This document shows positions 1-32,781 of a stretch of DNA of 32,781 nucleotides, one piece after another. Origin of the DNA: Planctomycetia bacterium (lineage in GTDB: Bacteria > Planctomycetota > Phycisphaerae > Phycisphaerales > SM1A02); the NCBI GenBank assembly GCA_005792145.1, contig SXSS01000152.1:1-32781 (forward strand), in the 5' to 3' direction. A program made the position numbers and the translations under genes. Position 1 is the stretch's first letter, and each line of letters opens with the position of its first letter. A model generated the notes under the pieces. That model saw only the letters and a list, made by a program, of their open reading frames with translations. It did no database searches and was not told the DNA's origin.

Positions 1-107
1 ATGACCCCAGTGACGAACGCAAAGATTGCGAGTGCGCCCCAGACAGTTGGCGTCAAAAAGAGCGCGGCGCATTCTCGTCGAGCAATTGTCAACAGATCGC
101 CCATCAT
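1..107 (-). CDS. ABC-2 type transporter permease, N-terminal fragment (cut by window edge)
   Basis: Only the first 35 codons are inside the window. They read MMGDLLTIARRECAALFLTP and continue into a hydrophobic stretch, which matches the start of ABC-2 permeases: a short amphipathic cytoplasmic helix followed by transmembrane helix 1. The ATG at 107-105 overlaps the stop codon of the ATPase gene (stop at 106-104) in an ATGA arrangement, so the two are translationally coupled and almost certainly form one exporter. The pairing resembles gliding-motility GldA/GldF or Nos-type ABC-2 systems, but the substrate cannot be told from this piece. The reading frame is clear; the family call rests on the N-terminus and on the neighbour. 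Confidence 0.75.
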   Translation of the reverse strand, partial: MMGDLLTIARRECAALFLTPTVWGALAIFAFVTGV

Positions 108-1060
108 TGAGATGCTCCATCTTTCTGTTCGCGTTCACGAACAAGTCGTTGGAAAATCTCCTCCAATGCAGGATTTGCCCGTTCAAATCGTCGAATTACT
201 CCGCCAGACGAATGTAATGCTTCGCCGAGTGCGGTTGGAATTCCTACCGATTCGCCGTCGGGTTCGATCTCGACTGATATTCGAGTCCACCCATCTTGCA
301 TCGACTGTGTCTGAACTCCAAGCACGCCGACGATCTGACGCAGCACAACAGGATCGCAATGGGTGGCTTCGATTTCGAATCGCATACCAACAGCACCTAG
401 ACGCCGAAGTTCGATCGCGCTTCCATCGGCCACCAATTTTCCGCGTGCGATCAGCACGAGGTGATCGCATGTCGCCTCGACCTCCGCAAGATTGTGACTG
501 GAGAAGAGGACCGTGTGTTCGCCACGAAGCGAACGGACAAGAGTGCGAAACGCCATCGCAGTTGTTGGATCAAGTCCAGTTCCAGGTTCGTCAAGAATCA
601 CAACTGCCGGCGATGCGACAAGCGCCGCGGCAAGTCCCGCTCGCTGACGAAATCCCCTGCTCAAAGAACCCAGAAGTTTATGCCGAACCTCCGCGAGACC
701 GCAGCGATCAATGACTCTGTCAATTGCTGCACGACGCTTCGATCGATCGACTCGCCAAAGTTCGCAGCGAAATTTCAAATACTCCCTGACTGTCAATTCG
801 GACGGCAATGGATTCGATTCTGGCAAATATCCCAATTGACCGCGCGAAGAACGCGAATTCGTTCGCACATCTTTACCTGCAAGGACCAATCTTCCAGCAT
901 TTGGCTGGATCGCCCCAGCAAGCATTCGAATTGTGGTGGTTTTTCCCGCTCCATTGGGTCCTAAAAAACCACAAACCGATCCAGCGGGAACAGAAAACGA
1001 GAGGTCGGAAACCGCCTTGAACGCTCCGTATGACTTGTGAACATGGTCAACGATGATCAT
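104..1060 (-). CDS. ABC transporter ATP-binding protein (ABC-2 exporter type)
   Basis: This is the cytoplasmic ATPase of an ABC-2 exporter, about 318 residues. Visible motifs are Walker A GPNGAGKT at residues 34-41, a Q-loop near GYLPESNPL, the signature region LSRGFRQR in place of LSGGQ, Walker B VVILDEPGTGLDP, and the switch histidine in SSHNLAEVE. After the nucleotide-binding domain there is a C-terminal extension of roughly 90 residues, as in GldA/CcmA-like ATPases. I start at the ATG at 1060, because it opens the canonical MIIVDHVHKSYGAFKAV; the in-frame ATG at 1105 would add 15 atypical residues. No clear Shine-Dalgarno site precedes it. It couples by ATGA overlap to a permease that leaves the window. 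The family is certain; the substrate is unknown. Confidence 0.93.
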   Translation of the reverse strand: MIIVDHVHKSYGAFKAVSDLSFSVPAGSVCGFLGPNGAGKTTTIRMLAGAIQPNAGRLVLAGKDVRTNSRSSRGQLGYLPESNPLPSELTVREYLKFRCELWRVDRSKRRAAIDRVIDRCGLAEVRHKLLGSLSRGFRQRAGLAAALVASPAVVILDEPGTGLDPTTAMAFRTLVRSLRGEHTVLFSSHNLAEVEATCDHLVLIARGKLVADGSAIELRRLGAVGMRFEIEATHCDPVVLRQIVGVLGVQTQSMQDGWTRISVEIEPDGESVGIPTALGEALHSSGGVIRRFERANPALEEIFQRLVREREQKDGASQ

Positions 1061-1073
1061 TGTGAAGAATCGG

Positions 1074-1096
1074 GAGTGTAATCGAACCGTACACTC
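1074..1096. promoter_or_regulatory. Perfect inverted repeat in a 44-bp divergent promoter region
   Basis: GAGTGTA (1074-1080) and TACACTC (1090-1096) form a perfect 7-9-7 inverted repeat between the divergent ABC ATPase (start 1060) and signalling gene (start 1105). Each arm gives TACACT on one strand, a plausible -10 hexamer pointing at its gene, with the plus-strand copy ending 9 nt before the ATG. It may be a shared operator, two back-to-back -10 elements, or both. The symmetry is seen; the role is inferred. Confidence 0.45.
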
Positions 1097-1104
1097 TTCT
1101 ATCA

Positions 1105-2568
1105 ATGGCTGAGTCCGCGCCCCATCCTTACCGCCACGACTCTGGCGACTTCTTCGAAAACGTCGGAGCGGGAGTTGGCGTTGTCGATCATGCGGGAGAA
1201 GTTGTTTGGATGAGTTCGCGTCTGGCAGAACATTCCCCAGAAACGCTTCGGATTTTTACCGAACTCTGCTCAGAAGCAATTGTGCAATTCAAGAGCTCGC
1301 CGACCCTGCATATGCGCAAGCGATTCGCATCAGGAAAGAACTTTTTCGAGTTGATGATCTCCCCCGCATCGGATCGACGGGCAACTGGGATTCTCTTTGA
1401 TGTCACAAATCGCACCCGATTGGCTGAACGACTCGAAGCGATCGATCTTGCCGGAGCTGATCTCTTGGATCTCGATGCTCAGATCGTCAATCCACTGAAT
1501 GTTGCGGAGAGATTGGCGCTGCTTGAGGGCAAAATCGCCAATACGATGCGTGAGCAGTTTGCTGATCAACCTTTCGAAGTTCGACTTCGCAATCGAAAAA
1601 CAGAGCAGTTAGAACTTGTCATCGGTCACGGTATAGATCCGCTTCGAATTGGCGAATCGATCTTTGCGCGTGGAACTGGCAACGGCATTTCTGGACTTGT
1701 TGCCTCGACGGGGGTGAGTTATATCGGGCGCAACCTTGATGCGGACCCGCAATACATCCCTGGACTTCCAGGTGCGCGGTCCAGTCTGACTGTTCCACTT
1801 CTTCTGCGGGATCGTGTCATCGGTGTTGTCAATGTGGAATCAATTCAGGCGGACGCATTCTGCGATGAAGATCGCATGGCGCTTGAAACGTATGGTCGCT
1901 ATCAAGCGATGGCGCTGAATATTCTTGACATGCTGATTGTCGAACGGTCCACGACCAGTGGCCGTGTCTCGCTCACACTGCGCGAAGAAATGATTGTTCC
2001 GCAGCAACGTCTGCGTGATGCAACGCGAGATCTTGCCGCTGGAAAACTTGGAGCGTATGAAAATCTCGAAGCGGCGCTTGAAACTCTCGGCGCACGCATC
2101 CGAGGAGCGACATCTGGACCGCAATCTGTGCTGGGAATCGATCGACTTCCGCGAGACCGCAGTGTTGATCCCTATATCAAAGGCAAACGCATTCTTGTCG
2201 CCGATGATGATGCGAATGTTCGAGAGACCATCCAAGGACTTCTGCAGGAAGCAGGAGGTATTGTGGAAAACCGCGCGGATGGCGGCGCAACTCTCGAACT
2301 CGTCCGGCGCGCGAAAGATGAAGGTCGTCCATTCGAACTCGTCATCTCGGATGTTCGAATGCCCGATCGCAACGGGTATGAAGTTTTCCGCGGCACCCGT
2401 GAATGCACGCCGAACTGCGCATTCTTGATGATGACTGGATTTGGATATGACCCAAATCATTCCATCGTCAGGTCCACGCAAGATGGGCTGAATAATTTTC
2501 TTTTCAAGCCATTTCAGGCGAGTGTTTTATTGGAAGAAGTACGCAAAGCGTTTGGCGCGCCGGAATAA
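1105..2568 (+). CDS. PAS-like/GAF/receiver domain signalling protein (response regulator)
   Basis: This cytoplasmic sensory protein has 487 residues. A PAS-like segment (about 20-105, GVGVVDHAGEVVWMSSR) is followed by a GAF domain (about 150-290, including GISGLVAS and SSLTVPLLLRDRVIGVVNVE), a helical linker, and a C-terminal receiver domain (about 360-485). The receiver keeps the full phosphorylation set: acidic pair D367/D368, phospho-acceptor D416 in VISDVRMP, T444 in MMTG and K468 in LFKPF. There is no kinase core and no DNA-binding output domain, so it probably passes a signal through protein contacts. The ATG at 1105 lacks a Shine-Dalgarno site but sits 9 nt after a -10-like TACACT. The cognate kinase is not in the window. 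Domain calls are firm apart from the PAS-like one. Confidence 0.88.
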   Translation: MAESAPHPYRHDSGDFFENVGAGVGVVDHAGEVVWMSSRLAEHSPETLRIFTELCSEAIVQFKSSPTLHMRKRFASGKNFFELMISPASDRRATGILFDVTNRTRLAERLEAIDLAGADLLDLDAQIVNPLNVAERLALLEGKIANTMREQFADQPFEVRLRNRKTEQLELVIGHGIDPLRIGESIFARGTGNGISGLVASTGVSYIGRNLDADPQYIPGLPGARSSLTVPLLLRDRVIGVVNVESIQADAFCDEDRMALETYGRYQAMALNILDMLIVERSTTSGRVSLTLREEMIVPQQRLRDATRDLAAGKLGAYENLEAALETLGARIRGATSGPQSVLGIDRLPRDRSVDPYIKGKRILVADDDANVRETIQGLLQEAGGIVENRADGGATLELVRRAKDEGRPFELVISDVRMPDRNGYEVFRGTRECTPNCAFLMMTGFGYDPNHSIVRSTQDGLNNFLFKPFQASVLLEEVRKAFGAPE

Positions 2569-2588
2569 AAGCACAAGCGCAAATTTGA

Positions 2589-3563
2589 TTACTCACTTGG
2601 TCGAACTGCCGCCAAGATTCTTGGATGCCCCTCCAAATCTGGAAGTATGCGAATCGATCGATATCCAATATCCGCAGCAATTGCGGTTGCTGATTTGCCT
2701 TGACTCGAACTGATCTCAACAAGAATTGATCCGCTTGGCTTCAACCACTTTGGCGCGGTAGTGACAATTCTGCGAACGAATTCCAACCCATCGCATCCGC
2801 CACGCAGTGCCGTCGAAGGCTCGAATTCACGCACATTCTTTGGGACTTCCGCCCATTCTGCATCGCTGATGTATGGCGGGTTGGCACAGAGCAGATCGAA
2901 CGATCCCTCAAGATCGCGACCAACGAGTGGCGCATCAAGATCCCCTTCAAGAATTTCTATCGCCGTATCCAATCCCATCGACTTCACATTTCGGCGCGCC
3001 ATTTCGCAGGCTTCTCGAACGATCTCGGTTGCATAAATGCGAACGGTCGCGGTTGCAGTCGATGAATCGGCCGCAGACTCTGCATCCTCCTTGCGCCAAG
3101 ATAATTGTTTTCGCCCGCCCTGCGCCGCAAGAAGAGATCTTGCGATGGCAATCGCCACGCATCCAGAACCTGTGCAGAGATCGGCGATGCGAATCTCATC
3201 AGCAAGCAGAACACCGTCATCGCCACGCACGAGTCGCAGCGCTTCTTCAACGAGCGATTCGGTTGAAGGACGAGGAATGAGAGTCGCTGGTCCGACTTCG
3301 ATTTCGCACCCAAAGAAACTCCAAGTTCCCACGAGATATTGCACGGGCTCGTGCCGACCGGCGCGCTGCACAAGCCCACGCAGTTTCGCAAGTTCATCCG
3401 CAGTTGCAGGACGATCAGGGTCCATATACAAACGCATTCGATCGCATCCCAGCACATGCGCGAGCAGTAAATCAGCGCAAACTGTCGGCGAATCGATCAC
3501 TTTCTCCGTCAAAAAAGTAATGATCCAACTGCGCAACCGCCGAACCGTCCATGTTTCAGCCAT
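2589..3563 (-). CDS. prmC: Peptide chain release factor N5-glutamine methyltransferase PrmC (HemK)
   Basis: PrmC methylates the glutamine of the GGQ motif in release factors RF1 and RF2, using S-adenosylmethionine, to support translation termination. The N-terminal helical domain (about 1-80) and the Rossmann methyltransferase domain are both present. Motif I is IADLCTGSGCVAIAIA, and the diagnostic substrate-binding NPPY is at residues 228-231. A family-typical stretch with AEVPKNVREFEP and GLEFVRRI follows. The predicted length is 324 residues, longer than the usual 280 or so, partly because of a Ser/Ala-rich insertion (around 155-180) between motif I and the next strand. A GTG lies one codon upstream of the ATG chosen here (3563). 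It converges on the signalling gene with a 20-bp gap. Confidence 0.94.
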   Translation of the reverse strand: MAETWTVRRLRSWIITFLTEKVIDSPTVCADLLLAHVLGCDRMRLYMDPDRPATADELAKLRGLVQRAGRHEPVQYLVGTWSFFGCEIEVGPATLIPRPSTESLVEEALRLVRGDDGVLLADEIRIADLCTGSGCVAIAIARSLLAAQGGRKQLSWRKEDAESAADSSTATATVRIYATEIVREACEMARRNVKSMGLDTAIEILEGDLDAPLVGRDLEGSFDLLCANPPYISDAEWAEVPKNVREFEPSTALRGGCDGLEFVRRIVTTAPKWLKPSGSILVEISSSQGKSATAIAADIGYRSIRILPDLEGHPRILAAVRPSE

Positions 3564-3611
3564 CACACAATCCTAACGGTTTCTGACGTACTATCGCCCC
3601 CCCGGCACATT

Positions 3612-4076
3612 ATGACTTCGACCCAAGCACAACAGACTCTCCGCTCGCTCCATAACCACGCCCAAGAAGCGTCGATCTTTTTGGGATTACAACTTGATGG
3701 TTCGCGCTTGGAATGCGAGGCTAAAGACTCTGCAGCGAAGGCTGAGTACCGCATCGAAGTCTCCGCGGATGGTTGGCGTCTCTCGCTTGGAACGACAGAT
3801 CGATGGCTGAGCGAATCAATCGAATCGCAACTCGTTGAGTCGCGAGATTCGATGGAAGATTTGCTCCGCGAAGAACTCGTTGACCTTGATTGCTTGGAGA
3901 CTCCTCCAAAGATCCGACATTTTCGAGATGAATCAAAGCGTTATGTTTTCGAATGCACAGTTCCATTCGGCGCGGATCTCGTTGATGACTTGCGACGAGC
4001 AAAGTGTTTTCTCTTTGCCTTCGAATCCATGTTTCGACAACTTGGAGATATGTCCGGCGCGGAGAGCGAAGAATGA
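3612..4076 (+). CDS. Unknown protein, translationally coupled to a glycosyltransferase
   Basis: I do not recognise this 154-residue protein. It is acidic, has no signal peptide and no membrane segment, and looks like a single alpha/beta domain: strands around IEVSADGWRLSLGT and YVFECTVPFG, and helices with many Glu/Asp. The stop codon overlaps the ATG of the glycosyltransferase (ATGA at 4073-4076), so the two are made together, and it could be a partner or regulator of that enzyme. Start: ATG at 3612, 45 bp from the divergent prmC start, with no Shine-Dalgarno site. It is supported as a gene by the long open frame, the coupling and the divergent spacing. Confidence 0.75.
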   Translation: MTSTQAQQTLRSLHNHAQEASIFLGLQLDGSRLECEAKDSAAKAEYRIEVSADGWRLSLGTTDRWLSESIESQLVESRDSMEDLLREELVDLDCLETPPKIRHFRDESKRYVFECTVPFGADLVDDLRRAKCFLFAFESMFRQLGDMSGAESEE

Positions 4077-5653
4077 CACCTCCACGAGTACTGATGCTTG
4101 GCTGGGAATTCCCACCATTCATCACAGGCGGATTGGGAACTGCATGCCATGGTTTGACGCGAGGGCTGACTTCGGCTGGGTGCGATATCACCTTTGCGCT
4201 TCCACGCTCGATTTCTCGCTCACATTCTTCTCATGTTCGATTGCTTTCACCTGCAAGCGAAGTTGAAGAGCCATCTTCGTGGGTTGCTCCTCCAGAAGCA
4301 AGGCTCACAGAATCCAAGGATTTACAGGAGATTTTGGAATCGACGCGAATCGCCAACATCGAGAAAGTCCGAACTGAATCTCTCCAGCGTGGGACACCAG
4401 AGCGGATCAGGATTCTCGATCTACCCATGATGGCTCAGAGTTCTTATGCGTCTGGTTCCGCGCGCGGTCGCTTCATCACGACGGCGCGTGCAGCACTTGG
4501 CGATTGCGCCGAATTGAGCGAAGAAATTGAATCGCTCACCAATTCGCAATTTGAGCAAGTCATAGAGACAGTCACTCAAGGAATATCAAGAGGAAAACTT
4601 GACGAAGTCTCGATTGCCGACCTTGTGATTGAGCGCGCACTTCCAGAGGCAGGACGAGGTGGTTCGAACAATCGCGAGCAAACGCAAGAGACCATCGGTG
4701 GATATGACGGAGATCTGATTCTCGCAGCGGAGAGATATGCGCACTTCTGCGTTCGTGCCGCACAACACTTGCCATTCGACATCATTCACGCGCATGACTG
4801 GTTGACATATCCCGCAGGAATCGCACTCGCACGATTGACGGGACGACCACTCGTTGTTCATGTTCATGCGACCGAGTTTGATCGATCAGGCGAACATGTC
4901 AACCAAGCTGTATACAACATCGAGCGCCGAGGAATGCACGCCGCAATCCGCGTGCTTGCGGTCAGCATGCTGACGCGAAATCTGCTCGTGAATCGATATG
5001 GCGTCTCCCCGGACAAGATTGATGTTGTCTATAACGGAGTCGATATCGAACCTTCGACATATGGCATCAAGCGCATCGAGCGATCCGAGCGAATCGTGCT
5101 CTATTTCGGGCGAATCACGATGCAGAAGGGCCCAGAATATTTCGTACGCGCGGCGAAACGAGTTCTCGAAGTCGAGAAGAACGTGCGCTTTGTTGTGGCG
5201 GGATCAGGTGATCAAGCAACATCAATGATTGAGATGGCGGCGGAATTGGGCATTGGAAGTCGTATGACCTTCACCGGTTTTTTGCGCGGTAAAGATATTC
5301 AACGAGTTTTCTCGCTCGCAGATCTCTATGTCATGCCGAGTGTTTCCGAACCATTTGGCATCGCACCCCTCGAAGCAATGGGTCATCGAGTTCCTGTGAT
5401 CATCAGCAAGAACTCCGGGGTCTGCGAAGTCTTGACGCATGCTTTGAAAGTCAACTTCTGGGATGTCGACGATATGGCGAACAAGATCGTGGCGGTTCTG
5501 CGGCACCCCCCTCTTCGTGCGGAACTGCGCGATCGCGGATTGTTTGAAGTGCGAGGAATTACTTGGGATGGTGCGGCGAAGCGCTGTATCGAAAGCTATG
5601 AAAAAGCACTCGCGGTGGTTGGGCGACCTGCTGTTGGATCGCGCCGAAAATAA
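4073..5653 (+). CDS. Glycosyltransferase family 4, glycogen/starch-synthase-like
   Basis: This is a GT-B fold glycosyltransferase of 526 residues. The N-terminus MLGWEFPPFITGGLGTAC (GGLG at 19-22) is the nucleotide-sugar loop shared by GT4 and GT5 glucan synthases. The C-terminal domain carries the FGRITMQKGPEYF loop and the EX7E motif EPFGIAPLE (E426, E434) used to bind the donor nucleotide sugar. The N-terminal domain has an extra poorly conserved region (about 50-200) before the DIIHAHDWLTYPAGIAL segment. The start at 4073 overlaps the stop of the upstream gene; an in-frame ATG at 4004 inside that gene is rejected because the family N-terminus begins only at 4073. Glycogen or alpha-glucan synthesis is likely from the N-terminal signature, but other sugar acceptors remain possible. 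Confidence 0.88.
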   Translation: MTPPRVLMLGWEFPPFITGGLGTACHGLTRGLTSAGCDITFALPRSISRSHSSHVRLLSPASEVEEPSSWVAPPEARLTESKDLQEILESTRIANIEKVRTESLQRGTPERIRILDLPMMAQSSYASGSARGRFITTARAALGDCAELSEEIESLTNSQFEQVIETVTQGISRGKLDEVSIADLVIERALPEAGRGGSNNREQTQETIGGYDGDLILAAERYAHFCVRAAQHLPFDIIHAHDWLTYPAGIALARLTGRPLVVHVHATEFDRSGEHVNQAVYNIERRGMHAAIRVLAVSMLTRNLLVNRYGVSPDKIDVVYNGVDIEPSTYGIKRIERSERIVLYFGRITMQKGPEYFVRAAKRVLEVEKNVRFVVAGSGDQATSMIEMAAELGIGSRMTFTGFLRGKDIQRVFSLADLYVMPSVSEPFGIAPLEAMGHRVPVIISKNSGVCEVLTHALKVNFWDVDDMANKIVAVLRHPPLRAELRDRGLFEVRGITWDGAAKRCIESYEKALAVVGRPAVGSRRK

Positions 5654-5724
5654 AGCGGATTTTTCCCTTTACTATCCAAAGAGATCCGGAAAAGAAACAC
5701 GCAGATTGACCGACAAAACCTTCT

Positions 5725-5741
5725 CGCACCGAGATGGTGCG
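5725..5741. repeat. Perfect 6-bp hairpin upstream of the PutA gene
   Basis: CGCACC (5725-5730) and GGTGCG (5736-5741) are perfect inverted arms around the 5-nt loop GAGAT, 16 nt before the first likely putA start. No T tract follows on either strand, so it is a poor intrinsic terminator. It could be an operator or an mRNA hairpin. Weak evidence beyond the symmetry itself. Confidence 0.35.
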
Positions 5742-5757
5742 CTCATTCCTATACTCA

Positions 5758-8700
5758 ATGACCTCTATGGGTTTGTTCACTCGATCGAAGTCTTCCGCCG
5801 CTCAAAAAAAAGCGACGTCATCCGCACGAGCATCTGCTCCGACGCAACCCGTCGTTGAAATAGTTGACACTCCACCAATACCTGTTGATGGCGATCCGAA
5901 ATTGGAACATGAAGCGCAAGTCCATGCGCTGTCCATCTTGAACGCCGCGCGCGATGATCGCGCAGGTGTGATGAGCGCGGCATTTTGGTCGGACAAATTG
6001 ATGGCATGGTCGATGAAAGATCCAGACTTCAAAGTCCAACTCTTTCACTTCGTCGATTGCTTCCCAGCGCTTCGATCTTCGGACGCAATCTATGAACACT
6101 TGGTCGACTTCATGTCCAAACCTGGATTGAATCTTCCGCCAGGATTGGATATGGGACTTCGCGCAGGTGGACTTGCAAAGGGTCTAGTCGCCAAAACAAT
6201 GGCCGGCCAAATCGAATCGATGGCCAGCAAATTTATTGCAGGCCGCGATGCGAAGAGCGCACTTCCAACATTGAAAAAACTTTGGTCTGACAATATGGCG
6301 TTCAGCGTCGACCTTTTGGGCGAAGCCTGCTTAAGTGATACCGAAGCGCAGATGTACCGCGACAAATATCTTGATCTGATTGCAAATCTCCCAGGAGAAG
6401 TTTCGACATGGACGCCAAATGCGCGACTTGAGAGTGACCATCTTGGCGCGATTCCACGCACCAATGTCTCGATCAAGATTTCATCTCTCTTTGCACGAAC
6501 AGATCCCATCGATTTCGCTGGATCACTCAATGGATTGATCGATGCTCTCACGCCAATTCTGCAAGCGGCACATAAGAATGGTGTCTTTGTGAATTTCGAT
6601 ATGGAGCAGTATTCGCTGAAAGACCTGACGCTTGAACTTTTCATGCGGTGCTGCGAAAAGGTGCCATTTTCCGCAGGATTGGCGATGCAATCTTATCTTC
6701 GAAGTGGCGAAGATGACGCGCAGCGAATCATCGATTGGACCAAGAAAACTGGACGCGTCGTCACCGTTCGATTGGTCAAGGGTGCATACTGGGATTCGCA
6801 GACAATCCAATCAGAGCAACTTGGATGGCCCTCCCCTGTTTGGGGAGTGAAGCGAGATACGGACGCCTGCTTCGAACGAATGGCAAGTCGATTCATTCGA
6901 TCCACCCCTCAGCGCGCAGGAGTGGGTGGCGTGAAGCTTGCACTTGGATCGCACAACGCGCGATCAATTGGTGCTGCTCTTGCGATGGTCGAGAAGGCTG
7001 GACTTCCAATGAGCGCCATCGAATTGCAAATGCTGCACGGAATGGGTGATGCACTGAAGTCTGCAACAATCGCGCGCGGGTTGCGGCTTCGTGAATATCT
7101 GCCGGTGGGCGAAATGATTCCAGGTATGGCATATCTCGTGCGCAGACTTCTGGAAAACACAAGCAATGAAAGTTGGTTGCGATCTGGATTTGCCGAAGGC
7201 GCAGATTCTGCGATTCTCGTTGCCTCTCCGCACCGAGCCGCGGGTTCTGGATCTGGAACGGATAATGGGCGAAAGAGGCTTGAGCAAGCCGCAGAGCGTC
7301 ATGCGCTTGGACGAAGCCATCCACATATTGCCGATGGACGACCATTTTTCACCGAAAGTCTCCGTGATTTTTCAGATGGCGCGCAGCGAGAAGCATTCGC
7401 AAATGCAATCTCACGAGCAAGCGTTGCAAATATCTCCAACGATGGAACAGCTCAAATGGCCACGGCGACAGTCGATCGACTGCACCGTGCTTTTCCAGCG
7501 TGGCGGGATACGCCATTTCTCGAACGTGCTGCCGTCCTTGTGCGATCTGCGGCAGCGATGCGCTCTCGGCGTGATGAACTCTGCGGAATCATCATTCGAG
7601 AAGCGGGGAAAACTTGGCGTGAAGCTGACGGCGACATCTGCGAGGCAATCGATTTCTGCGAGTATTACGCACGCGAAGCAGCGCAATTGTTCGACCCGCG
7701 CCGACTCGGTTCTTTCACTGGCGAATTGAACGAAGAATGGTTTCAACCGCGCGGTGTCGCCGCAGTCATCAGCCCGTGGAATTTTCCGCTTGCGATTTGT
7801 TGCGGCATGACTGTCGCCGCGCTTGTCACTGGAAACACCGTCATCGTCAAACCTGCGGAGCAGACCCCTGCCATTGCAAAGGTAATGTGCGACATTTTAT
7901 GGGCAGCAGGCGCACCAAAAGATGCGCTTGCATTCTTACCTGGTCCTGGCGAAACCGTGGGCGCGACTCTCGTGCGCGATCCGCGCGTCGCGCTCATCGC
8001 ATTCACGGGATCGAAAGGTGTTGGGCTGGACATTGTTGAAGCATCTGGACGAACCCTTGCGGATCAGGAATGCGTCAAGAAAGTGGTCTGCGAAATGGGC
8101 GGGAAAAATGCCATAATTATCGATGAAAGCGCTGACTTGGATGAGGCTGTTCTTGGCGTGCGTCAATCTGCGTTTGGATTCTCTGGGCAGAAATGTTCTG
8201 CATGCAGTCGAGTCATCGTCGTCGGAAATGCGCACGATGCATTTCTGCATCGACTTGTCGAAGCGACACGAACACTCACTGTCGGCGACCCGATGCTTCC
8301 TGGAACTGATGTTGGTCCCGTGATCGACGGCGATGCTGCGAAGAAGATTCGTGAGTACATCGAGATCGGATCGAAGGAAGGTCGTTTGGAGATTCAACTG
8401 AAAGTGCCCGATGGACTAGAAAGCCGGGTTGGCAAACCTTTCGTTGGACCAACAATCATCTCAGGTATTCGCCCCGAGCACCGTTTAGCCAACGAAGAAA
8501 TTTTCGGCCCAGTTCTTGCTGTGATTCATGTCAAAGATTTCGACGAAGCGCTGCGCGTTGCCAATGCGACTCAGTACAAATTGACTGGCGGCGTTTTCAG
8601 CCGTCGACCGTCGCACTTGGAAAAGGCCCGACGCGAATTCCGAGTGGGGAATCTCTATCTGAATCGCTCGATCACAGGTGCGCTCGTCGGACGACAACCC

Positions 8701-8829
8701 TTTGGCGGATTTGGGATGAGTGGAGTGGGCAGCAAGGCAGGCGGGGCGCAATACCTGCTGCAATTTGTGGAACCTCGCGCGGTTTGTGAGAACACGATGC
8801 GCCGAGGATTTGCCCCTGGGCTGGATTGA
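5758..8829 (+). CDS. putA: Bifunctional proline dehydrogenase / L-glutamate gamma-semialdehyde dehydrogenase (PutA type)
   Basis: This enzyme oxidises proline to glutamate: an FAD-dependent proline dehydrogenase makes pyrroline-5-carboxylate, and an NAD-dependent aldehyde dehydrogenase oxidises the derived semialdehyde. The proline dehydrogenase half (about 60-500) shows NVSIKISSLF, RLVKGAYWD (R338), LGSHNARS, LQMLHGMGD and YLVRRLLENTSNESW. The aldehyde dehydrogenase half (about 560-1015) shows SPWNFPLAI, FTGSKGVG, general base E779 in CEMGGKN and nucleophile C813 in GQKCSACSR. At about 1023 residues it lacks the N-terminal DNA-binding domain of autoregulatory enterobacterial PutA. Candidate starts are ATG 5758 and ATG 5767; 5734 is less likely because it lies in a hairpin. 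The aldehyde dehydrogenase carries the usual catalytic residues. No proline permease is adjacent. Confidence 0.95.
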   Translation: MTSMGLFTRSKSSAAQKKATSSARASAPTQPVVEIVDTPPIPVDGDPKLEHEAQVHALSILNAARDDRAGVMSAAFWSDKLMAWSMKDPDFKVQLFHFVDCFPALRSSDAIYEHLVDFMSKPGLNLPPGLDMGLRAGGLAKGLVAKTMAGQIESMASKFIAGRDAKSALPTLKKLWSDNMAFSVDLLGEACLSDTEAQMYRDKYLDLIANLPGEVSTWTPNARLESDHLGAIPRTNVSIKISSLFARTDPIDFAGSLNGLIDALTPILQAAHKNGVFVNFDMEQYSLKDLTLELFMRCCEKVPFSAGLAMQSYLRSGEDDAQRIIDWTKKTGRVVTVRLVKGAYWDSQTIQSEQLGWPSPVWGVKRDTDACFERMASRFIRSTPQRAGVGGVKLALGSHNARSIGAALAMVEKAGLPMSAIELQMLHGMGDALKSATIARGLRLREYLPVGEMIPGMAYLVRRLLENTSNESWLRSGFAEGADSAILVASPHRAAGSGSGTDNGRKRLEQAAERHALGRSHPHIADGRPFFTESLRDFSDGAQREAFANAISRASVANISNDGTAQMATATVDRLHRAFPAWRDTPFLERAAVLVRSAAAMRSRRDELCGIIIREAGKTWREADGDICEAIDFCEYYAREAAQLFDPRRLGSFTGELNEEWFQPRGVAAVISPWNFPLAICCGMTVAALVTGNTVIVKPAEQTPAIAKVMCDILWAAGAPKDALAFLPGPGETVGATLVRDPRVALIAFTGSKGVGLDIVEASGRTLADQECVKKVVCEMGGKNAIIIDESADLDEAVLGVRQSAFGFSGQKCSACSRVIVVGNAHDAFLHRLVEATRTLTVGDPMLPGTDVGPVIDGDAAKKIREYIEIGSKEGRLEIQLKVPDGLESRVGKPFVGPTIISGIRPEHRLANEEIFGPVLAVIHVKDFDEALRVANATQYKLTGGVFSRRPSHLEKARREFRVGNLYLNRSITGALVGRQPFGGFGMSGVGSKAGGAQYLLQFVEPRAVCENTMRRGFAPGLD

Positions 8830-8877
8830 GCTTTCAGCGTTTCAGAGCCATTTCACGAGCAATAACTGACCAATGAG

Positions 8878-8924
8878 ACTGGGATTTGGATCTTTATTGA
8901 TTCCACCAGATTCGCTGTCCCAGT
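8878..8924. repeat. Nested inverted repeats, possible three-way junction, between putA and the repeat-protein gene
   Basis: ACTGGGA (8878-8884) pairs with TCCCAGT (8918-8924). Inside lie a 6-bp stem with one bulge (8887-8892 with 8899-8905) and a 3-bp stem (8907-8909 with 8915-8917), leaving few unpaired bases. It sits in the 170-bp gap before a secreted-protein gene. No T tract follows, so it does not look like a standard terminator; it may be a 5' leader element or chance. Confidence 0.35.
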
Positions 8925-8999
8925 AATCCTTCGGCTAGACAACGTGTGCAGTAGCCCTGCGCTTTACGTGCCATATTGAAACAGAATTAAACAATTCCC

Positions 9000-10079
9000 A
9001 TGCTGAAAAATTACACATTACCGATCATCGTCGCCGCCCTTGCAGTGACCAACACTGCATTCGCTCAGTGGCATCAATCGACAGGTACGGCGTCGCTGAA
9101 TATGCAGTCGCTGATCTCACGAGAGAATTATGTGTTTGCAGGTGGGGCCACTGGCGCTTATCGATCGGACACGAGCGCAATAAGTTTCACCATTTCCAAC
9201 TCGGGCAACGATTCAACAGGACCAACAAGAGGATTCGCCACCGACGCTTCATACGTTTACACGTGCACAAGCCAGGGTGTCTTTCGCAGCGCCAACAATG
9301 GTGCGACGTGGATTTCTAAGAGCGCAGGCATGACGAATATGCTCACAAGCGGCATCATCCAAGTTCAGTCGCACCTCTTTGTTGTTGGACCGTCTGGTGT
9401 TTTTCGTTCGGACAACCAAGGCGACAATTGGGCCGCTGCGGGAATGGTGGGAGTTGATGTCAGGTGCGTGACGGCAGTGGATTCGACCCTGTTCGTCGGA
9501 ACGAACGGCTCTGGCGTCTACAAGAGCACGAATTTGGGAACGACTTGGACCGCTGTCAACACCGGTCTCGCATCGACGAACATCCGAGCAATCGAGGCGA
9601 AAGGCACATCACTTTTCGCCGGCGGGCAAATTGGAACCGGCGTCTACCGATCGACCAATCTCGGTGCGAGTTGGACATTGCTTGGTGGCGGCTTGACCTC
9701 CGGCAGTTACAGAGGGTTTGCGCATGATGATCGAATGATTGTTGCAGGTTCATTCGGTGGAGGCGTCTTTTACTCTGTCGACAATGGCGACCACTGGATC
9801 GCCATCAATTCAGGATTGACCGATCTGACAATCTTTGATCTTGTGATCCATCAGGGAATGCTTATTGCCGCGACGAATACGCAAGGCGTTTTTCGATTCG
9901 CGATATCAAACACATTAGACCTAACAGGTGATAGCTGCATCGACGGTTCTGATCTGAGCGCATTCCTGAGTGAATGGGGAACTTGCACAGACTGTGCTGC
10001 AGATTTCAACGGAGACAATTTGGTTGAAGGAAGCGATTTTACTTTGCTCCTCACCAACTGGGGACTTTGCGGATCTTGA
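9000..10079 (+). CDS. Secreted BNR/propeller-repeat protein with dockerin-like C-terminus
   Basis: This 359-residue exported protein begins with a signal peptide (MLKNYTLPIIVAALAVTNTA, likely cleaved after AFA at residue 22). The body contains at least five repeats of the form VFRSxNxGxxW (for example VFRSANNGATW, VFRSDNQGDNW, VYKSTNLGTTW, VYRSTNLGASW, VFYSVDNGDHW), which are Asp-box/sortilin-like blades of a beta-propeller. The last 50 residues hold two EF-hand-like units (LTGDSCIDGSDLSAFL and ADFNGDNLVEGSDF), each followed by a Trp-Gly-x-Cys, typical of the dockerin-like tails of planctomycete surface proteins. The tail may bind calcium and anchor the protein. The ligand is unknown. The ATG at 9000 fits the signal peptide. 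It ends 3 bp from a convergent gene. Confidence 0.85.
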   Translation: MLKNYTLPIIVAALAVTNTAFAQWHQSTGTASLNMQSLISRENYVFAGGATGAYRSDTSAISFTISNSGNDSTGPTRGFATDASYVYTCTSQGVFRSANNGATWISKSAGMTNMLTSGIIQVQSHLFVVGPSGVFRSDNQGDNWAAAGMVGVDVRCVTAVDSTLFVGTNGSGVYKSTNLGTTWTAVNTGLASTNIRAIEAKGTSLFAGGQIGTGVYRSTNLGASWTLLGGGLTSGSYRGFAHDDRMIVAGSFGGGVFYSVDNGDHWIAINSGLTDLTIFDLVIHQGMLIAATNTQGVFRFAISNTLDLTGDSCIDGSDLSAFLSEWGTCTDCAADFNGDNLVEGSDFTLLLTNWGLCGS

Positions 10080-10082
10080 AAA

Positions 10083-10577
10083 TCAGTCCCAAAGGGATTT
10101 CAGTAAGTCACAGATACAAGAAGATTTCTTCTCCTGTTTTTGGGGACCTTTTTCTTGACTCCCTCCAAATGGGATGGCATTTTTCCCATCTGCCTGAATT
10201 GCAGCAAGAGAATCCCATAGCGGCTCAACCGAACGTGGGTCATTATGCTTGGAATCGTGAACGACTATGGGAATGCCAGCGTGAAATGAATCCGTCTCAA
10301 TAGAAAGCACGCGATCTGTATTCACCCACGGTTGGGAAATGTCCGCTTGAGCAGATTGGATAGTCAAGTCACTTACAACTTCTCTCAGGCCATATGACAT
10401 AGCTTCTTCATTGGCAAAGGTTCGGACTCTGACTGGATCACTTGCCGCCGCGGCCTTACTTCGAACATTAGAGACAGGATTGACATTGCTGAAAGCAATA
10501 GTGATTGCAAAGGTCAAGAGCACAAAAAAACAAAAAGCCCCGACTGCAATTCGTTTCTTTGTGATCAATTTGCTCAT
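10083..10577 (-). CDS. Unknown protein with N-terminal membrane anchor
   Basis: A 164-residue protein with no family I can name. A positively charged start (MSKLITKKRIAVGAF) leads into one hydrophobic segment (about 12-30), then a hydrophilic region likely outside the membrane, ending in a Lys/Gln-rich stretch and two cysteines near the C-terminus (CIC). A good Shine-Dalgarno sequence, GAAGGA, lies 8 nt before the ATG, which is the main support for the gene being real. It follows the DinB-fold gene by 29 bp on the same strand and may share its transcript. The short open frame and lack of recognisable homology keep confidence moderate. Confidence 0.6.
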   Translation of the reverse strand: MSKLITKKRIAVGAFCFFVLLTFAITIAFSNVNPVSNVRSKAAAASDPVRVRTFANEEAMSYGLREVVSDLTIQSAQADISQPWVNTDRVLSIETDSFHAGIPIVVHDSKHNDPRSVEPLWDSLAAIQADGKNAIPFGGSQEKGPQKQEKKSSCICDLLKSLWD

Positions 10578-10606
10578 TGAAAAAATCCTTCAGTGAATTG
10601 CCGCTC

Positions 10607-11113
10607 TTACGAGGCCTTGGAGATCCGTTCACGCCCCCACAGAATCCAACTGGAATCTGAAAGCGTATGCCCCATGCTACGTAACATGAATGAAATTTGC
10701 GCATTGTGATAAAGCGCGTGCGTTGGCACTTGCATGATTGAATCGATGGCTCTTTGACGATATTCAATTCCATCACGAACGCGAACCACGATTCGATCGC
10801 ACTCTGCGGGTGTCAGTCGTTCGAGATATCCATCCCAGCGCGCACGAACCTTCGCAAACTCAGCGCGAATCGATGCGATGTTTGGCAGTTCGCTCGTCGG
10901 AGGCATTGTCACTGTCGCATCGCCCTCAAGCACACCAATCCAAATTCTTTCCGCACCAACGAGATGTACGATGGTTGCATGCACAGATCCCATTCCAATT
11001 GGAAACTCTCGACGAAAATCCGCGTCTGGAATCGCCGCGACGGCATCGAGTGTGCGTCCAGTCATCCATCGCAGCCAATTATGCGCATCACATGCAATCG
11101 TGTTTGAATTCAT
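10607..11113 (-). CDS. DinB/YfiT-fold putative metal-dependent protein
   Basis: This 168-residue protein looks like a four-helix-bundle member of the DinB superfamily. It opens with HNWLRWMTGRTLDAVAAIP, has a first metal-ligand region GMGSVHATIVHLVGAERIW (H45, H50), and a C-terminal pair H132 and H136 in PTHALYHNAQ. This His-x-x-x-His near the third helix with the early histidine is the usual three-histidine site. Family members include thiol-dependent S-transferases and many of unknown activity; the substrate here cannot be told. The ATG at 11113 is preceded by AAGGA. It starts 11 bp after the small exported protein on the same strand, which suggests a shared transcript. Despite the name, nothing here points to SOS control. 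Confidence 0.82.
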   Translation of the reverse strand: MNSNTIACDAHNWLRWMTGRTLDAVAAIPDADFRREFPIGMGSVHATIVHLVGAERIWIGVLEGDATVTMPPTSELPNIASIRAEFAKVRARWDGYLERLTPAECDRIVVRVRDGIEYRQRAIDSIMQVPTHALYHNAQISFMLRSMGHTLSDSSWILWGRERISKAS

Positions 11114-11124
11114 AGTGCAAATCC

Positions 11125-11478
11125 TTATTGTTTGATTTCCGTCACTGCGCTGGCAATAATTTCGCCCTGTGCATCTCGTGCAACAGTCTCGACAATGACT
11201 ATGCCATTTATGCGCTTTGATTGAACGGCGAAATCCATGCTCTTCACGCCATCTTCGACCTTGACAGTGGCCAACTGGCCAATGACCGCCACCACTTTTG
11301 GCGCAGAGAGCAACGATCCATCTGCGCTGTGCAATTCAATCTCGACGGTGACCGAATCTGCCCCTTGACCCAAAGAAGAAATCGAAGCATTCACGATCAA
11401 AGAGCTGACCGCCGGATGTGCGCATGCGCAGAGCGCGAGGAGGAGAAAACTTCCAGTGATTTTGAAAACGAACTTCAT
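11125..11478 (-). CDS. Small exported protein (probable lipoprotein) of unknown function
   Basis: This 117-residue protein begins MKFVFKITGSFLLLALCACA, a clear signal sequence. The cysteines in LALC/LCAC offer a possible lipobox, so it is either a lipoprotein or a cleaved periplasmic protein. The mature part is mostly beta-strand; the segment LSAPKVVAVIGQLATVKVED resembles a piece found in secretin-type and related envelope proteins, but this is a weak similarity by eye. I start at ATG 11478, which has AAGGA about 9 nt upstream, rather than 11544, which would add 22 residues before the signal peptide. It probably leads a three-gene unit with the DinB-fold and anchored proteins. Confidence 0.7.
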   Translation of the reverse strand: MKFVFKITGSFLLLALCACAHPAVSSLIVNASISSLGQGADSVTVEIELHSADGSLLSAPKVVAVIGQLATVKVEDGVKSMDFAVQSKRINGIVIVETVARDAQGEIIASAVTEIKQ

Positions 11479-11546
11479 CGTATCTATTCCTTTGATTATG
11501 AAACATGCAATTCTTGTGAGTGATTGCGAAGCGTAACAAATCATCT

Positions 11547-12962
11547 ATGCGATCGCATACCGTATGCATTGTGACCGCTGCGAATCAAACTGGAACACCC
11601 ACTGCAGCAGAAGCCAACTTTGATGGCCTTGTTGGAATGACCCACAATTATGCAGGACTTGCCGCGGGAAATATGGCAAGCCAGAATAATGCGGGACGCA
11701 TTTCAAACCCAAAGGCTGCTGCACTGCAAGGCATTGCAAAAATGGAGGCGGTTGCGGCGCTGGGCGTGACGCAATGTTTTCTTCCACCGCATGAGCGACC
11801 AGCTTTATGGGTATTGCGGCAATATGGCTTTACTGGCGATGACGAACGCGTGCTCGCCGATGCACACGCCAACAAGCCGCATCTGCTGGCGCAATGTTGC
11901 AGTTCAAGTTTTATGTGGAGCGCGAACGCTGGAACAGTTGCGCCCGCACAAGATGCGCGCGATCAACGAACGCATCTGGTCGTGGCAAATTTGAAGTCCA
12001 TGCCGCACCGCTCAATCGAACCATCAAGCACGAATGCGATTCTGAGAGCTGTCTTTGCCGACCGCGAGCGTTTCGTGGTTCATCAAGCGCTTCCAAGTGC
12101 GGCAGATATGGGCGACGAGGGTGCGGCGAATCACACACGTTTCTTTGACGCGACAAACGCTCAACAACCCGCGACACATTTTTTCGTATACGGAATTGAC
12201 ACCGCCAATCCGCAGCAGCGACCCAAAATTCATCCCGCTCGGCAATCGCTTCAAGCCAGCCAAAGCATTGCAAAATTATTGCAACTCGATCTTGCGCAGT
12301 GCGTCTTTGCGCAGCAACATCCTGACGCTATTGACCAAGGCGTGTTTCACAATGACGTTGTTGCTGTTGGCAACGCATCCACTCTGCTCTATCACCAAGA
12401 TGCTTGGCTTGATCATGATCGTGTGTTGAACGCGCTTGCTGAGAGCGTTGGAAAATCATTTTGCCCCATCGCTGTCAGCCGCGATGAATTGACGATCGCC
12501 GAAGCAGTCTCGACATATCTATTCAACTCTCAACTTGTCACAACGCCAGATGGAACTATGACATTGGTGTGCCCAATCGAAGTCGAACATCATGATCGTG
12601 CGCGCGCGGTGGCTCAGCGCATTCAAGGTGATCCGCGCAATTCAATCTCGCGCATCTTGTATCTCGATGTGCGCGAGAGCATGCGAAATGGTGGTGGACC
12701 AGCGTGCCTGAGATTGCGCGTGCCTCTTGCGCCTCCGTCCGGCTTGGCTCCTTCCATAAATTCTTTGCGTGGCATTCATCCTGGTTGCATTTTCAATTCG
12801 CAGCGCGCGACAGAATTGCGTTTATGGATTGAACAGTGGTATCCAAACCAGCTCACTCCTGAAGACCTCGCGGACCCGATGCTTCTGAAGCGAAATCGTG
12901 ACGCGCTCGATTCACTCACACAACAACTTGGACTTCCTGCGATCTATCCATTCCAAGGGTGA
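11547..12962 (+). CDS. astB: N-succinylarginine dihydrolase
   Basis: AstB hydrolyses N2-succinylarginine to N2-succinylornithine, two ammonia and carbon dioxide, the second step of the arginine succinyltransferase pathway. The protein aligns along its length with the enterobacterial family: NFDGLVGMTHNYAGLAAGN at the start, PPHERP, GDEGAANH, FAQQHPDAIDQGVFHNDV and ESMRNGGGPACLRLRV. The catalytic triad is in place at E191, H268 and C387 with family-like spacing. The N-terminus is uncertain: starts at GTG 11520, ATG 11547 or an internal GTG are possible, and the conserved core begins about 20 residues later. The other ast genes (astA, astC, astD, astE) are absent from the window, so the source of its substrate is unclear. 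It may work in a pathway with distant genes. Confidence 0.93.
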   Translation: MRSHTVCIVTAANQTGTPTAAEANFDGLVGMTHNYAGLAAGNMASQNNAGRISNPKAAALQGIAKMEAVAALGVTQCFLPPHERPALWVLRQYGFTGDDERVLADAHANKPHLLAQCCSSSFMWSANAGTVAPAQDARDQRTHLVVANLKSMPHRSIEPSSTNAILRAVFADRERFVVHQALPSAADMGDEGAANHTRFFDATNAQQPATHFFVYGIDTANPQQRPKIHPARQSLQASQSIAKLLQLDLAQCVFAQQHPDAIDQGVFHNDVVAVGNASTLLYHQDAWLDHDRVLNALAESVGKSFCPIAVSRDELTIAEAVSTYLFNSQLVTTPDGTMTLVCPIEVEHHDRARAVAQRIQGDPRNSISRILYLDVRESMRNGGGPACLRLRVPLAPPSGLAPSINSLRGIHPGCIFNSQRATELRLWIEQWYPNQLTPEDLADPMLLKRNRDALDSLTQQLGLPAIYPFQG

Positions 12963-12990
12963 TTTCAATAAAAAACTACTGTGCCTCTAT

Positions 12991-14550
12991 TCACTGACCG
13001 CCAAGCGTGCGATATTGCAGCGCTTCCGCCAAGAACACTGCGTTCACTTCCACTTCTCCCGCGAGATCTGCGATTGTCCGCGCAACCCTGCGAATCTTGT
13101 CATATGCCCGCGCGCTCAGCGCAAGTTCATCCAACCCTCGGGTCAACAAATCTGATGCGGCCGCATCAAGACGACAATGTCGATCAAGAACCTCGACACT
13201 CAGCCTCGCATTTGGAATTTTCCCCTGCCGATTCACCGCGCGACGCCGTGCTTCGATGACTTGCTCGCGCAGTGTTGCGCTGTCGACACCAGGCTTGACC
13301 CGCGCGAGATCTCGCGCGCTCACTCTGCGCACTTCGACATGCAAATCGATGCGATCAAGCACCGGACCAGAAATGCGTCCGAGATATTCAGACATCATCC
13401 GCGCACCTCCTGCACCAGCAACACGATCTCCGCGCGCAGTTGGATTCATCGCAGCCACCAACATCGTGATTGCAGGCCAACGCACCGACCCACTTGCGCG
13501 GGCGATCGCCACCTCGCCACCCTCAAGTGGTTCGCGCAAAGCTTCCAGCACATCTCTGCGAAACTCTGGCAATTCATCGAGAAATAAGACTCCTTGATGA
13601 GCAAGCGTGATTTCTCCAGGGCGCCCCATCGGCCCTCCTCCCACAATTGCAACAGCGCTCGCACCATGATGCGGCGCACGAACAGGACGCGCGATGTCCA
13701 ATGTTCCGCGCGGAGTCTTGCGAAATTCGCACATCCCAACACACGAACCGATGCGCATGACTTCCAACGCTTCTTCAGCCAAAAGCGGAGGCAAAATCCC
13801 CGCGAGCGCACGCGCCAACATTGTCTTGCCACATCCAGCAGGTCCAAGCAGCAGCGCATTATGCCCCCCCGCAGCGGCGATCAACATCGCACGCTTCGCA
13901 AGCACCTGCCCTTTGATATCTCGAAAGTTGACGGGAGCAAGTCCAGGCGCAGGAAGTTCGTGTTCGCTTGGCAAAATTGCATCGAACGATTCATCCGCGA
14001 GCAAAGTCGGCGCACTGGGTTCGCCCTCGCCACGAAAAAATGCGACCACTTCGCAGAGTGTTGATGCGCCGATCACTTTCACATCAGGCACAAGCGATGC
14101 TTCAATCGCATTTTCAATAGGCACAATAATTCCACGACCGTGATCGCGCGCCATCAGCGCAGCGCTGACAGATCCACGAATGGGTCGCAATCGTCCATCG
14201 AGCGCGAGTTCTCCAGCGATCAACCAATCCGAAGGTGAAGGCGCATCTGCTCGCTTTGGCTCTGCAGTTCCAGAGGCGAAGAGCAATCCCATCGCAATTG
14301 GAAGGTCGTACACCGGACCCTCCTTGCGCGTTCCAGCAGGCGCGAGATTGACCAACACATGATGACGAGGGACCTCGAATCCAGAGACCTCGATCGCACG
14401 GCGAACGCGCTCGACCGATTCGCGAATCGCCGCATCTGGCAGACCGACCACGCAAATCTGCGGCAAACCATGGGGAGAAAGATGGACTTCAACTTCGCAT
14501 GGAAGTGCGTCGATTCCCCGCAACATAAAAGCATGAACAAGCGCGTGCAC
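12991..14550 (-). CDS. ComM/YifB family Mg-chelatase-like AAA+ ATPase
   Basis: A 519-residue member of the YifB/ComM family; ComM is a hexameric helicase that promotes branch migration in natural transformation. An N-terminal Lon-like ChlI domain (about 1-165) is followed by the AAA+ core with Walker A GPAGCGKT at 236-243, Walker B VLFLDELPEF and sensor region MLVAAMNP, then the C-terminal domain from RISGPVLDRIDLHVEV. After MNP (from M368) the usual cysteine-rich segment is missing: it reads TARGDRVAGAGGARMMSEYL instead of a CPCG...CxC cluster. GTG 14550 is chosen because it gives the family N-terminus (MHALVHAFMLRGID). Converges with astB. Whether this bacterium is naturally competent cannot be seen here. 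Confidence 0.92.
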   Translation of the reverse strand: MHALVHAFMLRGIDALPCEVEVHLSPHGLPQICVVGLPDAAIRESVERVRRAIEVSGFEVPRHHVLVNLAPAGTRKEGPVYDLPIAMGLLFASGTAEPKRADAPSPSDWLIAGELALDGRLRPIRGSVSAALMARDHGRGIIVPIENAIEASLVPDVKVIGASTLCEVVAFFRGEGEPSAPTLLADESFDAILPSEHELPAPGLAPVNFRDIKGQVLAKRAMLIAAAGGHNALLLGPAGCGKTMLARALAGILPPLLAEEALEVMRIGSCVGMCEFRKTPRGTLDIARPVRAPHHGASAVAIVGGGPMGRPGEITLAHQGVLFLDELPEFRRDVLEALREPLEGGEVAIARASGSVRWPAITMLVAAMNPTARGDRVAGAGGARMMSEYLGRISGPVLDRIDLHVEVRRVSARDLARVKPGVDSATLREQVIEARRRAVNRQGKIPNARLSVEVLDRHCRLDAAASDLLTRGLDELALSARAYDKIRRVARTIADLAGEVEVNAVFLAEALQYRTLGGQ

Positions 14551-14629
14551 AACGAGAACCTAGTTTCTTGCCGACGACATCCGACAAATCCCCCCCTTTT
14601 TCTCTATCTTTCAACCAGACGAGCGCCAC

Positions 14630-15448
14630 TTGGATTTTTCTACTCTCACTCTCTCGATTCTGATTGGAACCGTTGGCGGATTCCTGGGTGGACTTTTCGG
14701 AATTGGCGGCGGAGTTGCGATCATCCCTTTGCTGACCCTGACTCAAGGAAGCAATCCGCATCTCTATCAAGCGGCAAGTCTTGTTGCTGCGCTGCTCGTC
14801 AGCGCGGGCAGCATTCCTCGACACATTCGCGCACATGCAATTCGCTGGACATTTGCACTGCGCACAATTCCATTTTCAATTGCAACAGTCGGACTGGGCA
14901 TCGCCATCGGTATTTATCTTCCAAACACGCAATGGCTCGAGTGGATTTTCGCGGCGTTCTTGATCTATGTCGCAATTTCTGAAGTCATTCACCGTTTGCG
15001 AGAGAAGCCTGCGGAACGAAAATCCCCGCTGCTTGCCGAACGAATGGGATGGGGACCAGCATCCATCGTTGGTTCGGCGATGGGAACACTTTCTGGTTTG
15101 CTTGGAATCGGCGGAGGCGTGATCGCAGTCCCGATGATGAGCGCCGTCAATCGATTCGACATTCGTACCACGATTGCCACGAGTGCATTCCTCGTTTTGC
15201 CAACGGTCATCATTGCCGTGATCTTAAAATATTTGACTCTCTCATCGGTCAAGACTCCAGCAGGCGATCCGATCACTATGAGTGCGGCTCTGTGGCTTGC
15301 AGCAGCACTCGCGCCAGGAGCATTTGTTGGCGCATTTATTGGCGCGTCGCTCGTTCACAAACTTCCGATGCGCAAACTCTCCTTCGCCTTCGCATTGCTG
15401 TGCGCAATTCTTGCAATTCGTATGTCTGGGATTGTCACCTTCAAGTGA
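14630..15448 (+). CDS. Sulfite exporter TauE/SafE family membrane protein
   Basis: A 272-residue polytopic inner-membrane protein with about eight hydrophobic segments. The duplicated signature of the family is visible: GGFLGGLFGIGGGVAIIPLL near the N-terminus and GTLSGLLGIGGGVIAVPMM in the second half. Members export sulfite, sulfoacetate or other organosulfonates, but many have unknown cargo, so no substrate is assigned. The start is a TTG at 14630, giving MDFSTLTLSILIG; no in-frame ATG lies near the expected N-terminus. It is divergent from the ComM gene by 79 bp and is followed after 33 bp by another membrane protein, probably on the same transcript. Confidence 0.9.
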   Translation: MDFSTLTLSILIGTVGGFLGGLFGIGGGVAIIPLLTLTQGSNPHLYQAASLVAALLVSAGSIPRHIRAHAIRWTFALRTIPFSIATVGLGIAIGIYLPNTQWLEWIFAAFLIYVAISEVIHRLREKPAERKSPLLAERMGWGPASIVGSAMGTLSGLLGIGGGVIAVPMMSAVNRFDIRTTIATSAFLVLPTVIIAVILKYLTLSSVKTPAGDPITMSAALWLAAALAPGAFVGAFIGASLVHKLPMRKLSFAFALLCAILAIRMSGIVTFK

Positions 15449-15481
15449 TCAGCGCATTCAAGTGATACTCTCGGTTGAAAG

Positions 15482-16228
15482 ATGAATTCCGAAACTCAAA
15501 CTCAAACACCTTCCAAATTTCGGCGCAATCTGGTGATTGCTCTGGGAGTCCTCTGGATCACTCTTCCGCCTTTGATGGGCTTCTGGTTGCTGGGTGAATT
15601 AGGAACAGTCGGCGATTGGTTGAAATCTCATCCTGACTACGGACTTGCACTCTTCATAACAATGTTTGCGCTGACTTCTGGATTCGGATTGCTTCCAACA
15701 TATGCGCAGGCGATTCTTGGCGGATGGGTCTTCGGCGTCACGATCGGCACGGCCGCTGCGATGTGCGGATTACTCTGCGGGGTGATGATTGGATTCACTT
15801 TTTCGCGCATCGTCAGTGGCGCTTCGATCAAAGCGCTTATTGATAGCAATCCACGCGGACGCGTGATTCGCAATGCCCTCGTCGAATCAAGTCAACGACG
15901 AACATTCCTGCTGATATTGCTTCTTCGCCTTCCTCCTAATTCCCCATTTGCAATTGCAAATCTGGCGATGGGCGCATCTGGAGTGCGCGCACTGCCACTA
16001 CTTGGCGGAACTGCTCTTGGAATGTTCCCGCGCACCCTGATCACTTGTGGCGCTGCCGCCGCTGCGGCGCAAACAGGCGCACGGGATTTTCAACAACTGT
16101 TTTCGGAAACAGGATGGGGTTTTATCGCCGTCGGAATTTGCAGTTTTATTATTGCGTTGCTGATCATCCGCGTCGTTTCGATTCGCGCGCTCAAGAGTGC
16201 AGGATTGATGTCAGAATCACCGCCCTGA
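15482..16228 (+). CDS. TVP38/TMEM64 (VTT/DedA-like) family membrane protein
   Basis: A 248-residue inner-membrane protein with about six hydrophobic segments after a short basic N-terminus. The VTT-domain hallmarks are a glycine-rich reentrant region (TYAQAILGGWVFGVTIGTA), the GFTFSRI stretch and the basic/proline part LLLRLPPNSPFAIANLAMGAS. Relatives in bacteria and eukaryotes act in lipid scrambling or in membrane homeostasis, and no specific role can be assigned here. ATG at 15482 has a -10-like GATACT 12 nt upstream and no clear Shine-Dalgarno site. It converges with the lipoprotein at the end of the nusA operon. Confidence 0.85.
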   Translation: MNSETQTQTPSKFRRNLVIALGVLWITLPPLMGFWLLGELGTVGDWLKSHPDYGLALFITMFALTSGFGLLPTYAQAILGGWVFGVTIGTAAAMCGLLCGVMIGFTFSRIVSGASIKALIDSNPRGRVIRNALVESSQRRTFLLILLLRLPPNSPFAIANLAMGASGVRALPLLGGTALGMFPRTLITCGAAAAAAQTGARDFQQLFSETGWGFIAVGICSFIIALLIIRVVSIRALKSAGLMSESPP

Positions 16229-16232
16229 TCGT

Positions 16233-16264
16233 AAAAAACAGAGCCGTGGGAATTTCGATCACGG
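16233..16264 (-). terminator. Possible weak intrinsic terminator at the end of the nusA operon
   Basis: On the minus strand, a 5-bp GC-rich stem (CCGTG/CACGG, 16264-16260 with 16248-16244) with an 11-nt loop is followed after 5 nt by six T (16238-16233). It overlaps the lipoprotein stop codon, which fits the end of the transcript. The stem is short and the T tract is offset, so this is tentative. Confidence 0.35.
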
Positions 16265-16873
16265 ACTCGCCAACGGCGGCTGCACTCCAGAAGGATTCGC
16301 AACTGGTGGCGCAGGATCGGGGATCGTTTGAGTCGAAGTATCGCGCGCAGTCGGCGCTTCCAACCCATTTGGATCGGCAACTTGCGTCGTGGACATAGCT
16401 GACGCCGGCTTGCTCAAATCAATCGGCAACTGCGCGAGTCGTGAATCGATCTCACCAAAGAAATGGTCCGCTGCGGTCAGGAAATTAGGCGGACGAATGG
16501 ACGCCCGAGAATTGAGAACAATCTTCGGCACTCGATTATCTGCGTCGACGAGGACAGAAAACGTCCACGTTTCACTTTGGCGTCGAAGTGCTTCGCCTGG
16601 CTCCGCATAATCTCGCTTCAATTCGCGGTAAATTTCAATGCGATTTGCGCTTGCGTCGACAAACACGCCGTTTTCGGTGACAAACCAATTGGAATACTTG
16701 GGATTTCGCGCCGCCCCAAGAGCAGCTTGCCAAAGTTCATCGTGACTCACGCCTGGATAATCACGCGAAACGGTATTGCATCCGACCGCCATCAGGATCG
16801 CCGCGCACACGAAAACAACAGTGCGAATGTTCCGCTTCGTCTTCAATATGTTTTCAATCGATAAAAATTGCAT
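16259..16873 (-). CDS. Probable lipoprotein of unknown function
   Basis: About 204 residues with a lipoprotein signal: a basic stretch (LKTKRNIRT), a hydrophobic core (VVFVCAAILMAVG) and the lipobox AVGC, so the mature protein is likely lipid-anchored at its cysteine. The mature part has a folded region (about DELWQAALGAARNPKYSNWF to the Pro-rich tail) and ends in a low-complexity tail rich in Pro, Thr and Ala. The start is uncertain. ATG 16873 overlaps the end of yebC by 20 nt; a TTG at 16846 would give MKTKRNIRTVVFVCAAILMA, a neater signal peptide with no overlap. It is the last gene of the nusA operon as drawn. Function not recognised. Confidence 0.75.
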   Translation of the reverse strand: MQFLSIENILKTKRNIRTVVFVCAAILMAVGCNTVSRDYPGVSHDELWQAALGAARNPKYSNWFVTENGVFVDASANRIEIYRELKRDYAEPGEALRRQSETWTFSVLVDADNRVPKIVLNSRASIRPPNFLTAADHFFGEIDSRLAQLPIDLSKPASAMSTTQVADPNGLEAPTARDTSTQTIPDPAPPVANPSGVQPPLASP

Positions 16874-17579
16874 TCGAGAAAACTTTCTGCACATCGTCGT
16901 GCTCTTCAAGTGCATCGATCAAACGAACAATCTGCGCCGAGCGTTCGCCTTCAACTTCAACTGTCGTGGAGGGTATCCACATGATCTGCGCCTCAGCGGC
17001 TGGCATTCCAGCAGCTTCGAGAGCGTCCCGCACGGCAGCGAGCGCGGCAGGCTGACACGTGATCTGCCACATTTCCTCCTCAGCAGAAACATCATCCGCT
17101 CCAGCCTCTAAAACGATCTCCATCAATCGATCTTCTTCGATGCGTGCGCGCTCGATGACCAACACTCCTGCATGGTGCAAGTTGTACGAAACCGAACCAA
17201 GAACACCCAGATTTCCGCCGTTCTTGTCAAAGATCGTTCGGATATCCGGAGCGGTTCGATTGACATTGGATGTCAAACATTCCGCGATGATGGCGACGCC
17301 TCCAGCGCCATAACCCTCATATCGAATCGCCTGAAAATTCTCGCCATCGATCTCTCCCGATCCTTTCTTGACGGCTTTTTCGATTGTTTCGCGGGGCATA
17401 TTGACGCTCTTGGCTTCGTCAATTGCCATGCGCAGAGAAGAGTTGAATCGAATATCGCCACCGCCAAGTCTCGCCGCAACGATGATCGCACGAGATGCTT
17501 TGGACCACATCTTCCCCCGCTTCTTGTCCACCGCAGCTTTGCGGTGTTTCATATTTTTCCATGCGCTATGACCAGCCAT
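16854..17579 (-). CDS. YebC/PmpR family transcriptional regulator or translation factor
   Basis: A 241-residue YebC-family protein, matching the usual length of about 240. The conserved start MAGHSAWKNMKHRKAAVDKK, the GGGDIRFNSSLRMAIDEAKS and MPRETIEKAVKKG motifs, and the GYGAGGVAIIAECLTSNVNRT segment are all present. YebC proteins have been described as DNA-binding regulators and, more recently, as factors that help ribosomes pass proline-rich stretches. Its place in an operon with nusA, infB and rbfA fits the translational role well. ATG 17579 matches the family N-terminus. It follows the HhH-GPD gene by 29 bp. Confidence 0.95.
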   Translation of the reverse strand: MAGHSAWKNMKHRKAAVDKKRGKMWSKASRAIIVAARLGGGDIRFNSSLRMAIDEAKSVNMPRETIEKAVKKGSGEIDGENFQAIRYEGYGAGGVAIIAECLTSNVNRTAPDIRTIFDKNGGNLGVLGSVSYNLHHAGVLVIERARIEEDRLMEIVLEAGADDVSAEEEMWQITCQPAALAAVRDALEAAGMPAAEAQIMWIPSTTVEVEGERSAQIVRLIDALEEHDDVQKVFSNAIFID

Positions 17580-17608
17580 CTGCGTTGTGCCTATTGATGA
17601 AAAAACCT

Positions 17609-18406
17609 TTAGCGCGACCGAGAGGTGACTTTCGCCTTTGGCTTCGCTTTTACTTTTGACTTCGCGCTGGATTTTGCGCGTGGCTTTGCGCTCGGCTTGG
17701 GATGAGACTTGGCATGCTCGGCCGATATTGCCGCCGCTCCTCGTGGCTTCTTCTTTGCTTCGCGCTTGATGCGAGCCTCTTCAGCACGACCAGAATTATG
17801 AAACGCATCCGTCGCCGCAACGAGCGCGAAATGCATTTGCCGAGCGCGATCACTCTTGAATTTCTTGGCGAAAATTTCTGTCAGCAAACTGGGCTTCATA
17901 TCGTCAGGGAGCACCTCGTAATGCACCAACAGATCGATTGTTGTCTGGTCGATTGGCACCAATGCAACTTCGAAACCAAGCAACATCATGCGAGAAACTG
18001 CGTATGTTCCCATTCCCTCGAGATTCTCCAAGTAAATGCGAACGTCTCGCTTTGGCTTACCCACAAGCTGTTCCAAACTGACTCGGTGATGGCGACGGAA
18101 AAGATCAAACAATGTCATCCGCAATCTGCGCATACGCCCGAATCCATCGGGATATTTCAGTCCGATCGTCGTCACCATCTCTTCAACCAAGTTGACTCGG
18201 AATTCGTTGAAGTCGACATTTCGACTTCGCACGCGCTGCATAGCAGTATCGGCCATCTCGGTGGTTGCGTCATATAAGAGCGATGAGTGAATCAGCAACG
18301 CCGTCAAATCTGCGACATTTGGCTCTTCGGTACGCGCACGAGCGCTGTACTTCTTAACCAATGAATTGAGACGATTGATGTTGAACGCTGGTTTCTTCTC
18401 TGTCAT
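17609..18406 (-). CDS. HhH-GPD (endonuclease III-like) protein with Tyr at the catalytic Lys position and a basic tail
   Basis: A 265-residue protein whose core resembles endonuclease III/MutY base-excision glycosylases. The hairpin LENLEGMGTYAVSRM followed by VPIDQTTID matches the helix-hairpin-helix and Gly/Pro-rich-Asp loop. The conserved Asp is D153. The residue aligned to the catalytic lysine of Nth is Y135, 18 residues before the Asp, as in the family; Tyr at this site is known from a thymine/uracil mismatch glycosylase, so a monofunctional glycosylase or a non-catalytic DNA-binding role is possible. There is no iron-sulfur cysteine cluster. The last 30 residues are Lys/Ala/Ser/Pro-rich like histone H1 tails, suggesting nucleic-acid binding. 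The ATG at 18406 overlaps the rbfA stop (ATGA), so it is coupled to it. Confidence 0.7.
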   Translation of the reverse strand: MTEKKPAFNINRLNSLVKKYSARARTEEPNVADLTALLIHSSLLYDATTEMADTAMQRVRSRNVDFNEFRVNLVEEMVTTIGLKYPDGFGRMRRLRMTLFDLFRRHHRVSLEQLVGKPKRDVRIYLENLEGMGTYAVSRMMLLGFEVALVPIDQTTIDLLVHYEVLPDDMKPSLLTEIFAKKFKSDRARQMHFALVAATDAFHNSGRAEEARIKREAKKKPRGAAAISAEHAKSHPKPSAKPRAKSSAKSKVKAKPKAKVTSRSR

Positions 18407-18792
18407 GGGAGAGCCTCTTCAGTTGGTGGGATCAATTCGAATATCAATTGCGGCACGCGCCGCAGACTGGTGGTTTCGCGCAGCGATGATCGAAAAAAAC
18501 CGATCGCACTTCGCAAAGCCGCGAGCGAGAGCGGACCTCGATCTGCGGGAAGGACCGAGACCTTGATCCGAGCTGCCAATAAATCTGGACTGAGACGAAC
18601 TTCCTGTATGGAAACCATCCCCTGCAAACGCGGGTCGGATAGCCCTCGCACAATTCTGTCTTGAAGTGCGCGCTGAAGAACGCTTGCGACCTGAGCTGGG
18701 CGCGAACTTGGCGCTTCGTGCCGCGCAGTTCCATCCGAGCTGAACGAAACTCCAGATGGAAGTTTCGGTCCTTTTCCTCGACGTTCACGCAT
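18403..18792 (-). CDS. rbfA: Ribosome-binding factor A
   Basis: RbfA is a KH-fold protein that binds the 30S subunit and helps mature the 5' end of 16S rRNA. This copy has 129 residues, with a basic, unstructured N-terminus and the typical RbfA core: ASVLQRALQDRIVRGLSDPRL, SIQEVRLSPDLLAARIKVSVL and LRRVPQLIFELIPP. I start at ATG 18792, which overlaps the infB stop by 8 nt and has an AGGTGG Shine-Dalgarno-like sequence 5 nt upstream. A GTG at 18801 is also in frame. The order nusA-infB-rbfA is the classic one. Its stop overlaps the start of the HhH-GPD gene. Confidence 0.92.
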   Translation of the reverse strand: MRERRGKGPKLPSGVSFSSDGTARHEAPSSRPAQVASVLQRALQDRIVRGLSDPRLQGMVSIQEVRLSPDLLAARIKVSVLPADRGPLSLAALRSAIGFFRSSLRETTSLRRVPQLIFELIPPTEEALP

Positions 18793-21571
18793 TTCCGCCA
18801 CCTAGCGGCCGAACCGTGATCGTGCGATAGCACTCCAGCACGTCGCCCTCGCGGATGTCGTCGTATCCATTGATCTTCATGCCGCATTCGTTTCCAGAAC
18901 GGACTTCCTTTGCATCTTCTTTGAATCGCTTGAGTTGCTCGAGTCGGCGATCTTTTTCGATCACGATTCCATCTCTCGTCACGCGGATCTGCGCATTTCG
19001 CTCGATGACTCCGTCGGTGACATAACAACCTGCGATTGCCCCGACCTTCGTGATCTTGAAAACTGCACGAACATCTGCATGTCCAAGGACCTGCAACTTG
19101 ATCTCTGGTTCCAAGAGTCCGCGAACGGCCTTGTCCATATCATCAGTCAACTGATAAATGACTTCATAGAGTCGAATATCAATCTTGCGCACTTCAGCGA
19201 GTTGGCGCGACTTTGCGTTGCTTGTGACATTGAAGCCCACGATCACCGCGCCAGTCGTTGCCGCAAGTTCGACATCGCTTTCGTTGATTCCGCCAACGCC
19301 AGCATGCTTGATCGAGATGCTGACATCTTCTGCTTTGATGCGCCCAAGAACAACTTTGAGCGTCTCAACAGATCCTTGCACATCTCCCTTGACGATCAAC
19401 GGCAATTCCTTCTTCTTCGATTTCGCCATCGTCTCGAAAATATTGTCCAGCGTCACCTTTGGAGCGGAAAGTTCTCGATCTCGCTCGAATGCGCGGCGCT
19501 CAATCGCAGCCTGTTCGGCCGCGGCGAGACTGTCAACAACATAAAACTTATCGCCTGCATCCGGAAGCATATCGATGCCGGAAATGGCGATAGCTGCGGT
19601 TGGTTCGGCGTTTGCGATGCGCTCGTTGCGATCGCTCAGGATGTCGCGGACTCGACCAAATGCTCGGCCGACCACCACGAAATCGCCTCGCTTGAGACAA
19701 CCTTCTTGAACCAACAATTGCGCCACAGGTCCACGACCTTCTTCCATACGCGCTTCGAGCACACTTCCTTGAGCATGACCTCCCCAATCAGCCTTCAAGT
19801 CCAATACATCCGCTTGCAGCGCGATGGTTTCTAAAAGTTCTGGCAGACCAGTTCCTTTGAGTCCACTGACAAGCGCGACTTCGACTGAACCTCCCCATGG
19901 AACTGGGTTCAAATCATTCTTGGCGAGTTCGCCATAAATGCGTTGCAGATTCTTCTCATCGAATTCTGGACGATCAATCTTGTTGAGAGCGACAATCACG
20001 GAAACTTTCGCGGCTTTAATGTGATTGATGCTTTCGATGGTCTGTGGCATAAGCCCGTCAACTGCATCGATGACCAAGATGACGATATCTGTCACCTTCG
20101 CACCGCGCGCACGCATTGCCGTGAAGGCTTCGTGACCAGGCGTGTCGATGAATGTGATCATTCGCATTTGATCGCCAGCCTTGACTTCAACCTGAAATGC
20201 CCGAGTGGATTGAGTGATTCCGCCCGCTTCGCCTGCCGCGACATTCGTGCTGCGGATTCGGTCCAAGAGTGTTGTCTTGCCGTGATCAACATGTCCAAGA
20301 ATCGTGACAACTGCTGGACGAGAACGCTCGTCGGTTCTCGTTCGCGCTGCGAATCGTTCTTCGATTTCATCCGATGCGGTCTTCGCTTCGTCGATTTCGA
20401 TTTCAATATTGAATGCCATCATCAATTCAATGGATTGATCCGCATCGAGCGCCGTATTGATCGTGATTGGATTTCCCGCAAGCAGAGATTTCTTCATAAT
20501 CTCCGACATCTTCACGCCAGTCAGCTCAGAAAGTTCCTTCACCGAAACTGGATTAGGAACATGCACTGGACCTTGTGGCTTCGACACCACGGCTCGACCT
20601 TGCGGAGAGTTCGAAGGTCGCGTGGAAGTTCGGTGCTTGCGAAAGAAACCGTCGGCTTGCCCGATTCGACTTGCGCGCTCTTCAATATCTTTGTTTGAAC
20701 GCGAACCATCACGCGCTGGATCTGCTCGACCAGTTCTGCCTGTATCAGATGGACGGCGCTTCGATGGAGGCGATGCGCCTCGACGATTCGCTGGCTCACC
20801 CGCACCTGCGCCAGTGCCGATACTTGGACCACCAGTACGACCCATCGGAGGACGGTTGGCACCGAATTGACCGCCCGTTCGTGGGCGAGGCGCGGCGACA
20901 TTGTCGGCGGCTTCGACTCGAATGACTTTCGGCCCAGAAAGGCTTGTTTTCGTCGGTTGATCAAGCACTTGAGATGTTGGACGAGCGCGAACTGGTCGCG
21001 TCGGAACATTCATCGGCGCTGGAACAAAAGGCTTCGGCGGTGGAACAACAACCACAGGCTTGGGCGGCAGAACAGGAGCGACTGGCTTTGGTGGCGCGAC
21101 TGGAGCGTCAACAACTGAAGTTCCTCCATCAGTTCCCTCGCTCGATTGAATTTTCGCTTTCGCAGATAAAGTGGTCGCAGATGATTGCTTCGCCGCAACT
21201 TCGGTCGGGGCAATTGGCGTTTCAATGGTGACCGCGCCTGCACTCGCGGCAACAGAAGTTTCCTTGACCGATTTTGGCGCATCAGATGGCGCATCACCCG
21301 CCGCTTTCTTGCGCTTCGGCGCTGTCTTCTTAACACGCTCACGAATTCCAGCAACATCAACGCTAGCGGCTGTCTCCGCTCCAGTTGTGGAACCTGATCC
21401 ACCGAACCATTCCTTGATTGTCTCGGCCAATCCAATCGGGATCGATGCTTGTGGCGTCGTCACACCTTCAATGCCTTCGCTTATGCACTTCTCGATGATG
21501 TCCTTTGTGGGGACACCAAGCTCTTTAGCGACCTGCGTGATTCGGATTTTTTTGACTGTCTTAGTTGCCAC
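18785..21571 (-). CDS. infB: Translation initiation factor IF-2
   Basis: IF-2 is the GTPase that brings initiator tRNA to the 30S subunit and promotes 50S joining. The protein has 928 residues. An N-terminal IF2_N domain (RITQVAKELGVPTKDIIEKC) is followed by a long Pro/Ala/Lys-rich linker (about 70-330), a second IF2_N-like domain (PVSVKELSELTGVKMSEIMK), and the GTPase domain with G1 GHVDHGKT near residue 427, G3 DTPGHE and G4 NKID. Domains II to IV follow to the C-terminus, which ends YRTITVRPLGGGNA. The start is GTG 21571, with a GGAG Shine-Dalgarno sequence 6 nt upstream. It is 81 bp downstream of nusA and overlaps rbfA. Confidence 0.97.
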   Translation of the reverse strand: MATKTVKKIRITQVAKELGVPTKDIIEKCISEGIEGVTTPQASIPIGLAETIKEWFGGSGSTTGAETAASVDVAGIRERVKKTAPKRKKAAGDAPSDAPKSVKETSVAASAGAVTIETPIAPTEVAAKQSSATTLSAKAKIQSSEGTDGGTSVVDAPVAPPKPVAPVLPPKPVVVVPPPKPFVPAPMNVPTRPVRARPTSQVLDQPTKTSLSGPKVIRVEAADNVAAPRPRTGGQFGANRPPMGRTGGPSIGTGAGAGEPANRRGASPPSKRRPSDTGRTGRADPARDGSRSNKDIEERASRIGQADGFFRKHRTSTRPSNSPQGRAVVSKPQGPVHVPNPVSVKELSELTGVKMSEIMKKSLLAGNPITINTALDADQSIELMMAFNIEIEIDEAKTASDEIEERFAARTRTDERSRPAVVTILGHVDHGKTTLLDRIRSTNVAAGEAGGITQSTRAFQVEVKAGDQMRMITFIDTPGHEAFTAMRARGAKVTDIVILVIDAVDGLMPQTIESINHIKAAKVSVIVALNKIDRPEFDEKNLQRIYGELAKNDLNPVPWGGSVEVALVSGLKGTGLPELLETIALQADVLDLKADWGGHAQGSVLEARMEEGRGPVAQLLVQEGCLKRGDFVVVGRAFGRVRDILSDRNERIANAEPTAAIAISGIDMLPDAGDKFYVVDSLAAAEQAAIERRAFERDRELSAPKVTLDNIFETMAKSKKKELPLIVKGDVQGSVETLKVVLGRIKAEDVSISIKHAGVGGINESDVELAATTGAVIVGFNVTSNAKSRQLAEVRKIDIRLYEVIYQLTDDMDKAVRGLLEPEIKLQVLGHADVRAVFKITKVGAIAGCYVTDGVIERNAQIRVTRDGIVIEKDRRLEQLKRFKEDAKEVRSGNECGMKINGYDDIREGDVLECYRTITVRPLGGGNA

Positions 21572-21652
21572 AATTTGCTCCGATGGAAAGTAAAAAACGA
21601 ACGCGATTCAAACGGTCATTACAACGAAAAACAGCATAAAAGTCCTTGACTA

Positions 21653-22987
21653 TCACGATTTGGAGTTCTCCGATGAACCGAATCCAAGGATATTGTCCGC
21701 GGCTGCTTCGCTGCGCTGATCGGTTGAAACGGCGATATCTGAACCGCCGCCGAGCATTGCATCGACCACGGCTCCGTCTTCGGCCTGCTTCAATTCTGCG
21801 GCAGTGCGCTCAAGCAGCATTTCTTCAGCGACGACTTTGGCACGGTCAGAGCATGCATCGACCACCTTGGTCGCCAACTCCTCCGTCATTCCGCAATCGG
21901 AAACCAAACTGGTCTCGCCGATTTCTTCAACATCGAAAACGCTGATCATGCCAAGTGCGCCCATGCGATCAAGCATTTCATCCGTTGCGCCTTCCACTGA
22001 TTTCACAGCGGCCTGCAAGGTTTGCAATCCCTTTTCCAATTCTGGCGGAGTCAAAATATCGACGTCCCATCCAGTCAATCGCGCAGCAAGGCGCACATTC
22101 TGTCCACGACGGCCGATTGCCAGCGACAACTGATCATCGCGAACGATGATCGTCGCTCGTCCGAGTTCGAAGCACAAACTGACTTCTTCAACTTCAGCGG
22201 GCTTGAGCGCATTGGAGATCAGCACTTGGCTGGATTCATTCCAACGAACGATGTCGATCTTCTCGCCGCCGAGTTCGTCAACAATATTTCGGATGCGCGA
22301 ACCACGAACGCCGACGCATGCACCGACAGCATCGACTTTCGTATCCACTGAAGAAACCGCCAATTTCGTGCGGAATCCAGGTTCGCGGGACATCGCCTTG
22401 ATTTCAATCGTTCGCTCCGCGACTTCCGGAACTTCGGACTCAAAGAGCCGACGAATAAAATCAGGATGCGCACGGCTCATCACGATCTTGACCTGACTGC
22501 CCGCATCGCGGACATCAAGCAGAATGCAACGAACTCGATCACCTGCTTGAAATTGCTCGCCTGGAATCTGCTCACTTTTTGGCATAAAACCTTCGGTGCG
22601 TTCCAATTGCACAATCAATGCGTTGCCTTCGTAACGCTGCGCCACGCCTGTGACCAGTTCGCCTTGGCGCTTGGAATATTCGTCGAGGAGCGAAACTCTT
22701 TCGTTTTCACGGAATCGCTGAATCATCACCTGCTTGAAAGTTTGCGCTGGGATGCGTCCCAAACTCTCCAACGGAATGACTTCACGAGTTTGATCTTCAT
22801 TATTGCGCCAGAGCGAAATTCCACCCCCAAGGCGGTCGATCTCGCAACCAAATTCGTCTGGATCCTCTGAATTGAAGTGTTTCCTCGCGGCACTCACCAT
22901 GGCCAGTTCAAGGTCTTGAACCAAGAGTTCTCGGTCGATGTTTCGGTCACGGGCAACGGAGTCAAGCAGTCGGATGATGTCATTCAT
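21653..22987 (-). CDS. nusA: Transcription termination/antitermination factor NusA
   Basis: NusA binds RNA polymerase and nascent RNA, and affects pausing, intrinsic termination and antitermination. The 444 residues comprise the RNA-polymerase-binding N-terminal domain (MNDIIRLLDSVARDRNIDRE), an S1 domain (about 130-205, GELVTGVAQRYEGNALIVQL), and two KH domains (about 205-345, with VGACVGVRGSRIRNIVDELG and LSLAIGRRGQNVRLAARLTG). A short helix-hairpin-helix-like tail precedes an acidic C-terminus. ATG 22987 has AAGGA 8 nt upstream. It leads the operon nusA-infB-rbfA-HhH-yebC. No rimP gene precedes it. Its 5' leader carries a promoter, an extended RNA fold and an intrinsic terminator, which suggests control by premature termination, possibly by NusA itself. 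Confidence 0.97.
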   Translation of the reverse strand: MNDIIRLLDSVARDRNIDRELLVQDLELAMVSAARKHFNSEDPDEFGCEIDRLGGGISLWRNNEDQTREVIPLESLGRIPAQTFKQVMIQRFRENERVSLLDEYSKRQGELVTGVAQRYEGNALIVQLERTEGFMPKSEQIPGEQFQAGDRVRCILLDVRDAGSQVKIVMSRAHPDFIRRLFESEVPEVAERTIEIKAMSREPGFRTKLAVSSVDTKVDAVGACVGVRGSRIRNIVDELGGEKIDIVRWNESSQVLISNALKPAEVEEVSLCFELGRATIIVRDDQLSLAIGRRGQNVRLAARLTGWDVDILTPPELEKGLQTLQAAVKSVEGATDEMLDRMGALGMISVFDVEEIGETSLVSDCGMTEELATKVVDACSDRAKVVAEEMLLERTAAELKQAEDGAVVDAMLGGGSDIAVSTDQRSEAAADNILGFGSSENSKS

Positions 22988-23019
22988 TTGAGAGGTCCTT
23001 TCGAATTGTCACCGCGAAT

Positions 23020-23056
23020 AAAAAAGGTCATGATCGCCGCGGTAGCGTTCATGACC
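23020..23056 (-). terminator. Intrinsic terminator in the nusA leader (candidate attenuator)
   Basis: On the minus strand GGTCATGA (23056-23049) pairs perfectly with TCATGACC (23033-23026). A T/T mismatch and three more base pairs lie inside, leaving a 7-nt loop. Six T follow directly (23025-23020). This is a textbook rho-independent terminator, placed 32 nt before the nusA start and downstream of the promoter at 23320-23292, so most leader transcripts should end here unless readthrough occurs. The first two bases of its 5' arm also belong to the closing helix of the leader fold. Confidence 0.85.
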
Positions 23057-23285
23057 CGTCCGACTGCGCTCGGCTGATCGATCAACCCATTTGGGTCTCC
23101 GACCAAACGATCGCCTTTGCCGAAACAAAACGCGGATGGACGCCAAAATGCGTCATACGCGGTTTCGGAATGCCGATTCGATACGAGTCCAAAAAATACG
23201 ATGAAATAAATTCGTAGACATGGTCGTTCTCAAAGTGCGACTGACAAAGGACGGACGGGCACCCGTGGAGGCCATCCCCACGGGA
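23020..23285 (-). ncRNA. Structured nusA leader RNA (candidate cis-regulatory or stand-alone RNA)
   Basis: The transcript predicted from the promoter has no convincing gene before nusA but strong nested pairing. A 7-bp hairpin forms at its extreme 5' end (23284-23278 with 23268-23262). Helix P1 pairs 23259-23252 with 23062-23055 (8 bp, CCCGUCCG). Helix P2 pairs 23250-23245 with 23119-23114 (6 bp, CCUUUG). A long hairpin at 23168-23120 stacks directly on P2 with arms of 7, 4, 2 and 5 bp interrupted by small bulges. Two small hairpins (23241-23223, 23216-23197) lie inside P2. Between P2 and P1, 23107-23085 can form two competing hairpins. The intrinsic terminator follows. It resembles no Rfam class I know (not SRP RNA, RNase P, tmRNA or obvious 6S RNA). 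This RNA is inferred, not observed. Confidence 0.6.
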
Positions 23286-23291
23286 GGGGCA

Positions 23292-23320
23292 ATTATAGCG
23301 TGACAAAGGCTTTTTTTCAA
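23292..23320 (-). promoter_or_regulatory. Near-consensus sigma-70-type promoter for the nusA leader and operon
   Basis: On the minus strand, TTGAAA (-35, 23320-23315) and TATAAT (-10, 23297-23292) are separated by exactly 17 nt. It is the best promoter match in the window. The expected start near 23285 falls one base before the 5'-terminal hairpin of the leader RNA, which agrees well. It lies about 300 nt before the nusA ATG. Confidence 0.85.
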
Positions 23321-23356
23321 GTGACTCCCACATTCAAGAGCAGATTCGCTCATAGA

Positions 23357-25327
23357 ATGCTTGAAATGCGCTTGGCACTATTCACTTTGTTCGCAGCGAT
23401 TTGTATGGGGAATGCGGCGATGGCGCAGGACGGAGCGAGAGATTCTGCGGATGTCGTCAAAATTCAAGCGATTCCTGCGATGCAAGCTGTCTCTGCGGGA
23501 GCCGACCTCCCTGTTGCAATCGTGTTGGAAATCAGCCCTGGTTGGCATATTTGGACCAACGATCGCATTGGAAAGGGTGATGCCGCGAATGGTATTGCCA
23601 CATTTGAAGGCGCGGTTTTCACTTCAATTCAAGCATCAAACGTATGGAAAGTTGTTCGTGCAGCGAGCGCAAGCAAACCCGAGTGGCTGACAACTCAACC
23701 GAGCGATTCTTTCACCGAAGTGCGTGTGCAGTGGCCCGAATTTCATCCTGTGAAAGCGGACGTTGGCGATGGCATTCAAACCTATCCAGTCTTTGAGGGA
23801 CAAGCTGTCATCTTTGTGCCATTTTCCATAGCGCCCGATGCGCCACTGGGGCCGCAGACAATTGTTTTCAAACTCGAATTTCAAGCGTGTACAGCTACGA
23901 ATTGCGTCGCTCCTTCGACTGTCGAAGTTTCGATGGAGGTTGAAGTCAAAGCAGGCACAGCGAGCGGTGCGCCACCTGCAATTTTCGCGGAATTCGATTC
24001 TGAAATCTTTTCGCAGATTCATTCTGGAATTGCCCCATCCGGGATCATCCAATTTAATTTCTTTGATTGGGATTTTTCTATCGATCCAAATGGAGGCGGC
24101 TTCTTGCTTGTCTTGATCATCGCTGCCACTGGCGGACTCTTGTTGAACTTCACCCCATGCGTTTTGCCTGTGATTCCACTGAAAATCATGGGTCTTTCGC
24201 GTATCGCCGGAAATCGCCGACGCTGCTTATTGTTGGGCGCAGCGCTTTCGATTGGTGTGGTCATCTTCTGGATCTGCTTGGGACTCGCAGTCGCGCTTCT
24301 CAGCGGATTCACCAGTGCGAGTCAACTCTTTCAATATCCGCTCTTCACAGTCACAGTTGGATTGATCATCGCGTTGATGGCGGTGGGAATGTGCGGGTTC
24401 TTCTCGATTCAACTTCCGCAATCAATTGCAGGAATTGATTTTCGACATGACACGATCGCTGGTTCAATTGGATTTGGCGTGATGACCGCAGTGCTGTCCA
24501 CTCCTTGCACTGCGCCTTTGATGGGTGCGGCGGCGGCTTGGGCTGCGACACAAAATCCGTGGGTTGTGTTCTTGGTTTTTGGATCGATCGGATTTGGAAT
24601 GGCGTTGCCCTATTTCATACTCAGCGCATTTCCACAAATGGTCAGCCACGTTCCAAAGAGCGGTCCCCCAAGTGATGTTGTCAAGCAAACTATGGGACTT
24701 CTGCTCTTGGCGGCTGCGGCATATTTTGTCGGAGCTGGTCTCGCCGGGTTGCTGGTTGATCCTCCAACTCCTCCGACCAATGACTACTGGTGGATCGTGT
24801 CAGCGCTGGGAACAATCGCAGGATTGTGGCTGTGCTGGCGCACGCTACAAATTACAAAAAGCGTCAAATTCCGCTGCATTTTCGGCTCTCTTGGAATTGC
24901 GATCGCCGCCATCAGCGTCGGTGTCGGATTTCAATTCAGTGACGATGGCATAATCAAATGGGTTTTCTATACCCCCGCTCGCCTCGACACCGCGCTCAAG
25001 AGTGGTGATGCAATCATGATCGATTTCACCGCGGAGTGGTGTTTGAATTGCAAAACACTTGAGAAGACGGTGCTAGAAAGTTCCAGTGTGCTTGCTCGAC
25101 TCAAGGCTGGAGGAATTCAATCGGTCAAAGTTGACCTGACTGGAAACAACATCGATGGCCGAGCATTGCTGAAGAAGTATGACCGAGTAACGATTCCTCT
25201 GCTTGTCATTCTCGATCCAGATGGCAATGAGATTTTTAAGAGCGATGCGTATTCACCATCTGAAGTTGTTAAGGCGCTCAACGATGCGACCAGCCAAAAT
25301 GAAACTCCGCATTCGAAAACCAACTGA
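23357..25327 (+). CDS. dsbD: DsbD-type thiol:disulfide interchange protein
   Basis: DsbD carries reducing power from cytoplasmic thioredoxin across the inner membrane to periplasmic proteins such as DsbC and the cytochrome c maturation system. The protein has a signal peptide (MRLALFTLFAAICMGNAAMA), an N-terminal DsbD-alpha-like periplasmic domain (about 30-220), a transmembrane domain of about eight helices (about 245-545) and a C-terminal thioredoxin domain with C562 and C565 in EWCLNCK. The two membrane cysteines are C268 in NFTPCVLP and C384 in STPCTAP, as in DsbD. The start could be ATG 23357 or 23366; the GTG at 23300 would add an unnecessary N-terminus. It ends with a TGATG overlap with the next gene. 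Confidence 0.92.
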   Translation: MLEMRLALFTLFAAICMGNAAMAQDGARDSADVVKIQAIPAMQAVSAGADLPVAIVLEISPGWHIWTNDRIGKGDAANGIATFEGAVFTSIQASNVWKVVRAASASKPEWLTTQPSDSFTEVRVQWPEFHPVKADVGDGIQTYPVFEGQAVIFVPFSIAPDAPLGPQTIVFKLEFQACTATNCVAPSTVEVSMEVEVKAGTASGAPPAIFAEFDSEIFSQIHSGIAPSGIIQFNFFDWDFSIDPNGGGFLLVLIIAATGGLLLNFTPCVLPVIPLKIMGLSRIAGNRRRCLLLGAALSIGVVIFWICLGLAVALLSGFTSASQLFQYPLFTVTVGLIIALMAVGMCGFFSIQLPQSIAGIDFRHDTIAGSIGFGVMTAVLSTPCTAPLMGAAAAWAATQNPWVVFLVFGSIGFGMALPYFILSAFPQMVSHVPKSGPPSDVVKQTMGLLLLAAAAYFVGAGLAGLLVDPPTPPTNDYWWIVSALGTIAGLWLCWRTLQITKSVKFRCIFGSLGIAIAAISVGVGFQFSDDGIIKWVFYTPARLDTALKSGDAIMIDFTAEWCLNCKTLEKTVLESSSVLARLKAGGIQSVKVDLTGNNIDGRALLKKYDRVTIPLLVILDPDGNEIFKSDAYSPSEVVKALNDATSQNETPHSKTN

Positions 25328-25635
25328 TGTCTTTTCGATACACAGTCACGCTTACTTTTACCGAGCCTTCTACCGCCGTTGAGTGGTTGGCTTGGATGCG
25401 CGAAGAGCATGCCGCGAAAGTCGTTCAGGCGGGAGCACAGAGCGCAGAAATCCTCAAAATGGACGGGGTTTTACTTCGCTGCGAGGCAAGATATTCCTTT
25501 GAGTCTCGCGCGGACTTTGATCGATATGTTCGCGATCACGCCCCGAGACTGCGGGAAGAAGGGCTTCGCCTTTTTCCAACGACACGCGGGATCCAATACG
25601 AGCGCAGTTGCGGTGAAGTCATCGTACGCGCTTGA
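25327..25635 (+). CDS. DUF4286-like small protein
   Basis: A 102-residue alpha/beta protein resembling the DUF4286 family (ferredoxin-like fold similar to antibiotic-biosynthesis monooxygenases): a first strand YTVTLTF, then WLAWMREEHAAKVVQAG, a central RCEARYSFESRADFDRYVRDHAPRLREEGLRLF segment and a last strand. The EEH and DHAPRLR motifs are the most characteristic. Function unknown; related proteins are often found next to envelope or redox genes. The ATG at 25327 shares a base with the dsbD stop (TGATG), so translation is coupled to dsbD. It converges on the O-antigen-ligase gene with a 1-bp gap. Confidence 0.8.
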   Translation: MSFRYTVTLTFTEPSTAVEWLAWMREEHAAKVVQAGAQSAEILKMDGVLLRCEARYSFESRADFDRYVRDHAPRLREEGLRLFPTTRGIQYERSCGEVIVRA

Positions 25636-25636
25636 A

Positions 25637-27877
25637 TCAATTTAATTCCAGCATTTGTTTTTCGATCAAAGCGCGCCGATCAGCAGAAAACTGCCGCAAC
25701 GGATCGAGCGAAAATGTTTCGTTGGCTTCGAGCGCACTTTGCAATGCGGCATGTGCCCCTGGACGATCACCCAACTGTTTCAACACCTCCGCCAAGCGCA
25801 ACCAACTTTCAGAGTGGCGTGGATTCATTGCAAGCAATCTTCGCAGTGCATCCCGAGCAGCTTCCCACGAGCCGCTCGATATCTCTGCTTCGCGAATGGC
25901 AATCGTCGAGAGCAACAAACGCGCCGCGAATTGACATGATCCAATTTCCTCAACGCTTTGCGCCGATTCGCGTCCACTTCGAAGCCATGATCCAGCCTCG
26001 GTTGGCAGCGGATCGCACGACGCGGCCGATTGCAACTGCTCGGCAGCGCGGAGTGCATAGACCGTTCTTCGCGGCCAAATTTGAGATGCGCTGAACAGAG
26101 ATTCGCCCGCCTGTGCGCGCGCAGCGGCGAGAAGTTCACTCGAACTCTTCTGCGCTTCTTCGTTCAAATGATTCGCCGCCTGCATCGCGAGTTGATCTTG
26201 GCGAACGAGCGCTGGCGAAACGACAAAAACGAATCCAAGCGCAAGCACAAGAAAAAACAGGGAGAATCCTGCAAGCGCAATGCGCTTCAATTCCATACGC
26301 GGCATCGCTTGCACAGGGATTTTCGCAAGCGCGTCCACATCCCAATCGCGGCGATTCCACCAAGTTGCAATCCCCAAGACCAACCACGCCCACAGCGCGC
26401 TTCCTGGAAGCCAGAACACCATATCGATTTGACCGTGGGTCAATACAACTGCTGCAATTCCACACAATCCAATTCCAACTGCACGATCCGCGGAAACTTT
26501 TCCAGTCTCCATGATCTTGACCACGGCCCACGCGCTGACCGATCCAGCCGCGAGCCCACCGAATCTCCAAACATATCCCATGGAATCCAATGTTGGCGCT
26601 TCAAAGACAATCGAGATAATCGACGAAAGAACCACCACCGCAATAGAGAGTTCGACCACTCCAACCATTGGTGTCGATCGAGATTCCTCATCTACGATTT
26701 TTGACTTCGCAGTTGATTGTGGTGCCGACCACAATGCAAGAACGAGTTGAATGGCAACAAGTCCAAATCCCGCGAGGCCAAATGCGATCATCCAGTCCGC
26801 AAATGCTCCATGCGCGCTCACCACTTCTTCCACGCATTCGACAGGACGAAATTGCACGAACGATGATTGAAAACCCGCGGGACCAACGCCAATCCACGGC
26901 GACGAAAGCAATGTTTTTACAGCACCAATCAAGTAGTACCAACGAAACAGCAGGCTTTGTTCCCCCCATTGCAAACCAATCATCCCTCGCAGGATGACTC
27001 CACAAATCGCAATGATGGGTAGTGCCACCAAAAGTGGACGCGCCAATGCGGACCAACGTCGAACGACAATAGTGACAACCAATCCAAGAGCCAATGCGCT
27101 CACTCCACCTTTCGATCCGCTCGCGATGACCAGACCAGCAGAAAGAAAAGTGCAAAACCACAACCAAGAACGAGCGGCAACAACTCCGCGCCCAATCGCT
27201 ATGTTCGCAATCAACACAGCAGATCCCGCGGCAACCGTCGCAAAGATATTTGAGAATCCAAACCACCCGGTGGCTTCATTCTGAAAGAGCCGTCGTTCAT
27301 AAGACAATGTCTGCGGCGAGTTGGGCAACCAACCTTGCGACCTTAAAAAAGTATCCCGATTCTCCGTGTAATACTGGACATTCGAGATGTGCTCGCAAGT
27401 CAATTGAGCCACACCTCGCACGCACATGACCACTGCAATTCCTGCAAGTGATGCAACGACCATTCGGCGCAAGAATGTCGCAGAACTCCCACCGTTCTGC
27501 GCGATCAGAGCAAGCGCGATTGCGATTCCCGCAACCCACGTCGAACCACGCCAAAGTTGTTCTGCATCCGTTGCTCCATGGAACAATGCCAAAATGATGG
27601 CTGGAATGCATGCAAGTGCAATCAAGACCCAACTCCAATCGATTGTTTTTTCAGAAAGCATCCGCCGAACAAGCAACCATGATGCGCTGCCGAATGCCAA
27701 CGCATCCAAGAGCAGACTTTCAGCAGGAGTTGCGCCAATAAACGGCGAAGCATCAATTGCGGGATCCATATCGAAAATCAACATTGAGGAAAAAGCGATC
27801 ATGACTCTTGCGCCAACGGCAACCACGATCGCACCGAAGGCAATTCGATCGACAAGAGGTACCGCATCGCGATTCAT
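25637..27877 (-). CDS. O-antigen ligase-like polytopic protein with C-terminal TPR-like repeats
   Basis: A 746-residue inner-membrane protein with about a dozen hydrophobic helices over residues 1-580. The Wzy_C/RfaL-type core is recognisable: the long periplasmic loop region after LFQNEATGWFGFSNIFATV, the ASGSKGG segment, and GVGPAGFQSSF with a downstream SAHGAFADWMIAFGLAGF. This resembles enzymes that transfer or polymerise O-antigen or other glycans on lipid carriers. The C-terminal 170 residues form helical repeats (SWEAARDALRRLLAMNPRHS, LRLAEVLKQLGDRPGAHAAL) of tetratricopeptide type, probably in the periplasm. Donor and acceptor cannot be told. Its presence with LpxI supports an LPS-type envelope. 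It starts only 23 bp from the divergent LOG-family gene. Confidence 0.85.
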   Translation of the reverse strand: MNRDAVPLVDRIAFGAIVVAVGARVMIAFSSMLIFDMDPAIDASPFIGATPAESLLLDALAFGSASWLLVRRMLSEKTIDWSWVLIALACIPAIILALFHGATDAEQLWRGSTWVAGIAIALALIAQNGGSSATFLRRMVVASLAGIAVVMCVRGVAQLTCEHISNVQYYTENRDTFLRSQGWLPNSPQTLSYERRLFQNEATGWFGFSNIFATVAAGSAVLIANIAIGRGVVAARSWLWFCTFLSAGLVIASGSKGGVSALALGLVVTIVVRRWSALARPLLVALPIIAICGVILRGMIGLQWGEQSLLFRWYYLIGAVKTLLSSPWIGVGPAGFQSSFVQFRPVECVEEVVSAHGAFADWMIAFGLAGFGLVAIQLVLALWSAPQSTAKSKIVDEESRSTPMVGVVELSIAVVVLSSIISIVFEAPTLDSMGYVWRFGGLAAGSVSAWAVVKIMETGKVSADRAVGIGLCGIAAVVLTHGQIDMVFWLPGSALWAWLVLGIATWWNRRDWDVDALAKIPVQAMPRMELKRIALAGFSLFFLVLALGFVFVVSPALVRQDQLAMQAANHLNEEAQKSSSELLAAARAQAGESLFSASQIWPRRTVYALRAAEQLQSAASCDPLPTEAGSWLRSGRESAQSVEEIGSCQFAARLLLSTIAIREAEISSGSWEAARDALRRLLAMNPRHSESWLRLAEVLKQLGDRPGAHAALQSALEANETFSLDPLRQFSADRRALIEKQMLELN

Positions 27878-27900
27878 CGTCCACTATCGTATAGAAACCT

Positions 27901-28524
27901 ATGGTTCCCCCTATGCAGCGTCCCGCCATCACCGTCTACTGTGCAAGCGCACGCGGAATCAATCCGGACTTTCTCGCGGCTGCGCGAATCTTTGGCGAAG
28001 CGCTCGGTGAATCTGGCATGAATTTGGTCTATGGCGGCGGCGGAATTGGATTGATGGGCGAGTTGGCTCGAAGCGCGCAGAAATCGGGTGCGCATGTCAC
28101 GGGCATTATCACGGAACAATTTCTTCACCTCGAACAAGGTTGGACTGGATGCGATGAAATGATTGTGGTCGATTCGATGCGAGAAAGAAAGCGTCAACTC
28201 GAGGATCGCGGCGCGGGATTCGCAATCTTGGCCGGAGGTCTTGGAACGTGGGAAGAGTTTTTCGAAACATTTGTGGGCCGTGTCATCGGACGACATTCCA
28301 AACCAATTGGGCTGCTGAACACGAATGGATTTGCAGATCCTCTGTGGGAACTTGTCAGCCATGGAGTCGATCATGGCTTCGTTCGCAGCGCGGCTCGTGA
28401 ACTGATGTGGATGGAATCAGATCCTCATACTCTTGCCAAGCGATTGCATACTGCGGTGACAACGATCGTTGCAGAGACGCACGACCCAAAGATTTTTCTT
28501 CCAATGCACGGACCGCAAGGATGA
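27901..28524 (+). CDS. LOG family protein (TIGR00730, nucleotide 5'-monophosphate phosphoribohydrolase type)
   Basis: A 207-residue Rossmann-like LOG-family protein; members release a base from a ribonucleoside 5'-monophosphate and include cytokinin-activating enzymes, though bacterial members may have nucleotide clean-up roles. Key motifs are the phosphate-binding GGGGIGLMGELARSA, MRERKRQLEDRGAGF, and the PGGxGTxxE-type AGGLGTWEEF at 111-120, with Ala in place of the first Pro. The start may be ATG 27901 or 27913. The gap to the divergent gene is only 23 bp, with TATAGA ending 5 nt before the ATG, so the mRNA may be nearly leaderless. Followed after 13 bp by LpxI. Confidence 0.88.
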   Translation: MVPPMQRPAITVYCASARGINPDFLAAARIFGEALGESGMNLVYGGGGIGLMGELARSAQKSGAHVTGIITEQFLHLEQGWTGCDEMIVVDSMRERKRQLEDRGAGFAILAGGLGTWEEFFETFVGRVIGRHSKPIGLLNTNGFADPLWELVSHGVDHGFVRSAARELMWMESDPHTLAKRLHTAVTTIVAETHDPKIFLPMHGPQG

Positions 28525-28537
28525 ACGGACTAGAGCG

Positions 28538-29392
28538 ATGAACCGCGAACAGGTACTACCAATGCAAATCGGAATGATCGCAGGCAGCGGAATGCTGCCG
28601 ATCTTGGTTGCGGACGGCATTCGCGCCACTGGCCGAAAAGTGGTTTGCATAGGCCTTCGTGACCAATTTGACGCTGCCCTTCCAAGCCACTGTGACGCCT
28701 TTTCCACTGCTGGAGTGCTGCAAATTGGCAAATGGATCAGGATTCTTCGGCGGGCAAAAATTGAAGAAACTGTCATGGTTGGCCGTGTTGGCAAAGCGCG
28801 GATGTACGAGCCTTTTCGACTTCTTCGACAAATGCCCGATCTTCGGGCGGCTCTGCTTTACTATCGTCGCCTGAGGTTCGATCGACGAAGTCACGTGCTG
28901 CTCAGCGCGGTCGCCGATGAACTTGCAACAAGCGGAGTACGACTCATCGACTCGACCACATACATCCCAGAACATCTCGCGACAATCGGCTTGATGGGAA
29001 AAGTGAAGTTGACCCCAGTGCAACAACGCGATGTGGATTTTGCGTGGCCGATGTTGCGATCAATTGCGAATCTTGGAGTTGGTCAAGCGATCACTGTTCG
29101 TGAATGCGATGTGATCGCTGTCGAAGCGATGGAAGGAACGGATGCGATGATCGATCGATCTGCGCAACTCTGCAGAACAGGCGGATGGGCTTTGTTGAAA
29201 ACCGCTCATGATTCGCACGACATGCGAGCGGATGTGCCAACGGTCGGAGTGCCAACACTCGAAAGGCTCGCGGGTGCGGGAGGAAGAATGCTTGTGCTTG
29301 GTGCGGGACGAGTCATAATGCTTGAAAAACCCCGCATGATCGAAGTTGCGGATCGACTGGGAATCGCCCTGCTTGGTGTGTCTATTTCATAG
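28538..29392 (+). CDS. lpxI: UDP-2,3-diacylglucosamine pyrophosphatase LpxI
   Basis: LpxI hydrolyses UDP-2,3-diacylglucosamine to lipid X and UMP, a step of lipid A biosynthesis done by LpxH in many other bacteria. The 284 residues show the family features: MQIGMIAGSGMLPILVADG at the N-terminus, GLMGKVKLTPVQQRDVDFAW, VEAMEGTDAMIDR, and RADVPTVGVPTLERL with the conserved Asp at D232 aligned to the catalytic Asp of LpxI. I start at ATG 28538, which follows the LOG stop by 13 bp; the earlier ATG at 28469 overlaps the LOG gene and adds non-conserved residues. It implies that the organism makes lipid A, consistent with the nearby O-antigen ligase. Confidence 0.92.
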   Translation: MNREQVLPMQIGMIAGSGMLPILVADGIRATGRKVVCIGLRDQFDAALPSHCDAFSTAGVLQIGKWIRILRRAKIEETVMVGRVGKARMYEPFRLLRQMPDLRAALLYYRRLRFDRRSHVLLSAVADELATSGVRLIDSTTYIPEHLATIGLMGKVKLTPVQQRDVDFAWPMLRSIANLGVGQAITVRECDVIAVEAMEGTDAMIDRSAQLCRTGGWALLKTAHDSHDMRADVPTVGVPTLERLAGAGGRMLVLGAGRVIMLEKPRMIEVADRLGIALLGVSIS

Positions 29393-29393
29393 A

Positions 29394-29435
29394 TGATGAA
29401 ATGAAAATGATGAAACGAAGCTGATGAAACGAAGA
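29394..29435. repeat. Three tandem copies of a 14-bp unit between lpxI and the methyltransferase gene
   Basis: Copies at 29394-29407, 29408-29421 and 29422-29435 begin TGATGAAA. Copies 2 and 3 share the 13-mer TGATGAAACGAAG; copy 1 differs at a few places. The repeat fills nearly the whole 53-bp gap between the lpxI stop and the GTG of the next gene. The unit holds ATG and TGA triplets in shifting frames. It is a short minisatellite that could change in copy number and so change the spacing of the genes. Confidence 0.85.
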
Positions 29436-29445
29436 GAGTGATATT

Positions 29446-30024
29446 GTGGAATATGTCTCGCGAGCTGGAATCAAAATGGCCCATGCGCTCGCCGCGTTTC
29501 AGATCGATGTCACGGGGTTCGAATGCGCGGATTTCGGCTGCAATGCTGGGGGTTTTACAGATTGCTTGTTGAAGCGAGGCGCAACGAAAGTCATCGCCGT
29601 GGATACGGGTTATGGCATGCTCGATTGGAAACTTCGCAATGATCCTCGCGTGGATGTTCGCGAAAGAACCAATGTGCTTTATTCTCCCGTCCCGCCTGAA
29701 GGAGTCGACATCGTCGTGCTCGATATGGCGTGGACCCGACAACGACATTCGATCCCAGTCGCTGTTCGTTGGTTGCGCCCAACTGGATGCATCGTGGCGT
29801 TGATCAAGCCTCACTACGAGTCGCAAGGAGAAGAACGAAAAGCGCTTGTCAAAGGTTGCCTCCCTGCGCATATCGCGGCGGATGTGGTGCAACGAGTGCT
29901 GGCGGAAATGCCTGAATTTGGAGTGCAAGTGATCGCCGATTGTCCAAGTCCCCTCGAAGGAGGCGGCGGAAACAGCGAACATTTGGCGCTTCTTCGACTG
30001 ACGAACAAGCCAGCGGTTGAGTGA
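29446..30024 (+). CDS. TlyA/FtsJ-like rRNA methyltransferase lacking the S4 domain
   Basis: A 192-residue S-adenosylmethionine-dependent methyltransferase. It resembles the catalytic half of TlyA, which 2'-O-methylates rRNA cytidines: VSRAGIKMAHALAAF, DFGCNAGGFTDCLL (motif I), AVDTGYGMLDWKLRNDPRV, and a C-terminal GGGNSEHLALLRL. The FtsJ-type K-D-K-E tetrad is present at K10, D93, K121 and E178. The N-terminal S4 RNA-binding domain of TlyA is absent: an in-frame stop codon at 29425-29427 blocks an extension. The start is GTG 29446 with GAGAG about 9 nt upstream. Substrate RNA is unknown. Downstream of lpxI and the tandem repeats. Confidence 0.82.
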   Translation: MEYVSRAGIKMAHALAAFQIDVTGFECADFGCNAGGFTDCLLKRGATKVIAVDTGYGMLDWKLRNDPRVDVRERTNVLYSPVPPEGVDIVVLDMAWTRQRHSIPVAVRWLRPTGCIVALIKPHYESQGEERKALVKGCLPAHIAADVVQRVLAEMPEFGVQVIADCPSPLEGGGGNSEHLALLRLTNKPAVE

Positions 30025-30041
30025 TCGCAAACACTTGCAAA

Positions 30042-30073
30042 GGCGCTCATTTTTGTGGGTAAAAAGATGCGCC
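30042..30073. repeat. Imperfect inverted repeat upstream of gyrA
   Basis: GGCGC (30042-30046) pairs with GCGCC (30069-30073), and TTTTT (30050-30054) pairs with AAAAA (30061-30065), with a 3-by-3 internal loop and a 6-nt apical loop. It lies in the 95-bp gap between the methyltransferase gene and gyrA. There is no T tract after it on the plus strand, so it may be an operator or an mRNA hairpin rather than a terminator. Confidence 0.4.
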
Positions 30074-30101
30074 AAGGCAGGCGAACTTTGTCCAAAATGG
30101 G

Positions 30102-30107
30102 TATGAT
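30102..30107 (+). promoter_or_regulatory. Possible -10 element of gyrA
   Basis: TATGAT lies 12 nt before the GTG start of gyrA. No good -35 hexamer is seen at the usual distance. If used, transcription would begin about 5-7 nt before the start codon, giving a nearly leaderless mRNA. Tentative. Confidence 0.35.
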
Positions 30108-30119
30108 TTACAGTTCGTC

Positions 30120-32729
30120 GTGACCGCTGTTCCTCCTGCAACTCCTGATCCAAATTCGACTCTCGGTCATGTGATCGATAAGACGATCGACCGTGAATTG
30201 CACGAGTCATATCTCGTTTATGCAATGAGCACGATTATGGATCGTGCGCTTCCTGATGTTCGCGATGGACTCAAGCCATCACAGCGCCGCATTCTTGTTG
30301 CGATGCACGATTTGAATCTCACACCTGGCCGCAAGCAGATTAAATGCGCCAAGATTTGCGGCGACACAAGCGGAAATTATCACCCGCACGGCGAGTCCGT
30401 CATCTATCCAACGCTTGTCAATCTTGGCCAATCGTGGAAGACACGCGCATTGTTGATCGACAAGCAGGGAAACTTCGGATCTATTGAAGGTGATACGCCA
30501 GCAGCGATGCGATACACGGAAGCTCGAATGACTGGCGTCGCAGTTGCGATGTTGGAAGATCTCGACAAAGAAACCGTTGATTTCAAGCCGAATTATGACG
30601 ACCGCTTGATGGAGCCGATGGTTCTTCCAGGCAAGTTTCCAAATCTGCTTGTGAACGGATCGTCTGGAATTGCTGTGGGTATGGCAAGCGCGATGCCTCC
30701 ACACAATCTTGGCGAAATTGCCAATGCGATTGTGGCCACGATCGATAATCCAGACATTGGATTGGATGGACTTCTTGCGCTTGTGCCTGGACCAGATTTC
30801 CCAACAGGCGGTTCGATCATCGGTCGTCGCGGAATCGCCGAGGCATATGCCACCGGCCGCGGACGTTTGACTGTGCGTGGGCGTGTCCGTCACGAGACGA
30901 AAGATGGTCGCAACATGATCATCATCGAAGAGATTCCATATCAAGTCGTGCAGAGCATTCTCATCGAGCGCATTGTCGATGCGAAGAAGGATGATCGAAT
31001 CCCGGACATCGTCGATGTGCGAAATCATTCGGGACGCGACGCGCAAACGCGCATTTTGGTTGTGCTTCGCAAGGGCGCAGATCCAGCAGTCGTCGAACGC
31101 CAACTGTATGAATTCACGCCACTGCAAACGACATACAGCATCATGAATATCGCGCTGGTCAATGGCCAGCCTCGAACGCTCCCCTTCCGCAATCTGATTT
31201 CGTGCTACATCGATCATCGCTGCACGGTGATCCGTCGCCGAACCGAATTTCAACTTCGCCAAGCGCGACAGCAAGCGCATCGTCTCGAAGGACTTGTCTA
31301 TGCGGTGTGCGACATCGACGCAGTGATTGCGATCATTCGAGCATCGCGCACGCGAGAAGAGGCGATCCAGACTCTGATGGAACGCGCGTTCCGCATCGCG
31401 GAAGATCATCCAAGCGCACATTTGGTTCCAGAGCGCATCGCGCGTGCAAGCCGAGTCGGCGCAGGCATCAAATTGACCCGCGTTCAAGCGGATGCGATCG
31501 GCGCACTGCGGCTGATTCAGTTGGTTGGATTGGAAGTTGAAAAACTCGCCAGCGAATTCGCCGCGCTTCTGCTCGAAATCGATAGATTTGAAAGACTCCT
31601 TGGGGATCATGCGCTCGTCTTAAAAATCGTTCGCCAAGATGTGCTCGATATCGCCGAGAAATTTAGCGATCCACGACGCACAATGATCGAGGCCGATGAG
31701 GCCGGCGACTTCGATCTTGCGGAACTCATCCAAGAACACGATGTTGCGGTCACCGTCAGCCATGAAGGATTCGTCAAGCGACTTGCTGTCGACACATTCC
31801 GCACGCAAGGCCGCGGCGGCGTTGGCGTTCGCGGGTCCGATGCGAAGGATGGCGATTACATCGAACGCGTCTTCATCGCCAGCACGCACGACGATCTTCT
31901 GTGCTTCACGAATACTGGGCGTGTCTATCAAATCAAAGTCTGGCAAATTCCCGAAATGTCGCGAACAGCCAAAGGCCGTGCGATCAATAGCGTGGTCGAA
32001 TTGAAGGACGGCGAAAGAATGGTGGCATATCTGCCGATCAAGGACTTTGAACGCAGCGAGGACTATCTCTTCTTCGCTTCATCAAGCGGTCGCGTCAAGA
32101 GATCATCGCTGAAAGATTTCCGCAATGTCAATCGCAGCGGAATCATTTCGGTAAAACTGAATGAAGGCGATCGACTGGTGAATGTTGTGCAGACACGCGG
32201 CAACGATCATGTCCTCTTGGCGACTGAGGAAGGAATGTCCATTCGCTTCGATGAAAATGATGCGCGCGTGATGGGTCGTGCCGCCGCCGGAGTTGCAGGG
32301 ATCGATCTCGCTGAAAACGATGCTGTTGTTGGACTCGTTCGCTGCGACGATCAAGCGGCCCTTTTCACTTGCACAGAAAATGGATTCGGCAAACGAACTT
32401 CGATGACCGAATACCTCGTCCATCAAGAAGATGGACAAACACGCGCGCAATCCCGCGGCGGCAAAGGACGAATCGACATCAAGACGGACGAGCGAAATGG
32501 TCGCGTTGTCGCAGTGCACTCAACCTTGGAAGATGATGATTTGATGTTCATCTCCCGTGGCGGAATGATTGTTCGTATCCGCGCAAGCGAAGTTCGCCTG
32601 GTCGGCCGCAATACTTTGGGCGTCCGAGTCGTCAAACTGCAAGAAGAAGACGCTCTCGTTGGTGCAGCCTGTTTCGAATCTGGCGGAGTCGCGGAATCCG
32701 AAACGGCCATTGCGCCACCAACCGAGTGA
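30120..32729 (+). CDS. gyrA: DNA gyrase subunit A
   Basis: GyrA is the DNA-cleaving subunit of gyrase, which introduces negative supercoils. The 869 residues include the winged-helix/tower/coiled-coil core with catalytic Y132 in AAMRYTEARM and a C-terminal beta-pinwheel domain of repeated blades. The GyrA box is QSRGGKG (777-783; the consensus is QRRGGKG), which marks it as gyrase rather than topoisomerase IV. The quinolone region reads HPHGESVIYP (88-97): Ser is kept at the E. coli 83 position, but the residue equivalent to D87 is Pro. The start is GTG 30120, which gives a normal N-terminus before HESYLVYAMSTIMDRALP. gyrB is not in the window. Confidence 0.96.
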   Translation: MTAVPPATPDPNSTLGHVIDKTIDRELHESYLVYAMSTIMDRALPDVRDGLKPSQRRILVAMHDLNLTPGRKQIKCAKICGDTSGNYHPHGESVIYPTLVNLGQSWKTRALLIDKQGNFGSIEGDTPAAMRYTEARMTGVAVAMLEDLDKETVDFKPNYDDRLMEPMVLPGKFPNLLVNGSSGIAVGMASAMPPHNLGEIANAIVATIDNPDIGLDGLLALVPGPDFPTGGSIIGRRGIAEAYATGRGRLTVRGRVRHETKDGRNMIIIEEIPYQVVQSILIERIVDAKKDDRIPDIVDVRNHSGRDAQTRILVVLRKGADPAVVERQLYEFTPLQTTYSIMNIALVNGQPRTLPFRNLISCYIDHRCTVIRRRTEFQLRQARQQAHRLEGLVYAVCDIDAVIAIIRASRTREEAIQTLMERAFRIAEDHPSAHLVPERIARASRVGAGIKLTRVQADAIGALRLIQLVGLEVEKLASEFAALLLEIDRFERLLGDHALVLKIVRQDVLDIAEKFSDPRRTMIEADEAGDFDLAELIQEHDVAVTVSHEGFVKRLAVDTFRTQGRGGVGVRGSDAKDGDYIERVFIASTHDDLLCFTNTGRVYQIKVWQIPEMSRTAKGRAINSVVELKDGERMVAYLPIKDFERSEDYLFFASSSGRVKRSSLKDFRNVNRSGIISVKLNEGDRLVNVVQTRGNDHVLLATEEGMSIRFDENDARVMGRAAAGVAGIDLAENDAVVGLVRCDDQAALFTCTENGFGKRTSMTEYLVHQEDGQTRAQSRGGKGRIDIKTDERNGRVVAVHSTLEDDDLMFISRGGMIVRIRASEVRLVGRNTLGVRVVKLQEEDALVGAACFESGGVAESETAIAPPTE

Positions 32730-32743
32730 TAGGATCACAATAT

Positions 32744-32781
32744 ATGCCACTAAGCGATTGGTCTGAAAATATTGTCATCGG
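32744..32781 (+). CDS. Start of an unknown gene (cut by window edge)
   Basis: ATG at 32744 opens MPLSDWSENIVI and runs to the end of the window. An AGGAT sequence lies 8 nt before the ATG, 15 nt after the gyrA stop. Only 12 full codons are visible. The N-terminal style resembles some STAS-domain anti-anti-sigma proteins, but this is far too short for a call. Confidence 0.45.
   Translation, partial: MPLSDWSENIVI

Follow-up and report, generated by a model that had tools for sequence, protein, structure and literature searches.

It has long been asked how cells adjust the levels of IF2 and NusA to their translation machinery. Autoregulation of the E. coli operon and a conserved rimP-leader terminator have been described (PMC2965389), a sensor has not. 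The window analyzed here (the whole stretch of 32,781 nucleotides) carries nusA, infB, and rbfA as an operon, in which nusA, and not rimP, is the first gene and is directly preceded by a structured leader. The question raised by this locus is what that leader does. A preliminary description had offered two roles, a cis-regulatory element of the nusA-infB-rbfA operon or an independent non-coding RNA. From the comparison of leader sequences and computed folds, we propose that the leader is a translation-coupled, ribosome-gated transcription attenuator of this operon, a reading to which we assign a probability of roughly 0.6. The features on which the argument is built are collected in Table 1.

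The leader RNA upstream of nusA

The nusA promoter matches the consensus at 11 of 12 positions and is present where the preliminary description had placed the best promoter of the window, on the minus strand, being the sole minus-strand site listed between 22000 and 24500. Its weight comes from this quality and from its conservation in the genus, not from the number of sites, as the scan yielded two sites over both strands versus a shuffle mean of 1.8. From its sequence, the promoter is predicted to yield a leader of ~265 nt, and among the 76 leaders for which a mini-ORF was found and a terminator accepted, 62 have a promoter scoring at least 8.5 that would give an RNA of 206-360 nt. Because no other promoter is listed, transcription of nusA must pass the leader terminator unless an unrecognized promoter exists. 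The gene upstream of the leader is divergent and DsbD-like; its listed GTG start (23300; window 23300-23360, plus strand) falls within the nusA promoter, and the true start of this ORF is probably further in.

The RNA from 23285 to 23020 has a minimum-energy fold of -109.8 kcal/mol (z -4.88). Its shuffled versions average -86.95, and not one of 200 reaches so low an energy. Both long-range helices then drawn, the 8-bp closing helix (P1) and the 6-bp helix (P2), are found in the sequence and in the minimum-energy fold, with the consensus fold moving P2 slightly. The intrinsic terminator just before nusA is likewise in place, with stem arms at 23056-23049 and 23033-23026 followed by six T, and its stem ends 38 nt from the nusA ATG. 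It is absent from the list of a consensus scan that allowed loops of 3-8, probably due to its longer loop. The extent of the element has to be amended: the promoter, helices, and terminator lie as first described, while positions 23016-23011, past the end originally given, also belong to it as one half of a pseudoknot.

Table 1. Positions of the nusA leader features and of the operon genes in the window
Feature	Positions	Strand	Basis
Promoter TTGAAA-17-TATAAT of the nusA leader	23292..23320	-	Promoter scan; kept in most genus-alignment rows
5′-terminal hairpin CCCGTGG...CCACGGG; hairpin kept, sequence changes in genus relatives	23262..23284	-	Fold, genus alignment
P1 closing helix, 5′ strand (CCCGUCCG); both uORFs lie inside P1	23252..23259	-	Folds
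P2 helix, 5′ strand (CCUUUG)	23245..23250	-	Minimum-energy and consensus folds
SD-like GAGA of uORF1	23231-23228	-	Sequence
uORF1, 22 codons (MSTNLFHRIFWTRIESAFRNRV-stop); stop codon within hairpin A	23153..23221	-	Sequence, genus leaders
Hairpin A (CGCGUAUGACGC...GCGUCCAUCCGCG), in the block matching the most distant genus members; contains uORF1 stop	23131..23161	-	DNA search, alignment, consensus fold
P2 helix, 3′ strand (CAAAGG)	23114..23119	-	Minimum-energy and consensus folds
Hairpin B; contains SD and start codon of uORF2	23066..23114	-	Covariation test
Shine-Dalgarno (SD) GGAG of uORF2	23097..23100	-	Sequence
uORF2, minimal ORF AUG GGU UGA (start-X-stop)	23082..23090	-	ORF-length and spacing counts, sequence
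P1 closing helix, 3′ strand (CGGACGGG); last two G double as terminator base	23055..23062	-	Folds
Intrinsic terminator GGUCAUGA...UCAUGACC UUUUUU	23020..23056	-	Sequence, leader comparison
Terminator loop ACCGCG, pseudoknot 5′ half	23038..23043	-	Covariation test
CGCGGU 3′ of the U-tract, pseudoknot 3′ half; only in read-through RNA	23011..23016	-	Covariation test
nusA, first operon gene	21653..22987	-	Pfam NusA_N, KH_5
infB (IF2)	18785..21571	-	Pfam IF-2
rbfA	18403..18801	-	Pfam RBFA

A DNA search over 61 genomes detects this region in 17, each a member of the same genus (17 of its 19 genomes). A covariance model built from nine of these genus sequences, and searched with strict filters under which weak matches are lost, finds the leader in 22 of 101 genomes, comprising 18 of the 19 genus members and a single representative of each of four further genera. 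Every matched genome has just one match (whole-genome search, E up to 0.001), and all 22 are upstream of nusA. The upstream neighbor of nusA differs between relatives (the five scanned being DsbD-like below the Pfam cut-off, FliM, UDP-sugar dehydrogenase, semialdehyde dehydrogenase, and one without a match), so the leader travels with nusA and not with the upstream gene. Of the two roles first offered, the cis-regulatory element is therefore the one supported, by the position of these matches, the changing neighbor, the lack of another listed minus-strand promoter, and the covariation of the helices, and the independent RNA becomes the less likely. A trans-acting RNA of ~265 nt with its own terminator, where nusA is expressed by leak-through, would account for the dedicated promoter, the terminator, and the high degree of structure, but it would leave nusA without a listed promoter of its own, would have to accommodate conserved ORFs in its interior, and would find itself before nusA in every model match while the other neighbor varies; we consider it very improbable.

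In a consensus fold of nine genus sequences, 11 of the 73 pairs show double changes, seen in one or more of the nine. Hairpin B is paired in 88.8% of cells, with both-side changes at 9 of its 19 pairs among 18 genus sequences, and its pairing and covariation score are each unmatched in 500 shuffles; a one-column shift of the partner lowers pairing to 39-45%, and three of the five inner pairs, as drawn, are broken in four rows. The terminator and pseudoknot together are 98.3% paired, with double changes at 6 of 17 pairs in 14 leaders, and the six ACCGCG/CGCGGU pairs of the pseudoknot are all kept in 14 of 14 leaders, three of them with double changes. These pseudoknot pair counts come from 14 near leaders, where L041, L042, L045, and L046 were left out for want of a clear arm, L031 was added, and three rows were shortened. 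Counts over leaders, here and below, are not independent, as the sequences are related. Further pair types in the terminator and pseudoknot test are not above shuffles (454 of 500 reach the observed number), and by duplex-energy permutation the pseudoknot signal is weak, at z -1.9 in 17 near leaders (62 of 2000 permutations reach it) and 0.3 in 56 others. As it requires RNA made past the terminator, the pseudoknot can act only on read-through transcripts.

Covariation is seen in hairpin B and in the terminator with its pseudoknot, and not in the nine P1 closing pairs, which have no both-side changes in the nine-sequence fold. P1 hardly varies within the genus, so that genus covariation neither supports nor opposes it. 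In a permutation test, the leader's own P1 partner beats those of other leaders in 48 non-genus leaders (0 of 2000 permutations as good) and in 14 genus leaders (24 of 2000), yet folding places P1 above 0.5 in just 16 of those 48 non-genus leaders.

The statement that this RNA has no known match also stands: Rfam yields nothing in 22900-23400, even with E allowed up to 10, and nothing at gathering score in the window. In 20 loci with related leaders, Rfam (6S, tmRNA, riboswitch, T-box, and others) gives no match at gathering score, and in eight loci of other orders or classes its 11 matches are all below gathering scores. The rimP-leader family RF01770 has no match over cut-off in 12 genomes searched, with weak scattered matches only and none at nusA. 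The bacterium's own genome (G000, ~90% complete) has a tmRNA on contig C99 and no Rfam match for 6S RNA, the model of which matches only 5 of 14 control genomes, so that this negative carries little weight.

Two short open reading frames in the leader

The preliminary description had found no credible gene in this region, a claim that has to be revised, as the leader holds two tiny ORFs, of which one is a start-X-stop ORF found across the order sample. This sample was drawn from the nusA upstream regions of the 95 of 101 genomes with a nusA match (77 non-genus and 18 genus leaders) and, having been gathered via nusA, cannot show absence of the element elsewhere. The leader motif is visible by eye as RUG-NNN-URR behind GGAG or GAGG, that is, a single codon between a start and a stop codon. 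When the SD set is widened, an SD-led start-X-stop ORF is found in 81 of the 95 leaders (64 of 77 outside and 17 of 18 inside the genus), compared with 1 of 95 on the opposite strand (1 of 77 and 0 of 18). Six alternative distances between start and stop (0-6 nt) give 1-11 of 77 outside the genus and 0-3 of 18 inside it. An exact-length test with a narrower SD set gives an ORF of two sense codons in 51 of 77 non-genus leaders (shuffle mean 2.9, maximum 6) and in 17 of 18 genus leaders (shuffle mean 0.5, maximum 3). The start-X-stop ORF is also concentrated in the leader, occurring there in 61 of 73 non-genus and 15 of 16 genus cases, versus 2 of 73 and 1 of 16 (3 of 89 in total) in a control region 631-1000 nt upstream of nusA. 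The strict call is missed in 14 of 95 leaders, among which L054, L062, and L073 have the ORF behind GGTG or AGGTG, and L032 has CUG in place of AUG. The central codon takes 22 different forms over 61 non-genus leaders, with ACC in 19. One leader, L120 (from G086), has the uORF2 block (GGAGCGCGCCATGACCTGAGCGCG) twice, 389 and 308 nt before nusA.

The identity of the flanking triplets bears on whether this is an ORF. Among the 77 non-genus leaders, holding UGA as the third triplet gives AUG as the first in 39, GUG in 8, UUG in 7, and CUG in 2. Holding AUG as the first gives UGA as the third in 39, UAA in 5, UAG in 4, and UGG in 2, with other U-initial triplets at 3 or fewer each. In a looser tally, UAA (7) and UAG (6) are not above the commonest other triplets (up to 9). 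These preferences run in the direction expected of start and stop codons and fit such a reading, with few alternatives and modest numbers. Should RUG-NNN-URR be an RNA structural motif and not an ORF, its location in a covarying hairpin, its pairing with downstream sequence in other genera (z -4.8), and the dominance of AUG and UGA with few alternatives would all fit. We give this explanation little credence, given the SD at normal spacing, the greater tolerance of GUG/UUG and UAA/UAG than of CUG and UGG, and the occurrence of AUG-stop in its place in other classes.

Beyond the order, minimal ORFs become less frequent. Among 41 leaders of other orders of the class, an ATG-started, SD-led ORF of two codons is found in 12 (shuffle mean 0.72), of one codon in 4 (0.81), and of three codons in 4 (0.79), where 0 of 200 shuffles reach any of these values; allowing GTG and TTG gives 16 of 41 versus 3-10 of 41 at other sense-strand spacings, a weaker contrast than within the order. 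Four of the 19 leaders from other classes have ATG-stop (shuffle mean 0.39; 0 of 200), two of these four being near-identical, and 1 has ATG-X-stop, which is chance level. By these counts the minimal ORF in the nusA leader extends past the order, but sparsely. Bare AUG-UAG start-stop ORFs after an SD-like sequence were observed in the nusA leaders L140, L141, L142, L191, L192, L196, and L198.

The longer uORF1 is ATG-started in 13 of 14 genus leaders, where it has 17-22 codons and ends at the hairpin A UGA, and the fourteenth is cut by a contig end. Its frame is open for at least 40 codons back from the stop in 11 of the 14, beyond the predicted RNA start. Two longer ORFs were considered as proteins of this transcript and rejected: a 66-aa ORF (23353-23153), which is the uORF1 frame extended upstream, and an 83-aa ORF (23333-23082), which ends at the uORF2 stop. 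Both begin before the promoter and so are not makeable from the leader transcript. Outside the genus, SD-led ORFs of 14, 15, and 16 codons are found in 14, 9, and 10 of 77 leaders, versus 1.7-1.8 in shuffles, a second length peak that we identify as uORF1.

Competing helices and proposed ribosome-gated attenuation

The leader places an SD-led ORF upstream of an intrinsic terminator, an arrangement expected of ribosome-mediated attenuators. In 79 of the 80 leaders with both called, 23-114 nt separate uORF2 from the terminator downstream, where the terminator was searched only within about 190 nt of uORF2. Many leaders of the order sample share, by eye, a terminator stem of the form GG-Y-CACG...CGUG-R-CC, and in the order leaders with mini-ORF and terminator both called, the terminator stem ends 36-267 nt before nusA. 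Two leaders, L062 and L067, have A/C-rich repeats of CAACAACTC between the terminator and nusA, just before the nusA start, which may aid nusA translation.

In computed folds of 14 of 14 genus leaders, P1 is mutually exclusive with the two terminator pairs that adjoin the U-tract. The genus mean probability of the terminator base pairs is 0.37 in the free RNA versus 0.96 with the 5′ strand covered, where the mask (TSS+18 to +78) includes the P1 strand and thus shows competition, not the effect of a ribosome on uORF1. Outside the genus, the terminator base gains more than 0.3 under this mask in 10 of 48 leaders. The terminator in equilibrium folds is unaffected by a ribosome-footprint mask at uORF2, so that these folds give no route by which uORF2 would act on it. 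The model makes no use of an antiterminator that pairs the uORF2 segment with the 5′ arm of the terminator (CCGUGACC with GGUCACGG), which is good in some leaders but not general, and uORF2 masks are without effect; pairing of uORF2 with this arm has z -3.0 outside the genus and 0.1 inside, with other segment pairs ranging from -4.8 to +3.5.

We infer that ribosomes within the P1 domain hinder P1 closure. In the mechanism that we propose, ribosomes would load on uORF1 and park on uORF2, keeping the enclosed RNA from compacting, whereupon P1 would fail, the terminator would zip fully, and the operon would be turned down. When initiation is poor, P1 would close and the terminator base would fray, allowing RNA polymerase to read into the genes for NusA, IF2, and RbfA. 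With one variable codon between its start and stop, uORF2 would report initiation (and release), not amino-acid supply. We further infer the direction of the attenuator and its link to IF2, choosing the direction in which more initiation gives more termination because it provides IF2 homeostasis; the rise of IF2 in E. coli after a shift to cold would fit this choice (reported in PMC6511841). After read-through, the terminator loop can pair with sequence before the nusA RBS, where it may tune nusA translation or mRNA stability. A more specific and tentative proposal, for which we would accept somewhat less than even odds, is that the start-X-stop (elsewhere start-stop) ORF is a dedicated translation-initiation sensor kept across the order and beyond, where its occupancy by ribosomes would gauge initiation-competent ribosomes and IF2 and set transcription of the genes for IF2, NusA, and RbfA by attenuation.

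That folding gives no effect of uORF2 on the terminator, and that the pseudoknot exists only in read-through RNA, would also suit tiny ORFs that act on the translation or stability of nusA mRNA (ribosome parking against nucleases, or reinitiation) and not on termination, which is how the two-codon minigenes of LEE1 and axe-txe are reported to work (PMC8708949). We regard this as unlikely, though worth keeping in view, as a site before the terminator in 79 of 80 leaders is an odd one for an element needed only after read-through. Under ribosome-gated attenuation, initiation sensing becomes directly testable through the codons of uORF2 with termination as the readout.

Relation to known leaders, minigenes, and attenuators

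Leader-peptide attenuators of the trp and pyrBL type combine a leader ORF with a terminator. The nusA leader differs from them in having no regulatory codon run, and the X codon of uORF2 varies freely. Closer in genomic position is the rimP-leader, a conserved terminator before rimP-nusA-infB for which no larger element is described and feedback by the operon or NusA is proposed (Naville and Gautheret 2010, PMC2965389; RF01770). The two are alike in their conserved-sequence terminator before a nusA-infB operon, the one with feedback proposed, while the leader described here has in addition ~200 nt of conserved structure and two uORFs, and its conserved stem GGGUCAUG...CAUGACC is a different motif from the GGGc...gCCC stem of the rimP-leader. 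Five leaders of other orders or classes (L140, L148, L184, L190, and L193) have, by eye, GUGGG...CCCAC-like or GUGGAAA...UUUCCAC terminators reminiscent of rimP-leaders, where Rfam makes no call.

By analogy, NusA (or IF2 or RbfA) might bind the conserved terminator and leader and raise termination, with the tiny ORFs only tuning access. The terminator stem sequence appears conserved by eye over the order sample, and NusA feedback has been proposed for rimP-nusA-infB leaders (PMC2965389) as well as for Streptococcus agalactiae (PMC4448216), but gating by a protein leaves the retention of the start-X-stop ORF unexplained. We judge it unlikely, though worth weighing, and compatible with ribosome-gated attenuation.

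By sequence, uORF2 is a candidate two-codon minigene, as an SD-led start-X-stop ORF in a leader. The minigenes in the EHEC LEE1 leader and the axe-txe operon are reported to act in cis on a neighboring gene (PMC8708949); they share with uORF2 the SD-led AUG-X-stop ORF in a leader, and differ in serving the translation or stability of one gene, whereas uORF2 recurs over the order sample, before a terminator, and together with uORF1. Start-stop sites reported from Campylobacter ribosome profiling (and from E. coli as cited there) similarly span one to three codons and may be occupied by ribosomes, the 18 Campylobacter sites being described as internal and out of frame (PMC11955535). Searches of the literature accessible to us, in part as excerpts, on nusA leaders, uORFs, Planctomycetes, start-stop ORFs, and two-codon minigenes yielded no such nusA-leader RNA and no start-X-stop ORF before nusA; a start-X-stop ORF is much too short for gene finders to report, and the leader is without an Rfam family. 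A recurrent two-codon ORF of no particular coding content, placed ahead of a terminator over an order, would be a clear instance of an ORF serving only as a landing site for ribosomes. As far as these sources go, none of the rimP-leader, the two-codon minigenes, and the start-stop sites unites a nusA attenuator with a start-X-stop ORF that recurs. While the uORF-bearing attenuator is a known kind, the sensing of initiation is a possible new principle.
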